The notes under the pieces: generated by a model
Seen by the model: the letters and a program-made list of their open reading frames with translations, nothing else
What the model was told of the DNA's origin: nothing
The model's database searches: none
In this document: piece after piece, positions 1-64,000 of the stretch
How positions within the stretch are numbered: the first letter of the stretch is position 1
How the letters are laid out: every line of letters begins with the position of its first letter
From: Ancylobacter amanitiformis
GTDB lineage: Bacteria > Pseudomonadota > Alphaproteobacteria > Rhizobiales > Xanthobacteraceae
Length of the DNA: 64,000 nt
Direction: 5' to 3'
Assembly (NCBI RefSeq): GCF_030814815.1
Contig: NZ_JAUSVR010000004.1
Span: 186,001-250,000, forward strand
Translations under genes and position numbers: made by a program

Positions 1-20
1 AATTCGGGTATTCAGGCGGG

Positions 21-452
21 ATGAGTTCACCCTATGACCCCATCGATACCACCATAGGCCTGGCCGGCGCCGAACTGCCGCCCTGGCAGCGCCGCGTGGT
101 GCTGTATCTGCGTGTGCTGGCCGGCTTCCTGCTGCTGAAGACGATCTACAGCTGGACCCTGATCTGCGGCGTGTGGGACGGTACGACCAGCCGGTTCGAG
201 ATGCTCTCGCTGGCCGCGCAGGCGGCGGTGATCTGGGCGGCGATCATGAACCCGGTGGCGGCGGTCGGCCTGTGGCTCGGCGCCTCCTGGGGCGTCGTGC
301 TGTGGCTGGTGACGGCGATGGTGCAGATCCTCATCAACGCCTCGGCGCCCGAGGGCGTGGGGCGGCTGTTCATCGTCGCGGCGGTGGAGACGGTGCTGGT
401 CGCGATCTACGCGTTCCTGACCTACAAGGCGGCCCGCGAAAGCGAGGACTGA
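21..452 (+). CDS. DUF6163-type integral membrane protein
   Basis: Predicted 143-residue inner-membrane protein with about four hydrophobic segments (roughly residues 28-50, 62-82, 85-105 and 118-138) and a short charged C-terminus. It resembles the small DUF6163 family found beside ldtR-type regulators in Hyphomicrobiales; that family assignment is from recall. No catalytic motif is visible. The next gene, a MarR-family regulator on the same strand, starts about 130 bp downstream. Function unknown. Confidence 0.75.
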   Translation: MSSPYDPIDTTIGLAGAELPPWQRRVVLYLRVLAGFLLLKTIYSWTLICGVWDGTTSRFEMLSLAAQAAVIWAAIMNPVAAVGLWLGASWGVVLWLVTAMVQILINASAPEGVGRLFIVAAVETVLVAIYAFLTYKAARESED

Positions 453-505
453 TCCCGCTAACGCCCCGTAAAGGATAAGTTTTCACTAACGATTCAGGCT
501 CTCGC

Positions 506-520
506 TTAAGCCGTCCTTAG
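506..520. promoter_or_regulatory. possible CtrA-like site (TTAA-N7-TTAG)
   Basis: TTAA at 506-509 and TTAG at 517-520 are separated by exactly 7 bases, one mismatch from the alphaproteobacterial CtrA consensus TTAA-N7-TTAA. It lies about 65 bp upstream of the ldtR-like start, a plausible promoter position. One mismatch makes chance occurrence quite possible. Confidence 0.25.
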
Positions 521-585
521 AGCGCGCGCCCCACACTCCGGCGGATGAGAGGGAGATAATCCCCAGGTCGGATCGGGGTGTGCAG

Positions 586-1158
586 ATGAAGGCGACAGCT
601 CAGGCAACGAGCGTGGTGGCATTCGGCAAGCGGGGTGAAGCGCGGGGCGAGCAGCGGGGCGAGCTTGCGCGTCAGGAGGCCGCGCAAGCGGCGCAGGACG
701 AGATCGCGCCGCTCTATCAGGAGGCGCTGTCGCTGCTGGAGCGCCTGCATCGCCGGCTGATCGACGTGGTCAATGACGAATTCGCCCGCCGCGACCGCGA
801 GGACGTGAACGCCATCCAGGCGCTGCTGCTGTTCAATATCGGCGATGCCGAGCTCACCGCCGCGGAACTGCGCACGCGGGGCTATTATCTCGGCGCCAAC
901 GTATCCTACAATCTGAAGAAGCTGGTCGAGGCCGGCTATCTCGACCACCAGCGCTCGCGCATCGACCGCCGCGTCGTGCGCATCAAGCTGACGCCCAAGG
1001 GCGAGGAAGTGCGCGCCATCGTCGAGGCGCTGTACAGCAAGCACATCACCACGATCGAGCAGATCGGCGGCATCGGGCGCGAGGACTTCCAGGTGATCAA
1101 CAAGGCGCTGCAGCGGCTGGAGCGCTTCTGGACCGACCAGATCCTCTACCGGCTGTGA
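586..1158 (+). CDS. ldtR: MarR/winged-helix transcriptional regulator, LdtR-like
   Basis: About 190 residues with a winged-helix core (roughly residues 75-150): the helix-turn-helix and a basic wing containing SRIDRR are recognisable, followed by a C-terminal helix ending QILYRL. This matches the LdtR group of MarR regulators, known from Liberibacter and relatives to control cell-wall L,D-transpeptidase and stress genes. Start chosen at ATG 586; a GTG at 580 is in frame two codons earlier. Regulator class is secure; the specific orthology is inferred. Confidence 0.75.
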   Translation: MKATAQATSVVAFGKRGEARGEQRGELARQEAAQAAQDEIAPLYQEALSLLERLHRRLIDVVNDEFARRDREDVNAIQALLLFNIGDAELTAAELRTRGYYLGANVSYNLKKLVEAGYLDHQRSRIDRRVVRIKLTPKGEEVRAIVEALYSKHITTIEQIGGIGREDFQVINKALQRLERFWTDQILYRL

Positions 1159-1175
1159 GGCAGGCGAGGGCGCTC

Positions 1176-1210
1176 CAGGCCCTCGCCTCCCCGCAGGCCC
1201 TCGCCTCCCC
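1176..1210 (+). repeat. tandem 18-bp duplication in spacer
   Basis: A 17-base word beginning CAGGCCCTCG occurs at 1176-1192 and again at 1194-1210, giving an 18-bp period. It fills the gap between the ldtR-like stop and the convergent deacetylase stop. One of a series of similar short duplications across the window. Confidence 0.9.
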
Positions 1211-1215
1211 ATTCG

Positions 1216-2244
1216 TCACGCCTGTTCGAAGCCTTCCAGCGTGTTGGCGACGTTGACGCCGATCGCCTCCACCGCATAGCCGCCCTCCATGACGAACAGC
1301 GTCGGCAGGCCCAGCGCGGCGATGCGTCGCCCGATCCCGACATAGTCCGGGCTGTCGAGCCGGAACTGCGAGATCGGGTCGTGCTTGTAGGTGTCGACGC
1401 CGAGCGACACGATGAGTGCGTCCGGCGCGAAGGCGTTCACGCGCCCGCAGGCCGCCTCCAGCGCCGCGCTCCAGCCCTCGTAGTCCGTGCCCCAGGGCAG
1501 CGGGAAATTGGCGTTGAAGCCTTCACCCGCGCCCGCGCCCGTCTCATCGGCATAGCCGAGGAAATAGGGGAATTCCTGCATCGGGTCGGCGTGGATGTTG
1601 CACACCAGCACGTCGCCGCGCTCGTAGAAAATGGCCTGCGTGCCGTTGCCGTGGTGATAGTCGACATCGAGAATGGCCACGCGGGCCGCGCCCCGGTCGC
1701 GCAGGCCCTGCGCCGCCACCGCCGCGTTGTTGATGAAGCAGTAGCCGCCCATGGTTCCCGCATGGGCGTGGTGGCCGGGCGGGCGGCACAGCGCGAAGGC
1801 CGCCCGCTCGCCGCCGGACAGCAGATCGACTCCGGTCAGCGCGGCATCGGCGCCCGCCTGCACGGCATCCCAGGTGCCCGCGACGATGCAGCAGCCGGCA
1901 TCGAACGAGAAATGCCCCAGCTTGCCGTCAATGGCGTCCGGCTCGATGAAGCGCATGCCCGGCGCGCGCCAGAAGCTCGGCAACGCTGGCGTGTCGCGCC
2001 CCTCGGCGGTCCACAATTCCCAGGCCTGCGCGAGGAAGCGGACATAGGCGGGATCGTGCACCGCAAGCAGCGGGTCGAGCCCGTGCGCGGTGGGCTCGAC
2101 GAGCGGACCGAGGCCGCGCGCGCCGATGGCGTCGAGAATCATCGCCACCCGCTCGGGCTTCTCGAAGGCGGGCACGATCTGCCCGTTATTGAGCTCGACA
2201 TGGCCGGAATGGCCGAGATGGCGCGGCGTGTGGATGATCTTCAT
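1216..2244 (-). CDS. histone deacetylase-family amidohydrolase (acetylpolyamine amidohydrolase type)
   Basis: A 342-residue zinc deacetylase. RPPGHHA places the catalytic His pair at 158/159; DVDYHHGNGTQ gives Asp195 and His197; LGVDTY gives Asp284; GGY gives Tyr323. These numbers coincide with those of the Mycoplana acetylpolyamine amidohydrolase, whose length is also almost the same. It should remove acetyl groups from polyamines or related amides in the cytoplasm. The residue aligned with the polyamine-selecting Glu117 appears to be Gly, so the substrate is uncertain. It is convergent with ldtR. Confidence 0.85.
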   Translation of the reverse strand: MKIIHTPRHLGHSGHVELNNGQIVPAFEKPERVAMILDAIGARGLGPLVEPTAHGLDPLLAVHDPAYVRFLAQAWELWTAEGRDTPALPSFWRAPGMRFIEPDAIDGKLGHFSFDAGCCIVAGTWDAVQAGADAALTGVDLLSGGERAAFALCRPPGHHAHAGTMGGYCFINNAAVAAQGLRDRGAARVAILDVDYHHGNGTQAIFYERGDVLVCNIHADPMQEFPYFLGYADETGAGAGEGFNANFPLPWGTDYEGWSAALEAACGRVNAFAPDALIVSLGVDTYKHDPISQFRLDSPDYVGIGRRIAALGLPTLFVMEGGYAVEAIGVNVANTLEGFEQA

Positions 2245-2429
2245 CGCGGGTCCCGGATTCGCGGGGGAAGGGGCCCCGACGATAGGCGAGCGGCGCTTGT
2301 CCTGTCATCCCGGCCGGCCCGTGTCGCGCCGCTCGGCACGCGCCGCCGCGTCGATGCAAGGCGTCCTGCCGGGAGCGTGCTTTGAAACGCCGCAGGGGCT
2401 GTGCTAAGCGACCCGCCTTGATTTCCGAA

Positions 2430-2450
2430 GGGCCGACGCGAGGTCGGCCC
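2430..2450 (+). promoter_or_regulatory. perfect hairpin in glyA leader
   Basis: Perfect 8-bp arms (GGGCCGAC at 2430-2437 and GTCGGCCC at 2443-2450) enclose a 5-base loop, ending about 40 bases before the glyA start. No U-run follows, so it is not an obvious terminator. It could be an attenuator, an mRNA-stability element or a riboswitch piece; no known riboswitch class was recognised. Confidence 0.4.
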
Positions 2451-2489
2451 GAAGGCGTCGCCACCGCCCCGTGCCAGGGAGGCCGGAAT

Positions 2490-3797
2490 ATGTCGTCCGA
2501 AGCCCACGCTTCATCCACCAGCTCCATCAGCCGCTTCTTCGAAGCGACGCTCGGCGAGACCGATCCCGAGCTCGCCGGCGCCATCTCCGCCGAGCTTGGT
2601 CGCCAGCGCGACGAGATCGAGCTGATCGCGTCCGAGAACATCGTCTCGCGCGCCGTGCTGGAAGCCCAGGGTTCGGTGCTGACCAACAAATACGCGGAAG
2701 GCTATCCCGGCCGGCGCTATTATGGCGGCTGCCAGTTCGTCGACGTGGCGGAGCAGCTTGCCATCGACCGCGCCAAGCAGCTGTTCGGCGCCGGCTTCGC
2801 CAATGTGCAGCCCCATTCGGGCGCCCAGGCCAACACCGCCGTGTTCTTCGCGCTGATGCAGCCGGGCGATGCCTTCCTCGGCCTCAACCTCGCCGCCGGT
2901 GGCCACCTCACGCATGGCGCGCCGGTGAGCCTGTCGGGCAAGTGGTTCAAGCCGGTGCCCTATAATGTGCGCCGCGACGACCAGCGCATCGATTACGAGG
3001 AAGTCGCCAGGCTCGCCGACGAGCACAAGCCGAAGGTGCTCATCGCCGGCGGCTCGGCCTATCCGCGCCATATCGACTTCGCGAAGATGCGCGCCATCGC
3101 CGATTCGGTCGGCGCCTATCTCATGGTCGACATGGCCCATTTCGCCGGGCTGGTGGCGGGCGGCGTGCATCCCAACCCGGTGCCCCATGCCCATGTCGTG
3201 ACCACCACGACGCACAAGACCCTGCGCGGTCCGCGCGGCGGCATGATCCTGACAAATGACGAGGACCTCGCCAAGAAGTTCAACTCGGCGATCTTCCCCG
3301 GCATCCAGGGCGGCCCGCTGATGCACGTCATCGCCGCCAAGGCGGTGGCCTTCGGCGAGGCGCTGCAGCCGGAGTTCAAGATCTACGCGAAGAACGTGGT
3401 CGAGAATGCGCAGGCGCTGGCGGAAAACCTCAAGGGCCACGGCTTCGAGATCGTCTCCGGCGGCACCGACACGCATTTGATGCTGGTCGACCTGCGGCCG
3501 AAGAAGCTCACCGGCAAGGTGTCGGAGATCGCGCTCGGGCGCGCCCACATCACCACCAACAAGAACGGCATCCCGTTCGATCCCGAGAAGCCCTTCGTCA
3601 CGTCCGGCGTGCGCCTTGGCACCCCGGCCGGCACGACGCGCGGCTTCGGCGTGGGCGAGTTCCAGCAGATCGGCGACATGATCGCCGAGGTGCTGGACGT
3701 GCTGTCGCAGAAGGGCACCGACGAGGACAGCCTGGTCGAGGCGGCGGTTCGCGGCAAGGTGGCCGAACTGCTCGCGCGTTTCCCGATCTACGGCTGA
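2490..3797 (+). CDS. glyA: serine hydroxymethyltransferase
   Basis: PLP enzyme converting serine plus tetrahydrofolate to glycine plus methylene-THF in the cytosol. The 435-residue protein has the family signature near the N-terminus ([23 protein letters not shown]) and the PLP lysine in [14 protein letters not shown] at about Lys243. Start chosen at ATG 2490, 6 bases after AGGGAGG; reading upstream to 2382 would add 36 unconserved residues. It leads the glyA-nrdR-rib-nusB-thiL gene string, whose one-carbon and nucleotide theme is typical for Hyphomicrobiales. Confidence 0.98.
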
Positions 3798-3821
3798 GGC
3801 CCCCGGAACCCAGGTGAACCG

Positions 3822-4343
3822 ATGCGCTGTCCTTATTGCGGAAGTCTCGAAACGCAGGTGAAGGACTCCCGTCCGACCGAGGACAGCGCCGCCATCCGCC
3901 GCCGCCGCATCTGCCCCGATTGCGGCGGCCGCTTCACCACGTTCGAGCGCGTGCAGCTGCGCGAGCTTACCGTGCTCAAGCGCTCGGGACGGCGCGTGCC
4001 GTTCGACCGCGACAAGCTGGCGCGCTCGGTCGAGGTGGCGCTGCGCAAGCGCCCCGTCGATCCCGAGCGGATCGAGCGGCTGGTGTCCGGCCTGGTGCGC
4101 CGGCTGGAAAGCATGGGCGAAAGCGAAATCACCTCCGAGACCATTGGCGAGCTGGTGATGGAGAGCCTGAAACAGCTCGACGACGTCGCCTATGTCCGCT
4201 TCGCCTCCGTCTACCGCAATTTCCGCGAGGCCAAGGATTTCGAGGCCGTGCTTGGCGAGCTGGAGCCGCGCCCGGGTGAGGGCGGGGATGGCGAAGACCC
4301 CGCCGCCCCGGCCCGCCGCCGCCCCAACCTTGCCGACGATTGA
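3822..4343 (+). CDS. nrdR: transcriptional repressor NrdR
   Basis: Represses ribonucleotide reductase genes when its ATP-cone senses dATP. The N-terminal zinc ribbon has Cys3, Cys6, Cys31 and Cys34 (CPYC and CPDC), followed by an ATP-cone at about residues 48-138. At 173 residues it is a little longer than the usual ~150, with an acidic/proline C-terminal tail from about residue 148. It follows glyA by 24 bp, and its stop overlaps the upstream-most ribD start (TGATG). Confidence 0.97.
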
Positions 4344-5494
4344 TGCGGCCGAACATCGCCGCCAGCCGTCGCTCCCTTATGATGAAGCCTGACATGCAAG
4401 ACGAAGCCCTCATGGCCGCCGCGCTCAGCGTTGGCCGGCGCGAACTCGGCCAGACCTGGCCCAATCCCGCCGTCGGCGCGGTGGTGGTGCGCGAGACGCC
4501 CGCCGGCCCGGTCGTGCTCGGGCGCGGCTGGACGTCCAAGGGCGGCCGTCCCCATGCCGAGCCGCAGGCGATCGCGCAGGCGGGCGCGGCGGCGCACGGG
4601 GCGACGCTCTATGTGACGCTGGAGCCCTGTTCGCACCATGGCCAGACGCCGCCCTGCGTCGATTCGATCCGCGCCGCCGGCCTCCGGCGGGTGGTGGCGG
4701 CGGTGGAAGACCCGGATTTCCGCGTCGCCGGCCGCGGCTTCGCCATCCTGCGCGAGGCCGGGATCGAGGTGATTGTCGGGCCCGGCGCGGCGGAGGCGCG
4801 GATCGCCCATGCCGGCCATATCCGCCGCGTCACGGAAGGCCGCCCGCATGTCATGCTCAAGCTGGCCGTCTCGGCCGATGGCAAGGTCGGGCTCGCCGGT
4901 CGCCGCCCCGCCGCGATCACCGGTGAGGTGGCGCGCGGGCGGGTGCACATGCTGCGCGCCACCTTCGACGCCGTGCTCACCGGCATCGGCACAGTGCTGG
5001 CGGACGACCCGCTGCTGACCTGCCGCCTGCCGGGCATGCTCGATCGCTCGCCGGTGCGCATCGTGCTCGACAGCGATCTGCGGCTGCCGGCCACCAGCGC
5101 GCTGGCCCGCAGCATCGCGACCGCGCCGCTTTGGATTCTCGCGGCCGAGGATGCGCCGGCGGAGCGCGAGGCGCTGATCGTCGGTCTCGGGGCGGAGGTG
5201 ATGCGCGTGCGCCGCCGCGCCGGGGGCGGGCTCGATCTCGACGAGGCGGTGAAGCTGCTGGCGCTGCGCGGCATCACCCGGCTGATGGTCGAGGCCGGCC
5301 CGCGCGTCGCCGCCGCCTTCGTGCAGAGCCGGCTGGTCGACGAGGCGGATATCTTCGAGGCGCCGCGCGAACTGGGCCATGATGGGCTCGATGCGCTGGA
5401 GGGACTGCCGCTTTCGCAACTGGATACCTATCTGTCGGTGACAGAGACCGAGCGGCACGGCGCGGATCGGCTCACCATCATGAGGCGTCGCTAG
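4343..5494 (+). CDS. ribD: bifunctional riboflavin deaminase/reductase RibD
   Basis: Performs the second and third steps of riboflavin synthesis: deamination, then reduction, of the pyrimidine intermediate. The N-terminal deaminase domain has the zinc motif PHAEPQA and PCSHHGQTPPC; the C-terminal RibD reductase domain begins near VMLKLAVSADGKVG. ATG 4343 overlaps the nrdR stop, suggesting translational coupling, but ATGs at 4379, 4382 and 4394 are all in frame and one of the last two fits family length better. The stop abuts the ribE start directly. Confidence 0.95.
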   Translation: MRPNIAASRRSLMMKPDMQDEALMAAALSVGRRELGQTWPNPAVGAVVVRETPAGPVVLGRGWTSKGGRPHAEPQAIAQAGAAAHGATLYVTLEPCSHHGQTPPCVDSIRAAGLRRVVAAVEDPDFRVAGRGFAILREAGIEVIVGPGAAEARIAHAGHIRRVTEGRPHVMLKLAVSADGKVGLAGRRPAAITGEVARGRVHMLRATFDAVLTGIGTVLADDPLLTCRLPGMLDRSPVRIVLDSDLRLPATSALARSIATAPLWILAAEDAPAEREALIVGLGAEVMRVRRRAGGGLDLDEAVKLLALRGITRLMVEAGPRVAAAFVQSRLVDEADIFEAPRELGHDGLDALEGLPLSQLDTYLSVTETERHGADRLTIMRRR

Positions 5495-6085
5495 ATGTTC
5501 ACGGGAATCGTCACCGATATCGGCACCGTCCGCGAGGTCGCGCCGCGCAATGACGTGCGCCGGCTGACCATCGGCACCGTCTACGACACGTCCACCATCG
5601 CGCTCGGCGCCTCGATCGCCTGCTCGGGCGTGTGCCTCACCGTGGTGGCGGTGCAGCCCGACGCCTTCGAGGTCGAGGCCGCGCCGGAGACGCTGTCGGT
5701 GACGACCGCGCGGGACTGGCAGGTGGGCGGGCGGCTCAATCTCGAACGCGCGCTCAAGATCGGCGACGAACTGGGCGGCCATATCGTGCAGGGCCATGTC
5801 GATGGCGTCGCCACCGTGGTGGCGCGCGAGGATCTGGGCGAGACGACGCGCTTCGTGTTCGAGGTGCCGGCCGCGCTCGCCCCGTTCATCGCGGCGAAGG
5901 GCTCGGTCACGCTCGACGGCACCTCGCTCACGGTGAACGAGGTAGACGGTCTGCGCTTTTCCTGCCTGCTCATACCGCATACGCTGGCGCATACGACGTG
6001 GGGCGATGTCCAGCCGGGCGGCGCTGTCAATATCGAAGTCGACATGATGGCCCGCTACGCGGCGCGGCTTGCGGAGTTCCGCTGA
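5495..6085 (+). CDS. ribE: riboflavin synthase, alpha subunit type
   Basis: Dismutates two 6,7-dimethyl-8-ribityllumazine molecules to riboflavin. The 196-residue protein opens with the family signature [10 protein letters not shown] and carries two lumazine-binding barrel repeats, the second starting near [14 protein letters not shown] follows the ribD stop with no gap, so the two are translated together. RibH, which makes its substrate, comes next. Confidence 0.97.
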
Positions 6086-6129
6086 CGGGTCTACCTCGTC
6101 GGCCCGTCCAGTTTCATGAGGTTCCAATC

Positions 6130-6627
6130 ATGGCGAGCCCACGCCCGCCGCGCGCTTCCGATGCCGACCTCACGCCGCTCCACGGCGCGCGCGTGCTCAT
6201 CGTCGAGGCCCGGTTCTATGACGACATCGCCGACGAACTGCTCGCCGGCGCGATGGGAGCCGTCACCGCCGCCGGCGCCAGCGCGGAGGTCATCTCGATG
6301 CCCGGCGCGCTGGAGATCCCGACCGCCATCGCCATCGCGCTCGATGCCGCCGCCGCTGCCGGCACGCCCTATGACGCGGCCGTCGCACTCGGCTGCGTCG
6401 TGCGTGGCGAGACCTATCATTTCGAGATCGTCGCGGGTGAATCCTCCCGCGCGCTGATGGACCTCGCCGTGGCGCGCCAGCTGCCGTTCGGCAACGGCAT
6501 TCTCACGGTCGAGACTGACGAGCAGGCATGGGTCCGTGCCCGCGTGAGCGAGGGCAACAAGGGCGGTGGCGCGGTCGAGGCGGCGCTCACCCTGCTGCGC
6601 CTCAAGCGCCGCGTCGGGCAGGCGTGA
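6130..6627 (+). CDS. ribH: 6,7-dimethyl-8-ribityllumazine synthase
   Basis: Condenses the RibD-pathway pyrimidine with dihydroxybutanone phosphate; normally a pentamer or 60-mer. 165 residues with the family blocks around [35 protein letters not shown] (catalytic His) and [14 protein letters not shown]. Start is the ATG after a GAGG-like site; reading further upstream runs into ribE in another frame. The expected order ribD-ribE-ribH-nusB is intact. Confidence 0.97.
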
Positions 6628-6634
6628 GGCGATC

Positions 6635-7147
6635 ATGACCGCGACCCCCAAACCCGTAACCGCCAAACCCGCGACCTCCAAGCCGGTCAACCACAAGCCG
6701 CTGCGCAAGAGCGCCGCCCGCCTCAATGCGGTGCAGGCGCTCTACCAGATGGATGTGGCGGCGACCCCGCTGCCCGAGATCCTCGCCCAGTTCGAAAGCC
6801 ACTGGATCGGCCAGGAGATCGAGGGCGACGAGATTGCCGGCGCCGACCTCAACCTGTTCCGCGACATTGTCGGCGGCGTGGTGCGCGAGCAGCGGGTGGT
6901 TGATCCCGTTCTCGATGCCGCGCTGGTGAATGGCTGGCCGCTCAAGCGCATCGAGGTGGTGCTGCGCGCCGTGCTGCGCGCGGGCGCCTATGAACTCGCT
7001 GCCCGGCCGGACATTCCCGCCCGCGTCGTGGTTGCCGAATATGTGAACGTCGCCGCCGCTTTCCTCGACCGCGAGGAGACCGGCATGGTGAATGCGGTGC
7101 TGGACGGCATCGCCCGCGAGCGGCGCCCCGCCGAGTTCCCGGGCTGA
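6635..7147 (+). CDS. nusB: transcription antitermination protein NusB
   Basis: 170-residue all-helical RNA-binding protein that, with NusE/S10, promotes antitermination on rRNA operons. The core starts near residue 27 (RLNAVQALYQMD) and contains the conserved AAYELxxRPDIP-like segment and the terminal GMVNAVLDGIA block. The ~25-residue Lys/Pro/Thr-rich N-terminal extension is typical of alphaproteobacterial NusB. It starts 7 bp after the ribH stop. Confidence 0.96.
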   Translation: MTATPKPVTAKPATSKPVNHKPLRKSAARLNAVQALYQMDVAATPLPEILAQFESHWIGQEIEGDEIAGADLNLFRDIVGGVVREQRVVDPVLDAALVNGWPLKRIEVVLRAVLRAGAYELAARPDIPARVVVAEYVNVAAAFLDREETGMVNAVLDGIARERRPAEFPG

Positions 7148-7157
7148 GGGCGAGGAC

Positions 7158-8189
7158 ATGAGCGCGGGCGGTTCCGGCGCGGCAGGCAATCCCGGCAAGG
7201 ATCCGGGCTCCGGCGAGGATCGCCTGATCGCGCGGCTGTTCGAGCCGCTCGCCCGGCATCCCGGCGCGCTCGGGCTGAAGGACGACGCCGCTTTCCTCGA
7301 CCTGCCGCCCGGCCACCAGCTGGTGCTGACCAAGGACGCGCTGGTCGCCGGCGTTCACTTCTTTGCCGATGACCCGCCGGCCTCCATCGCCCGCAAGGCG
7401 ATGCGGGTGAACCTCTCCGACCTCGCGGCCAAGGGGGCCGTGCCGCTCGGCGTACTGCTCGCCATCGCCATCCCGCCCGACATGTCGGCCGACGCGCTGG
7501 AAGATTTCGCGCGCGGCCTCGGCGAGGATGCGGATCGCTACGGCGCGCCGCTGCTGGGCGGCGACACGGTGCGCACGCCGGGGCCCTTCACCGTCTCCAT
7601 CACCGCGCTCGGCTCGGTGCCGATGGGTGAGATGGTCCGGCGCACCAGCGCCCCGCCGGGCGCGGCGATCGTCGTGACCGGCACGATCGGCGACGCGGCG
7701 CTCGGCCTGCAATTGCGCCTCGATCCCGGCCGCCCCGGCTTCGCGGCGCTGGATGGCGCGCAGCGCGCCTTCCTGGCGGAGCGCTATCTGCATCCGCGCC
7801 CGCGCCTCGCGCTCGCGGCCAGCCTTCGCGCGCATGCCCTTGCCGCGATGGACGTTTCCGACGGTCTGGTCGGCGATCTCGCCAAGCTGCTCGCGGCCTC
7901 TCATGTGGCCGGCGCCATCGACGCCGCCCGGGTGCCGCTGAGCGATGCCGCCCGCGCCGCCATCACCGCCGAGCCGGCGCTGCTGGAGACGGCGCTGACC
8001 GGCGGCGACGACTACGAGCTTCTCGCCGTGATGGCCGACGCCCATCTCGATGCCTTTCATGCGCGCGCCACCGCGGCGGGCATCGGCGCGGCGGTGATCG
8101 GCCGCACATATCCGGGGCAGGGGCTGGTGGTGCGGGACGAGGGGGGCGCGCCGATCGCCTTCGCGCGGAGCAGCTTCAGCCATTTCTGA
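7158..8189 (+). CDS. thiL: thiamine-monophosphate kinase
   Basis: Phosphorylates thiamine monophosphate to the pyrophosphate cofactor. 343 residues of the AIR-synthase/PurM fold, with GLKDDAAFLD, the VNLSDLAAKGAVPLG metal/ATP region, GGDT, AMDVSDGLVGDL and TGGDDYELL in the family order. Start at ATG 7158, 10 bp after the nusB stop and preceded by GAGGAC. It closes the glyA-to-thiL string; about 110 bp separate it from the next gene. Confidence 0.96.
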   Translation: MSAGGSGAAGNPGKDPGSGEDRLIARLFEPLARHPGALGLKDDAAFLDLPPGHQLVLTKDALVAGVHFFADDPPASIARKAMRVNLSDLAAKGAVPLGVLLAIAIPPDMSADALEDFARGLGEDADRYGAPLLGGDTVRTPGPFTVSITALGSVPMGEMVRRTSAPPGAAIVVTGTIGDAALGLQLRLDPGRPGFAALDGAQRAFLAERYLHPRPRLALAASLRAHALAAMDVSDGLVGDLAKLLAASHVAGAIDAARVPLSDAARAAITAEPALLETALTGGDDYELLAVMADAHLDAFHARATAAGIGAAVIGRTYPGQGLVVRDEGGAPIAFARSSFSHF

Positions 8190-8298
8190 GGGCGGGATGG
8201 CCTAAAGGTTAGGCGAAGCGCGCATTGCCTCGCGGTGGGGCAGGGCCTAGCCTTCGGGCAAGCTGCCCGTGTACGGCAGCGAGATTGGGAACCACGAT

Positions 8299-9063
8299 AT
8301 GAAATTCGTCAGGATACTGGCCGCGGCTGCGGCCATGTCGCTCGCTGCCGGGGCCGCGCATGCGGAAATCAAGAAGGTGCGCATCGGCACCGAAGGTGCC
8401 TATCCTCCCTTCAACTCGGTGGATTCGGCCGGCAAGCTGGTCGGCTTCGACATCGATATCGCCAATGCGCTCTGCGAGAAGATGAAGGTTGAATGCACCT
8501 TCGTGGCGCAGGATTGGGATGGCATCATCCCCGCGCTGCTCGCCAAGAAATACGACGCCATCGTCGCCTCAATGTCGATCACCGACGAGCGCAAGGAGAA
8601 GGTGGCCTTCACCGTTCCCTACTACCTGACGCCGGGCAATTTCATCGCCCCCAAGGATACGACGCTCACCGCGATCACCCCCGAGGCGCTGAAGGGCAAG
8701 GTGCTTGGCGCGCAGTCCTCCACGACCGGGGCAACCTATCTCGAGGACAAGTACAAGGGTTCGGAGGTCAAGCTCTACCCGACCCAGGACGAGGCCAATG
8801 CCGACCTCGCCGCCGGCCGCCTCGATGCGGTGGCGGCCGACAAGTTCGTGCTCTACGAATGGCTGGAGAAGACCGATGCCGGCAAGTGCTGCAAGTTCAT
8901 CGGCCCGGACCTCGCCGACATGAACCCCGATGGGACCGGCATCGCCGTGCGCAAGGAAGACAATGAACTGCGCGAGATGCTGAACAAGGCCATCAAGGAC
9001 ATCCAGGCCGACGGCACCTATCAGAAGATCAACGCGAAATACTTCCCCTTCCCGATCAACTGA
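8299..9063 (+). CDS. periplasmic basic amino-acid-type ABC substrate-binding protein
   Basis: 254 residues with a signal peptide of about 22 residues ending AAHA, then a type-3 solute-binding fold (GTEGAYPPFN, LVGFDIDIANALCEKM, DWDGIIPALLAKKYDAIVAS). The sequence style matches arginine/lysine/histidine-binding proteins. No permease or ATPase gene is next to it, so it either serves a transporter encoded elsewhere or feeds the oxidase gene 69 bp downstream. Ligand inferred from family only. Confidence 0.85.
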   Translation: MKFVRILAAAAAMSLAAGAAHAEIKKVRIGTEGAYPPFNSVDSAGKLVGFDIDIANALCEKMKVECTFVAQDWDGIIPALLAKKYDAIVASMSITDERKEKVAFTVPYYLTPGNFIAPKDTTLTAITPEALKGKVLGAQSSTTGATYLEDKYKGSEVKLYPTQDEANADLAAGRLDAVAADKFVLYEWLEKTDAGKCCKFIGPDLADMNPDGTGIAVRKEDNELREMLNKAIKDIQADGTYQKINAKYFPFPIN

Positions 9064-9132
9064 CTCGGGGCCGGTGTGGCGGGGCGTGGCTCTCGGGCCC
9101 GCTCCGCCGCCTCTGCCTTAGGACGACTTCCC

Positions 9133-10371
9133 ATGAAAACCGATACGATCGTGCTCGGCGCCGGCATTGTCGGCACGTCGATTGCGCTCAATCTCGCCGA
9201 GCGCGGCCGCTCGGTCGTCCTCGTCGACCGGCGTGGCCCGGGCGAGGAAACCTCCTATGGCAATGCCGGCCTGGTGGAGCGCGCTTCCATCTACCCGACC
9301 GCGTTTCCGCGCAGCGTGAAGGCGCTGCTCGACGTGGCGCTGCGCCGCAATCCCGGCGCGAGCTATCACTGGAGCGCGCTTCCCGGCCTCATTCCCTGGA
9401 TGTTCGCCTATTGGCGCGCCTCGGCGCCGGCCCGCATACTCGACTATGCCCGCGTCATGGATTCGCTGTTGGTGCACACCGTCACCGAGCACCAGCGCCT
9501 CAGCGCGGCCAGCGGCGCCGGGCATTTCTTCCGCGAGGGCGGCTGGCTCAAGCTCTACCGCACCGAGGGCGGACTCGCCAGCGAGCGCGCCGAGTTCCCC
9601 CTCGCGCGCCATTACGGGCTGACCGCCCGCGAGGTGTCGATCCACGAGGCGCTGGAACTGGAGCCCTCGCTGCGGCCGGTCTTCACCGGTGCCGTGCTGT
9701 GGTCGGACCCGCACTCCGTCTCCAGCCCCGGCGGCGTGACGCAGACCTATGCGGCCCACCTGCCGCAGCTTGGTGGCCGGGTGCTGCGCGGGGACGCGCG
9801 CACGCTGGCAAGGTTCTGCGCGGGCTGGTCGGTGAAGACCGAGGAGGGGGCCGTCGAGGCGCCGAACGTGGTGGTGGCGCTGGGACCATGGGCGATGGAC
9901 GTGCTGCGGCCGTTCGGCGTCAATCTGCCGCTGCAGGTCAAGCGCGGCTATCACATGCACTACCGGCCCGAGGGCAATGCCAGCCTTGCGCGGCCGATTC
10001 TGGACGAGGAGGGCGGCTATGTCATCACGCCGATGCAGGGTGGCATCCGCCTGACCACGGGTGTGGAATTCGCCGGCCGCGATGCGCCCCGCAGTCCTGT
10101 CCAGCTCGACCAGACGGAAATTCTGGCGCGCGGCCTGTTTCCGCTCGGCCCGCGGGCCGAAGCGGAGCCATGGATGGGCTCGCGCCCCGCCTTCCCGGAC
10201 ATGTTGCCGGTGATCGGCGCCGCGCCGGGACAGAAGGGCCTGTGGCTGGCGATCGGCCACCAGCATCTGGGCTTCACGCTCGGCCCGATAACCGGGCGCC
10301 TGCTCGCCGACATGATGGACGGGGTGACGCCGGTGGTCGATCCCGCCCCGTTCGCCGCCACGCGCTTCTAG
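9133..10371 (+). CDS. FAD-dependent D-amino-acid dehydrogenase-like oxidoreductase (DadA family)
   Basis: 412 residues of the DAO fold. The N-terminus has the FAD-binding GAGIVGTSIALNLAERG motif followed by the acidic end of strand 2 (LVDR). DadA-type blocks SYGNAGL near residue 37 and the C-terminal IGHQHLGFTLGPITGRL are present. Expected to oxidise amino acids, passing electrons to the respiratory chain. The preceding gene encodes an amino-acid binding protein, suggesting a shared uptake-and-oxidation role. Substrate not determinable. Confidence 0.85.
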   Translation: MKTDTIVLGAGIVGTSIALNLAERGRSVVLVDRRGPGEETSYGNAGLVERASIYPTAFPRSVKALLDVALRRNPGASYHWSALPGLIPWMFAYWRASAPARILDYARVMDSLLVHTVTEHQRLSAASGAGHFFREGGWLKLYRTEGGLASERAEFPLARHYGLTAREVSIHEALELEPSLRPVFTGAVLWSDPHSVSSPGGVTQTYAAHLPQLGGRVLRGDARTLARFCAGWSVKTEEGAVEAPNVVVALGPWAMDVLRPFGVNLPLQVKRGYHMHYRPEGNASLARPILDEEGGYVITPMQGGIRLTTGVEFAGRDAPRSPVQLDQTEILARGLFPLGPRAEAEPWMGSRPAFPDMLPVIGAAPGQKGLWLAIGHQHLGFTLGPITGRLLADMMDGVTPVVDPAPFAATRF

Positions 10372-10420
10372 AGCGTTTTCGAGCGGGGTGGATGCCGGAT
10401 CGCGTGACGAAAACGCGTCG
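10372..10420. repeat. Hyphomicrobiales-type dispersed palindromic element
   Basis: Arms GCGTTTTC (10373-10380) and GAAAACGC (10409-10416) flank GTGGATGCCGG, a layout familiar from short palindromic elements scattered through Hyphomicrobiales spacers (recognised from recall). It begins immediately after the dehydrogenase stop codon. Confidence 0.6.
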
Positions 10421-10424
10421 AGCC

Positions 10425-10466
10425 CAAGAACCTGGAGCCAAGAACCTCAAGCCGGGAACCTGGAGC
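10425..10466 (+). repeat. three tandem 14-bp copies
   Basis: Units at 10425-10438, 10439-10452 and 10453-10466 share the core GAACCTxxAGC; copies differ by 2-3 bases. The third copy overlaps the left arm of the stem-loop that follows. Confidence 0.85.
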
Positions 10467-10503
10467 ATCTTCGGCGAACCGGAGTTCCCCGAAATGCTCC
10501 AGG
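10459..10503. terminator. stem-loop between convergent genes
   Basis: Ten-base perfect arms (10459-10468 and 10494-10503) continue inward, after one bulged base, with TTCGG/CCGAA. It lies between the dehydrogenase and convergent bamE ends, so a bidirectional stop is plausible; there is no U-run on either side. Confidence 0.45.
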
Positions 10504-10574
10504 CGAATCGATCCCGCGAAGTTGCGAAAGCGCGATTGACGACAGCCGGCGCCCCGCGTCGGCCGTCGGGTGGC

Positions 10575-11072
10575 TCAGAGCGTCGGGTTGAACTGGGTCG
10601 CGTTGAGGAACTGGCCGAGAATTGACAGTTCCTGTCCGCCGGTCGGCGTGGTCCGCGACACGAAGTCGAACACCTTGCCGTCCTTCAGGCCATAGTCGGC
10701 GATGCGGGTCACGCGCTTGTCCTTGGGGTCGAAATAGACCGCGAGAACGCGCTGGTCGATGATCTCGGGCCGCAGGAACATCACCTTTTTGGCCTTCTGC
10801 GAGATGTAGTAGAACACCTCGCCATCCACGGTGGCGACAGTGGAGGGCGTGCCCAGCACGAGCAGCACCTGCTCCTGGCTCGACCCCACCGGGATCTGCT
10901 CCAGCGCGCCGGGCGTCGCCACATAGCCGCGCTGCTGCTCGGAGACGAAGCCCGTCGGCGTGCGCGGCAAGCCCATTGTCGAGGCCGGCATGCTGAGATC
11001 GCCGGGGGCGCATCCGGCCATCCCGAGAGCCGCCATCGCGGTCGCAAGGAGCGTTACGCGCGTCACTGCCAT
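10575..11072 (-). CDS. bamE: outer-membrane assembly lipoprotein BamE (SmpA/OmlA)
   Basis: 165-residue lipoprotein of the BAM complex. The signal sequence ends in a lipobox GMAGC with Cys at residue 21. The BamE fold is recognisable from IPVGSSQEQVLLVLGTPS and the following strand segment GEVFYYISQKAKK. Start chosen at the ATG that gives a clean lipoprotein signal; the frame stays open far upstream but without signal-like sequence. It is transcribed away from the bc1 chaperone gene, a pairing common in alphaproteobacteria. Confidence 0.92.
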   Translation of the reverse strand: MAVTRVTLLATAMAALGMAGCAPGDLSMPASTMGLPRTPTGFVSEQQRGYVATPGALEQIPVGSSQEQVLLVLGTPSTVATVDGEVFYYISQKAKKVMFLRPEIIDQRVLAVYFDPKDKRVTRIADYGLKDGKVFDFVSRTTPTGGQELSILGQFLNATQFNPTL

Positions 11073-11300
11073 CACCACATCTCCATCCGCCGCCACATCG
11101 CGCCGTCGCAAAGCGCGCAGCCGCCAATCACGGCACGCGCGCTGCGCAGAAAGCACAGGCGGCGCCATCGACGCAACCTTGCCCCGCGCCGGCCGGGCCC
11201 GGGGCACCCGTCCGGGGTTGCCACTGGCACCGACCCGCGCTAACCCCCACATCGACCATCCGCCGGCCAGAGGCGGGCGGCGCGAGGCAGGGAGCCGGTC

Positions 11301-11864
11301 ATGATTCTGCGCTTCTTCCGCCGGAACGACGGACGCGAGACCATTCAGCGGCTCTATGGCGCGATCGTGGCACACTCGCGCGATCCGGCATTCTATACCG
11401 CTTATGGTGTGCCCGACACGATCGAAGGGCGGTTCGAGATGATCCTCGTGCACGCCTTCCTGCTGTTTCACCGGCTGAAGGACGAAAGCGCCGGGCGCCG
11501 TGAATTCGCCCAGAGAGTGTTCGACGCTTTCTGTGTCGACATGGATGCCAATCTGCGGGAAATGGGCGTGGGCGATCTCACCGTGCCGAAGAAGATGAAG
11601 CGCGTCGCCGAGGCCTTCTACGGCCGCGTGAGCGTCTATGACGCGGCGCTGGCCGAGCCGGACGACGCATCCCTCGCGGACGCCGTCCACCGCAACGTTT
11701 ATGCGGACGATGGCGCCCGCCTCGCCGAGGCGCAAGCCCTGGCGCTGTATATGCGCCGCGCCGTCACCGCGCTCGCGGCGGTGCCTTTCGAAACCTTCGC
11801 GGCGGGCGAACTGCCCATGCCGCCCGCCACCGACATCAACTTCAAGGAGGTCACGCCGTCATGA
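11301..11864 (+). CDS. ubiquinol-cytochrome c chaperone (CBP3/UQCC1 family)
   Basis: 187 residues matching the Cbp3 chaperone domain, which assists cytochrome b maturation of complex III. Characteristic blocks are YGAIVAHSRDPAFY near residue 20, EGRFEMILVHAFLLFHRL, and FDAFCVDMDANLREMGVGDL with KKMKRVAEAFYGR. Its stop overlaps the next start (ATGA), so it is cotranslated with the DUF177 gene. Confidence 0.93.
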   Translation: MILRFFRRNDGRETIQRLYGAIVAHSRDPAFYTAYGVPDTIEGRFEMILVHAFLLFHRLKDESAGRREFAQRVFDAFCVDMDANLREMGVGDLTVPKKMKRVAEAFYGRVSVYDAALAEPDDASLADAVHRNVYADDGARLAEAQALALYMRRAVTALAAVPFETFAAGELPMPPATDINFKEVTPS

Positions 11865-12388
11865 CCGATGCGTTGCCGATGAGCCATCCGGTAGTGGTGG
11901 CGAGCCTTCCCGACACGGGCACCACCGTCAAGCTCGCGCCGGATGCCGCCACGCGCGCGGCGCTTGCCGCCGATTTCGGCATTCCGGGCATTTCCGTCCT
12001 GACCGCCACCGTCACCCTCGTTCCCGGAAGCGGGGGCAGCGTGCGGGTCACGGGGCACCTCGACGCCGTGGTGACGCAGACCTGCGTCGTCACGCTGGAG
12101 AATTTCGACGGGCCGGTGTCGGAAGACATCGACATGCATTTCGCGCCGGCCGAAAAGCTGCCGGAGGTGAAGCCGGGGGCGGAAATCGACGTCACCGAAC
12201 TCAATCTGCCCGATCCGCTGGTCAACGGCACGGTGGATGTCGGCGGCGTGGTGGCGGAATTTCTCGCGCTCGGGCTCGATCCCTATCCGCGCAAGCCGGG
12301 CGTGGCGTTCTCCGGCGTGGAGGAACTGAGCGATGCGGAAGCTTCCCCCTTCGCCGCGCTGGCGCGCCTGCGCGACGAGGACAAGTAG
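11861..12388 (+). CDS. DUF177/YceD-family protein
   Basis: 175 residues with the DUF177 core (VTGHLDAVVTQTCVVTLE, then FAPAEKL and the acidic DxxELNLPDPLVNGxVDVGG segment). In bacteria with rpmF next door, YceD is linked to 23S rRNA maturation; here rpmF is absent and plsX follows, the usual alphaproteobacterial order. Four-base ATGA overlap with the chaperone gene. Molecular role not established. Confidence 0.9.
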   Translation: MTDALPMSHPVVVASLPDTGTTVKLAPDAATRAALAADFGIPGISVLTATVTLVPGSGGSVRVTGHLDAVVTQTCVVTLENFDGPVSEDIDMHFAPAEKLPEVKPGAEIDVTELNLPDPLVNGTVDVGGVVAEFLALGLDPYPRKPGVAFSGVEELSDAEASPFAALARLRDEDK

Positions 12389-12520
12389 GGCCAAGGCGCG
12401 GCATTTTGGGTCTAAATGGCCTGACGCTATTGTCATGTCGGCCCAACTGAGGCATGCCCTCATCGCCTCCGCGGTTCCCTCCGGGCCGCGCGTACCCGAT
12501 CTGAGAGACCTCACCGCTAG

Positions 12521-13600
12521 ATGTCTTCGACCGTCCGCATAGCGCTCGACGTGATGGGCGGCGACCATGGTCCGGACGTCGTGCTGCCGGGTGCGGAGAT
12601 CGCGCTCGTCCGCCACCCGGACATTCGCTACCTCCTGTTCGGAGACGAGGCGCGCATTCGCCCCTTGCTCGCCGCGCATCCGCGCCTCGCGAAGGCGAGC
12701 CAGATCATCCACACCGATGTCGTGGTCCGCATGGACGACAAGCCGAGCCAGGCCCTGCGCCACGGCCGGCGCGTCTCCTCCATGTGGAAGGCGATCGACG
12801 CCGTGCGCCTGCATGAGGCCGATTGTGCCGTTTCCGCCGGCAATACCGGCGCGCTGATGGCGATGGCGAAGGTGAACCTGAAGACCATGGCCGGGATCGA
12901 TCGCCCCGCCATCGCCTGCCTGTGGCCGACCATGCGCGGCGAGAGCGTGGTGCTCGATGTCGGCGCCTCGATCGGCGCCAGCGGGCAGCATCTGGTCGAC
13001 ATGGCGGTGATGGGCGCGGCCATGGCGCGCATCGTGTTCGACATCGAGCGCCCGACCGTGGGGCTGCTCAATGTCGGCGTCGAGGAAATCAAGGGCGTCG
13101 AGGAAGTGAAGGAGGCCGGCACGGCGCTGCGCGAGAGCAGCCATCCCGGCCTTGCCTATCACGGCTTCGTCGAGGGCGACGATATCGGGCGCGGCACGGT
13201 GGACGTGGTCGTCACCGAGGGCTTCTCGGGCAATATCGCGCTCAAGACCGCCGAAGGCACCGCCAAGCAGGTGGCGGATTATCTGCGCGCCGCCATCAAT
13301 CGCAGCCTGCTGGCGAAGATCGGCTATCTCCTCGCCCGGGGCGCCTTCAACGCGCTGCGCGAGAAGCTCGATCCGCGCAAATCCAATGGCGGCGTGTTCC
13401 TCGGGCTCAACGGCGTGGTGATCAAGAGCCATGGCGGCACCGATGCGGAAGGCTTCGCATCGGCGGTCGACATCGGCTACGACATGGTCCGCTACCAGCT
13501 GCTTTCCCGCATCGCCGCGGGAATGAACGATCGTCCCCGGGTTGGTGCGCGCGCCGGTGCGGCGGCTCCCGCTTCGGCCGAATTACAGGTTTCATCGTGA
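12521..13600 (+). CDS. plsX: phosphate acyltransferase PlsX
   Basis: Makes acyl-phosphate from acyl-ACP at the start of phospholipid synthesis. 359 residues beginning with the diagnostic [20 protein letters not shown] and including [27 protein letters not shown] and [18 protein letters not shown]. Its stop overlaps the fabH GTG start by four bases (GTGA), coupling the two lipid enzymes. The last ~20 Ala-rich residues are variable. Confidence 0.97.
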
Positions 13601-14571
13601 CTGACATTCGTTCCGTCGTGCGCGGCGTTGGCTCGTACTTGCCCGCACGCGCGCTTACCAATGCCGATCTCGCCCAGATCGTGGATACGTCGGACGAATG
13701 GATCGTCCAGCGCACCGGCATACGCGAGCGCCACATCGCCGCCGACAATGAACTGACCTCCGATCTCGCGCTGCACGCCGCCCGCGCGGCGTTGGCCGAC
13801 GCGGGGATGGACGCGGGCGACATCGACCTCATCGTGCTCGCCACCTCCACGCCCGACAACACGTTCCCGGCGACGGCGGTGAGCGTGCAGGCCGGGCTCG
13901 GCATCACCCGGGGTGCCGCCTTCGACCTGCAGGCGGTGTGCTCGGGCTTCGTCTTCGCGGTGGCGACCGCCGACAGCTTCCTGAAGTCGGGCGCCTTCAA
14001 GCGCGCGCTGGTGATCGGCGCGGAAACCTTCTCGCGCATCCTCGACTGGTCGGACCGCACCACCTGCGTGCTGTTCGGCGATGGCGCGGGCGCGCTGGTA
14101 CTGGAAGGCGTCGCCGCCCAGGACGCGGGCGGCCGCGGTGTGCTCACCACGCATCTGCGTTCGGACGGGCGGCACAAGAACAAGCTCTATGTCGATGGCG
14201 GCGTCTCCTCGACCAAGACCGTCGGCTTCCTGCGCATGGAAGGGCGGGAAGTGTTCCGCCATGCCGTGGGCATGATCACCGATGTGATCGTCGATGCCTT
14301 CGAGGCGACCGGCGAGAGCGCGCAGACGATCGACTGGTTCGTGCCGCACCAGGCCAACCGGCGCATCATCGACGCCAGCGCCGCGAAGCTCGGCATCGCG
14401 TCGGAGAAGGTGGTCGTCACGGTCGACAGGCATGGCAACACCTCCGCCGCCTCGATCCCCCTCGCACTGGCCACGGCCCACGCGGACGGGCGGATCAAGA
14501 CCGGCGACCTCGTGCTGCTGGAAGCGATGGGCGGCGGCTTCACCTGGGGATCGGCGCTGATCCGCTGGTAG
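13597..14571 (+). CDS. fabH: beta-ketoacyl-ACP synthase III
   Basis: Condenses acetyl-CoA with malonyl-ACP to start fatty-acid chains. 324 residues with active-site Cys115 in LQAVCSGF, His in VPHQANRRI and Asn in [15 protein letters not shown], the complete Cys-His-Asn triad. GTG start overlapping the plsX stop. The frame extends upstream through plsX but only this start gives the FabH N-terminus ([12 protein letters not shown]). Confidence 0.97.
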
Positions 14572-14680
14572 GGCTGCCGGTCGGGCAACCCTTGCTGCAT
14601 CTCGCCGTTGACCGCGCACCTCTCGGGCGCCTAGGCTGCGGGCTCCATTTAGAAAAGTCCAACAATAAAGGAGGCGTAGC

Positions 14681-14992
14681 ATGGCCGGTCGAACCATCAC
14701 GCGTGCAGATCTGGGCGAAGCCGTCTACCAGCGCGTGGGCCTGTCGCGGACCGAATCGGCCGCGCTCGTGGAGACCGTGCTCTCGGAGATTGCCGATTGC
14801 GTCGCCCGCGGCGAGACGGTGAAACTCTCATCCTTCGGCTCCTTCGTGGTGCGCCAGAAGGGCGAGCGCGTGGGGCGCAATCCCAAGACCGGCGAGGAAG
14901 TGCCGATCGCCCCGCGCCGGGTCATGGTGTTCAAGCCGTCCAACATCCTCAAGCAGCAGATCAACGGCAACGATGCCGAGGCCGGCTCGTGA
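14681..14992 (+). CDS. ihfA: integration host factor subunit alpha
   Basis: 103-residue DNA-bending protein of the HU/IHF family, acting as heterodimer with IhfB. Contains [18 protein letters not shown] at the N-terminus and the IHF beta-arm signature [17 protein letters not shown] (HU would lack parts of this), followed by [10 protein letters not shown] strong AAGGAGG precedes the ATG by 7 bases. Position between fabH and a MerR gene is standard for the order. Confidence 0.97.
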
Positions 14993-15015
14993 GCCACCGC
15001 GAGGAGTAGCCGAGC

Positions 15016-16038
15016 GTGGAGAAGGGCCCCGACGCCTTCCGCACGATCAGCGAGGTGGCCGAGGATCTCGACCTGCCGCAGCATGTGCTGCGGTTCTGGG
15101 AGACGCGCTTCCCGCAGATTCGCCCGCTGAAGCGGGGCGGGGGGCGGCGCTATTATCGCCCGGACGACGTGGAACTGCTGCGCGGCATCCGGCACCTGCT
15201 CTATGCCGAGGGCTACACCATTCGGGGTGTCCAACGCATCCTCAAGGAAGATGGGCCACGCCATGTGCAGGCCATCTGGCAGGCCATCGAGGGTGAGGGC
15301 GCGGCGAGTGGAGGCACGGCGCGGGCCGATGACGACGGCCGCACCGACGACATCGCCGATGACGACCTCCCTGAGGCGGGAGGGCGCGCGCGCGGACGCG
15401 AGGGGGCTGCCCCCGCGCGGGGCGGTGCGCTGAGCGGGCTGCTGAACCTTCTGCCCTCGCGCCAGCACGGCGGCACGGCCGAGGAAGGCGTCACCGTGAG
15501 GCGGGTCGGCCGTCACCCGCTGGATGACGAGCCGGAATTCCCCGAACTGCCCCTGCTGCCGGAGATCGCGCCGCGCGAGGAGCCGCATCGTCACGAGCCC
15601 GGCCGGCGCCAGCCCAGCCTGTATGAGCCGCATCTTCAAGAACCGCATCTGCATCCGCCGGGCCCGCCCGAGGGGCGGCGCGCGGAGCCGCAGGTCGGCC
15701 CGATGCCGCTCGGTGAGAACCGGCCGAGCTTCGCGTTTCGGCCGCTGGCACCCGAGCGCGAGCCCGGGATGGACGATGAGAGCGACGATGAGCAGCCCGC
15801 GCGTCCCGGAATCGACCGCGAAGCCGATCATGATGAGGATGACGACGATGCGCCCCCTCCGGCGCGGGGCGAGCCGGCGCTTCACGCGGCGGAGCCACGT
15901 CTGGCGGCACCGCGCACCCAACTGGCGGCGGATGATATACGGCGCCTGCTCCTGACCTTCCAGGAACTGAGGGAGTGCCGCCGCATCCTGCAGGCAGCGC
16001 GCGCCGAGAGCGGCACTTCCGAGGACGAGGGCAACTGA
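15016..16038 (+). CDS. MerR-family regulator with long disordered C-terminal region
   Basis: 340 residues from a GTG start. Residues 1-90 form a MerR winged helix ([25 protein letters not shown], then [20 protein letters not shown] and [13 protein letters not shown]). Residues ~95-300 are Arg/Asp/Pro/Glu-rich and apparently disordered. A short helix ([20 protein letters not shown]) returns at the end. This ihfA-linked MerR type is common in alphaproteobacteria; effector and targets are unknown. The linker seems unusually long. Confidence 0.88.
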
Positions 16039-16063
16039 CCCTCGGCGCAGGCTCCCTGCCGTC

Positions 16064-16087
16064 AGGCGGGCTCCCAGGCGGGCTCCG
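16064..16087 (+). repeat. tandem 12-bp duplication
   Basis: AGGCGGGCTCCC at 16064-16075 is followed directly by AGGCGGGCTCCG. It lies in the spacer between the merR-type gene and the convergent rlpA-like gene. Confidence 0.9.
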
Positions 16088-16205
16088 AGGGGCGCTGGGG
16101 GCGCTGAAGGCGCCAGAGGGGAGGCGCGGGCCCTCTCGACCCGCGCGCTCGTTTTCCCGATCTCCGGTCTTGCCGTCTCTGGTCATCCAGAGTCCGGACG
16201 TGGCG

Positions 16206-16589
16206 TCACTCCACCACGGCGATCTGTACCTTGGCGACACCCCGCGAGCGGAAGCCGAGGCTCTCCGCGGCGGCGGTCGATACATCGACGATGCGACCGC
16301 GCACGAAGGGGCCGCGGTCATTGATGCGCACCACCACGGAGCGGCCATTGGCCTGATTGGTGACGCGCAGTTTGGTGCCGAAGGGCAATGAGCGATGCGC
16401 GGCCGTCAGGCCCCGCGCATTGTGCTGCTCGCCATTGGCGGTGCGGCCGCCATAACCGTAGTACGACGCCATTCCGGACGTCGCAAAAGTCTTCTTCTGA
16501 TCAGCGTGCGCAGGTTTGCCGCCGGCGGCGAAGATGATCCCCATCGCGAAAGCCGCGGTGGCAATCCGTCCCGATCCCCAAGCCGTCAA
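16206..16589 (-). CDS. short RlpA-type double-psi beta-barrel secreted protein
   Basis: 127 residues: signal peptide (~30 residues ending PAHA) and one DPBB domain with ASYYGYGGRTANGE, LPFGTKLRVTN, and the hallmark VRINDRGPFVRGRIVDVS. RlpA proteins bind or cleave denuded peptidoglycan at septa. The C-terminal SPOR domain of long RlpA is missing, which is common for small paralogues. A TTG start preceded by GAGG gives the only complete signal sequence; the next ATG would cut it. Confidence 0.85.
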   Translation of the reverse strand: MTAWGSGRIATAAFAMGIIFAAGGKPAHADQKKTFATSGMASYYGYGGRTANGEQHNARGLTAAHRSLPFGTKLRVTNQANGRSVVVRINDRGPFVRGRIVDVSTAAAESLGFRSRGVAKVQIAVVE

Positions 16590-16977
16590 TACCTCGTTCC
16601 TTCTCCAGTTTCACAATGCGAATCTGGATGGAAAGGAAATGTGGCAGGGGCATCACGATGAAGTGGCCGGATCTGGGCAATATCGATGGATAGTTGGCAT
16701 AATTCATAAGCAACACGTGATGCACAGAGTGCCCGATTCCAGCCTCATCTGCAAGCATTGGCGACAGATATTCACACCCGCAAGTTACTTATACGTGAGC
16801 GAATCAATACTGTACGAAGCGTGCCATCACTATCGTTCGCAAATGATGCGACGGTTTCCGCGAGAGGAAGCGCGCGCGCCGATCGGACGAAAGCCCCGAT
16901 GGATTTTCGCCGCCGCGCGGTGCTATGGAGCCGCGCTGGAAGATCTGCCGACGAGGTCGGCCAAGGAGTGAAGTTCG
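16590..16977. other. 388-bp divergent spacer, AT-richer than surroundings
   Basis: Separates the divergent rlpA-like and aldehyde dehydrogenase genes and must hold both promoters. It is visibly richer in A/T between about 16600 and 16860. No convincing protein-coding frame, RNA gene or known operator was recognised. Confidence 0.5.
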
Positions 16978-18528
16978 ATGGCGACGAAGAGCGAAGCGGG
17001 GATTGTCCACAAGCCGGTCGCGCAGGAGGTGGCCGACCTCCTGCAGTCCCTCGGCGTTCCCCCGGCGTCCTGGCACGGCGGCACGCGCGCGGCGCGCTCG
17101 CCCATCACCGGCGAGATCACGGCGCATGTCGTGGAAGCCGAGGCGAGCGCCGTGTCCGGCGCGGTGGCCCGCTCGGTGGCCGCCTTCGAGGCCTGGCGCA
17201 CCGTGCCCGCGCCGCGCCGCGGCGAGCTGGTGCGCCTGCTCGGCGAGGAACTGCGCGCCCACAAGGGCGCGCTCGGCCGGCTGGTGACGCTGGAGGCGGG
17301 CAAGATCGTCTCCGAGGGCCTCGGCGAGGTCCAGGAGATGATCGACATCTGCGATTTCGCCGTCGGCCTGTCGCGCCAGCTCTATGGTCTCACCATCGCC
17401 TCCGAACGGCCGGGCCATCGCATGATGGAAACCTGGCATCCGGTCGGGCCGGTCGGCATCATCACCGCGTTCAACTTCCCCGTGGCGGTGTGGTCGTGGA
17501 ATGCCGCGCTCGCGCTGGTGTGCGGCAACAGCGTGCTGTGGAAGCCCTCCGAGAAGACCCCGCTCACCGCGCTCGCCGTGCAGGCGCTGTTCGAGCGCGC
17601 CGTGGCCGCGTTCGGCGGGGCGCCGGAAGGGCTCTCGCAACTGCTGATCGGCGGTGCCGAGGTGGGCGCCGCGCTCACCGACGATGTCCGCGTGCCGGTC
17701 ATCTCCGCCACCGGCTCCACCCGCATGGGCCGCATCGTCGGCGAGCGCGTGGCGCGTCGCTTCGGCCGCTCGATACTCGAACTCGGCGGCAACAACGCCG
17801 CCATCGTCTGCCCCTCGGCCGACCTCGACCTCACGCTGCGCGGCATCGCCTTCGCGGCGATGGGCACGGCCGGGCAGCGCTGCACCAGCCTGCGCCGGCT
17901 CATCGTGAACGAGAGCGTCTACGACACGCTGGTGCCGCGCCTCGCCAAGGCCTACGCCTCGGTCAGCATCGGCGATCCGCGCGACGCCGGCACGCTGATC
18001 GGCCCGCTGATCGACGCCGAGGCCTATGAGGGCATGCAGAAGGCGCTGGAGACGGCCCGCGCGGCCGGCGGCCGCATCCATGGCGGCGAGCGGGTGAGGG
18101 CGGACGCGGCGGCGGACGCCTATTATGTGCGCCCGGCCATCGTGGAACTCGACGCGCAGATCGACGTGGTCAAGCATGAGACCTTCGCGCCGATTCTCTA
18201 CGTGCTGCGGGTCGGCGGCCTGCCGGAGGCGATCAAGCTGCACAATGACGTGCCGCAGGGCCTTTCCTCGTCGATCTTCACCAGCGACCTGCGCGAGGCC
18301 GAGACCTTCGTCTCGGCGGAGGGCTCGGATTGCGGCATCGCCAACGTGAATATCGGCCCGTCCGGCGCCGAGATCGGCGGCGCGTTCGGCGGCGAGAAGG
18401 AAACCGGCGGCGGGCGCGAGTCCGGCTCGGATGCGTGGAAGGCCTATATGCGGCGCGCCACCAACACCATCAACTACTCGCGCCAGCTGCCGCTGGCTCA
18501 GGGCGTCTCCTTCGACGTCGAAGGCTGA
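16978..18528 (+). CDS. ALDH7-family aldehyde dehydrogenase (aminoadipate-semialdehyde type)
   Basis: 516 residues of the ALDH fold: NAD-binding FNFPVAVWSWNAALALVCGNSVLWKPSEKTP, catalytic Glu in ILELGGNNA and catalytic Cys in GTAGQRCTSLRR. The closest family by sequence style is ALDH7 (antiquitin/AmaB), which oxidises alpha-aminoadipate semialdehyde in lysine breakdown. ATG 16978 follows GGAGTGAAG. Its 3' end overlaps the convergent nitroreductase by 31 bp. Substrate inferred only. Confidence 0.9.
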   Translation: MATKSEAGIVHKPVAQEVADLLQSLGVPPASWHGGTRAARSPITGEITAHVVEAEASAVSGAVARSVAAFEAWRTVPAPRRGELVRLLGEELRAHKGALGRLVTLEAGKIVSEGLGEVQEMIDICDFAVGLSRQLYGLTIASERPGHRMMETWHPVGPVGIITAFNFPVAVWSWNAALALVCGNSVLWKPSEKTPLTALAVQALFERAVAAFGGAPEGLSQLLIGGAEVGAALTDDVRVPVISATGSTRMGRIVGERVARRFGRSILELGGNNAAIVCPSADLDLTLRGIAFAAMGTAGQRCTSLRRLIVNESVYDTLVPRLAKAYASVSIGDPRDAGTLIGPLIDAEAYEGMQKALETARAAGGRIHGGERVRADAAADAYYVRPAIVELDAQIDVVKHETFAPILYVLRVGGLPEAIKLHNDVPQGLSSSIFTSDLREAETFVSAEGSDCGIANVNIGPSGAEIGGAFGGEKETGGGRESGSDAWKAYMRRATNTINYSRQLPLAQGVSFDVEG

Positions 18529-19214
18529 TCGTTCACGCCTGACGCGGGGACGACGGTGGCGGGCGTCCAGAAGCTCGCCACCTGCTCCAGCGCCGGGCGC
18601 GGCCGGTCCTCGCCGAGGCGGACCGGCCGGCCGACATGGATGAAGCCAGCAATGCGCTCGCCCGGCGTGATGCCGACCAGCGCCGCGGCCTCCGGGTCGC
18701 GGCCCGGCCATTTCAGCAGCCATTGCGTGGCAAAGCCCAGCGCGGTCGCCGCCACGGTCAGCGCCATGCCGGCCGCGCCGGCAGACAGGACCTGATTCCA
18801 TTCCGGCACCTTGGCGCCCGCATCCGGCCGGCTCACCAGCACCACGGTGAGCGGCGCGCGCGACAGGTACAGCGTCCACATGTCGGCCTTGGCCGCCGGC
18901 AGTTCCGGATTCTGCCGGGCATAGAGCGCGTCCAGCTGCGCGCCGAGCGCCTGCCGCGCATCCCCCTCGATGAGGATGAAACGCCATGGCGCCAGCCGGC
19001 CGTGATCGGGCACGCGGGCGGCGAGAGCGACGAGGCGCACCAATTCTTCCCGCGTCGGCCCCGGCTCGGCGAGCCCGCGCAGCGGCGCCGAGCGGCGCTG
19101 CTCCAGCCGGGCGAGCATCTCCTGCGCCGGGGGGAGCATAAGCGGTTCGGCAACCGATTCCGCACCGGCCTCCGGGCCTTGTGCCGCGTGGTGAGTGTGA
19201 GCATGCGAGGGCAT
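18498..19214 (-). CDS. nitroreductase-family NAD(P)H/FMN oxidoreductase (YdjA-like)
   Basis: 238 residues; the nitroreductase fold starts near residue 35 (LEQRRSAPLR) with the FMN-binding RVPDHGRLAPWRFILIEG, and later a GFATQWLLKWPG block and a GFIHVGRP strand, as in the small YdjA-type subgroup. AAGGAG precedes the ATG. The first ~30 residues are His/Ala/Glu-rich and unlike the family. The C-terminus is encoded antisense to the last 31 bases of the ALDH gene. Substrate unknown. Confidence 0.88.
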   Translation of the reverse strand: MPSHAHTHHAAQGPEAGAESVAEPLMLPPAQEMLARLEQRRSAPLRGLAEPGPTREELVRLVALAARVPDHGRLAPWRFILIEGDARQALGAQLDALYARQNPELPAAKADMWTLYLSRAPLTVVLVSRPDAGAKVPEWNQVLSAGAAGMALTVAATALGFATQWLLKWPGRDPEAAALVGITPGERIAGFIHVGRPVRLGEDRPRPALEQVASFWTPATVVPASGVNDQPSTSKETP

Positions 19215-19324
19215 CGGCGTCTCCTTGGCGTGCCGCCATTATATCGGCGTGCGCCAGAGGTGCGCACCCTTGCCGGCGGCGTGGCGGGGCCTAGTTACCG
19301 GCGCACCGCCACAGAGTACCCGCC

Positions 19325-19855
19325 ATGAGCCTTTTCATCCGCGCCGTCTTCGCCATCGCCGCCTGCGCCCTCATGGCGGTGGCGGCGGTGCTCATGACCT
19401 ATGCGCCCTATAGCGTCATCACCCATGCCCTGGCCGAGGGCACGCCGCTGCACACGCCGCTGCTGGAGGTGGTCGGCTATCTCATCGTCGCCATCGCGCT
19501 GTTCGATGTCGCCAAATATTTCTTCGAGGAGGAGGTGCCCGCCGGGCGCGAGAAGCGCACGCCCTCCGACACCCGGCGCGGCCTGACCAAGTTTCTCTCC
19601 ACCATCGTCATCGCCCTGTTCCTTGAGGCGCTGGTTCTGGTGTTCGAGACGGCGCGCGAGGATCCCACGCATATGGTCTATCCCGTGCTGCTGGTCGCTG
19701 CCGCCTGCGCCACGCTGCTGGCGCTCGGCCTGTTCCAGCGCCTGAGCGCCGCGACCGAGAAAGAGGTCGGTCCCGAGCCGGAAGAGGAGGTCGCGGAGGG
19801 TTCCCCACAGGCTTCCACCAAGCGCCCGCTTGCGTCACGCGGCGCAAATGGCTAG
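19325..19855 (+). CDS. integral membrane protein of unknown function
   Basis: 176 residues with four likely membrane helices (about residues 5-28, 44-63, 92-112 and 120-140) and an acidic, Pro/Ala-rich cytoplasmic tail. A charged loop FFEEEVPAGREKR lies between helices 2 and 3. No enzymatic motif seen. It stands alone between a divergent nitroreductase gene and tRNA-Pro. Codon use matches the core genome. Confidence 0.7.
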   Translation: MSLFIRAVFAIAACALMAVAAVLMTYAPYSVITHALAEGTPLHTPLLEVVGYLIVAIALFDVAKYFFEEEVPAGREKRTPSDTRRGLTKFLSTIVIALFLEALVLVFETAREDPTHMVYPVLLVAAACATLLALGLFQRLSAATEKEVGPEPEEEVAEGSPQASTKRPLASRGANG

Positions 19856-19876
19856 ACAGGCGACGCCTTCGGGCAT

Positions 19877-19954
19877 CGGAGCGTAGCGCAGTCCGGTTAG
19901 CGCACTAGTCTGGGGGACTAGGGGTCGGAGGTTCAAATCCTCTCGCTCCGACCA
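19877..19954 (+). tRNA. tRNA-Pro (GGG anticodon)
   Basis: Acceptor arms CGGAGCG/CGCTCCG pair fully; the anticodon stem CTAGT/ACTAG encloses CTGGGGG, giving anticodon GGG. The T-arm GGAGG-TTCAAAT-CCTCT carries one mismatch-type G-T pair. CCA is encoded. A run of six T follows immediately and likely ends transcription. Confidence 0.96.
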
Positions 19955-20085
19955 TTTTTTCCAAACCGAGCATGGCCTTGGCGGAAAGCGGCAAAGAGCG
20001 CCGCCCGCCCTGGGCCGGTGGTATCGGCAGGAACCAAATCCCGATAATCTCGTTAAGATGGCGGCTCGATAGCTGGGAGTTAGCC

Positions 20086-20337
20086 ATGGAAGACGCGCAG
20101 ATTGGTTGGATCGCCGCCATTATCATCGGTGGCCTCGCCGGGTGGATCGCCTCCTCGATCATGAAAACCGGCACCGGCATTTTACTCAACATCGTTCTCG
20201 GCATCATCGGTGCCTCCGTCGCGAGCTTCCTGTTCGGCTTTCTCGGCGTGGGATTCGGCGGCTGGTTCGGCTATCTCATCGCCGGCGTGATCGGCGCCTG
20301 CATCCTCATCTGGCTGGTACGGGCCATACGCGGCTAG
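20086..20337 (+). CDS. GlsB/YeaQ/YmgE-family small membrane protein
   Basis: 83 residues, three glycine-rich membrane helices, with the family pattern GWIAAIIIGGLAGWIAS and a central ILLNIVLGIIGASVASFLFG block. Members are stress-associated inner-membrane proteins (transglycosylase-associated). GGGAG lies 7-8 bases before the ATG. No operon partner. Confidence 0.92.
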   Translation: MEDAQIGWIAAIIIGGLAGWIASSIMKTGTGILLNIVLGIIGASVASFLFGFLGVGFGGWFGYLIAGVIGACILIWLVRAIRG

Positions 20338-20400
20338 AGCGCGTCGGTGTGATCGCAGGCCGATCCGGTCGGGTCGCGCCTTCTCCATCAATCGTCTAAC

Positions 20401-20441
20401 GCCGGATCCGATCAGGTAGGTTCAACCGGATCGCGTCCGGC
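20401..20441. repeat. imperfect palindrome in spacer
   Basis: Arms of about 17 bases (20401-20417 and 20425-20441) pair with three mismatches. Resembles the dispersed palindromic elements of this order; whether it also terminates the upstream gene is unclear. Confidence 0.5.
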
Positions 20442-20621
20442 TTTCGGCTTTGCGGTGAACCGCCCGCCTCGGTGAAGCGCGAAAGGCGCGTTCTCCCGCG
20501 CCCCGGCCCGGCCAGCGGTAGCCGCCTTCCCGCAATCACGCTCCTTCGGCCTGCCTGTGGGGATGGGGACGCGGGGCGCCTCTTAACACGGTGGAAACCA
20601 CAATGACCGCCTAATGGCCTC

Positions 20622-22091
20622 ATGATGCATGAGGGCAACAAGGCGGAAGAGGCGGCGGCCGAGGGCACGCCGGCGCAGGTGCTCGCCGCCGCGCCGCCGG
20701 CCGCCCGCGCGCCGCTTCCTTCCGGGAATGGCGATACAGTGGCGCTTGCGCCCTCGCGCCCCGCGCATGCCGGCTGGCGCCGCCATCTCGTGCTGCCGGC
20801 GCTCATCGGCCTGCTGGCGGGTGGCGCGTGTCTCTTGCTGATGACGCCGCGTTATCTCGCGCAGACCCTGCTCTCGGCGGATATCCGCCCGGCCGACGGA
20901 CTCGGCAGCCGCTCGCAGATCATCTCCTCACGCGAATTCGCCCGGCAGATCCTGAGCGACAACGCGCTGACCGTGCGCCTCGCCAATTTGGCCGGCATGG
21001 TGGATGGCGCGGCGGGCTCCTCCGATGCCGCGGCCCTGCGCGCGGTGGAGCAGGGCCTCACCGTCACCGATCGCCGCGACGGGACGACGGCGGTGTCCTT
21101 CGTGGCCAGCGACGCCGCGCTCGCCACCGATGTGGCCAATGCGTTCGCGGATGGCTATGTGCGGCTGCGTCAGGCCAAGGCCGCCTTCAACATGGAGCCG
21201 GGCGGCCCGATATCGACCGGTCCCCGGCTGGCGGCGCGGGCCGAACTCGCCTCGGCCCTGCCGCCCACGCGCGGCGCGGCCACGCTTCTGGCGGCCCTCG
21301 CGGGGTTCGGCGTGACGCTGGCCGGCGAGGCCCTGCTGCGCCGCCGCCGCGCGGTCATTGCCCGGCCCGCCCCGCAGCTGAGCGCGCCCGAGCTTCCCGC
21401 GTCGGGCCTCGTGCAGCACCTGCCGTGGATCGGTGGCGAAACGCTCGATTTCGATGATGGCGAGGAGCCGGTGCCGCGCCGTCGCCTTTCGCGCGATGGC
21501 GAACTGGCGGATCTCGCCCGCCTGGTCGAACTGCGCGGGGAGGCCGCGCGTCTCGTGGTGGTGACGGGCGCCGCGCCCGATGACGGCATCGCCCGCTGCG
21601 CGCTGGCGCTCGGCCGCGCCCTCGCCTCGACCGAGCGGCGGGTGGTGATCGTGTGCCTGGATGTCGCCGCGTCGCCGCTCGACGAACTGACGGATGATCC
21701 GCGCGCGCCAGGGCTCACCGATCTGCTGTTCGGCGTCGCCAGCTTCTCGGACGCCATCCATCGCGAGCCGACCTCGCGTTGTCATGTGATTCCGCCCGGT
21801 CGGGGCGCCCGTGAAGCCGATGGCCTGGTGGCAGCCGACCGGCTGGTGCTCATCCTGCGCGCGCTGGAACAGACCTATGACCATGTGGTGGTCGCCGCCC
21901 CGCCGCTGGGGCCGTGCGAGGGTGCGCAGCGCATCGCCGCGCTGAAGCCGACCGTCATCCTCGTGACCCGGCCGGGCGGGGCGGCCACCGACGCGGTACA
22001 GGCCTTTGACGAGCTTGCCGAACAGGGCTTCGGCGAGATCGCCATGGTGACATTCGCCGTGCCGGTGTCGCACCTGCAGCGGGCAGCGTGA
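20622..22091 (+). CDS. Wzz/BY-kinase-like exopolysaccharide protein with degenerate ATPase
   Basis: 489 residues. Residues ~50-70 and ~208-228 are membrane helices enclosing a ~135-residue periplasmic part (much shorter than usual for Wzz). The cytoplasmic half (~285-485) has the P-loop fold of BY-kinases, but Walker A reads VTGAAPDDGIARCA with no GK[ST], Walker A' reads VVIVCLDVAA and Walker B reads VVVAAPP without Asp. No tyrosine cluster at the C-terminus. Probably a non-catalytic chain-length or scaffold protein; no polysaccharide genes adjoin it. Confidence 0.75.
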   Translation: MMHEGNKAEEAAAEGTPAQVLAAAPPAARAPLPSGNGDTVALAPSRPAHAGWRRHLVLPALIGLLAGGACLLLMTPRYLAQTLLSADIRPADGLGSRSQIISSREFARQILSDNALTVRLANLAGMVDGAAGSSDAAALRAVEQGLTVTDRRDGTTAVSFVASDAALATDVANAFADGYVRLRQAKAAFNMEPGGPISTGPRLAARAELASALPPTRGAATLLAALAGFGVTLAGEALLRRRRAVIARPAPQLSAPELPASGLVQHLPWIGGETLDFDDGEEPVPRRRLSRDGELADLARLVELRGEAARLVVVTGAAPDDGIARCALALGRALASTERRVVIVCLDVAASPLDELTDDPRAPGLTDLLFGVASFSDAIHREPTSRCHVIPPGRGAREADGLVAADRLVLILRALEQTYDHVVVAAPPLGPCEGAQRIAALKPTVILVTRPGGAATDAVQAFDELAEQGFGEIAMVTFAVPVSHLQRAA

Positions 22092-22096
22092 GCCGC

Positions 22097-22126
22097 CTAC
22101 AGGCTTTCCGTCTACAGGCTCTCCGG
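22097..22126 (+). repeat. tandem 15-bp duplication
   Basis: CTACAGGCTTTCCGT is followed by CTACAGGCTCTCCGG (two differences). It bridges the spacer and the 3' end of the DUF2842 gene, so the second copy contributes that gene's stop codon. Confidence 0.85.
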
Positions 22127-22354
22127 CCGCCGGTCATATTTCAGCATCCAGCCGATCAGCCATCCGGCCGGCAGCACCCATCCGGTCCCGAGAATGACAT
22201 AGGCGACGAACTGCCAGAAGCCGGGCAGGGTGGTGACGCGTCCCTGGGCCAGCGCCATGGCGCCGAGTGCCCATGTCACGACGAGAACCACCAACGCCAC
22301 CGTGCCGATGAACTTGCGCAGGCGGGGCGGCAGGCGGGAACCGTGATCGGCCAT
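22112..22354 (-). CDS. DUF2842 small membrane protein
   Basis: 80 residues with two membrane helices (about 16-36 and 47-69), N-terminal PPRLRKFIGTVALV and the conserved GTGWVLPAGWLIGWM segment of DUF2842, an alphaproteobacterial family of unknown function. It faces away from ctaA across a 222-bp spacer and converges with the BY-kinase-like gene. Confidence 0.9.
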   Translation of the reverse strand: MADHGSRLPPRLRKFIGTVALVVLVVTWALGAMALAQGRVTTLPGFWQFVAYVILGTGWVLPAGWLIGWMLKYDRRPESL

Positions 22355-22576
22355 GTGCGGGTCTCCGGCGGACGGATGGGGTCGAACGGGACGCGGCGGG
22401 ACGGGACAAAGAGTCCCGTTGCGCGCGCGATGCGGCCTCTATATCGCTGGCCGCGCCGGGGGGAAAGCGGCCCGGCGGATAACGCGTCAGCGCGGCGCGC
22501 GGGAAGCGAATGACCGGCGCAAACGCGGCAGGCGATCGCCGCCGCGCCGGCGCGCGCCGTCGCAAGGAGTGCAGGC

Positions 22577-23665
22577 ATGGCCTCGGATCACACCACACTC
22601 GATCAACGCTCCACGCAGCAGATCGCCCCGGCCGGTGCCGGCGCGCGGGCTGACCGGCTGCGCCCGGTGCGGGGCTGGCTCTACCTCGTGGCGGCGATGA
22701 TCGTGCTCATGGTGGTGGTCGGCGGCGCGACGCGGCTGACCGAATCGGGCCTCTCCATCACCGAGTGGAAGCCGGTGACGGGCATCCTGCCGCCGCTCGG
22801 CACGGCCGCATGGCAGGCCGAGTTCGAGAAATACCAGCAGATTCCGCAATATCGCGAACTCAACCAGGGGATGAGCCTTTCGGCGTTCCAGTATATTTTC
22901 TGGTGGGAATGGGGGCACCGGCTGCTCGGTCGGTTGATCGGCTTCGTCTTCCTGCTGCCGTTCCTGTTCTTCCTGTGGCGCGGGCGGATCGACCGGGCGC
23001 TCGGCTGGAAACTGGCCGGGCTGTTCGCCCTCGGTGGGCTGCAGGGCGCGGTCGGCTGGTGGATGGTGGCGTCCGGCCTGGTCAACCGGGTCGATGTCAG
23101 CCAGTACCGGCTGGCCACGCATCTCACGCTCGCCTGCATCATCCTGTCCGCCACGGTGGCGGTCGCCGTCTCGCTGAAGCCGCCGCGCGACACCCGCGCC
23201 GCGCCGGACTGGCTGCGCAGCTATGGCCGGCTGTTCTTCGCCGTGGTGCTGCTGCAGATCTTTCTCGGCGGGCTGGTCGCCGGGCTCGATGCCGGCCTGA
23301 CCTACACGACCTGGCCGCTGATGGACGGGCATATCGTTCCCCCGATCGGCAATCTGTTCATCCAGCAGCCGGCCTGGCGGAATCTGTTCGAAAACGTTCT
23401 CACCGTGCAGTTCAATCACCGCATGGTGGCCTATCTGCTGTTCGCGCTGGCCATCGGGCAGTGGCTCAGCGCGCGGCGTGTCGGCGGCGCGGTGGGCCGG
23501 CGGGCGTTGTTGCTCCTCGCCCTGGTGGCGGCGCAGGGGTGCCTGGGCATCCTGACGCTGCTCCGTCAGGTGCCGCTCGACCTCGCTCTCGCCCACCAGT
23601 TCGGCGCGACGCTTGTGCTGATCGTCGCGACGGTGAACATCGTGCGGCTCGGCGAGGCGCGCTGA
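22577..23665 (+). CDS. ctaA: heme A synthase (COX15/CtaA)
   Basis: Oxidises heme O to heme A for cytochrome oxidase. 362 residues, about eight membrane helices. Family landmarks: [19 protein letters not shown] after the first helix, [16 protein letters not shown], and [10 protein letters not shown], supplying the conserved histidines. The signature loop [10 protein letters not shown] is present. Start ATG 22577 follows AAGGAG. Alone in its transcription unit. Confidence 0.96.
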
Positions 23666-24463
23666 GGGCCGGACCGAAGCGAAGGCGGCGGGATGGAGCG
23701 TTCGCCTCCGGCGGGCGCGAGACCGTGGGGTTGAACGGGTCCGCTCCCCCGAGCCGGGCGGCGCTTGATCCGGCATCCCGGAATCCGCGAGATCGGCGCC
23801 GTCTTCGGGACTTGGCATCCAGGGTGTCGGCCGTTCCGCGCAGCGCGGCTACCCCATGCCCACCCCATGCCCACCCCCTCGGCTGCCTCTCGGCTGCCGC
23901 GAGTTGCAAGCCTGTCTGACAAAAGCCTTCAGGCAACCGTCACCCCGGCCGCGGGTGGAGACGGAGAGCCGGGATCCTCCGCCAGAACCCCGCGTCACGA
24001 TCCTGGATATGGCCTGCGCTGACATGGTCGGCGCTGGGATGGCCTGCGCTGCTTCCGGGATGACGCGCGTGGAGGAGCCTCGAAACGAGGCTCGCAGGAT
24101 GTTTGTCTCGACGCATTGTTGCACGCCAACCGACAGCCATCTCGCTCGAAACGCTCTCATTCAGCCGCGTGCGAGGCTATCAGCGCCCGCCGCTCCCATT
24201 GCCCCGCCATCGGCTCGCCGCTCAACGGAACTGCCGGGAAACGGCGGATCGGCAAGCCACGTCAGGTTGCCGCGCCGGCGACCACCCCCCGATTCCCGAA
24301 AAAATGCGACTTCAGCCGCCGCGCTCGGACCGTTCGACCGTCCGATGTCCCATCTCGGCGGCAATCGCGTCAGCCTCCGTACCGCTAGCCACGAACGTGC
24401 CCGCCTCGGCGCGGGGGAACGCCGAAACGCTGCCCCACCCGGCGTCGCCCGCTCCTCGCCCGG
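23666..24463. other. 798-bp gene-free spacer with tandem duplications
   Basis: Lies between the convergent ctaA and uvrA ends. Open frames here have no recognisable family, no good ribosome sites and biased composition. Two adjacent 11-bp duplications occur: CCCCATGCCCA at 23852-23873 and CTCGGCTGCC[T/G] at 23878-23899. It may be the decayed remains of a lost gene; no gene or RNA could be supported. Confidence 0.5.
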
Positions 24464-27367
24464 CTATTCCGCCGCGGTGCGCGGCTTCATCGGCCGGCGT
24501 GCCAGCACATCGGCGAGGAATCGCCCGGTATGGCTGCGCTCGGTCGTGGCGATGACTTCCGGCGGGCCGGCCGCGACGATCTCGCCGCCGCCATCGCCGC
24601 CCTCGGGACCGAGGTCGATCACCCAGTCGGCGGTCTTGATGACCTCGAGATTATGCTCGATCACAACCACCGTGTTGCCCTGCTCGACCAGTTCGTGCAG
24701 CACTTCCAGCAACTTGGCGACATCGGCGAAATGCAGGCCGGTGGTCGGCTCGTCGAGAATATAGAGCGTGCGCCCGGTGGCCCGGCGCGACAGTTCCTTG
24801 GAAAGCTTCACGCGCTGCGCCTCGCCGCCCGAGAGCGTGTTCGCCTGCTGGCCGACCTTGATATAGTCGAGCCCGACGCGCGCCAGCGTTTCCAGCTTCT
24901 CGCGCACCGCCGGCACCGCCTTGAAGAACTCCGCCCCTTCCTCGACCGTCATGTCGAGCACATCGGCGATGGACTTGTTCTTGAAGGCGACTTCCAGCGT
25001 CTCGCGATTATAGCGCTTGCCCTTGCAGACGTCGCAGGTGACGTAGACATCCGGCAGGAAGTGCATCTCGATCTTGATGACGCCGTCGCCCTGGCACGCC
25101 TCGCAGCGCCCGCCCTTCACGTTGAACGAGAAGCGGCCCGGCCCGTAGCCGCGCGCCTTGGCTTCGGGCAGGCCGGCGAACCACTCGCGGATCGGCGTGA
25201 AGGCGCCGGTATAGGTCGCCGGATTCGAGCGCGGCGTGCGGCCGATCGGCGACTGGTCGATGTCGATCACCTTGTCGAGATGTTCCAGCCCCTCCAGCCC
25301 GTCAAGTGGCGCGGGCGGCTCGGACGCGCCGTTCAGCCGCCGCGCCACCGCCTTGTAGAGCGTGTCGACCAGCAGCGTCGACTTGCCGCCGCCCGACACG
25401 CCGGTGACGGCGGTGAACAGGCCGAGCGGAATCGAGGCCGTGACATTCTTCAGATTGTTGCCGCGCGCATTCACCACGCGCAGCATCCGCTTGGGGTTCG
25501 GCTTGCGGCGCTTGGGCACCGGCACGGTGAGTTCGCCCGTCAGGTATTTGCCGGTGAGCGAATTCGGGTTGGCGAGGATCTCCTGCGGCGTTCCCTGGGC
25601 GACGATGCGCCCGCCATGCACGCCCGCGCCGGGCCCGACATCCACGACATAGTCGGCGGCGAGAATCGCGTCCTCGTCATGCTCGACCACGAGCACCGTG
25701 TTGCCGAGGTCGCGCAGGCGCTTGAGCGTGCCGAGCAGGCGCTCATTGTCGCGCTGGTGCAGGCCGATCGAGGGTTCGTCCAGCACATAGAGCACACCGG
25801 TGAGCCCCGATCCGATCTGCGAGGCAAGGCGGATGCGCTGGCTCTCGCCGCCGGACAGCGTGCCGGAGGCGCGGGCGAGGGTGAGGTAATCCAGCCCGAC
25901 ATCGAGCAGGAAGGCGAGGCGCTCGCGAATTTCCTTGAGGATGCGGACGGCGATCTCGTTCTGCTTGTCGGTCAGCCGGGCCGGCAGATCGGTGAACCAC
26001 GCCAGCGCGTGGCGCACGGAAAGCTGCGCCGACTGGCCGATGTGATGGCCGGCGATCTTCACCGCCAGCGCCTCGGGCTTCAGCCGGAAGCCATGGCAGG
26101 CGGCGCAGGGCACGGCGGAGAAATACTTGCCGATCTCCTCGCGCGCCCAGTCGCTCTCGGTCTCCCGCCAGCGCCGTTCGAGATTGGTGATGATGCCCTC
26201 GAAGGTCTTCGAGGTCTCGTAGGCGCGCATGCCATCATCATAGACGAAGCGGATCGCCTCCGCGCCGGAACCGTGGAGAATCACCTGCTGCGCCTTGGCC
26301 GGAAGATCCGCCCACGGCACGCTCAGCTTGAAGCCGTAATGGCGGGCCAGCGCATCGAGCGTCTGGCCGTAATAGGGCGACGAGGACTTGGCCCATGGAG
26401 CCAGAGCGCCCTGTTTCAGCGAGCGCGTCTTGTCCGGCACCACGAGGTCCGGGTCGATCTTGCTCTCATGGCCGAGCCCGTCGCAGACCGGGCAGGCGCC
26501 GAACGGGTTGTTGAAGGAGAACAGCCGCGGCTCGATCTCGGAAATCGTGAAGCCGGAGACCGGGCAGGCGAACTTCTCCGAGAACAGGATGCGGCGCGCC
26601 TCGCCGTTCTCTTCTTTCTCGTCGGCGAATTCCAGCACGGCGATGCCGTCGGCGAGGCCGAGCGCGGTCTCCAGCGAATCCGCGAGGCGCCCGGCGATAT
26701 CGCCCCGCACCACCAGCCGGTCGACCACCACGTCGATGTCATGCTTGAACTTCTTGTCGAGCGCGGGCGCGTCGGCGATCTCGTGGAACTCGCCGTCGAT
26801 CTTGACGCGCTGGAAGCCCTTCTTCTGGAACTCGGCGAGTTCCTTGCGATATTCGCCTTTGCGCCCGCGCACCACCGGCGCCAGCAGGAACAGCCGGGTC
26901 TTCTCGGGCAGGGCGAGCGTGCGATCGACCATCTGGCTGACGGTCTGGCTCTCGATCGGCAGGCCGGTGGCGGGGGAATAGGGCACGCCCACCCGCGCCC
27001 AGAGAAGGCGCATGTAGTCGTAGATCTCGGTGACGGTGCCGACCGTCGATCGCGGATTCTTCGAGGTGGTCTTCTGCTCGATGGAAATGGCCGGCGACAG
27101 GCCGTCGATCTGGTCGACGTCCGGCTTCTGCATCATTTCGAGGAACTGGCGCGCATAGGCCGAGAGGCTCTCGACATAGCGCCGCTGACCCTCGGCATAG
27201 ATCGTGTCGAAGGCAAGCGACGACTTGCCGGAACCCGACAGGCCCGTGAACACGACAAGGCTGTCGCGCGGGATCTCGAGGTCGACATTCTTCAGATTAT
27301 GCTCGCGCGCGCCACGAATGGTAATCGATCGCGCATCGCGACGCGGAGAAATCGCGCGTTCCTTCAT
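24464..27367 (-). CDS. uvrA: excinuclease ABC subunit A
   Basis: DNA-damage sensor of nucleotide excision repair. 967 residues with two ABC modules: Walker [10 protein letters not shown] near residue 43 and GVSGGGKST in the second half, signature [12 protein letters not shown] and [11 protein letters not shown], plus zinc-finger cysteine pairs (CPVC, CAAC, CEAC, CDVC). Start set at ATG 27367; a TTG eight codons upstream is less likely. Likely transcribed with the small membrane-protein ORF from the LexA-controlled region. Confidence 0.98.
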
Positions 27368-27449
27368 TCCGAGCTCTTCTTGCCGGGTCAACTAAAACGG
27401 GCGGCTGGACGCAAACCTATCGCGGGGCGGCCGCCCGTCCCGACGAAGC

Positions 27450-27608
27450 TCAGAAACCGTGCCACACCACGGCAAGACCTGCAGCCACGGCAAGTCCGGC
27501 GGATACGGCCATGAACGCCCGGCGGATCATCGCCTGACGCAGGTCCTCCATACGGATCGCCAAAACACGGGGCTGGGCACGGCGACGGTTGCGCGGATCG
27601 TTCATCAT
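27450..27608 (-). CDS. small single-span membrane protein downstream of LexA box
   Basis: 52 residues: a basic N-terminus (MNDPRNRRRAQPRV) and one membrane helix at about residues 31-50. Start at the upstream of two adjacent ATGs. It sits about 100 bp from a LexA box, and its stop lies 82 bp before the uvrA start, so both may share an SOS promoter. No homologue recognised. A role like SidA, the SOS-induced membrane division inhibitor of Caulobacter, is speculation. No strong ribosome site, so coding status is uncertain. Confidence 0.5.
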   Translation of the reverse strand: MMNDPRNRRRAQPRVLAIRMEDLRQAMIRRAFMAVSAGLAVAAGLAVVWHGF

Positions 27609-27709
27609 GGCACGACGCTCTGGTTGCTTCACGAGGAGAACATAGTGCGCATCCCGCGCCGCGCAATCCGGTGACTCCGTATGTTGCATCGAGTTAATCA
27701 TAATGCTAG

Positions 27710-27724
27710 GAACATAACAAGAAC
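27710..27724. promoter_or_regulatory. LexA (SOS) box, GAAC-N7-GAAC
   Basis: GAAC at 27710-27713 and GAAC at 27721-27724 with exactly seven bases between. This direct repeat is the alphaproteobacterial LexA operator (GTTC-N7-GTTC on the other strand). It lies between the leftward small ORF/uvrA unit and rightward ssb, a classic SOS location. A TATGAT word on the minus strand at about 27690-27700 could be the leftward -10 element. Confidence 0.85.
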
Positions 27725-27894
27725 AGTTTGCTGCTGATGTCGCGGGGCGGGCGCGGCAATGTGTGGACAAGGCGCGGGCAGGGCGCGGGCAGGGCGCGCG
27801 GCGGTGGCGAGCTGGGCTATAGAATACGCGTTTTGGTAATGGCTGGTTTTGGCAGGGCGCGCACCGCGGTGGGCGCCGGACTTCGGAGGAGATG

Positions 27895-28476
27895 ATGGCG
27901 GGCAGCGTCAACAAGGTGATCCTGATCGGCAATCTCGGCCGCGATCCGGAAGTGCGCACGTTCCAGAATGGCGGGCGGGTGTGCAACCTGCGCATCGCCA
28001 CCTCTGAGACCTGGCGCGACAAGGCCACCAGCGAGCGCAAGGAGCGCACCGAGTGGCACAGCGTGGTGATCTTCAACGAGAACCTGCTGCGGGTCGCCGA
28101 GCAATATCTGCGCAAGGGCAGCAAGGTCTATATCGAAGGCCAGCTGGAAACCCGCAAGGCGACCGACCAGTCGGGCGGCGAGCGCTATTTCACCGAAGTG
28201 GTGCTGCGGCCCTTCCGCGGTGAACTGACCATTCTCGACAGCCGCGGCAGTGGCGGCGGCGAGGGCGGGGAAGATTTCAGTTCCGGGAGCAGCGATTTCG
28301 GTTCCGGCGGCGGCTATTCCGGCGGCGGTGGTGCGGGCGGTGGCGGCTCGGGCGGGCGCTCCTTCGGCGGCGAGCGTCGGCCGGCGCCGGCGAGCGGCGG
28401 CGGCGGCGGCGGAAAATTCGGCGGCGGTGGCGGCAGCAGCGGGGGCGGCGACCTCGACGACGAAATCCCGTTCTGA
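27895..28476 (+). CDS. ssb: single-stranded DNA-binding protein
   Basis: 193 residues: an OB-fold (1-~112, [36 protein letters not shown]), a long Gly/Ser-rich linker, and the C-terminal tip DDEIPF that recruits repair and replication partners. GGAGG at 27885-27889 fits ATG 27895 better than the adjacent ATG 27892. Divergent from uvrA with a LexA box between, so SOS induction is expected. Confidence 0.98.
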
Positions 28477-28811
28477 CGCGGCTTGGTATCGGTCGAACAG
28501 CTCCCGGTACAGGCGCGCGGAGAATGCCGGCTCCGTGGCTGCCGCGCGTGGCGGCAGGCGGCAGGCGGTGGGCGGCAGGCGGTGGGCGGCGGATTGTCGC
28601 TCACCGGGTGTCGTCGATGGGGGATGCCAGCCACGCCGGACGGGGGGCTGGCCCGCCTGTCGGGTTCTCTCTGCGGCGAGGGGTGGTGAGGATCGTCGGC
28701 GGGTTCGTTCGTGCCGGCGCCGGCACCGAGTGCGGATTCGGTCACGGACTGCCGGCCGAGCCCTTCCACCCGGCCGAGTCCTTCCACCCGGCTGAGCCCT
28801 TCCGCGGCCGG
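28477..28811. other. 335-bp spacer built largely of short tandem repeats
   Basis: Between convergent ssb and marC. Contains a 14-bp duplication GCAGGCGGTGGGCG at 28561-28588, and 2.9 copies of an 18-bp unit (GAGCCCTTCCACCCGGCC-like) at 28758-28809 ending at the marC stop. No gene seen. Confidence 0.8.
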
Positions 28812-29438
28812 TCAGCCGGGGAACGAGGCGCGGATGCCGTCGATGACGAACTGCACGGCAAGCGCTGTCAGCAGCACGCCGAGCAGGCGCGAGAGAATGG
28901 CGTTGCCGGTCACGCCCAGCCAGCGGTTCACCCGCTCGGCCGCGAGATAGACGACGAGGCAGCTGGCGATCACCAGAACGGTGATGGCAAACAGCGCCGC
29001 CAGCCTGGCGGGGTCGTGCCGGGCCTCGCCGGCGAGCAGCAGCATGGCGGTGATCGCGCCCGGCCCCGCCATCAGCGGGATGGCCAGCGGAAACACGGAT
29101 AGCGTGCGCAGCACCTGCGCGCGCATCTCACCATCCGTCACGTCGAATTTACGCTCGGTGCGCCGCCCGAAAACCATCTCGAACGAGATGGCGAAGAGCA
29201 GCAGGCCGCCCGCGATGCGGAAGGCCGGCAGGGTAATGCCCAGCGCGCCGAGCAGCGGCGCCCCCACCGCGCCGAACAGCACCAGGATGGCGAGCGCGAT
29301 GGCGCAGGAGCGCCAGGCCACCAGCCGCCGCTCCTGCGCCGACAGATCGACCGTCACTCCCAGGAAGAGCGGCGCAAGGCCGATCGGGTCGATCACGACG
29401 AGCATGGTGACGGCAGCCGAGAATACGTAGTCGAGCAT
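28812..29438 (-). CDS. MarC-family integral membrane protein
   Basis: 208 residues, six membrane helices, with the family features VIDPIGLAPLFLG near the N-terminus and PLAIPLMAGPGAITAMLLL in the middle. MarC (UPF0056) proteins are of unknown transport function; the old multiple-antibiotic-resistance link is not supported. The start is the ATG that begins directly before the first helix; the open frame upstream is Arg/Cys-rich and not family-like. Confidence 0.92.
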   Translation of the reverse strand: MLDYVFSAAVTMLVVIDPIGLAPLFLGVTVDLSAQERRLVAWRSCAIALAILVLFGAVGAPLLGALGITLPAFRIAGGLLLFAISFEMVFGRRTERKFDVTDGEMRAQVLRTLSVFPLAIPLMAGPGAITAMLLLAGEARHDPARLAALFAITVLVIASCLVVYLAAERVNRWLGVTGNAILSRLLGVLLTALAVQFVIDGIRASFPG

Positions 29439-29730
29439 CGCGCAATCCCCCCACCCCAGCGCATCTGCACATGCCCCGGATCGCCGCGCAAGCACCCGCT
29501 CAGCCTCGCGGTCAGGCGTATCATGACACCTCATTTGACGTCGCGCGGGCAGCGCCCGGCGGCATCTCGCGCCACGCTTCCGCCATGATCGGCCGCGACG
29601 GCAGGAAAAAACTTGTAACATATTGAGTTATCGAGTGATTTCGCGACCGCAAAATGTCGTCTATGCTGGCGCGCGGGCGCGGAATCGGCTAGACAGTTGA
29701 ACCTGTTCGGCAACTACGGAAAGTGGTTCC

Positions 29731-32502
29731 TTGTCCGATTCCGATACCATCAAGCCGGAGGGCGGCGGCCCTTCGGATATCCGGCCCGTTTCCATCACCG
29801 AGGAGCTCTCGCGCAGCTATCTCGACTATGCGATGAGCGTCATCGTGTCGCGCGCTCTGCCCGATGTGCGCGACGGGCTGAAGCCGGTGCATCGGCGCAT
29901 CCTGTTCTCGATGCGCGAGAATAATTACACGCCGGACCGGCCCTACAACAAATCCGCCCGCGTTACCGGCGACACGATGGGCAAGTACCATCCGCACGGC
30001 AATCAGGCGATCTACGACGCCTTGGTGCGGCTCGCGCAGGATTTTTCCATGCGCGTGACGCTGATCGACGGGCAGGGCAATTTCGGCTCCGTCGACGGCG
30101 ATCCCCCGGCGGCCGAGCGCTACACCGAGGTGCGCCTCGCCAAGCCGGCCATGAACCTGCTCGACGACCTCGACAAGGACACGGTCGACTTCCAGGAGAA
30201 TTATGACGGGCGCGAGCAGGAGCCGACCGTGCTCCCCGCCCGCTTCCCCAACCTGCTGGTCAATGGTGCCGGCGGTATCGCTGTCGGCATGGCGACGAAC
30301 ATTCCGCCGCACAATCTGGGCGAGGTGGTGGATGCCTGCGTCGCGCTGATCGACGATCCCGAGATCGATATCGAGCGACTGCTGGACTTCATTCAGGGAC
30401 CTGATTTTCCCACCGGCGCGCTGATCCTCGGCCGCAGCGGCATCCGGCAAGCCTATCTCACCGGCCGCGGCTCCATCGTCATGCGCTCGCGCGCCACGAT
30501 CGAGGAACTGCGCAAGGACCGAGACGCCATCATCGTCACCGAGATTCCCTACCAGGTGAACAAGGCGACGATGATCGAGCGCATCGCCGAACTGGTGCGC
30601 GAGAAGCGGCTGGAAGGCATCGCCGAGATGCGCGACGAGAGTTCGCGCGAGGGCATGCGGGTCGTGTTCGAGATCAAGCGCGACGCCCAGGCGGATGTCG
30701 TGCTGAACAACCTGTACCGCATGAGCGCGCTGCAGACCTCGTTCGGCGCCAACATGGTGGCGCTGAACGGCGGCCGGCCGGCGCTGATGACGCTGCTGGA
30801 CCTGCTCACCGCCTTCGTCGCCTTCCGCGAGGAGGTTGTTAGCCGGCGCACGAAATTCCTGCTGCGCAAGGCGCGCGACCGGGCGCATGTGTTGGTCGGC
30901 CTCGCCATCGCGGTCGCCAATATTGACGAGATCATCCACACCATCCGCACCTCGCCCGACCCCGCGACCGCGCGCGAGGCGCTGATGACGCGGCACTGGC
31001 CGGCGATGGACGTCGCCCCGCTCATCGAGTTGATCGACGACCCGCGCCACAAGCTGGCCGAGGACGGCACCTACCGGCTCTCCGCCGAACAGGCCCGCGC
31101 CATTCTCGAACTGCGCCTGCAGCGCCTCACCGCGCTGGGGCGCGACGAGGTGGCCGACGAACTCGACAAGATCGCGGTGGAGATCCGCGAATATCTCGAC
31201 ATCCTCGCCAGCCGCGAGCGCATCCGTACCATCGTCAAGGACGAACTCCTTGCTGTGAAAGCGGAATTCGGCACGCCCCGGAAGACCGAGATCGTCGAGG
31301 CCGAAGGTGATTTCGAGGACGAGGACCTCATTGCCCGCGAGGACATGGTCGTTACCGTGTCGCATGCGGGCTATGTCAAGCGGGTGCCGCTCTCGACCTA
31401 CCGGGCGCAGCGGCGCGGCGGCAAGGGCCGCTCGGCCATGCAGACGCGCGACGAGGATTTCGTCACCCGGCTGTTCGTCGCTTCCACCCATGCGCCGGTG
31501 CTGTTCTTCTCCTCCAAGGGCCAGGTCTACAAGCTCAAGGTGTGGCGCCTGCCAATCTCGGCGCCGCAGGCGCGCGGCAAGGCGCTGGTGAACATCCTGC
31601 CTCTCACCGAAGGCGAGCGCATAACCTCGATCATGGCCCTGCCTGACGAGGAGACGTGGAGCCGGCTACAGATCCTGTTCGCCACCACCGGCGGCACGGT
31701 GCGGCGCAACGAGCTGTCCGATTTCACCAATGTGAATCGCAACGGCAAGATCGCCATGAAGCTGGAGGAAGGCGAGGCGATTGCCGACGTCCAGCTCTGC
31801 ACCGAGCAGGACGACGTGCTGCTGACCAGCGCGAAGGGCCAGTGCATCCGCTTCCCGGTGACGGAGGTGCGCGTGTTCAAGGGCCGCGATTCCATGGGCG
31901 TGCGCGGCATCCAGCTGGAGGAGGGCGACAAGCTCATCTCCATGGCCATCATCCATCATATCGAGGCCAGTTCCGAGGAACGCACCGCCTATATCAAGCT
32001 GGCCAACGCGCTGCGCCGCGCGCAGAACGGCGTTGACGGCGCGGGCGAGGAAGGCGAGGCGATCCTCGATGCCGAGGAGGCGCCGGGCGAGGGAGCTTCG
32101 GGTGAGGAGCCGGCGGCGCCCGCCGAGATCGACCAGGCGCGCTACGTGGCCATGGGCGCGGCCGAGCAGTTCATCCTCACCCTGTCCGAGAATGGCTACG
32201 GCAAGCGTACCTCGTCCTTCGAGTACCGGACCACGCGCCGCGGCGGCAAGGGCATCGTCGCCATGGCGGTGAACGATCGCAATGGCCCGCTGATCGCGTC
32301 CTTCCCGGTGGAGGAGGCGGACCAGATCATGCTGGTGACCGATGGCGGCCAGCTGATCCGCTGCCCGGTGAACGGAATCCGCATCGTCGGGCGCGGCAGC
32401 CAGGGCGTCATCGTGTTCGACACCGCCGAGGACGAGAAGGTCGTGTCGGTCGAGCACGTGACCGAGGAAGAGGGCGAGGAAGGCGAGGGGGCGGAGGGCT
32501 GA
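29731..32502 (+). CDS. gyrA: DNA gyrase subunit A
   Basis: 923 residues. N-terminal breakage-reunion domain with catalytic Tyr in [12 protein letters not shown]-terminal beta-pinwheel with GyrA-box QRRGGKG, the mark that separates GyrA from ParC. The quinolone region reads [11 protein letters not shown], so positions equivalent to E. coli 82, 83 and 87 are Asn, Gln and Asp rather than Asp, Ser, Asp. An acidic ~45-residue insert precedes the last blade. TTG start; no in-frame ATG gives the conserved N-terminus [15 protein letters not shown]. Confidence 0.97.
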
Positions 32503-32613
32503 TCGCCCGTCCCGCCACGCCGTCTTCCCGCCCTGAGGGGTATCACGCAGCGGCGCCCCACGGCGCCGTTGCCGTTTCAAAGCCATCCCTGGCACAATTT
32601 CGGGAAGCCTGAC

Positions 32614-33195
32614 ATGCGTCGCATCTGCGTCTTTCTCGGTTCCAACGCGGGCCGCCGCCCGGCCTATTTCGATGCCGCGACGGCGCTCGGCGGGTTGCTG
32701 GCGCGCGAGGGAATCGGCCTTGTCTATGGCGGCGCCTCGGTAGGGCTGATGGGCGCGCTGGCCAACGCGGCGGTGGAGGCCGGCGGCGAGGTCATCGGCA
32801 TCATTCCCCAGCGGCTGGTCGAGAAGGAGATCGCGCACAAGGGCCTCTCGGACCTGCGCGTGGTCGGCTCCATGCATGAGCGCAAGGCACTGATGGCCGA
32901 ACTGGCGGATGGTTTCGTCGCCCTGCCGGGTGGCATCGGCACGCTGGAGGAATTGTTCGAGGTGTGGACCTGGGCCCAGCTCGGCAGCCACGGCAAGCCG
33001 TGCGCGCTGCTCAATATCGACGGCTATTACGATCGGCTGCTGTCCTTCGTCGATCACGTGGTGGACGAGGGGTTCATGCGCGGGGCGCATCGCGACATGC
33101 TGCTGGTCGCGCAGACGCCCGAGCAGTTGATCGCCCGCATGCGCGACTACCGCGCGCCGAATGTGGTCAAATGGATCGCGCACGGCGAGCGCTGA
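32614..33195 (+). CDS. LOG-family TIGR00730 protein (cytokinin riboside 5'-monophosphate phosphoribohydrolase type)
   Basis: 193 residues, Rossmann-like, with GSNAG near the start, LVYGGASVGLMG, and the diagnostic ERKALMAELADGFVALPGGIGTLEELFEVWTW split across the PGGxGTxxE active site. LOG enzymes hydrolyse nucleoside monophosphates; in bacteria the physiological substrate is often AMP or unknown. Start at the ATG directly before the Rossmann strand. Stands between gyrA and coaD on one strand. Confidence 0.92.
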   Translation: MRRICVFLGSNAGRRPAYFDAATALGGLLAREGIGLVYGGASVGLMGALANAAVEAGGEVIGIIPQRLVEKEIAHKGLSDLRVVGSMHERKALMAELADGFVALPGGIGTLEELFEVWTWAQLGSHGKPCALLNIDGYYDRLLSFVDHVVDEGFMRGAHRDMLLVAQTPEQLIARMRDYRAPNVVKWIAHGER

Positions 33196-33234
33196 GGGCT
33201 GCGCGGCCACGCGCACACGTCTTCCGCCCGCCTC

Positions 33235-33318
33235 TTCCGCATCCGCCTTCCGCATCCGCCTTCCGCGCGCGTCTGTTGCGCGCGTCTGTTGCCCGTGACG
33301 TGCGTCCGTGACTTGCGT
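33235..33318 (+). repeat. three different 13-bp tandem duplications in a row
   Basis: TTCCGCATCCGCC twice (33235-33260), GCGCGCGTCTGTT twice (33265-33290) and CCGTGAC[G/T]TGCGT twice (33293-33318). Unit length is 13 bp in all three, with 2-4 bases between blocks. They fill most of the spacer before coaD. Confidence 0.95.
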
Positions 33319-33365
33319 CCGGCGCCGGAGGCGGCTAACGCTGGCCGCGCAATGAGAGATCGCTC

Positions 33366-33875
33366 ATGAGCGCGACGCGCATCGCCTTCTATCCCGGCTC
33401 GTTCGACCCGCCGACCAACGGCCATCTGGAAGTCGCCCGCGCCGCCGCGCGCCTGGCCGACCGGCTGGTCATTGGCGTAGGCATCCATCCCGGCAAGACG
33501 CCGCTGTTCAGCGCGGCCGAGCGGCTGGACATGCTGCGCGAGGTGTTCGCTCCGATCGCCGCAGAGGAAGGCGCCGCTCTCGACTGCGTGACCTTCGGCA
33601 ATCTGGTGGTGGACGCCGCGCAGGCGCATGGCGCGCATCTGCTGATCCGCGGCCTGCGCGACGGCACCGATCTCGACTATGAGATGCAGATGGCCGGCAT
33701 GAACGCGACGCTGAAGCCGAGCGTGCAGACCGTCTTCCTTCCCGCGTCGCCCATGGCCCGCCCCATCACCGCCACTCTGGTCAGGCAGATCGCCGCCATG
33801 GGTGGGGATGTTTCCGCCTTCGTGCCGCCCGCCGTCCTTGCCCGGCTCAAGGTGCGCTTCGCGCGCGCCGACTAG
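33366..33875 (+). CDS. coaD: phosphopantetheine adenylyltransferase
   Basis: Penultimate step of coenzyme A synthesis, adenylating 4'-phosphopantetheine. 169 residues of the nucleotidyltransferase fold: [16 protein letters not shown] holds the (T/H)xGH motif, followed by [28 protein letters not shown], and the C-terminal [10 protein letters not shown] helix. First of a head-to-tail run with two cyclophilins, queA and tgt. Confidence 0.97.
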
Positions 33876-33916
33876 CGGCGGGCGCCGCCCGCGACCCGCT
33901 CAACGGAGTTTCCCGC

Positions 33917-34471
33917 ATGATCCGCAGCCTTTTCGCCGCTCTGGCCCTGACCTTCGCGCTCGCCCTGCCGGCGGCCGCGCAGGCGCCGAAGCTGCCGCCG
34001 AATGTCGATCCGCAGAACGCGATCATCATGGAGACCACCAAGGGTCCCGTGATCTTCGTGCTGCGCCCCGACCTCGCCCCCCAGCATGCCGAGCGTATCA
34101 AGACGCTGGCGCGCGAGGGCTTCTACAACAACGTGCCGTTCCACCGCGTGATCGAGGGCTTCATGGCCCAGACCGGTGACGGCCAGTTCGGCAACGGCAC
34201 CGGGGGCTCGCGCTACCCGAACCTGCCGGCGGAATTCTCCAAGGTGCCGTTCACGCGCGGCACCGTCGGCATGGCGCGCGCCTCCAGCCCGAACAGCGCC
34301 AATTCGCAGTTCTTCATCACTTTCGGCGATGCCTCCTTCCTCAACGGCCAGTACACCGTGATCGGGCAGGTGGTCTCCGGCATGGAGAATGTGGACAAGC
34401 TCAAGCGCGGCGAGCCGGTCTCCAACCCGGACAAGATCATCTCGATGAAGGTCGCCGCCGACGCCAAGTGA
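33917..34471 (+). CDS. secreted cyclophilin-type peptidyl-prolyl isomerase
   Basis: 184 residues: signal peptide of about 22 residues ending AAAQA, then a cyclophilin domain (FHRVIEGFMAQTGD with the catalytic Arg, SQFFI, SFLNGQYTVIG). Acts on prolyl bonds in the periplasm. Codons 68-98 are almost identical at DNA level to the same stretch of the next gene, although the two proteins differ elsewhere. Confidence 0.95.
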   Translation: MIRSLFAALALTFALALPAAAQAPKLPPNVDPQNAIIMETTKGPVIFVLRPDLAPQHAERIKTLAREGFYNNVPFHRVIEGFMAQTGDGQFGNGTGGSRYPNLPAEFSKVPFTRGTVGMARASSPNSANSQFFITFGDASFLNGQYTVIGQVVSGMENVDKLKRGEPVSNPDKIISMKVAADAK

Positions 34472-34537
34472 CGGGCGCCTGCGCCCGGCAGGCTCGCCTT
34501 CCCGCCGAGGGGGGCCAGCGTCCCGCTTCCCAGCTGA

Positions 34538-34562
34538 CGGGCGCGCCGGCGCCCGGCTTTTT
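34538..34562 (+). terminator. Rho-independent terminator after secreted cyclophilin
   Basis: Stem CGGGCGC (34538-34544)/GCGCCCG (34549-34555) with a 4-base loop, followed by GCTTTTT. A weaker hairpin with the same arm sequence lies at 34472-34487, immediately after the stop codon. Confidence 0.8.
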
Positions 34563-34624
34563 CCCTTTACCGCGCGAAGGGGGCCTCGTGCGCCCGACGT
34601 GCCCGAATTTCCAAGGAGAGACAC

Positions 34625-35086
34625 ATGTCCGATACCGCGAACTTCCTGCTGCTTGAGACGACGCAGGGCCCGGTCAAGATCCGCTTCCGTCCGGATCTCG
34701 CCCCCAACCACGTGGCCCGCATCGCCGAGCTCGCCACTGAAGGCTTCTACAACAACGTGCCGTTCCACCGCGTGATCGAGGGCTTCATGGCCCAGACCGG
34801 CGACGGCCAGTTCGGCAACGGCACCGGCGGCTCGGGCAAGAAGCTCAAGGCCGAGTTCAACAAGGGCCGGCATGTGCGCGGCACCGCCTCGATGGCGCGC
34901 GCGCAGAACCCCGATTCCGGCGACAGCCAGTTCTTCATCTGCTTCGGCGATGCCTCGTTCCTCGACGGCCAGTACACCGTGTGGGGCGAAGTGGTCGAAG
35001 GCATGGAGAATGTCGACAAGATCAAGCGCGGCGAGCCGGTGTCGAACCCGGACAAGATCGTCACGGCGAGCGTCTCGGCCGCCTGA
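34625..35086 (+). CDS. ppiB: cytoplasmic cyclophilin-type peptidyl-prolyl isomerase
   Basis: 153 residues with no signal peptide, hence cytosolic. Same fold as its upstream neighbour: FHRVIEGFMAQTGDGQFG, GTGGSGKKLKAEF, DSQFFICFGDASFLDGQYTVWG. AAGGAG precedes the ATG by 8 bases. A terminator separates it from the secreted paralogue, so the two can be regulated apart. Confidence 0.95.
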   Translation: MSDTANFLLLETTQGPVKIRFRPDLAPNHVARIAELATEGFYNNVPFHRVIEGFMAQTGDGQFGNGTGGSGKKLKAEFNKGRHVRGTASMARAQNPDSGDSQFFICFGDASFLDGQYTVWGEVVEGMENVDKIKRGEPVSNPDKIVTASVSAA

Positions 35087-35104
35087 TCGCGCCCCTCCGC
35101 CGTT

Positions 35105-35142
35105 GCGTCATCCCGGACACGCGCGAGCGTGCTCCGGGATCG
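35105..35142. repeat. dispersed palindrome, copy 1 (TCCCGGA...TCCGGGA)
   Basis: Outer arms TCCCGGA (35111-35117)/TCCGGGA (35133-35139), inner arms CACGC/GCGTG. Located just after the ppiB stop. The same outer arms recur at 46506-46546 and 50527-50555. Confidence 0.75.
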
Positions 35143-35164
35143 CTGTTTCTGGAACTGCCGGATC

Positions 35165-36250
35165 ATGCGCGTCGACCTGTTCGATTTCGAGCTGCCGCCC
35201 GACTGCATCGCGCTGCGCCCCGCTGCGCCGCGCGATGCGGCGCGGCTGCTGGTGGTGCGCCCCGGCGCCGAGCCCGAGCTGACGGACGCGCAGGTGCGCG
35301 ACCTGCCGGACCTGCTGGCCCCCGGCGACGCGCTTGTGGTGAACGACACCCGCGTCGTCCCCGCGCGGCTCGACGGCATCCGCCGGCGCGCCACTTCGCA
35401 GGGCGAGGGCGTGCAGGTGGAAGCGATGCTGCACAAGCGCCTCGGCCCGGATCTGTGGCTGGCGCTGGCCCGCCCGGGCAAGCGCCTCGCGGTCGGCGAC
35501 GTCATCGAGTTTGCACCGCCGCAAGGGGTGCAGCGGCTGGTGGCCAACGTGGAGGCCAAGGGCGAGGGCGGGGAGGTCACGCTGCGCTTCGCGCTGGCCG
35601 GCGTGGCGCTCGACGCCGCCATCGCCGCCATCGGCCATATTCCGCTGCCGCCCTATATCGCCGCCAAGCGCCCCGACGATGCGCGCGACCGCGCCGATTA
35701 CCAGACCATGTTCGCCAGCCAGGAGGGCTCGGTCGCCGCGCCCACCGCCGGCCTGCACTTCACGCCGGAACTGGTCCGCCGGCTTGAGGAGCGCGGCATT
35801 GCCACCCACCGCGTGACCCTGCATGTGGGCGCCGGCACCTTCCTGCCCGTGAAGGCGGACGACACCGGCGGTCACCGCATGCATGCCGAATGGGGCGAGG
35901 TCTCGCTTGAGACCGCCGATGCGCTGAACGCCGTGAAGGCGCGGGGCGGGCGGGTCGTCACGGTCGGCACGACAGCGACGCGCCTTCTGGAAAGCGCGGC
36001 CGCGGAGGATGGCACGCTGGCACCCTGGCGCGGCGAGACCGACATCTTCATCACGCCGGGCTACCGCTTCCGCTATGTCGAGGGGATGCTGACCAATTTC
36101 CACCTGCCGCGCTCGACGCTGGTGATGCTGGTCGCCGCCTTCATCGGCCACGGCCCCCAGAAGCGCGCCTATGCCCACGCCATCCGCACCGGCTACCGTT
36201 TCTATTCCTATGGCGACGCCTGCCTTTTGCTGCCACAAGCCCGCTCATGA
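35165..36250 (+). CDS. queA: S-adenosylmethionine:tRNA ribosyltransferase-isomerase
   Basis: Adds the cyclopentenediol precursor from SAM to preQ1 in tRNA, the step after Tgt. 361 residues with [18 protein letters not shown] at the start, [35 protein letters not shown], and C-terminal [17 protein letters not shown]. Its last bases overlap the tgt start (ATGA), so the two queuosine enzymes are cotranslated. Confidence 0.97.
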
Positions 36251-37392
36251 CCAACCTTGTTCCAACTGAATTCCATTACCGCCTGAATGCCACCGACGGC
36301 GCGGCGCGCCTCGGCGAGGTCGTGACGCCGCGCGGCATCGTCCACACGCCGGCCTTCATGCCGGTCGGCACCGCCGCCACCGTCAAGGGCATGTATCCCG
36401 CACAGGTGCGCGAGCTTGGCGCCGACATCGTGCTCGGCAACACCTATCACCTGATGCTGCGCCCCACCGCCGAGCGGATCGCCGAACTTGGCGGGCTGCA
36501 TGCCTTCATGCGCTGGCCGCACCCGATCCTCACCGATTCCGGCGGCTTCCAGATCATGTCGCTGGCCAGCCTGCGGAAGATGAACGAGAAGGGCGTCACC
36601 TTTCGCTCGCATATTGACGGCAGCTATCACGAACTGTCCCCCGAGCGTTCGGTCGAGATCCAGGGCCTGCTCGGCTCGGACATCCAGATGCAGCTGGACG
36701 AGTGCGTGCGGCTGCCCGCCAGCCGGGAGGAAATCGCCCGCGCGCTGCAACTGTCGCTGCGCTGGGCCGAGCGCTCCAAGAAGGCGTTCGAGAGCCAGCC
36801 GAAGGGCCGGGCGCTGTTCGGCATCGTGCAGGGCGGCGACGTGCCGGCGCTGCGCGAGGAATCCGCGCGCGGGCTCATCGATATCGGCTTTCCCGGCTAT
36901 TCCATCGGCGGCCTCGCGGTCGGCGAGCCGCAGGAGGTCATGCTGGCCATGATCGAGGCGGTGGCGCCGATCCTGCCGAGCGACAAGCCGCGCTACCTCA
37001 TGGGCGTGGGCACGCCCGACGACATTATCGAGAGCGTGGCGCGCGGCGTCGACATGTTCGACTGCGTGATGCCGACCCGTGCCGGCCGTCACGCGCAGGC
37101 CTTCACCCGCTTCGGCAAGATCAACCTGAAGAATGCGCGCCACGCCAGCGACCCGCGCCCGCTGGACGAGGAAAGCGACTGCCCGGCCGCGCGCGACTAT
37201 TCCCGCGCCTATCTCCACCACCTCATCCGCTGCGACGAGATGCTGGGCTCCATGCTGCTGACCTGGGTGAACCTCGCCTATTACCAGAGCCTGATGAAGG
37301 GCATTCGCGCGGCGATTGCCGAAGGCCGGTTCGAGGCCTTCAAGGCGCAGGTGAAGGAAGGCTGGGCGAGCGGCGATATTCCCGCCCGCTGA
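36247..37392 (+). CDS. tgt: tRNA-guanine transglycosylase, zinc cysteines partly lost
   Basis: Exchanges guanine-34 for preQ1 in tRNAs with GUN anticodons. 381 residues with [16 protein letters not shown], catalytic Asp region [21 protein letters not shown] and the nucleophile region [16 protein letters not shown]. The family zinc site C-x-C-x2-C is here S-D-C-P-A-A in the segment [18 protein letters not shown], leaving one of three cysteines plus the downstream His. Still recognisably full length and in operon with queA. Confidence 0.96.
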
Positions 37393-37407
37393 GCCCGCCT
37401 CAACGAA

Positions 37408-37434
37408 AATGGCCGGGCGCAGGGCCCGGCCATT
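37408..37434. terminator. strong hairpin between convergent tgt and wrbA
   Basis: Perfect 11-bp arms AATGGCCGGGC (37408-37418) and GCCCGGCCATT (37424-37434) with a 5-base loop. A-rich bases precede it and T-containing bases follow, so it could stop transcripts from both sides. Confidence 0.75.
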
Positions 37435-37484
37435 CCTGGATGTCACTCAGCCCGAAGGTTTCAGGCCGATAGGCCTGAGGCCGA

Positions 37485-38084
37485 TCAGCCGTGCAGCTTG
37501 CCGGCAATGGTGGCGACATGCTTGCCCTGGAAGCGGGCCCCGTCGAGTTCGATCTGCGAGGGCTGGCGCGAACCGTCGCCATCGGTGATGGTCGCGGCGC
37601 CGTAGGGCGAGCCGCCCTTGATTTCATCCAGGCCCATCTGGCCCTGGAAGGCGTAGGGCAGGCCGACCACGACCATGCCGTGATGCAGCAGGGTGGGGAT
37701 AAAGCCGAGGATGGTGGATTCCTGGCCGCCATGCTGGGTGGCCGAAGAGGTGAACACCGACCCGACCTTGCCGACCAGCGCACCGGTGAACCACAGCCCG
37801 CCCGTCTGGTCGATGAAGCTGCGCAGCTGCGAGGTCACCGTGCCGAAACGGGTGCCCGAGCCGAAGATGATGGCGTCGTAATTCTTCAGGTCGTCGACCG
37901 TGGCGATCGGGGCGGCCTGGTCGAGCTTGAAGTGGCTCGCCTTGGCGACCTCTTCCGGCACGGTCTCGGGCACGCGCTTCACGTCGACCGTGGCGCCCGC
38001 CTCGCGCGCACCCTCGGCCACCGCATGGGCCAGCGTTTCGATGTGACCATAGGACGAGTAATAAAGGACGAGGACTTTAGCCAT
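37485..38084 (-). CDS. wrbA: NAD(P)H:quinone oxidoreductase WrbA
   Basis: 199-residue flavodoxin-like FMN protein that reduces quinones by two electrons, protecting against semiquinone stress. FMN-binding loops [19 protein letters not shown] and [25 protein letters not shown], then [14 protein letters not shown] and GSPYGAATI are as in the family. Start at the ATG immediately before the first strand; no partner gene. Confidence 0.96.
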
Positions 38085-38375
38085 TTTGCAGCTCCTGGAT
38101 CGGGTCGCGGGGATCGGGTTACGGGATATTGGCCGTGGCCCCGCCAAATTCGATGGCCGAAAGCTAGCCGCGCTGCAGGCATACCGGAAGCGGTATGTCC
38201 GACAGGACATCCTTGCGATAATGCAATTGCGAAAAGTGCGGGCAGACGCGCCTACTCCGGGCCCGCCGCCGCCCGTCGGCGGGCCGGGCCTCGTGCTCGC
38301 CTGTGCGTTGCGACAAAGCCGCGCCTCGCCCGGCTTGCCATCCGCCGGGGAAACCCTTAAGCCCCCTGTGCGTGG

Positions 38376-38451
38376 GAGCCCGTAGCTCAGCCGGTAGAGC
38401 ACGTGACTTTTAATCATGGGGTCTCGGGTTCGAATCCCGACGGGCTCACCA
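38376..38451 (+). tRNA. tRNA-Lys (TTT anticodon)
   Basis: Acceptor GAGCCCG/CGGGCTC pairs fully; anticodon stem CGTGA/TCATG (one G-T pair) encloses CTTTTAA, giving anticodon TTT. T-arm TCGGG-TTCGAAT-CCCGA is perfect and CCA is encoded. The segment downstream of this gene looks accessory. Confidence 0.97.
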
Positions 38452-38503
38452 CGTTTTGCCCGCCGAATATCTCCCGTCGAACAGGAGCGCCCTCGTCCTG
38501 GCG

Positions 38504-38570
38504 GGCTATAGCGAGCCGGCGCCTTTGGCAGTGATCGCCGGTACCTTTGGCAGTGGCTATAGCGCGCCGG
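38504..38570 (+). repeat. left iteron cluster of the accessory patch
   Basis: CCTTTGGCAGTG occurs at 38522-38533 and 38544-38555 (22-bp period). The pair is bracketed by a direct repeat GGCTATAGCG[A/C]GCCGG-like at 38504-38519 and 38555-38570. The 14-base word at 38543-38556 recurs inverted at 40184-40197. Confidence 0.85.
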
Positions 38571-38734
38571 TATGGCGTGCCGGCATTTTTTGAAGTGTCA
38601 TGCAGCGCCGCGTAGTGTCCCAAAGGCCAATGGCGACGGGGTGCGCTCCGAATCTTGTAACCCGCCGCGCACAGGCGGTTGCCAGACGTAACGTCATGCA
38701 CATAACAATAATGACCCAACGGCCGGAGGGTACG
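38571..38734. other. spacer without recognisable gene at left side of patch
   Basis: Together with the iterons this makes about 280 bp without a gene after tRNA-Lys. Frames reading back through the tRNA give the well-known false translation ...GFEPETP. Nothing else was recognised. Confidence 0.5.
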
Positions 38735-38842
38735 GTGAGCGAGGCAAACAAGACGGTACCTGAGGACCCCGAGCGCGCGCGGCGGATGGCGGGCGATGCC
38801 GTCTCCTACTTCCTTGCCGTGACCATTTGGTCGTGTCAATGA
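38735..38842 (+). CDS. possible 35-residue small protein or gene remnant
   Basis: GTG start four bases after GGAGGG, then 35 residues (MSEANKTVPEDPERARRM...) ending in a hydrophobic stretch SYFLAVTIWS. It is short, matches nothing recognised, and could be the 5' remnant of a longer gene cut off in this patch. Earlier in-frame ATGs exist at 38697 and 38711. Confidence 0.3.
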   Translation: MSEANKTVPEDPERARRMAGDAVSYFLAVTIWSCQ

Positions 38843-38843
38843 T

Positions 38844-38871
38844 GTTCAGTCGCTTCGCAAAACGACTGAAC
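38844..38871. promoter_or_regulatory. 9-bp perfect inverted repeat, possible repressor operator
   Basis: GTTCAGTCG (38844-38852) and CGACTGAAC (38863-38871) with a 10-base spacer, directly after the small ORF and about 125 bp before the repressor gene. GTTCAG appears once more near 38910, and GAGGCG/CGCCTC forms a second hairpin at 38938-38953. The size and symmetry suit an operator for the adjacent HTH protein; a terminator role is the alternative. Confidence 0.45.
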
Positions 38872-38996
38872 GGTCTATCGCGACCAATGCCTCATCAAGC
38901 TTTTGATTACGTTCAGCATTTTGCCTTTGCGAAATATGAGGCGAAATCGCCTCGCGTACTTTGCAGAACGGTGTTTTTTATGCGAAGGGACCGCCC

Positions 38997-39473
38997 GTGA
39001 CGGTTGGAGCGCGAATCAGGGCGTGGCGAGAGGGGCAGAAGCTCACGCTCGCCGATCTCGCCGACCGTTTGGATATTGATATCTCGACGCAGACACTTGG
39101 GCGCTATGAGCGGGGCGCGAGACAGCCTGACGCCGAGTTCCTTCAAGCCCTCGTTCGGCTTGGATGCGATGCGGCTTGGCTGCTGACGGGCGTTCGGGGG
39201 TCGACCGATGATCGGCCGGAACCGTGGCAGCGTTTTTCCCCCGACGCCGAGTTGTTCGGGCGCATCACCGACATGATCGTCCGGACCTATCGTGACCTCA
39301 ACATTCCGCTGGCGCCGGTCGATCTCGGCCGCATGACCGCGCAGAAATACGCCGTTATCACCGAGGCGACGGAAGACGCGGCCGAGCGCTTTACAATGGT
39401 CAAGCTGGTCGGCGTTCAGCTGCGCAACGAGCTCACGACATCCGAACCCGGCACCGGCAAACGCTTGGCCTGA
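38997..39473 (+). CDS. XRE-family, phage CI-type helix-turn-helix regulator
   Basis: 158 residues from a GTG start, with GAAGGGA seven bases upstream. Residues 3-65 form a Cro/CI helix-turn-helix (GARIRAWREGQKLTLADLADRL, LGRYERGARQPDAEFLQALVRLGCDAAWLLTG), the DxxWLLTG ending being typical for phage CI-type repressors. The remainder (from ~85) is a helical region lacking the Ser-Lys autoprotease seen in full LexA/CI. Likely an immunity or accessory-island repressor. Upstream DNA is AT-rich. Confidence 0.85.
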   Translation: MTVGARIRAWREGQKLTLADLADRLDIDISTQTLGRYERGARQPDAEFLQALVRLGCDAAWLLTGVRGSTDDRPEPWQRFSPDAELFGRITDMIVRTYRDLNIPLAPVDLGRMTAQKYAVITEATEDAAERFTMVKLVGVQLRNELTTSEPGTGKRLA

Positions 39474-39589
39474 GATTGATCATTGCCCAGCAGTCAACCA
39501 TTACGAGAGCGATGGTATCCTGTTGGTTTAAATGCCCACTGCCTATGCATTAGATAGGCCCGCTTGATCGTGCGAAAAGGAAACCGCCC

Positions 39590-40123
39590 ATGAGGCTTGC
39601 TGCTTTTGCTGCCACACTGTTCTTCGCCGGCTCTTCACTGCCGATCGCCGCTGAGGACATGGGTGTAATGGGCGCTGATGGCGTGATCCGACCTCAGTCT
39701 GCGGCAGAGGCAATGCCGTAGCGCGCGCCGGCAGAGCGTTTTCTGCCCCGCATCATTCTCAAGCCCAAACAGGACGTTGCAAAGGTTCTCGGCGCCCCGA
39801 AGTCCTGCGCAAAGGGAAAATACGGCGAAAAGTGCCAGTATCGCGGCGGCCAAGTGGAGATTGTCTAAATCGACGGTCGCGCGGACTGGATCACCTACAA
39901 CGATCCGGCCGGCGTCGGCTTCTATCCCGCCGCGCTGACGATGCTCGGCCTCGATTGCCCTGTCGACACCAACAAGATCACCGCCGCCGTCGACAGTTTC
40001 GGCTGGAATGGCACCTGTCCCGGCCTGCACTCGGCCACGATCTTCGCTGGCGCCGGCTCCGCGCCCGGCGAACCCCACAATCGCCGCCTCGGCTACGTCT
40101 ATCTCAAGGCTTTGACGCCATAA
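39590..40123 (+). pseudogene. secreted protein gene with two in-frame stops
   Basis: From ATG 39590 one frame runs 177 codons to TAA 40121-40123 and is interrupted only by TAG at 39719-39721 and TAA at 39866-39868. No frameshift is needed. The product would have a signal peptide ending IAAE near residue 22, a KPKQDVAKVLGAPKSC segment, CQYRGGQVEIV before the second stop and IDGRADWITYNDPAG after it. All three parts look protein-like and contiguous. Most likely a recent pseudogene; stop readthrough is a remote alternative. Family not recognised. Confidence 0.7.
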
Positions 40124-40183
40124 GCGATCACGATCACGGCCATTTCGGTCGCTGGATGGTCGCCCGCCGGCCATTCTGACGGT

Positions 40184-40322
40184 CCACTGCCAAAGGTTCT
40201 GTCATTTTTGATCGGATTTGGCGCCGTCGCTGCCAAAGGTGCACCCTATGGGGATTGTCGCGCGCACCCTTGCGCCTCAATGGTTTCCGTCGCCTCTGCG
40301 CTGGCGCTCTCTACTGCCAAAT
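40184..40322 (-). repeat. right iteron cluster, inverted relative to left
   Basis: Copies of CTGCCAAAGGT at 40187-40197, 40230-40240 (GCTGCCAAAGGT) and a partial ACTGCCAAAT at 40313-40322. The word CCACTGCCAAAGGT at 40184-40197 is the exact reverse complement of 38543-38556. Multiple inverted end-binding words are typical of transposon termini, but no transposase gene is present. Confidence 0.8.
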
Positions 40323-40348
40323 GAACGGGCCCCCTATACGGGCCGGCC

Positions 40349-40735
40349 TTAAGTCCGCGCCGGATCGGCAGCGGGGGACGGGGCGAGGATGGTGCGGAAT
40401 TCCTCGGGCAGGGCGATATTGGCCGGCGCGTCGCGGAACAACGGCGCGATCTCTGCCGGCGTATAGCCGCCGGGTGCGCAGCCGATCGGCGTCAGTTCGA
40501 AGGTGAGGTCGGGCCGCGCCGCGACGAAGGTAAGGAAGCGGCGTACATATTTGCGGATCTCCTTGAGTGGCAGCCGCTGGATGTCCCAATCCATGACCGG
40601 AATGGCGAAGCTGGTGCCGGTGAGGCCAAAGGCCGCGCCCCATTCGGCATCGCGATTCTCATAGGCCCAGCGCGCCGCGCCGCTGGCATGAATCCCCGAG
40701 AGATTCGATCCGAATACAAAAACCGGCCGCGCCAT
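40349..40735 (-). CDS. A1S_2505-type phage non-structural protein homologue
   Basis: 128 residues starting RPVFVFGSNLSGIHASGAA, then AAFGLTGTSFAIPVMDWD, a LPLKEIRKYVRRFL helix and LTPIGCAPGGYTPAEIAPLF. This order of glycine-rich loops matches a family of small macro-like proteins common in phages and accessory regions (name from recall). Function unknown; a nucleotide-like ligand is plausible. It is next to the iteron cluster and opposite in strand to the repressor. Confidence 0.7.
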   Translation of the reverse strand: MARPVFVFGSNLSGIHASGAARWAYENRDAEWGAAFGLTGTSFAIPVMDWDIQRLPLKEIRKYVRRFLTFVAARPDLTFELTPIGCAPGGYTPAEIAPLFRDAPANIALPEEFRTILAPSPAADPART

Positions 40736-40867
40736 CGTCTGCCTCCGTCAGTCTAGCTGAGCCCCGTGGCAGGGGCCGGGCTCAAGGGTTGGCCGTTGGC
40801 GGGGCAAGGCCAGCGGGAAACTTTTCGGGCCGCTGCGGCGTTAGAGCAAGCAGCGGTGGAGGGGGCC

Positions 40868-41161
40868 ATGAATGCCAGGATTGTGGCTGGGCTGTGGGCG
40901 GGCGCGATGGTGATGGTGCTGGCATCCGGCGCCGGGCTCGCCCAGAATGCGGGCGGTTCCACCGGGGCGGGTGGCTCCACCCCCGATCTCTCGGCGGGCA
41001 CGTCGACCGCGCCCTCGCGCCCCGTGCCCCGTACCGGCGTTCGCCAGCCGCCCCCCGGCCCGGCGCCGCAGGGCGCGGCGGCGCAGGTCATGCTACCCGA
41101 CTGCTCCCCACCCAGTTGCGGCACGCCGCTGATCATGGGCCCCGCACGCGCCAGGCGCTGA
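40868..41161 (+). CDS. secreted small Pro/Ser-rich protein, unknown function
   Basis: 97 residues: signal peptide of about 25 residues (ending GLAQ), then low-complexity Gly/Ser/Thr/Pro-rich sequence and a final Cys pair (PDCSPPSCGT). GGAGG precedes the ATG. Codon use matches the core genome. No family recognised. Confidence 0.55.
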   Translation: MNARIVAGLWAGAMVMVLASGAGLAQNAGGSTGAGGSTPDLSAGTSTAPSRPVPRTGVRQPPPGPAPQGAAAQVMLPDCSPPSCGTPLIMGPARARR

Positions 41162-41172
41162 TCACTGTCCGC

Positions 41173-41823
41173 TCAGTGTCGCGTCATCGAATCCAGCGTC
41201 GTGATGACGAACTGGTGGAACCTGTCCATCGTGTCGATGCTGGTGTGGCTGATGTCCGGCACGTCGGAGAGATCGAAATTCTCCAGCTGGCCGCCATAGC
41301 CCGGCACCGCCTGGACCGGGCGGCCGAAACCGTCCTTGGCCCAGAAGTTGATGAACACCGCGACATTGTCCGGCACCGGCCCCGGTTCGGTGGCATCGAA
41401 GGTCACGCCGAGCACGATGGGCACCCCGCGCGCGCGCATCGCGGTTGCCACCTCGATGACCGCGTTGGCGCCGAGCGAATGGCCGATGAGGACCACCGGG
41501 CCGGTGTGCCCGCCCGACGCCCGTGCGGCGACCTGCTGGATCACCGTTTCGGCTTCGTCCCAGTTTTGGATTTCCACGGTATAGCCGCGCGCGGCGAGTT
41601 CCTGCGCGAGCTTGTCCATGCCGAGCGAGAACACGCCGAACAGACCGCGCAGGAGATAGACATGGGTATCGGCGCGGGTCGGCAGCGGCGCGTTGCCCTT
41701 CGCGGTGGGCGGGGCACCGGCCCAGGGCGGGCGCGTCAGGCTCGGCTGGGCCTCGGCCGGGGAGGCGAGGCCGGCAGCGGCGATCAGCAGGGCGAGGGCA
41801 AAGGCACGGCGTGACGGTTTCAT
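41173..41823 (-). CDS. secreted alpha/beta-hydrolase
   Basis: 216 residues with a signal peptide ending PAEA near residue 25. Lipase-type nucleophile elbow GHSLGAN (Ser at about residue 116) after the strand PVVLI, then DATEPGP in the acid position region and a late DISHTSID that may supply the catalytic His. Substrate unknown. It runs convergent with the small secreted protein gene, stops 11 bp apart. Confidence 0.8.
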   Translation of the reverse strand: MKPSRRAFALALLIAAAGLASPAEAQPSLTRPPWAGAPPTAKGNAPLPTRADTHVYLLRGLFGVFSLGMDKLAQELAARGYTVEIQNWDEAETVIQQVAARASGGHTGPVVLIGHSLGANAVIEVATAMRARGVPIVLGVTFDATEPGPVPDNVAVFINFWAKDGFGRPVQAVPGYGGQLENFDLSDVPDISHTSIDTMDRFHQFVITTLDSMTRH

Positions 41824-41951
41824 TCCGCTCCCCGAGGCGCGATATCCATTTTGCCACCATGTGGCCGTGCGCACGGGATTTTGTCCACCATCCCCCGCGC
41901 GCCGGGCTACCTTCCCGCGCCCGCCCCAGGGCATTGCTTCGAGGAATTCCC

Positions 41952-42245
41952 ATGCCCATCACACAGGCCGAGGTGCCCACTCTTCATGCCAGCCGCTACC
42001 TGCAGCAATTGTGCAAACACTGGGCGCACAAGCTGGAGGTCGCGTTCACGCCCGAACAGGGGCAGGTGACGCTGCCGGAGGGCGCGCGGGTGCACATGCG
42101 GGCGCTGCCCGGTGCGCTGGACCTGCGCATCGAGGCGCCGGACGGGCCGGTGCTGGAGCGGATGAAGGATGTCGTCGCCCGCCATCTCGACCGCTTCGCC
42201 TTCCGCGAGGCGCCGCTGCCGTTCGACTGGCGCGACGGGGCGTGA
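41952..42245 (+). CDS. DUF2218 domain protein
   Basis: 97 residues with the family core: an N-terminal SRYLQQLCKHWAHKLEVAF helix, a central strand pair, and a C-terminal VLERMKDVVARHLDRFAFRE helix. DUF2218 proteins are often linked to iron or siderophore-related genes elsewhere; no such genes are seen here. A convergent TusA-like gene follows 9 bp later. Confidence 0.88.
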   Translation: MPITQAEVPTLHASRYLQQLCKHWAHKLEVAFTPEQGQVTLPEGARVHMRALPGALDLRIEAPDGPVLERMKDVVARHLDRFAFREAPLPFDWRDGA

Positions 42246-42254
42246 ACCATCGGC

Positions 42255-42521
42255 CTACGGGCCGGCCTTGCGGATATGGAAGACCAGCGGCAGCGCGGCG
42301 GTTTCCTGCGCTTCGAGCACATGGCCGGTCGTGTGCACCAGATGGGGAATGTCGATCACCGCCATGGGGTCGGTGCATTCGACACGAATACGGGTTCCCG
42401 CCGCGGCGCGTTCCAGCGCCCGGCCCGTGTGCAGCGCGGGCAGGGGGCATTTCAGCCCCCGCAGGTCCAGCCGGACGATGTCGCCGGGCAGGGCCGGCCG
42501 TTCCGCGCTGCTCTCGCTCAT
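42255..42521 (-). CDS. TusA-family sulfur-carrier protein
   Basis: 88 residues. LDLRGLKCPLPALHTGRALER carries the catalytic Cys in the CPxP motif near residue 29, followed by the conserved RVECTDPMAVIDIPHL strand-helix. TusA-like proteins relay persulfide sulfur. Being just upstream of molybdenum-cofactor genes, a role in formate-dehydrogenase or Moco sulfuration is plausible but inferred. Confidence 0.9.
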   Translation of the reverse strand: MSESSAERPALPGDIVRLDLRGLKCPLPALHTGRALERAAAGTRIRVECTDPMAVIDIPHLVHTTGHVLEAQETAALPLVFHIRKAGP

Positions 42522-42718
42522 TCCGCTCCCCGTTTCTCGCTGCGGCCGATATCGATGTCGGGCATGTCCGCGCGTTCGGCAACCGCAAAGAAGGGGCGCG
42601 GCGTCGAGGCTTCATCGACCGTGCCGATGGCGTCATGGCGATCCACGCCTTGACTTGGTGGCGCCGGCGCAGGAACTGGCGGGAGAGACGCTGGCGCGGG
42701 AGACACGGGGAGAATGAC

Positions 42719-43255
42719 ATGCGGCTGATCGGCTTTGCGGGCTGGAGTGGCGCCGGCAAGACCACGCTGCTGGCGCGGCTGATCCCGGTGCTGGTGGCGC
42801 GGGGGCTCACCGTTTCCACCATCAAGCACGCGCATCACAATTTCGATGTCGATACGCCGGGAAAGGATTCCCACACCCACCGCGTCGTCGGCGCCCGCGA
42901 GGTGCTGGTCGCCTCCGCCAATCGCTGGGCGCTGATGCACGAACTGCGCGGCGCGCCGGAGCCGGAGCTGCCGGACCTGCTGGCCCACCTCGCCCCGGTC
43001 GATCTCGTGCTGGTGGAGGGCTTCAAGCGCGACCATCATCCCAAGATCGAGATCCACCGCGCCGAAATCGGCAAGCCGTTCATTCACCCCGACGACCCCC
43101 ATATCGTGGCCATCGCCTCGGACAGCCCGCTGCCGGAGGCGGCGCTGCCCGTGCTCGATCTGAACGATGCCGAGGCGGTGGCCGATGCTGTCGAGCATCA
43201 CGCCGTGACGCTCGACAGCATCGCATGGCGTGTCGCCGATCACGCGGCGGGATAA
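42719..43255 (+). CDS. mobB: molybdopterin-guanine dinucleotide biosynthesis adaptor MobB
   Basis: 178-residue GTP-binding P-loop protein that assists MobA. Walker A GWSGAGKTT near residue 8, then TIKHAHHNFDVDTPGKDSHTHR and LVLVEGFKRDHHPKIEIHR, the MobB signature. GGGGAGAATGAC precedes the ATG. Convergent with mobA; their 3' ends overlap by 16 bp. Confidence 0.95.
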   Translation: MRLIGFAGWSGAGKTTLLARLIPVLVARGLTVSTIKHAHHNFDVDTPGKDSHTHRVVGAREVLVASANRWALMHELRGAPEPELPDLLAHLAPVDLVLVEGFKRDHHPKIEIHRAEIGKPFIHPDDPHIVAIASDSPLPEAALPVLDLNDAEAVADAVEHHAVTLDSIAWRVADHAAG

Positions 43256-43851
43256 GCTTGCAGGATCTGCTCGGCCGCCGCGAAATCCTCCGGCGTGTTG
43301 AGGTTGAGAAACGGATCATAGGGCATGACGGGCCAGTCGACGGCCACGGCCCCCGCGCGCGCCAGCCAGGCATCCACCCGGCGGATGCCCTGCTCGACCA
43401 GAAGGTGGCGCAACGCCCCGCGCGCCGCGATATTCCACAGCCCGATCACGCCATGCGCCCGCCCGCCGGACGTCGCGCAGGCCGCTCCGTCAGCGGCCGC
43501 CGCCGCCAGCCGCGCTACGAGGTCGGCGGGGAGAAACGGGCAGTCGGCCGGCACGGTGAGCAGGTAACGCGCCTGCGGCATATGCTCGGCCACATGGTCG
43601 AGCCCGGCGAGGATGCCGGCCAGGGGCCCGGGCGTATCCGGCAGGCTGTCCGGCACCAGCGGCAGATCGAGGCCGAAGCGCGCCGCCGGGCCATTGGCGT
43701 TGAGCAGCAGCGCATCCACCTGCGGGCCGATGCGGCGGTGGATTCGGGCCAGAACCGTGGCGCCGCCGAGCGGGCGCAGCGTCTTGTCGCCGCCGCCCAT
43801 GCGCCGCGACAGGCCGCCGGCGAGGATGAGGCCGACCGGTCCTGATGTCAC
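43240..43851 (-). CDS. mobA: molybdenum cofactor guanylyltransferase MobA
   Basis: Adds GMP to molybdopterin to make MGD. 203 residues with the nucleotidyltransferase signature LILAGGLSRRMGGGDKTL, then LLLNANGP, VPDSLPDTPGPLAGILAGL and VPADCPFLPADLV. GTG start overlaps the stop of the DUF454 gene by four bases (GTGA), so these two are cotranslated. Confidence 0.95.
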   Translation of the reverse strand: MTSGPVGLILAGGLSRRMGGGDKTLRPLGGATVLARIHRRIGPQVDALLLNANGPAARFGLDLPLVPDSLPDTPGPLAGILAGLDHVAEHMPQARYLLTVPADCPFLPADLVARLAAAAADGAACATSGGRAHGVIGLWNIAARGALRHLLVEQGIRRVDAWLARAGAVAVDWPVMPYDPFLNLNTPEDFAAAEQILQAYPAA

Positions 43852-44279
43852 CGGGTCGGCCGGGTGAGCAGAAAGGCGGACACCGCGACGAAGGTCGCGC
43901 CGATCATGCCGAGCACCGGGGTCGACAGGCCGAGCAGCAGCAGGACGCCGAAGCTCGCCGCCATGCTCCCCGTGGCCACGAATTGCGCCCAGCGCGGCAC
44001 CGCGCCGTTCTCCCGCCAGGCGACGACGGAAGGGCCGAGGCGCGGATGGGTCAGCAACCAGTTCTCGAAGCGCGGCGAGGAGCGCGAGAACAGCCAGGCG
44101 GCGAGGATGAGGAACACGGTGCCCGGCAGGCCCGGCAGGATGATGCCGAGAATGCCGACGCCAACGCACACCCAGCCAAGCGCAAACATCGCCCAGCGCA
44201 TGGGTGACGTTACGGAATATTCATTCTGCTTTTTGTCATCGCGGGGATCCATCTGAGCCGTGCGCGCAAGTCCTTCCAT
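43848..44279 (-). CDS. DUF454/YbaN-family membrane protein
   Basis: About 143 residues with four membrane helices. Core signature ALGWVCVGVGILGIILPGLPGTVFLILAAWLFSRSSPRF followed by WLLTHPRLGP is that of YbaN/DUF454 (function unknown). Start at ATG 44279 is provisional; a GTG nine codons upstream (overlapping the recG 3' end) and an ATG at 44252 are alternatives. Overlaps mobA by four bases. Confidence 0.88.
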   Translation of the reverse strand: MEGLARTAQMDPRDDKKQNEYSVTSPMRWAMFALGWVCVGVGILGIILPGLPGTVFLILAAWLFSRSSPRFENWLLTHPRLGPSVVAWRENGAVPRWAQFVATGSMAASFGVLLLLGLSTPVLGMIGATFVAVSAFLLTRPTR

Positions 44280-44295
44280 CGTTGTCTCACACTCA

Positions 44296-46377
44296 TCAGC
44301 CGGCACCGAGAAGCTTCACGGCGACATCACGCTCAAAGATGTGTAGCAAAACTCGGAGCGCGGCTCCACGCTCGCCGACTAGATCGGAATCATTCCGAAC
44401 CACGTCTGCCGCGTCTTCGCGGGCGCGGGTGAGAAGATCGCCATGGACATCGAGCCGGGCGAGGCGGAAGCCGGGGAAGCCGCTCTGCCGGGTGCCCAGC
44501 ACGTCGCCCTCGCCGCGCAGCCGCAGATCCTCCTCGGCCAGGAAGAAGCCGTCCTCGGAATGGCGCAGCGCCTCCAGCCGCTGGCGGGCGATTTCGCCGA
44601 GCGGGCGGCGGTAGAGCAGCAGGCAGGTCGAGGCGGCATCGCCCCGCCCGACCCGCCCGCGCAGCTGGTGCAGCTGGGCAAGGCCGAAACGCTCGGCATG
44701 CTCGATGACGATGATGCTGGCCTCCGGCACATCGACCCCGACCTCGACCACGGTGGTCGCCACCAAAAGCTGGGTCTCGCCGGCCGCGAAGGCGGCCATG
44801 GCGGCATCCTTCCCGGCGCCCTTCATCTTGCCGTGCACGAGGCCGACCTTGTCGCCGAAATGCATGGCCAGTTCGGCAAAGCGCGCCTCCGCGGCGGCGA
44901 GATCGGAAGTCTCCGATTCCTCCACCAACGGGCAGATCCAGTAGGCCCGCCGCCCTTCGGCCAGCGCGACGCCCAGCCGGGCGACCACGTCGTCGATCCG
45001 GTCGGAAGGAATGGCGCGGGTGTCGATCGGCTTTCGCCCCGCCGGCTTCTCGCGCAGCTCGCTGGAATCCATGTCACCGAAATAGGTGAGCACCAGCGTG
45101 CGCGGGATCGGCGTCGCCGTCATCACCAGCACGTCGACTGCCTCCCCCTTGGAGGCCAGCGCCAGTCGCTGGTGCACGCCGAACCGGTGCTGCTCGTCGA
45201 CAATGGCCAGCGCGAGATCGCGGAATCGCACCCCCTCCTGGAACAGCGCATGCGTGCCGATGACGAGATCGACCTCGCCCTGCGCCAGCGCCGCGAGAAG
45301 GGCGTCGCGGCTGCGCCCCTTCTCCCGCCCGGTCAGCAGCGCGACCGTGAGCCCGGCGGCCTGCGCCAGCGGGGCGATGGTCTTCATGTGCTGGCGGGCA
45401 AGAATTTCCGTCGGCGCCATCAAGGCCGCCTGCCGGCCGGCCTCGATCACCGTGGTGGCCGCGAGCAGCGCCACCACGGTCTTGCCGGAGCCGACATCGC
45501 CCTGCAGCAGGCGCAGCATGCGGTCATTCGAGGCGAGATCGGCGCGGATCGCCGCCAGCGCCTCGCTCTGCGATCCGGTGAGCGAGAAGGGCAGGGCGGT
45601 CAGAATGGCGCGCGCCAGCCGGCCATCGCCGAGGCTGGGACGGCCGACCTGCCTTGTGGTGCGTGCCCGCACCAGCGCCAGCGCCAATTGCCCGGCGAGC
45701 AGCTCGTCATAGGCGAGGCGGCGCCAGGCCGGGCCCTCGGGCGCGGCGTCCTGCGAATCGTGCGGCTGGTGCACCTTGGCGAGCGCGGCGTGGAAGCCGT
45801 AGGCCGGCTCGGCTGCCTGCCATTCCGGCAGGTCGCCCGTGTGCGCCAGCGCCGCCTCGACGGCGCGGCGCACATGGCCGTGGCCGAGCCCCTCCACCAG
45901 CGGATAGACCGGCTCGATCGGCGGCAGCTTGGCCAGCCCGGCGGCATCCACCACCCGGTCGGGATGGGTCATCTGCATCATGCCGTCATAAAGCGTGACG
46001 GTGCCCGATATCCAGCGCGTCTCGCCGACCGGCAGCAGGCGCTCCATCCAGCTGCGATCGGCCTTGAAGAAGGCCAGCACGATGTCACCCGTCGCGTCAT
46101 GGGCATAGACGCGATAAGGCGCGCGCGAGCCGGGCGGGGTCGGGGCGTGGCGGTCCACATGGATTTCCAGCGTCACCACCGTATCGGGCACCACCTCGGC
46201 AAGTGTGGGGCGGGCCCGCCGGTCGATGGTGGAGGCCGGCAGATGCATGAGCAGGTCGAGCACCCGCGCGCCCTCCTCCCGCCCGAGCAGGCGGTTGAAC
46301 GACTTGGCGAGCTTCGGGCCGATGCCCGGCAGGCCGGTGATCGGGGCGAAATAGGAATTGAGAATGTCCGGCCGCAT
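44296..46377 (-). CDS. recG: ATP-dependent DNA helicase RecG
   Basis: Remodels stalled forks and Holliday junctions. 693 residues: N-terminal wedge OB-fold (to ~160), then helicase motifs GDVGSGKT (I), APTEIL (Ia), DEQHRFG (II), TATPIPRTL (III) and QLRGRVGRG (VI). The start ATG gives the usual RPDILNSYFAPITGLPGIG N-terminus; frames further upstream read through a repeat. The next gene (DUF454) lies 16 bp downstream on the same strand. Confidence 0.97.
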   Translation of the reverse strand: MRPDILNSYFAPITGLPGIGPKLAKSFNRLLGREEGARVLDLLMHLPASTIDRRARPTLAEVVPDTVVTLEIHVDRHAPTPPGSRAPYRVYAHDATGDIVLAFFKADRSWMERLLPVGETRWISGTVTLYDGMMQMTHPDRVVDAAGLAKLPPIEPVYPLVEGLGHGHVRRAVEAALAHTGDLPEWQAAEPAYGFHAALAKVHQPHDSQDAAPEGPAWRRLAYDELLAGQLALALVRARTTRQVGRPSLGDGRLARAILTALPFSLTGSQSEALAAIRADLASNDRMLRLLQGDVGSGKTVVALLAATTVIEAGRQAALMAPTEILARQHMKTIAPLAQAAGLTVALLTGREKGRSRDALLAALAQGEVDLVIGTHALFQEGVRFRDLALAIVDEQHRFGVHQRLALASKGEAVDVLVMTATPIPRTLVLTYFGDMDSSELREKPAGRKPIDTRAIPSDRIDDVVARLGVALAEGRRAYWICPLVEESETSDLAAAEARFAELAMHFGDKVGLVHGKMKGAGKDAAMAAFAAGETQLLVATTVVEVGVDVPEASIIVIEHAERFGLAQLHQLRGRVGRGDAASTCLLLYRRPLGEIARQRLEALRHSEDGFFLAEEDLRLRGEGDVLGTRQSGFPGFRLARLDVHGDLLTRAREDAADVVRNDSDLVGERGAALRVLLHIFERDVAVKLLGAG

Positions 46378-46503
46378 GATCGGGGAAGGTGGACGAAGGC
46401 GGCGCCCGGTGCAATGCGGCGGGGGAACGGCGTGAGGAATCCTGCGCGGAATTCCGCATCGATGCGGGGCGCGTACGGCTTGTCCGGGAAGCAGAGGACC
46501 CCA

Positions 46504-46549
46504 TTTCCCGGACACGCGACGCCGCAGGCGGCGCGTCGATCCGGGATCC
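46504..46549. repeat. dispersed palindrome, copy 2
   Basis: Outer arms TCCCGGA (46506-46512)/TCCGGGA (46540-46546) with a GC-rich palindromic interior. Lies in the divergent spacer between recG and sdhE. Confidence 0.75.
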
Positions 46550-46679
46550 AGCGGAAACCCTTTTGCATTGCCGTGGTCAGATGAATGCAGGTCCTCGCCC
46601 AATGCCTACCTGACAGAGCGGGCAGGGCGCGCTAAACACTCGCCCTTTCCCGGCCTTGAGGCACGAGCAGCGAGCACAG

Positions 46680-46976
46680 ATGACCGGAACCACCCTTTCC
46701 AGCGCGGGGCTGGATCCCCGCCGCCGCCGCATCCTGTTTCGCGCCTGGCATCGCGGCACGCGCGAGATGGATCTGCTGATGGGGCGTTTCGCCGACGCGC
46801 ACCTGCCCACGCTCAGCGAGCCGGACGTCGCCGACTTCGAATTGCTGATCGAGGTGGAGGACCCGGACCTGTTCGGCTGGCTCGGCAGCGGCACGCCGGA
46901 GCCCGGTTTCGACACACCCGTTTTCCACCGCTTCCGGCAGTTCCACCTGTCGGGTGAGGGCGTTCCCGAGATATGA
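46680..46976 (+). CDS. sdhE: FAD assembly factor SdhE
   Basis: 98 residues; promotes flavinylation of succinate dehydrogenase. The family RGxxE motif is present in WHRGTREMDLLMGRF, followed by ELLIEVEDPDLFGWL. Start at ATG 46680, giving normal length. It sits 13 bp ahead of mfd and opposite recG, an arrangement conserved in many alphaproteobacteria. Confidence 0.95.
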   Translation: MTGTTLSSAGLDPRRRRILFRAWHRGTREMDLLMGRFADAHLPTLSEPDVADFELLIEVEDPDLFGWLGSGTPEPGFDTPVFHRFRQFHLSGEGVPEI

Positions 46977-46989
46977 AGACCCCGCACGC

Positions 46990-49900
46990 ATGAAGACGCC
47001 GCTCTCCACCCTCTCCACCCGCCTCGCGCCGGGCCGCACCCTCACGCTCGCCAATGTGCCGGGCGGCATGGAAGGGCTGGTCGTGGCCGACCTCGCGCGC
47101 GCGTTGGCCGCCCGCGAGGATGCCCCTTGGCCGACGCTCATCGTCATCTGCCGCGATGGCGAGCGCATGGGCGAACTGGAGCGCGCGCTGTCCTTCTTCG
47201 CGCCCGGCGTCGAGGTGCTGCCATTCCCGGCCTGGGACTGCCAGCCCTATGATCGCGCCTCGCCGCATGGCGACATCGTCGCCCGCCGCATGACGACGCT
47301 GGCCCGCCTTGCCCGCGTGAAGGGCCGTGCGGCCGGCTCCATCGTGCTGACCACGGTCAACGCGGTACTGCAGCGCGTGCCGCGGCGCCAGATGGTGGCG
47401 ACGCAGTCTTTCTCGGCGGCGCCGGGCAATGCGCTCTCGCTCGACGAGGTGGTGGCCTGGGCCGAGGTGAACGGCTTCATGCGCAATTCGACCGTGCGCG
47501 ACACCGGCGAATATGCCGTGCGCGGCGGCATTGTCGACCTGTTCCCGCCGGGACTGGCGGCGCCGGTGCGGCTGGACTTCTTCGGCGACACGCTGGAATC
47601 GATCCGCTCCTTCGACCCCGAGACCCAGCGCACGGCGATGCAACTGCGCGCGCTCGATCTGGTGCCGATGAGCGAATTGCAGCTCACCACCGAGACCATG
47701 CGCCGCTTCCGCATGGCCTATATCGCCCAGTTCGGCGCGGCCCAGCGCGGCGACCTGCTCTATGAAGCCGTGAGCGAGGGCCGGCGCTATCCCGGCATGG
47801 AACACTGGCTGCCGCTGTTCCATGAGGGGCTCGACACGCTGTTCGACTACGCGCCCGATGCGCCCATCGTCATGGAAGCGCAGGGCGGGGAGGCGGCCAC
47901 CTCCCGGCTCGACCAGATCGCCGACTATTACGACGCCCGCCGCCACGGGCTGGAGCACGGCGGCGGCGCCTCGCCCTACAAGCCGCTGCCGCCCAACGCG
48001 CTCTACCTCACCGCCGAGGAATGGGAGCGCCGGCGTGGGGCGGCGGCCAACATCGCGCTGAGCGCCTTCGCGCTGCCCGAATCGAAGGACGTGCTCGACC
48101 TCGACGGCCGCCCCGCGCGCTCCTTCGCGCCCGAGCGGGCGGATCCCGACGCCGCGCTGTTCCAGATCGCCGCCGACTATCTGCGCGACACGGCCCGGAA
48201 GAAGCGCACCATTCTCGCCGCGTGGTCGGACGGTTCGCGCGATCGCCTCGCCACGGTGCTGGCCGACCACGGGCTGAAGGGCACGCAGACGGTGGGCACG
48301 CGCGACGCCGCGGAGGCCCTGCCCAAGGGCGTCATCGCCCTCGGCGTGCTGGGCATCGAGAGCGGCTTCGAGACCGACCAGCTGGCGGTGATCGGCGAGC
48401 AGGACATTCTCGGCGACCGCCTCGTGCGCCCCAAGCGCAAGGCGCGCCGGCCGCAGGATGTCATCGCCGAACTCACCTCGCTCACCGCGGGCGATCTCGT
48501 CGTGCATGTCGACCACGGTATCGGCCGCTTCGTCGGGCTGAAGACCATCGAGGCGATGGGCGCGCCGCACGACTGCCTCGAAATCCACTATGCGGAGGGC
48601 TCCAAGCTCTTCCTGCCGGTGGAGAACCTCGAACTGCTGTCGCGCTACGGCTCGGAGGACACCGAGGCGCAACTGGACCGGCTGGGCGGCGGCGGCTGGC
48701 AGGCGCGCAAGGCGCGGATGAAGAGCCGCATCCGCGAGATGGCGGCCGAACTGATCAAGATCGCCGCGCAGCGTCAGCTGCACGAGGCGCCGCGCCTCGT
48801 GCCCGCGACCGGCATCTATGACGAATTCCGCGCCCGCTTCCCCTATGAGGAGACCGAAGACCAGGAAGCTGCCATCGAGGCGGTGTTCGAGGATCTCGGC
48901 TCCGGCCACCCGATGGACCGGCTGGTGTGCGGCGATGTCGGCTTCGGCAAGACCGAGGTGGCCCTGCGCGCCGCCTTCGCGGTGGCGCTGAACGGCAAGC
49001 AGGTGGCCGTGGTGGTGCCCACCACGCTGCTCGCGCGCCAGCACTTCCGCACCTTCTCCGCGCGCTTCAAGGAGCTGCCCGTCGTGGTGCGGCAGGCCTC
49101 GCGGCTGGTGACGGGCAAGGAGCTTTCCGACACCAAGAAGGGGCTGGCGGACGGCACGGTCGACATCGTGGTCGGCACCCATGCGCTGCTCGGCAAGTCG
49201 ATCGCGTTCAAGGATCTCGGCCTCGTCATCGTCGACGAGGAGCAGCATTTCGGCGTCGCCCACAAGGAGAAGCTGAAGCAGCTGCGCGCCGATGTGCACG
49301 TGCTCACCCTTACCGCCACCCCGATCCCGCGCACGCTGCAACTGGCCATGACGGGCGTGCGCGAGCTGTCCATCATCGCGTCGCCCCCGGTCGACCGGCT
49401 GGCGGTGCGCAGCTTCGTCACCCCGTTCGATCCCTTGATCGTGCGCGAGGCGCTGCTGCGCGAGCGCTATCGCGGCGGGCAGAGCTTCTATGTGTGCCCG
49501 CGCATCGAGGACCTCGGCGAGGTGAAGGACTTCCTCGACAAGCAGGTGCCCGAGGTGAAGGTGGCGGTGGCGCACGGCCAGATGGCGGCGTCGCAGCTGG
49601 AAGAGATCATGTCCGCCTTCTATGACGGGCAGTTCGACGTGCTGCTCTCCACCACCATCGTGGAATCGGGCCTCGATATCCCGACCGCCAACACGCTGAT
49701 CATCCACCGCGCCGACATGTTCGGCCTCGCCCAGCTCTACCAGCTGCGCGGGCGCGTCGGCCGCTCGAAGACGCGCGCCTACGCCATCTTCACCCTGCCC
49801 ACCGAGAAGGCGCTGACCACGCAGGCCGAGCGCCGCCTCAAGGTGCTGCAGTCGCTCGATACGCTGGGCGCCGGCTTCCAGCTGGCCAGCCACGATCTCG

Positions 49901-50505
49901 ACATTCGCGGCGCCGGCAACCTGCTCGGCGACGAGCAGTCGGGCCACATCAAGGAAGTCGGCTACGAGCTTTACCAGGAGATGCTGGAGGAGGCGATCGC
50001 CAACCTCAAGGCGGGCATCACCGCGCCGGTGGCCGACAAGTGGTCGCCGCAGATTTCCATCGGCACGCCGGTGCTGATCCCGGAAGACTATGTCGCCGAC
50101 CTGCATGTGCGGCTCAGCCTCTACCGCCGGCTGGCGGATCTGGAGACCGAGGCGGAGATCGAGTCGATCGGCGCCGAGCTGGTGGACCGCTTCGGGCCCT
50201 CGCCCGAGGAGGTCGACCAATTGCTCAAGCTGGTGCGGATCAAGGCGTTCTGCCGCCGCGCCAATGTGGAGAAGGTCGATGCCGGCCCGCGCGGGGCGGT
50301 GCTCACCTTCCGCGACGGGCGCTTCCCCAACCCGGCGGGCTTCATCGCCTATGTCGGCAAGCCGCATGTGGTGGCGAAGATGCGGCCGGACGGCAAGGTC
50401 GTGTTCTCGGAAGACTGGCCGGACGCCAATGCGCGCCTCAAGGGAACGACGCAGATCCTGCGGGAGCTGGCGAAAATCGCCGAGCAGGGCGCCCGGGCCG
50501 CCTGA
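46990..50505 (+). CDS. mfd: transcription-repair coupling factor Mfd
   Basis: Removes RNA polymerase stalled at lesions and recruits UvrA. 1171 residues: UvrB-homology region (1-~480), RNAP-interaction domain (HVDHGIGRFVGL), RecG-like translocase with GDVGFGKTEVA, DEEQHFGV, TATPIPRTL and QLRGRVGRS, then the TRCF C-terminal domain. Start at ATG 46990, 13 bp after sdhE. A separate DNA-repair helicase (recG) is just upstream in opposite orientation. Confidence 0.98.
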   Translation: MKTPLSTLSTRLAPGRTLTLANVPGGMEGLVVADLARALAAREDAPWPTLIVICRDGERMGELERALSFFAPGVEVLPFPAWDCQPYDRASPHGDIVARRMTTLARLARVKGRAAGSIVLTTVNAVLQRVPRRQMVATQSFSAAPGNALSLDEVVAWAEVNGFMRNSTVRDTGEYAVRGGIVDLFPPGLAAPVRLDFFGDTLESIRSFDPETQRTAMQLRALDLVPMSELQLTTETMRRFRMAYIAQFGAAQRGDLLYEAVSEGRRYPGMEHWLPLFHEGLDTLFDYAPDAPIVMEAQGGEAATSRLDQIADYYDARRHGLEHGGGASPYKPLPPNALYLTAEEWERRRGAAANIALSAFALPESKDVLDLDGRPARSFAPERADPDAALFQIAADYLRDTARKKRTILAAWSDGSRDRLATVLADHGLKGTQTVGTRDAAEALPKGVIALGVLGIESGFETDQLAVIGEQDILGDRLVRPKRKARRPQDVIAELTSLTAGDLVVHVDHGIGRFVGLKTIEAMGAPHDCLEIHYAEGSKLFLPVENLELLSRYGSEDTEAQLDRLGGGGWQARKARMKSRIREMAAELIKIAAQRQLHEAPRLVPATGIYDEFRARFPYEETEDQEAAIEAVFEDLGSGHPMDRLVCGDVGFGKTEVALRAAFAVALNGKQVAVVVPTTLLARQHFRTFSARFKELPVVVRQASRLVTGKELSDTKKGLADGTVDIVVGTHALLGKSIAFKDLGLVIVDEEQHFGVAHKEKLKQLRADVHVLTLTATPIPRTLQLAMTGVRELSIIASPPVDRLAVRSFVTPFDPLIVREALLRERYRGGQSFYVCPRIEDLGEVKDFLDKQVPEVKVAVAHGQMAASQLEEIMSAFYDGQFDVLLSTTIVESGLDIPTANTLIIHRADMFGLAQLYQLRGRVGRSKTRAYAIFTLPTEKALTTQAERRLKVLQSLDTLGAGFQLASHDLDIRGAGNLLGDEQSGHIKEVGYELYQEMLEEAIANLKAGITAPVADKWSPQISIGTPVLIPEDYVADLHVRLSLYRRLADLETEAEIESIGAELVDRFGPSPEEVDQLLKLVRIKAFCRRANVEKVDAGPRGAVLTFRDGRFPNPAGFIAYVGKPHVVAKMRPDGKVVFSEDWPDANARLKGTTQILRELAKIAEQGARAA

Positions 50506-50520
50506 TGTCTTGACGCCGTG

Positions 50521-50558
50521 GCGTCGTCCCGGACGGCCGGCAGGCCGATCCGGGATCG
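50521..50558. repeat. dispersed palindrome, copy 3
   Basis: Outer arms TCCCGGA (50527-50533)/TCCGGGA (50549-50555), inner GGCC/GGCC. It follows the mfd stop by about 20 bp, like copy 1 after ppiB. Confidence 0.75.
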
Positions 50559-50583
50559 CTCGCGCAAGGACGCGCGGGAGGCC

Positions 50584-50916
50584 TCAGAACGGCGTGCCGG
50601 AGATTGGCCCGTCATAGGCGCCGTCGCTGTCGGGCAGGATGTCCGCGTCATTGTCCGAGCCGGGCCCGGAAAAGTCGGGCGTGTCGCCGCCGGCCTGGTT
50701 CATGTAGTCCTGGCTCTTGTCGGAGCCGGGCTTGTCCGGCAGCGGGCCGTAATCGAGATAGTTCGGGTTGTTGATCGTCGGGATCTTGATCTCCACCCCG
50801 CCCTCGCCACCGGGCTGCGGCTGGGCATGGGGATGGACGGTGATCGACTGCTGGGCGCTCGCGGGAACCGCGCCGGCGGCGCAGAGCCCGATCACGAAAA
50901 GCGCAGCGTAACGCAT
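50584..50916 (-). CDS. secreted acidic protein of unknown function
   Basis: 110 residues with a signal peptide of about 22 residues (ending ASA), then a Pro/Gly/Asp/Asn-rich tail with no Cys and no known domain. An ATG six codons upstream is also possible. Lies between convergent mfd and a divergent spacer. No family recognised. Confidence 0.6.
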   Translation of the reverse strand: MRYAALFVIGLCAAGAVPASAQQSITVHPHAQPQPGGEGGVEIKIPTINNPNYLDYGPLPDKPGSDKSQDYMNQAGGDTPDFSGPGSDNDADILPDSDGAYDGPISGTPF

Positions 50917-51117
50917 GGGCGAACTCCACATCATCGCGAGGCTGGCCGATGCCGCCCTTGCCTTGCGGCGGGCGTGCTGCAGCCGCCCTTAAGGAACCTT
51001 TTCCGGCGAGGCTGTCCAGCCCTTCATGGCAAGAGGGTCAACGAAACCGGCGCGCCGTGGCCCGCTTTCCTCATCCCTCCCATCCCCTCGGGTCATGCCG
51101 CACGCGCAATTTGGGGC

Positions 51118-52959
51118 TCAGCTGCCCGGCATGCGCCACCAGCTTTCCGCCAGCGTGCCGTTGAGCGAAACATCCTTCGGCCGCTCGATCCGCCGCCAGC
51201 GGGCGATCCAGTCGCCCGGCGTGTAGAACAGCGGCAGCGAGAAGCGGGCGGAGATCAGCACCCGGTCGAGCGCGCGCACCGCCGCGACGAAACCGTCGCG
51301 CTCGCGCTCCGCCAGCAGCGCCGCGATCATCGCGTCCGCGGCGGGGCTCTTCAGTCCCATGAAATTGCGGGTGCCCGGCGTGTCGGCGGCCTCCGAGCCG
51401 AAATAGAAGGCCTGCTCGTTGCCGGGCGAAAGCGACTGGCTCCAGATATAGGGCACCATGTCATAATCGTAACTGCGCTTGCGGCTCTCGAACTGCACAT
51501 TGTCGACCAGCCGGATGTTCAGCCCGACGCCGGCCCGCCGCAGCATGCTCTGATAGGCGATGGCGAGGCGCTCCTGGTCCTTGGTGCCGACCAGAACCTC
51601 CGGCGCGAACGGCCGGCCGCGCGGATCCAGCAGCGTGCCCCGGCGCAACTGCCAGCCCGCCTCGGCAAAGAGATCCAGCGCCCGCTTGAGCTGCCCCCGG
51701 TCGCGCCCCGAACCGTCGGAGGCCGGCGGGCGCCACGTGCCGTCCATCACGGCGGGCAGCACCGCATCCGGGAACGGGGCAAGCAGCTCGCGCTCGCGCG
51801 GCTCCGCCGGCCGGCCCAGCGCGGAAAGCTCGGAAGCGTCATAGAAGCTGCCATTGCGCCGGAAGAGGCCGAAATAGAGGTTCTGGTTGGCCCATTCGGC
51901 ATCGAACAGTTCCACCATCGCCGCGCGCACCCGCACGTCCGTGAACATCTCGCGCCGCATGTTGAACAGCAGCGCCGAATAGGCCTTCGGCCGCCCGTTG
52001 CCGACCTCCTCGGTGACGATCCGCCCGTCGCGCACGCCGGGAATGTCATAACCGGTCTTCCAGCGGCCGGGGTCGGTCTCGAAGCGGATATCGTAGAGCC
52101 CGCGCTTGAACGCCTCGAACTGGCCGTTCACATCGCGGTAGAAATCATAGCGCAGCGTGTCGACATTGAAATTACCGCGATTGACCGGCAGGTCGCGGCC
52201 CCAATAGGCGGGGTTGCGCGCCAGCGTCACGCTTTCGCCCGGCTTCACCTCCACGGCGGTATAGGGCCCGCTGCCGAGCGGTGGCGTGAAGCTGGTCTGG
52301 TCGAACCTCGCCTCGTCGGTCGCGTGGCGGGCCAGCACGGGCATCAGCGCGAGGATGAGCGGCAGTTCGCGGTCCTCCCCTGTGAAATCGAAGCGGATCG
52401 ACAGCGGTCCCGTCACTTCGGCCCGCGCCACCTTGCCGTAAAAGCTGCGATGGTTGGGCCGGCCCTTGCTGCGCAGCAGGTGGAAGGAGAACAGTACGTC
52501 CTCCGCCGTCACCGGGGCTCCGTCGGAAAAACGCGCGCGCGGATCGAGGGTGAAGGCGACATAGCGCCGGGCCTCGTCGGTCTCCACCGTGCGGGCGATC
52601 AGGCCGTAGCAGGTGAACGCCTCGTCCGGCGAGCGCGCCATGAGGGCCTCGACCACGTTCCAGCCGACAATGGGCGGAACCGTGCCGCGCACGATGAAGG
52701 GGTTCAGGCTGTCGAAGCCGCCGACCACGCCCTGAACCAGCCGCCCGCCCTGTGGCGCCTGCGGGTTGACGCTGGCATAATGGGCGAACCCGGGCGGGTA
52801 GAGCGGCGCCCCGTGCATCGCAAGGCCGTGCTGCGGGCCCGCGAGAGGTGCGGGCCGGGATGTCGCGACAACCTGCGCGCGCGCGGAACCGCTCATGAGC
52901 ACGCCCGCGCCGGCAATTGAACCATTGCGCAGGAAGGCGCGTCGGGTGATATCGGACAC
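51118..52959 (-). CDS. Tat-exported family-5 peptide-type solute-binding protein
   Basis: 613 residues. The twin-arginine signal TRRAFLRNG is followed by a hydrophobic stretch and SGSARA cleavage-like site, so it is exported folded. The mature part is an SBP_bac_5 fold, near YejA/oligopeptide binding proteins (RFSDGAPVTAEDVLFSF, SLPLFYTPGDWIARW). No permease or ATPase genes adjoin it, so the cognate importer lies elsewhere. Ligand inferred (peptides or murein peptides). Confidence 0.88.
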   Translation of the reverse strand: MSDITRRAFLRNGSIAGAGVLMSGSARAQVVATSRPAPLAGPQHGLAMHGAPLYPPGFAHYASVNPQAPQGGRLVQGVVGGFDSLNPFIVRGTVPPIVGWNVVEALMARSPDEAFTCYGLIARTVETDEARRYVAFTLDPRARFSDGAPVTAEDVLFSFHLLRSKGRPNHRSFYGKVARAEVTGPLSIRFDFTGEDRELPLILALMPVLARHATDEARFDQTSFTPPLGSGPYTAVEVKPGESVTLARNPAYWGRDLPVNRGNFNVDTLRYDFYRDVNGQFEAFKRGLYDIRFETDPGRWKTGYDIPGVRDGRIVTEEVGNGRPKAYSALLFNMRREMFTDVRVRAAMVELFDAEWANQNLYFGLFRRNGSFYDASELSALGRPAEPRERELLAPFPDAVLPAVMDGTWRPPASDGSGRDRGQLKRALDLFAEAGWQLRRGTLLDPRGRPFAPEVLVGTKDQERLAIAYQSMLRRAGVGLNIRLVDNVQFESRKRSYDYDMVPYIWSQSLSPGNEQAFYFGSEAADTPGTRNFMGLKSPAADAMIAALLAERERDGFVAAVRALDRVLISARFSLPLFYTPGDWIARWRRIERPKDVSLNGTLAESWWRMPGS

Positions 52960-53150
52960 GCTTCCGCTCCTTGGCCACCACAGATTCGACTCGCGCTTAC
53001 GTCAGCATGTCTAGCACGAACGGATGTCCGCACATGGCCACGGGTCACTGTCTCGCCTCAATTGGGCCCGAGACACCCCGTGTCCCCACGCTGGCGTCGA
53101 GACGTCCGTCAACCTCAATCCCGTTGCGGGCCGAACGACAGGAATAAGAT

Positions 53151-53951
53151 ATGATCAAACGCTCGACACTCGCGCGCAATGTGGCTGGCGCCGTTCTGGT
53201 GCTGGCGCTCACCGGCACCGCCGCCTACGCCCAGTCTCAGCAGCCCGCCCAGCCCGCGAAACCCGCTGCTCCGGCGAAAACCGCGCAGACCAAGCCGGCC
53301 GCCAATGCCCCGGCGCCCGCCCAGGCCCAGCCGGCGGCCCCCGCCGGCCAGCAGCAGGCCGCTGCGCCGCAGATCCCGGCGATCCCGATCCCGTGGGTGA
53401 AGCGCTGCCAGGAAGAGCCGTCGATCAAGAAGGAGGTCTGCAACATGGAGCAGACCATCATCACCGATACCGGGCAGTTCCTCGTCCGCTTCGGCATTTT
53501 CGAGATCAAGGACGACCCGAAGAAGGCGTTCATCGTCTCCTTCCCGACCGGCCTCCTGCTGCGCAACGGCTTCCGCGTCGCGCTCGCCAATGAGCAGCCC
53601 GTGCTCGGCACCTTCATCATGTGCGACCAGCAGGTTTGCCGCGGCGACATCCAGGTCGACCAGGGCTTCATCGACCGCATGAAGAAGGCGCCCGGCCTGA
53701 CGCTGCAGGTCGCCAACGCGGTCGGCCGCATCATCAGCTACCCGATCGGTCTCGGTGACTTCGCCAAGATCTATGACGGCCCGCAGACCGACCCGAAGGT
53801 GTTCGACGAGCAGGTCAAGAAGATCCAGGACCAGGTCAAGGCCCGCCAGGACCAGGTGAAGTCCGAAGCCGAGGCCCGCGAGCAGCAGACCAAGGCCGGC
53901 CTCGAGAAGCTCGGCGCCGAGAAGCTCAAGGGCGCCCAGCCCGCGCAGTGA
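53151..53951 (+). CDS. invasion-associated locus B (IalB) family protein
   Basis: 266 residues: signal peptide (~28, ending AAYA), a long Ala/Pro/Gln linker to ~75, then the IalB domain with Cys pairs (VKRCQEEP...EVCNMEQ and MCDQQVCRGD), and a C-terminal Gln/Lys/Glu-rich coiled-coil-like segment. IalB proteins are periplasmic; despite the name, free-living Hyphomicrobiales carry several. Function unclear. Confidence 0.9.
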   Translation: MIKRSTLARNVAGAVLVLALTGTAAYAQSQQPAQPAKPAAPAKTAQTKPAANAPAPAQAQPAAPAGQQQAAAPQIPAIPIPWVKRCQEEPSIKKEVCNMEQTIITDTGQFLVRFGIFEIKDDPKKAFIVSFPTGLLLRNGFRVALANEQPVLGTFIMCDQQVCRGDIQVDQGFIDRMKKAPGLTLQVANAVGRIISYPIGLGDFAKIYDGPQTDPKVFDEQVKKIQDQVKARQDQVKSEAEAREQQTKAGLEKLGAEKLKGAQPAQ

Positions 53952-53976
53952 GCTTCGCGCTCCCCGAGGTGGCTCC

Positions 53977-54017
53977 CCAAGGAGCGCTTCCAAAGGGGCG
54001 CTCCCAAAGGGGCGCTT
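53977..54017 (+). repeat. three 13/14-bp tandem copies after ialB-like gene
   Basis: CCAAGGAGCGCTT, CCAAAGGGGCGCTC and CCAAAGGGGCGCTT lie head to tail between the ialB-like stop and its terminator. Confidence 0.9.
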
Positions 54018-54036
54018 CCCGGGTTCACGAACATGA

Positions 54037-54064
54037 ACGCCCGGCCAGCTGGCCGGGCGTTTTC
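54037..54064 (+). terminator. strong Rho-independent terminator
   Basis: Ten-base perfect arms ACGCCCGGCC (54037-54046)/GGCCGGGCGT (54051-54060), 4-base loop AGCT, then TTTCATTTT. Ends the ialB-like transcript; the reverse strand is also usable for hspQ. Confidence 0.93.
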
Positions 54065-54129
54065 ATTTTGCGGCAGTCGATTCCCATTTCGGGCCAGCCA
54101 CCCGCGCCCGGGCGGCCGTGCCGGGCGGG

Positions 54130-54465
54130 CTATTGCAGCCGTTCGCTGCGCACCCGCCAGCCGCCATCGCCATCCGCCACCAGCATCTCCTCGACCTGCG
54201 GATGGCGCACCGGCTCGCCCGAGGTGTCGAGTTCGAGATTCTGCTCGGAGACATAGGCGACGTATTCCGTCTCCGCGTTCTCGGCGAGCAGATGGTAGAA
54301 GGGCTGGTCCTTGGTGGACGGGCGGATGTTTTCGGGGATCGAATCCCACCACTCATCGGTGTTCGAGAATTCGGGATCGACGTCGAACACCACGCCGCGG
54401 AAGGAATAGTGGCGATGGCGGACAACCTGTCCGATACGATATTTCGCCTGCCGCTCCTTCATCAT
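54130..54465 (-). CDS. hspQ: heat-shock protein HspQ
   Basis: 111 residues with AKYRIGQVVRHRHYSFRGVVFDVDPEF and QPFYHLLAEN, the HspQ (YccV-type hemimethylated DNA-binding) signature. HspQ modulates Lon protease and DnaA turnover. Two adjacent ATGs (54465, 54462) follow a GGCGGACGGG stretch. Convergent with the IalB gene through a shared terminator. Confidence 0.94.
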   Translation of the reverse strand: MMKERQAKYRIGQVVRHRHYSFRGVVFDVDPEFSNTDEWWDSIPENIRPSTKDQPFYHLLAENAETEYVAYVSEQNLELDTSGEPVRHPQVEEMLVADGDGGWRVRSERLQ

Positions 54466-54628
54466 CCCGTCCGCCTTTCCTGTGGCGCGACCCGTACGGG
54501 TCGTGTGGGGGCCTGTCAACCGGGCAGCCCGTTCTGCGCCCATGCCCAATGATCATGCAACGAGCGTGCCCTGCACCGCCTTTCAAACAGCAATTGACCG
54601 TTCCGGGGTAACTCGGTAGCCAAGCGCC

Positions 54629-55588
54629 ATGGCCGACGTCCTGGCGCTAGCGCTTCCGTTTTTCGGAGTCATTTTCCTCGGCCTCGGCTGCGGCCGGTTC
54701 GCGCGCATCCCCGAGAGCGGGCTCGCCTGGCTGAGCTTTTTCATCATCTATGTCGCCCTGCCGGCGCTGTTCTTTTCCCTGGTGGCGCGCACGCCGTTCC
54801 ACGAACTGACCAATGGCCGCTTCATCGCCGCCACCACGCTCTCGACGGCGACCTGCTTCGCGCTCTCGCTCGCCGTCGGCCTGTGGCTCCGGCGCGGCAA
54901 CCTGCCCGAGGCGACGATCGCCGCGATTCTGGGCTCCTATGCCAATGTCGGCTACATGGGCCCCGGCCTGACGCTCGGCGCGCTGGGCGCGGGCGCGTCG
55001 GTGCCCACCGCGCTGATCTTCGTGTTCGACAGCCTGTTCTTCTTCACCATCGTGCCGATCCTGATGGCGATCGGCGGGCGCGACCGGCACAGCCTGGGGG
55101 CGACCGCGTGGCTTGTGGTCCGCCGGGTGGTGACGCACCCGTTCAATGTGGCCACCTTTCTCGGCGTGTTCGCCGCCTATATCGAGTTCCACCCGCCGGC
55201 GGCGATCGAGAAGACGCTGGAATTCCTGCGCAACGCCGCTGCGCCCTGCGCGCTGTTCACGCTCGGCGTCTCGGTGGCGCTACGGCCGATGAACCGCATG
55301 GCGAGCGAGGTGCCGGCGCTGCTCTTCATCAAGCTCGTGGTGCATCCCGGGCTGGTCTGGCTGGTGCTGACGACGGTCGGCGGCTTCGATCCCGTGTGGA
55401 TCGCCACGGCGGTGCTGATGGCCTGCCTGCCGCCCGCGCTCAACGCCTTCATCATGTCCAAGCAGTACGATACCTATGTCGAGGGCGCTTCCGGCGGCGT
55501 GCTCATCGGCACCGTCGTCTCGGTGCTGACCGTGACGCTGATGCTCTATGTGCTCCAGCACGACATGCTGCCGCTGGCCCTGCGCTGA
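54629..55588 (+). CDS. AEC-family auxin-efflux-type carrier
   Basis: 319 residues, about ten membrane helices in two five-helix halves, each with a broken helix (YANVGYMGPGLTLGALG in the first half; ACLPPALNAFIMSKQYD in the second). AEC carriers move organic acids or amino acids; substrate not determinable. Single gene, convergent with the UbiH-like hydroxylase. Confidence 0.92.
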   Translation: MADVLALALPFFGVIFLGLGCGRFARIPESGLAWLSFFIIYVALPALFFSLVARTPFHELTNGRFIAATTLSTATCFALSLAVGLWLRRGNLPEATIAAILGSYANVGYMGPGLTLGALGAGASVPTALIFVFDSLFFFTIVPILMAIGGRDRHSLGATAWLVVRRVVTHPFNVATFLGVFAAYIEFHPPAAIEKTLEFLRNAAAPCALFTLGVSVALRPMNRMASEVPALLFIKLVVHPGLVWLVLTTVGGFDPVWIATAVLMACLPPALNAFIMSKQYDTYVEGASGGVLIGTVVSVLTVTLMLYVLQHDMLPLALR

Positions 55589-55601
55589 CGCGCTTTCCAA
55601 T

Positions 55602-55625
55602 CGCGAAAGTTCAGCGCCTTTCGCG
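55602..55625. terminator. hairpin between convergent carrier and hydroxylase genes
   Basis: CGCGAAAG (55602-55609) pairs with CTTTCGCG (55618-55625), and flanking GC-rich bases extend it loosely. No clear U-run. Confidence 0.4.
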
Positions 55626-55634
55626 GAACGCGCG

Positions 55635-56858
55635 TTAGAGCGGCTTGCCTGCCACGAGGCGCGGCAGGTCGCGCGTCGGGCCCACGCCCTGTCGCATCAC
55701 CGCGCGGCGCAGGACGGGCGAGCGGCCGAGCAACCACAAGCCGAGCCCGCGCATGCCGGCGACGGGCAGGAAGCCGGTCAGCAGCGAGCGGTTGAACAGG
55801 TCGACGGCGAAGCTGCGGCTCTCCACATCCGCGCGGCGGCGGCGCTCATAGGCCTCGCTCACACCCGGTCCGCCAATATCCTCGCCCGCCTTCGCCGCGG
55901 CGCCGGCCAGTTCGGCCAGCGTCGCCGCGTCGCGTATGCCGAGATTGAGCCCCTGCGCACCGATCGGCGGGATGATATGCGCCGCCTCGCCGATGAGCGC
56001 GATGCGGCCCCTGGCGAAGCTCTTGGCGGTACGTGCACTGAGGGGAAAGGCGCCGCGTGGCGAATCGAGTCGCATGGCGCCGAGAACCGAGCGCGCCTTG
56101 CGCTCCATCACCCGCGCGAAGCCCGGTTCGTCAAGCGCCATCAGTTCCTTCGCCTCGCGCGGCGACACCACGCAGACGATGCTGGAACGGTTGCCCGGCA
56201 GCGGCACCAGCGTGAACGGGCCGGTTTCGGTGTGGAACTCGGTCGAGACCTCGCCATGGGCGCGCGTATGGGCGAGCGTGGCGGTGACGGCCACCTGCGG
56301 GTAATCATGCGCGCGCAGCTCGATGCCCGCGGCCTGCCGGCAGGGTGAATTGCGCCCGTCCGCGGCAGCCACCAGCGCCACCGCCACCTCGCGCCCGTCA
56401 TCGAGTTCGAGCCGCACGGCATCGCCCGCATCGGTGATGCGCAGGAGGCTCGCCTCCAGCCGCGCGATGGCGGGCACGTCGGCCACCGCCGCGTCGAGCG
56501 CGGCGAGCAGCGTTTCATTCTCCAGGTTCCACGCGAAAGCTTCGAGCCCCAGCTCGCCGGCGCGGAAATCCACCTCGGGCGCGCGCAGCAGGCGCTGTGT
56601 TGCATCGATGAGCCGCATCACCCGCAGCGGGGCGGCATCCGGGCGCAGCCGGTCCCACACGCCCAGGGTGCGCAGCGCCATCACCGAGCCGTCCATCAGC
56701 GCGGTCGCTCGCGGGTCCGGCGCGCGGCGCGGCGCCACCAGCATGACATTCAGGCCGGCGGCCGCAAAGGCGAGGGCGGCAACGAGCCCGCTCGCCCCCG
56801 CGCCGATGACGGCAACGCTACCGATGCCGGTATCCCCGGCTGGGTTTGCTGATGTCAT
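55635..56858 (-). CDS. UbiH/UbiF/VisC-type FAD monooxygenase
   Basis: 407 residues. FAD-binding VIGAGASGLVAALAFAAAG at the N-terminus, middle VAAADGRNSPCRQAAGI, and the second FAD motif GRIALIGEAAHIIPPIGAQGLNLGIRDA (usual GD is GE here). This matches ubiquinone-ring hydroxylases. Start at ATG 56858 with GGAG upstream; ATG 56876 is possible. Divergent from the phosphatidylcholine synthase gene. The hydroxylated position cannot be told. Confidence 0.9.
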   Translation of the reverse strand: MTSANPAGDTGIGSVAVIGAGASGLVAALAFAAAGLNVMLVAPRRAPDPRATALMDGSVMALRTLGVWDRLRPDAAPLRVMRLIDATQRLLRAPEVDFRAGELGLEAFAWNLENETLLAALDAAVADVPAIARLEASLLRITDAGDAVRLELDDGREVAVALVAAADGRNSPCRQAAGIELRAHDYPQVAVTATLAHTRAHGEVSTEFHTETGPFTLVPLPGNRSSIVCVVSPREAKELMALDEPGFARVMERKARSVLGAMRLDSPRGAFPLSARTAKSFARGRIALIGEAAHIIPPIGAQGLNLGIRDAATLAELAGAAAKAGEDIGGPGVSEAYERRRRADVESRSFAVDLFNRSLLTGFLPVAGMRGLGLWLLGRSPVLRRAVMRQGVGPTRDLPRLVAGKPL

Positions 56859-57053
56859 TGCGCCGCTCCGTATCATCGTTACGCGCTCCACCTTCGCCCC
56901 GGACCAAAACTGGTTATAAGCATAGGCCGAAGTGTGGGATAAGCAGGGCCGCATGGTCTGGCAATGCGGATCAATGCGGGCACGTGCTATATGCAGGACG
57001 ATGAACCAAGCAATGACGACCGGAGCAAGCGACCGGCCGCGGGAGGAGATGCC

Positions 57054-57797
57054 ATGGCGGTAACGACCAAATCGCTGGTGGACAAGGCGCTGGCCGAGCG
57101 TCCGACCCGTCGGCAGACGGTCGCTTTTGCCGTGCATCTGTTCACCGCCTCGGGCGCGGTGTGCGGGCTGCTGGCGCTGATCGCGGCGGTCGAAGGCAAC
57201 TGGGCGTTGATGTTCGCCTGGCTCGGCGCGGCCCTGTTCGTCGATGGCATCGACGGCAGCATGGCCCGCAAGGCGCGGGTGGGAGAAGTGCTGCCGCGCT
57301 GGTCCGGCGAGACGCTCGATCTCGTCGTCGACTATCTCACCTATGTGCTGGTGCCGGCCTTCGCCGTCGCCATGGGCGGGCTGATGCCGGCCTGGATGGC
57401 GGTGCCCGCCAGCGCGGCGATCCTGCTGACCAGCGCGCTCTATTTCGCCGACACCGAGATGAAGACCGACGACCTGTATTTCCAGGGCTTTCCGGCCGTG
57501 TGGAACCTCGTCGTGTTCTATTTCTTCCTCATTCCGATGAACTCCTGGGTCATCGCCCTCATCATCGCCGGGCTGTCGGTGGCCACCTTCCTGCCGATCA
57601 AGTTCGTGCATCCCTTCCGGGTGGTACGGCTGCGCTTCGTCACCATCGCGCTGCTGGCGCTGTGGGCCGTGCTCGGCGTTACTGCTGTTGTGGAAGGGCT
57701 GAAGCCGCCGGTCTGGGTGACGGTGGGTCTGGGCCTGTGCGCCGTTTATTTCCTGCTGTTCGGCCTCATTCCCTTCCGTCGCAAGGCGTCGACCTGA
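57054..57797 (+). CDS. pcs: phosphatidylcholine synthase
   Basis: Condenses CDP-diacylglycerol with choline to phosphatidylcholine in one step, a hallmark of plant- and host-associated alphaproteobacteria and relatives. 247 residues, about seven helices, with the CDP-alcohol phosphotransferase motif (DGIDGSMARKAR, then GETLDLVVDY) after helix 2. GGGAGGAG lies about 7 bases before the ATG; the open frame upstream lacks conservation. Confidence 0.93.
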   Translation: MAVTTKSLVDKALAERPTRRQTVAFAVHLFTASGAVCGLLALIAAVEGNWALMFAWLGAALFVDGIDGSMARKARVGEVLPRWSGETLDLVVDYLTYVLVPAFAVAMGGLMPAWMAVPASAAILLTSALYFADTEMKTDDLYFQGFPAVWNLVVFYFFLIPMNSWVIALIIAGLSVATFLPIKFVHPFRVVRLRFVTIALLALWAVLGVTAVVEGLKPPVWVTVGLGLCAVYFLLFGLIPFRRKAST

Positions 57798-57858
57798 CAG
57801 CCCGTGCGGCCGGCCGCTCGCCTTATCCCATCCCGACCGGACCATCCGGAGAGTGACG

Positions 57859-58836
57859 ATGCCTGCAGCGATACGTGTTCACCAGATCGGCGGCCCCGAG
57901 GTTCTGAGCTTCGAGGACATCACCGTCGGCGCGCCGGGGCCCGGCGAGGTGAAGCTGCGCCACACCGCCATCGGGCTCAACTTCGTCGACACCTATTTCC
58001 GCAGCGGCCTCTACAAGGCCCCGAACGGGCTGCCCTTCATCCCCGGCAGCGAGGCGGCGGGCGTCGTGCTGGAGGTCGGGGAGGGCGTGAGCGACTTCGT
58101 GCCGGGCGACCGCGTCGCCTATGGCACCGCTTTCGGCGCCTACAGCACCGAGCGCCTCGTCTCCGCCGCGCAGATCCTCAAGCTGCCGAAGACCATTTCC
58201 GACGAGACGGCGGCGGCAATGATGCTCAAGGGCATGACCGCCCGCTACCTGCTGCGCCAGACCCACCCGGTGAAGGCCGGCGATACCATTCTCGTTCACG
58301 CGGCCGCCGGCGGCGTCGGTCTCATCCTCTGCCAGTGGGCGGCGCATCTGGGCGCCACGGTCATCGGCACGGTAGGCTCGGCCGAGAAGGGCGAACTCGC
58401 CCGCGCCAATGGGGCTGCCTATGTGATCAACTACCGCGAGGAGGATTTCGCCGCCCGCGTGAAGGAGATCACCGAGGGCGGCCTGTGCGACGTGGTCTAT
58501 GATGGCGTGGGGCAGGCGACCTATCCCGCCTCGCTCGATTGCCTGCGCCCGCGTGGCCTGTTCGCGAGCTTCGGCAACGCCTCGGGCGCGATCGAGAATT
58601 TCAGCCTGCTCACGCTGTCGCAGAAGGGCTCGCTCTACGCGACGCGGCCGACCCTCGCCACCCATGTGGCGACGCGGCAGGCGCTGCTCGCCAATGCCAA
58701 TGACCTGTTCGAGGCGGTGGGTTCGGGCGTGGTGAAGATCACCATCGAGCAGCGCTACCGGCTAGCCGACGCGGCCGAGGCGCATCGCGACCTGGAAGGG
58801 CGGCGCACCACGGGCTCGACGGTTCTGCTGCCCTGA
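57859..58836 (+). CDS. NADPH:quinone oxidoreductase (zeta-crystallin type)
   Basis: 325 residues of the MDR superfamily without zinc-ligand cysteines: GxGEVKLRHTAIGLNFVDTYFRSGLY, GSEAAGVVLEVGEG, NADPH-binding AAAGGVGLILCQWAAHLGA and YDGVGQATYPASLDCLRPRG. Reduces quinones one electron at a time. ATG chosen; a GTG two codons earlier is in frame. Follows pcs by about 60 bp on the same strand, perhaps only by chance. Confidence 0.94.
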   Translation: MPAAIRVHQIGGPEVLSFEDITVGAPGPGEVKLRHTAIGLNFVDTYFRSGLYKAPNGLPFIPGSEAAGVVLEVGEGVSDFVPGDRVAYGTAFGAYSTERLVSAAQILKLPKTISDETAAAMMLKGMTARYLLRQTHPVKAGDTILVHAAAGGVGLILCQWAAHLGATVIGTVGSAEKGELARANGAAYVINYREEDFAARVKEITEGGLCDVVYDGVGQATYPASLDCLRPRGLFASFGNASGAIENFSLLTLSQKGSLYATRPTLATHVATRQALLANANDLFEAVGSGVVKITIEQRYRLADAAEAHRDLEGRRTTGSTVLLP

Positions 58837-59031
58837 GCCACATGTGGCTTCTGGCGAAAAACGCGTCAGAAATCGGACCGGACGGACCAGACTTTAGGCT
58901 TGCTCCGGCAACGGAGCGTGCCATGCTTTCCGCGTGTCCCTCCGTACCCTGAGACCGCATGAGCAGCGCGCCGCACGCCATTTCAGGCAAGTCGCCCCGA
59001 CTGAGCCCTTCGCCCTGCCGCGCTTTCCGGG

Positions 59032-60616
<1,585 letters not shown>

Positions 60617-60627
<11 letters not shown>

Positions 60628-61693
60628 GCTCGAACGGCAGGAAAACGTCTCCGGCCTCAGGCTGGCACTGGCGCCGCTGCTGGCGCTGGTATTCACCCTC
60701 ATCGTCGGCGCGGTGATGTTTGTGGCACTCGGCCACGACCCGATCCGCGCCTTCGGCATCTATTTCGTCGGGCCGCTGCTCGATACGTACACGCTGCAGG
60801 AACTGGTGGTGAAGGCCGGGCCGCTGCTGATGATCGGCACCGGCCTCGCCTTCTGCTACCGCGCCAATCGCTGGAACATCGGCGCGGAGGGGCAATATGT
60901 GGCCGGCGCCGTGGTCGGCTCCTGGCTGGCGCTCGTCACCCACGGAACCGATGCCGGCCCCTGGGTGCTGCCGGCCATGCTGGTCATGGGCGCGCTGGGC
61001 GGCGCGCTGTGGGGGCTCATCCCGGCCTTCCTGCGCGTGCGCTTCGGCTCCAGCGAAATCCTGACCTCGCTGATGCTGGTCTATGTCGCCCAGCTCGGCC
61101 TCGACTATCTCGTGCGCGGCCCGTGGAAGGACCCGGACGGCTTCAATTTCCCCCAGAGCGTGACGTTCGACGCCAATGCCGTGATGCCGCTGCTGATGGA
61201 CGAGGGGCGCCTGCATGGCGGCATCATTCTCGCGCTCGTCGCCGTTGTCGTGGCGACCTTCGTGCTCGGGCGCACGCTGGTGGGCTATTCCATCGAACTG
61301 GGCGGCTCGGCTCCGCGCGCGGCCGCCTTTGCCGGCTTTGACGAGCGGCGCGTGACCTATGGCGTGTTCGCGGTGTCGGGCGCGCTGGCGGGCCTTGCCG
61401 GCATCATCGAGGTGGCGGGACCGATCGGCAATCTCCAACCATCCATCTCGCCGGGCTACGGCTTCACCGCGATCATCGCCGCCATGCTCGGCCGGCTGCA
61501 CCCGGTCGGCATCGTGGTGGCGAGCCTCGTGCTGGCGCTGACCTATATCGGCGGCGAGGCGGCGCAGATATCCATGCGCCTGCCGTTCGACGTGACCCGC
61601 GTGTTCCAGGGCACGCTGCTGATCGCCATTCTCGCCGCCGATGTGATGGTGCGCTATCGCGTGCGCCGGGTTGAGGGAACGAGCCATGCTTGA
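60617..61693 (+). CDS. ABC importer permease 1 (YufP/BMP type)
   Basis: 358 residues, about ten helices; family signature GPLLMIGTGLAFCYRANRWNIGAEGQYVAGA and the cytoplasmic coupling region AAAFAGFDERRVTYGVFAVSGALAGLAG. Pairs with the downstream permease to form the channel. GGGGAGGGC lies before the start inside the ATPase gene; stop overlaps the next start. Confidence 0.94.
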
Positions 61694-62609
61694 TGCCGCC
61701 ATCCTCGGCGCCGTGCTCGCCAGCATCGTGGCGGCAGCGACGACGCTGCTCCTCGCCTCGCTGGGCGAACTGGTGGCGGAACGCGCCGGCACGCTCAACC
61801 TGGGCGTCGAGGGCATGATGATCGTCGGCGCGGCGGTCGGCTACGCCACGGCCTACGGCACGGGAAGCCTTCTGCTCGGCACGCTCGCCGCCATCCTGGC
61901 CGGCATGGCGATCTCGCTGGTCTTCGCCGGCCTCGCCATCTGGCTCGCCACCAACCAGGTGGCCTCGGGCCTCGCCACCACCATACTCGGCCTCGGCGTC
62001 GCCGGGCTGATCGGCGCGCCCTTCGTCGGCACCCGGCTGGATGGCGCGCCGGCGCTCAAGGTGCCCGGCCTCACCGACCTGCCGGTGATCGGGCAGATGC
62101 TCTTCGGGCAGGATGCGTTCGTCTACGCCTCGCTGGCCCTGCTCGCCGCCGTCACCTACGGCCTCGCCCGCACGCGGATCGGTCTCGTGCTGCGCGCGGT
62201 GGGCGAGAGCCATGCCGCGGCGCATGCGCTGGGCCACCCGGTGCGGCGCATCCGCACGCTGGCCGTGATGTTCGGCGGGGCCTGCGCGGGGCTGGCGGGG
62301 GCGCATCTCTCGCTCGCCTATACCCCGTTCTGGGCCAGCGACATGACCGCCGGGCGCGGCTGGATCGCGCTGGCGCTGGTGGTGTTCTCCGCGTGGAAGC
62401 CGCTCTGGCTGCTCGCCGGCGCTTATCTGTTCGGCGCGGTATCGATCTTGCAGCTGCATGTGCAGGGCTTCGGCCTCGGCATTCCCTCGCAACTGCTCTC
62501 GGCACTGCCCTATCTCGCGACGATCGCGGCGCTGGTCGCGATATCGGCGCTGAAACGCGGGCAGGGGGCTCCGGCCTCGCTTGGCGTGCCCTTCGTGCCC
62601 GATCGCTGA
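61686..62609 (+). CDS. ABC importer permease 2 (YufQ/BMP type)
   Basis: 307 residues, about nine helices, with LGELVAERAGTLNLGVEGMMIVGA and the coupling segment AVGESHAAAHALGHPVRRIRTLAVMFGGACAGLAGA. Overlaps permease 1 by eight bases, so all three transporter genes are translationally linked. The binding protein follows about 100 bp later. Confidence 0.94.
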   Translation: MLDAAILGAVLASIVAAATTLLLASLGELVAERAGTLNLGVEGMMIVGAAVGYATAYGTGSLLLGTLAAILAGMAISLVFAGLAIWLATNQVASGLATTILGLGVAGLIGAPFVGTRLDGAPALKVPGLTDLPVIGQMLFGQDAFVYASLALLAAVTYGLARTRIGLVLRAVGESHAAAHALGHPVRRIRTLAVMFGGACAGLAGAHLSLAYTPFWASDMTAGRGWIALALVVFSAWKPLWLLAGAYLFGAVSILQLHVQGFGLGIPSQLLSALPYLATIAALVAISALKRGQGAPASLGVPFVPDR

Positions 62610-62713
62610 GCGGGCTGCCCGACCGGCCGCGCTGGCGGCCGCCCGGCGCGTGGTGCGGCCGCGCGCTGCCGGTGACAGGATTTCGGCCGCGGAATGATGG
62701 AGCGGAGACGTTC

Positions 62714-63799
62714 ATGCGCAAGATTCTCTCAATGGCGGTCGCCATCGCCGCGGGCCTCGGCCTTGCCGGCGCCGCGGCCACCGGGGCGCTGGCCGCCGAG
62801 AAGCTCAAGGTGGCGTGGGTCTATATCGGCCCGGTCGGCGATTTCGGCTGGACCTACCAGCACGACCAGGGCCGCAAGGCGGTGGAGAAGGAATTCGGCG
62901 ACAAGGTCGAGACGACCTATGTCGAGAACGTGCCGGAGGGCCCGGACGCCGAGCGCGTGATCGAGCAACTCGCCCGCGCCGGCAACAAGCTGATCTTCAC
63001 CACCTCCTTCGGCTATATGGAGCCGACGCTGAAGGTGGCCAAGCGCAACCCGAAAGTGTTCTTCGAGCACGCCACCGGCTACAAGCGCGACAAGAACGTC
63101 TCGACCTACAATTCCAAGTTCCACGAAGGCCGCTACATCCTCGGCCAGATCGCGGCGAAGACGTCGAAGACCGGCACGATCGGCTACATCGCTTCCTTCC
63201 CGATCCCGGAAGTCATCTCCGGCATCAACGCGCTGATGCTCGGCGCGCAGTCGGTCAACCCTGATATCAAGGTGAAGATCGTGTGGGCGAATTCCTGGTT
63301 CGACCCGGCCAAGGAGGCGGACGCCGCCAAGGCGCTGATCGACCAGGGCGCCGACGTGATCTCCCAGCACACCGACAGCCCCGCCGCCATGCAGGCCGCC
63401 GAGCAGCGCGGCGTCAAGGCGTTCGGCCAGGCCTCGGACATGATCAATTTCGGCCCGCATGCGCAGCTGACCTCGATCGTCGACAACTGGGCGCCCTACT
63501 ATATCGAGCGCGTCAAGGAGGTCATGGACGGCACCTGGAAGTCGACCGACACCTGGAGCGGCATGAAGGACGGCGAGGTCGTCATGGCGCCGTATACCAA
63601 CATGCCCGACGACGTGAAGGCGATGGCGCAGGCGACCGAAGCCAAGATCAAGTCCGGCGAGTTGAATCCGTTCAAGGGCCCGATCTACGACCAGACCGGC
63701 AAGCTGGTGGTGAAGGAGGGCGAAGTGCTGCCGGACAAGGGCATCCTCTCCATGAACTGGTACGTGAAGGGCATCGACGACAAGGTGCCCGGCAAGTAG
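62714..63799 (+). CDS. BMP-family ABC substrate-binding protein
   Basis: 361 residues: signal peptide of ~28 residues ending GALAA, then the BMP fold (VAWVYIGPVGDFGWTYQHDQGRKAVEKEFG, FTTSFGYMEPTLKVAKRNPKVFFEHATGYK, GYIASFPIPEVISGINALMLGAQ). BMP proteins bind nucleosides, purines or related ligands; this subgroup with FEHATG/IASFPIPEV is often purine-linked, an inference. It is the last gene of the importer operon. The TAG stop falls inside a 13-bp tandem duplication. Confidence 0.93.
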   Translation: MRKILSMAVAIAAGLGLAGAAATGALAAEKLKVAWVYIGPVGDFGWTYQHDQGRKAVEKEFGDKVETTYVENVPEGPDAERVIEQLARAGNKLIFTTSFGYMEPTLKVAKRNPKVFFEHATGYKRDKNVSTYNSKFHEGRYILGQIAAKTSKTGTIGYIASFPIPEVISGINALMLGAQSVNPDIKVKIVWANSWFDPAKEADAAKALIDQGADVISQHTDSPAAMQAAEQRGVKAFGQASDMINFGPHAQLTSIVDNWAPYYIERVKEVMDGTWKSTDTWSGMKDGEVVMAPYTNMPDDVKAMAQATEAKIKSGELNPFKGPIYDQTGKLVVKEGEVLPDKGILSMNWYVKGIDDKVPGK

Positions 63800-63816
63800 G
63801 GCGGGCAAGTAGGGCG
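63791..63816 (+). repeat. 13-bp duplication across the BMP stop codon
   Basis: GGCAAGTAGGGCG at 63791-63803 is repeated exactly at 63804-63816. The first copy contains the last codons and TAG stop of the binding-protein gene. Confidence 0.95.
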
Positions 63817-63877
63817 GGCAGGTCGGACAGGCAGGCGCGCGGGGCAGGCCGGATCCGTGATGGCCTTGCCCGTAACG

Positions 63878-63915
63878 CCGCCCCGCAGCGCGCCCGATGG
63901 CGCGCGGCGGGGCGG
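63878..63915. terminator. long GC hairpin after BMP operon
   Basis: Arms CCGCCCCGC (63878-63886)/GCGGGGCGG (63907-63915) continue inward with GCGCGC/GCGCGC and a 6-base loop. No U-run, so termination strength is uncertain. No gene is seen from here to the window end. Confidence 0.55.
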
Positions 63916-64000
63916 TCTGGCGGGGCAGTGCCGCCGGGCCATCGTTGCCAAAGCGGCGCTCATGTGCCATTGCGCAGCAAAGGTGGCGCGGGGCGACGGA

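Follow-up and report, generated by a model that had tools for sequence, protein, structure and literature searches.

In the window, i.e., the whole 64-kb stretch of DNA that was analysed, uvrA and ssb are arranged divergently, and the gap between them holds a LexA-type box, two promoter-like elements and a small open reading frame (ORF), which is located between the box and uvrA on the same strand as uvrA. The features are as follows:

24464–27367, minus strand: uvrA, start codon ATG at 27367
27368–27449, minus strand: spacer between the ORF and uvrA, predicted to form a stem (−36.3 kcal/mol for the window copy)
27450–27605, minus strand: small ORF of 51 aa, coordinates including the stop codon (based on translation, 20 syntenic relatives, selection, hydropathy and an AlphaFold2 single helix)
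27639–27666, minus strand: promoter-like element P2, with a −10 that is aligned in 29/30 genus members
27692–27720, minus strand: possible promoter P1 towards the ORF and uvrA, a conserved block beside the box with a weak match to the consensus
27710–27724, no strand assigned: LexA-type box 1, reading GTTCTTGTTATGTTC on the uvrA strand, conserved in the genus
27892–28476, plus strand: ssb (Pfam SSB, E 5e-34)

The initial annotation had described a 52-codon ORF with a basic head and one membrane helix on the uvrA strand. Such an ORF has been found, and only its start has been refined. The minus-strand frame 27450–27608 translates as MMNDPRNRRRAQPRVLAIRMEDLRQAMIRRAFMAVSAGLAVAAGLAVVWHGF followed by a stop codon, and the alignment with relatives, whose ATGs coincide with the second of the two ATGs in the window copy, places the start at this codon (27605) and the length at 51 aa, with the upstream ATG at 27608 as the alternative. 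The length differences among the relatives are whole codons. In most informative ORF pairs dN/dS has been found to be ∼0.12–0.3, with a scatter up to ∼1 in very close pairs that hold few differences, and nine separate close pairs contain 80 synonymous and 50 nonsynonymous differences, which corresponds to a ratio of ∼0.25 (p = 3e-15). The constraint is strongest at residues 19–29 and weakest at both ends. A chance open frame might be suspected in a G+C-rich region with many long open frames. However, an ORF of comparable size with a membrane helix has been obtained in only 0.6% of shuffled gaps, per given strand, and this low rate, together with purifying selection on the frame, puts the ORF far beyond chance; considering also the aligned starts and the whole-codon length changes, we regard a chance frame as ruled out for practical purposes. 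The small ORF is thus, judged by its pattern of substitutions, a real gene under purifying selection.

The ORF has been searched for in 61 genomes, 30 of them members of the genus Ancylobacter. It has been detected in 20 of these 30 (E 2e-29 to 2e-8), always between ssb and uvrA and on the uvrA strand, so that the conservation of the frame in relatives, on which the earlier proposal itself had been staked, has held. When a tree is built from the N-terminal region of UvrA, the 20 carriers fall into a single clade, which is moderately supported (82/76). Three further members (L064, L065 and L073) carry at the same place an ORF whose ∼60 residues comprise a basic head and a helix; measured against shuffles, these ORFs do not resemble the family significantly in sequence. 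By place and topology alone they are probable diverged orthologues of the small gene, because such an ORF arises in so few shuffled gap strands and none of 20 gaps from outside the genus contains a basic-plus-helix ORF at this place. The ORF is absent from seven of the 30 genus members, and in 198 genomes of the family and 199 of the order that were searched with profiles, no syntenic relative has been detected outside the genus; the weak profile matches obtained there have been rejected as homologues, and none of them adjoins ssb or uvrA. A plasmid homologue has not been found either. The best reading of this distribution is a gene restricted to Ancylobacter. Since the small gene is missing from seven genus members and from all other genera examined, SOS and uvrA can in general function without it.

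The encoded protein shows a simple and well-preserved architecture. In the window copy, a head of charge +6 is followed by 19 hydrophobic residues (Kyte-Doolittle 2.06) and a tail of 3 residues. All 20 copies share this layout: the net charge of the head ranges from +5 to +7, a single hydrophobic stretch spans 19 residues (mean hydropathy 1.9–2.7), and the tail comprises 3–7 residues. AlphaFold2 predicts a single helix spanning residues 4–50 with a mean pLDDT of 82, so that by hydropathy and by structure prediction the product is a small protein with a single membrane helix, as in proteins of the SidA type. From the hydropathy and the positive-inside rule, according to which the basic end of a membrane protein stays inside, we infer a single-pass protein of 50–55 residues, whose basic N-terminus would lie in the cytoplasm and whose helix would cross the inner membrane and leave 3–7 residues outside. 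Next to the membrane the protein carries a conserved segment E-D-x-R-Q-A-x-x-R-R, which would be a likely contact surface for a partner. R28-R29 are invariant within RRA[FIL][LM]A, located before the hydrophobic stretch and resembling a twin-arginine motif; Tat models match the protein at E 0.08 to 0.9, which is not significant, and an exported passenger is absent. The predicted membrane protein matches no named family: searches of curated families and the PDB have given no significant match (best E Pfam 0.081, NCBIfam 0.039, PDB 0.14), and the best PHROG value (E 0.0086, from one of 19 members and to an unnamed family) is likewise not significant.

The exact GAAC-N7-GAAC box claimed earlier between ssb and uvrA is present as GAACATAACAAGAAC at 27710–27724 and is the sole such motif in the window. 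As 1.04 matches are expected in shuffled 64 kb, i.e., about one by chance, the match alone proves nothing. Across the whole genome, 61 + 58 matches to the box pattern have been counted versus 27 + 27 for the reversed control pattern. Box 1 becomes convincing by its position and by its conservation across genomes, not by the match itself: 30/30 Ancylobacter genomes examined have an exact GTTC-N7-GTTC within the ssb–uvrA gap, 18/20 genomes from other genera, families and orders have one either there or upstream of uvrA, and within the gap box 1 is the most conserved stretch. In E. coli one LexA box, located 170 nt from ssb and overlapping the −35 of uvrA, serves both genes (PMC9505508), and uvrA of Caulobacter belongs to the late SOS genes (PMC12700426). 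The region described here resembles that of E. coli in its divergent ssb and uvrA and in a single LexA box at a similar distance from ssb (167 nt in the window); based on this arrangement and on the SOS response of Caulobacter uvrA, LexA control of the ORF and uvrA is likely. Unlike in E. coli, the gap additionally holds the small gene, which is conserved, and another promoter-like element. To our knowledge, no small gene lies between the LexA box and uvrA in E. coli. For LexA in the bacterial group studied here, no paper has been found.

Both promoter-like elements and the LexA-type site upstream of the ORF are conserved in relatives. The candidate P1 consists of a −35 TTGTTA (27720–27715) inside box 1, a spacing of 17 nt and a −10 TTAACT (27697–27692), and its conserved block comprises box 1 and ∼45 adjoining nt. 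An overlap of LexA box and promoter would exist only at this −35, which belongs to a weak match, and a promoter scan has reported no promoter. P2 consists of a −35 TTGCGC (27666–27661), a spacing of 16 nt and a −10 TATGTT (27644–27639), which lies 33 nt from the ORF start in the window and aligns (as TATGTT or TATCTT) in 29/30 genus members, including those that lack the ORF. Since all conserved promoter-like elements of uvrA precede the ORF, the latter would most simply be the first cistron of the uvrA transcript, as judged from order and spacing, and transcription from P1 and/or P2 would make the small protein together with UvrA. As a separate observation, most relatives (L003–L020) have a tiny inverted repeat GGGA-N4-6-TCCC over the likely ribosome site before the ORF, which is absent in the window copy.

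P2 itself is devoid of a LexA box. In the two nearest outgroup genera (L074 and L076) a second LexA box, GTTCGGCTTACGTTC and GTTCCTGATACGTTC, respectively, covers the uvrA-proximal −10, whereas in Ancylobacter the left half of this box has 2–4 mismatches of 4, and P2 is probably no longer under direct LexA control. The locus shows a rearrangement of LexA boxes, with two in neighbouring genera and one in Ancylobacter. As a consequence, SOS control would have to act via box 1, and expression of the ORF could be constitutive. The small protein might then be a membrane protein produced steadily from the P2-driven uvrA transcript, with a housekeeping role apart from SOS, and the box might serve ssb only. 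This reading draws on the missing box at P2 and on the position of box 1, which in the window precedes the P2 −10 by 66 nt. We regard it as rather doubtful, since uvrA is LexA-controlled in both E. coli (PMC9505508) and Caulobacter (PMC12700426) and since the strongly conserved box 1 could cover the P1 −35. With slightly better than even probability, LexA bound at box 1 would instead repress at least one of P1 and P2, so that DNA damage would raise the level of the small protein.

The position directly in front of uvrA also raises the question of whether the ORF is a leader, i.e., whether its translation sets translation or transcription of uvrA via an intercistronic stem and the peptide itself matters little. 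All copies indeed have a predicted G+C-rich stem in the spacer that separates the stop codon of the ORF from the start of uvrA, with CTCGCCGGGC...GCCCG...CCGGCGAG in most relatives. However, no compensatory changes have been found in this stem across the copies and its z-scores are only −0.8 to −3.2, for which reasons a structured RNA between ORF and uvrA has been rejected. Moreover, the amino acids are conserved across the whole middle of the protein and the C-terminus is one of the parts under the weakest constraint, unlike in an arrest peptide. Considering the weakly constrained C-terminus and the stem without compensatory changes, we judge a leader-peptide role to be unlikely. No Rfam family has been detected in 27300–28000. 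One relative (L019) carries in the loop of the stem a ∼100-nt insertion with its own inverted repeats.

Among the systems described so far, the closest working model for a LexA-linked single-helix protein is DinQ of E. coli, a LexA-controlled inner-membrane peptide with one helix, whose ORF lies 139 nt downstream of its LexA operator (PMC3567139). Compared by description, both are small single-pass proteins linked to DNA damage (here by prediction) and encoded ∼100–140 nt downstream of a LexA site. DinQ differs from the 51-aa protein in the uvrA leader in that it is toxic and only 27 aa long, its gene is flanked by arsR and gor, and an antisense RNA, agrB, controls it (PMC3567139). A second comparison, again by description, concerns the small single-helix proteins SidA and DidA of Caulobacter, likewise an alphaproteobacterium, which act in the DNA-damage response, as is predicted here: SidA (29 aa) binds FtsW, and DidA (71 aa) acts on FtsN independently of SOS (PMC4211646). 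The small protein could accordingly be imagined as an SOS division inhibitor like SidA, whose helix would attach to FtsW or another late divisome protein and halt septation until repair is done. Its size class, its single helix and its linkage to a LexA box fit such a function, and unrelated small proteins of this kind recur, e.g., SidA, YneA, SosA and ChiZ (PMC4211646). However, nothing ties the small protein to division, and SidA is, as far as can be seen, unrelated in addition to its different length. We therefore consider a SidA-like inhibitor to be of low probability, and the divisome as the specific target is just as unlikely.

Taken together, we favor with moderate confidence a new, genus-restricted, single-pass inner-membrane protein that is encoded as the first cistron before uvrA and is probably linked to SOS. 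The initial annotation had postulated an SOS-induced membrane effector made together with uvrA; of this, a real and selected gene, its location downstream of a conserved box and the anatomy of a first cistron have stood, while the SOS induction is weakened by P2, the promoter-like element nearest to the ORF, which has no box. The small protein may play a part in the cellular response to DNA damage. More tentatively, it would act as a membrane modulator in this response, of the DinQ or SidA kind, and bind another membrane protein by means of its helix and the conserved juxtamembrane segment. The farther-reaching idea that the uvrA operon has incorporated a genus-specific membrane effector of the SOS response, with one transcript yielding both nucleotide-excision repair and a membrane response, appears unlikely at present; if true, the membrane response would either arrest division or anchor repair at the membrane, and LexA control would have moved from a box near uvrA to the one that is shared with ssb. 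In any case, an unnamed and selected family of small membrane proteins adjoins one of the best-known SOS genes, which provides a precise candidate for a damage-response membrane protein in this group.

On the ssb side of the gap, a DnaA-box-like motif TTGTCCACA at 27762–27770 is conserved in the genus and appears as TTTTCCACA in two of the genomes (L067 and L068). The motif also occurs at 17003–17011 and 34390–34398, and the three matches to TTRTCCACA in the window compare with 0.16 expected.
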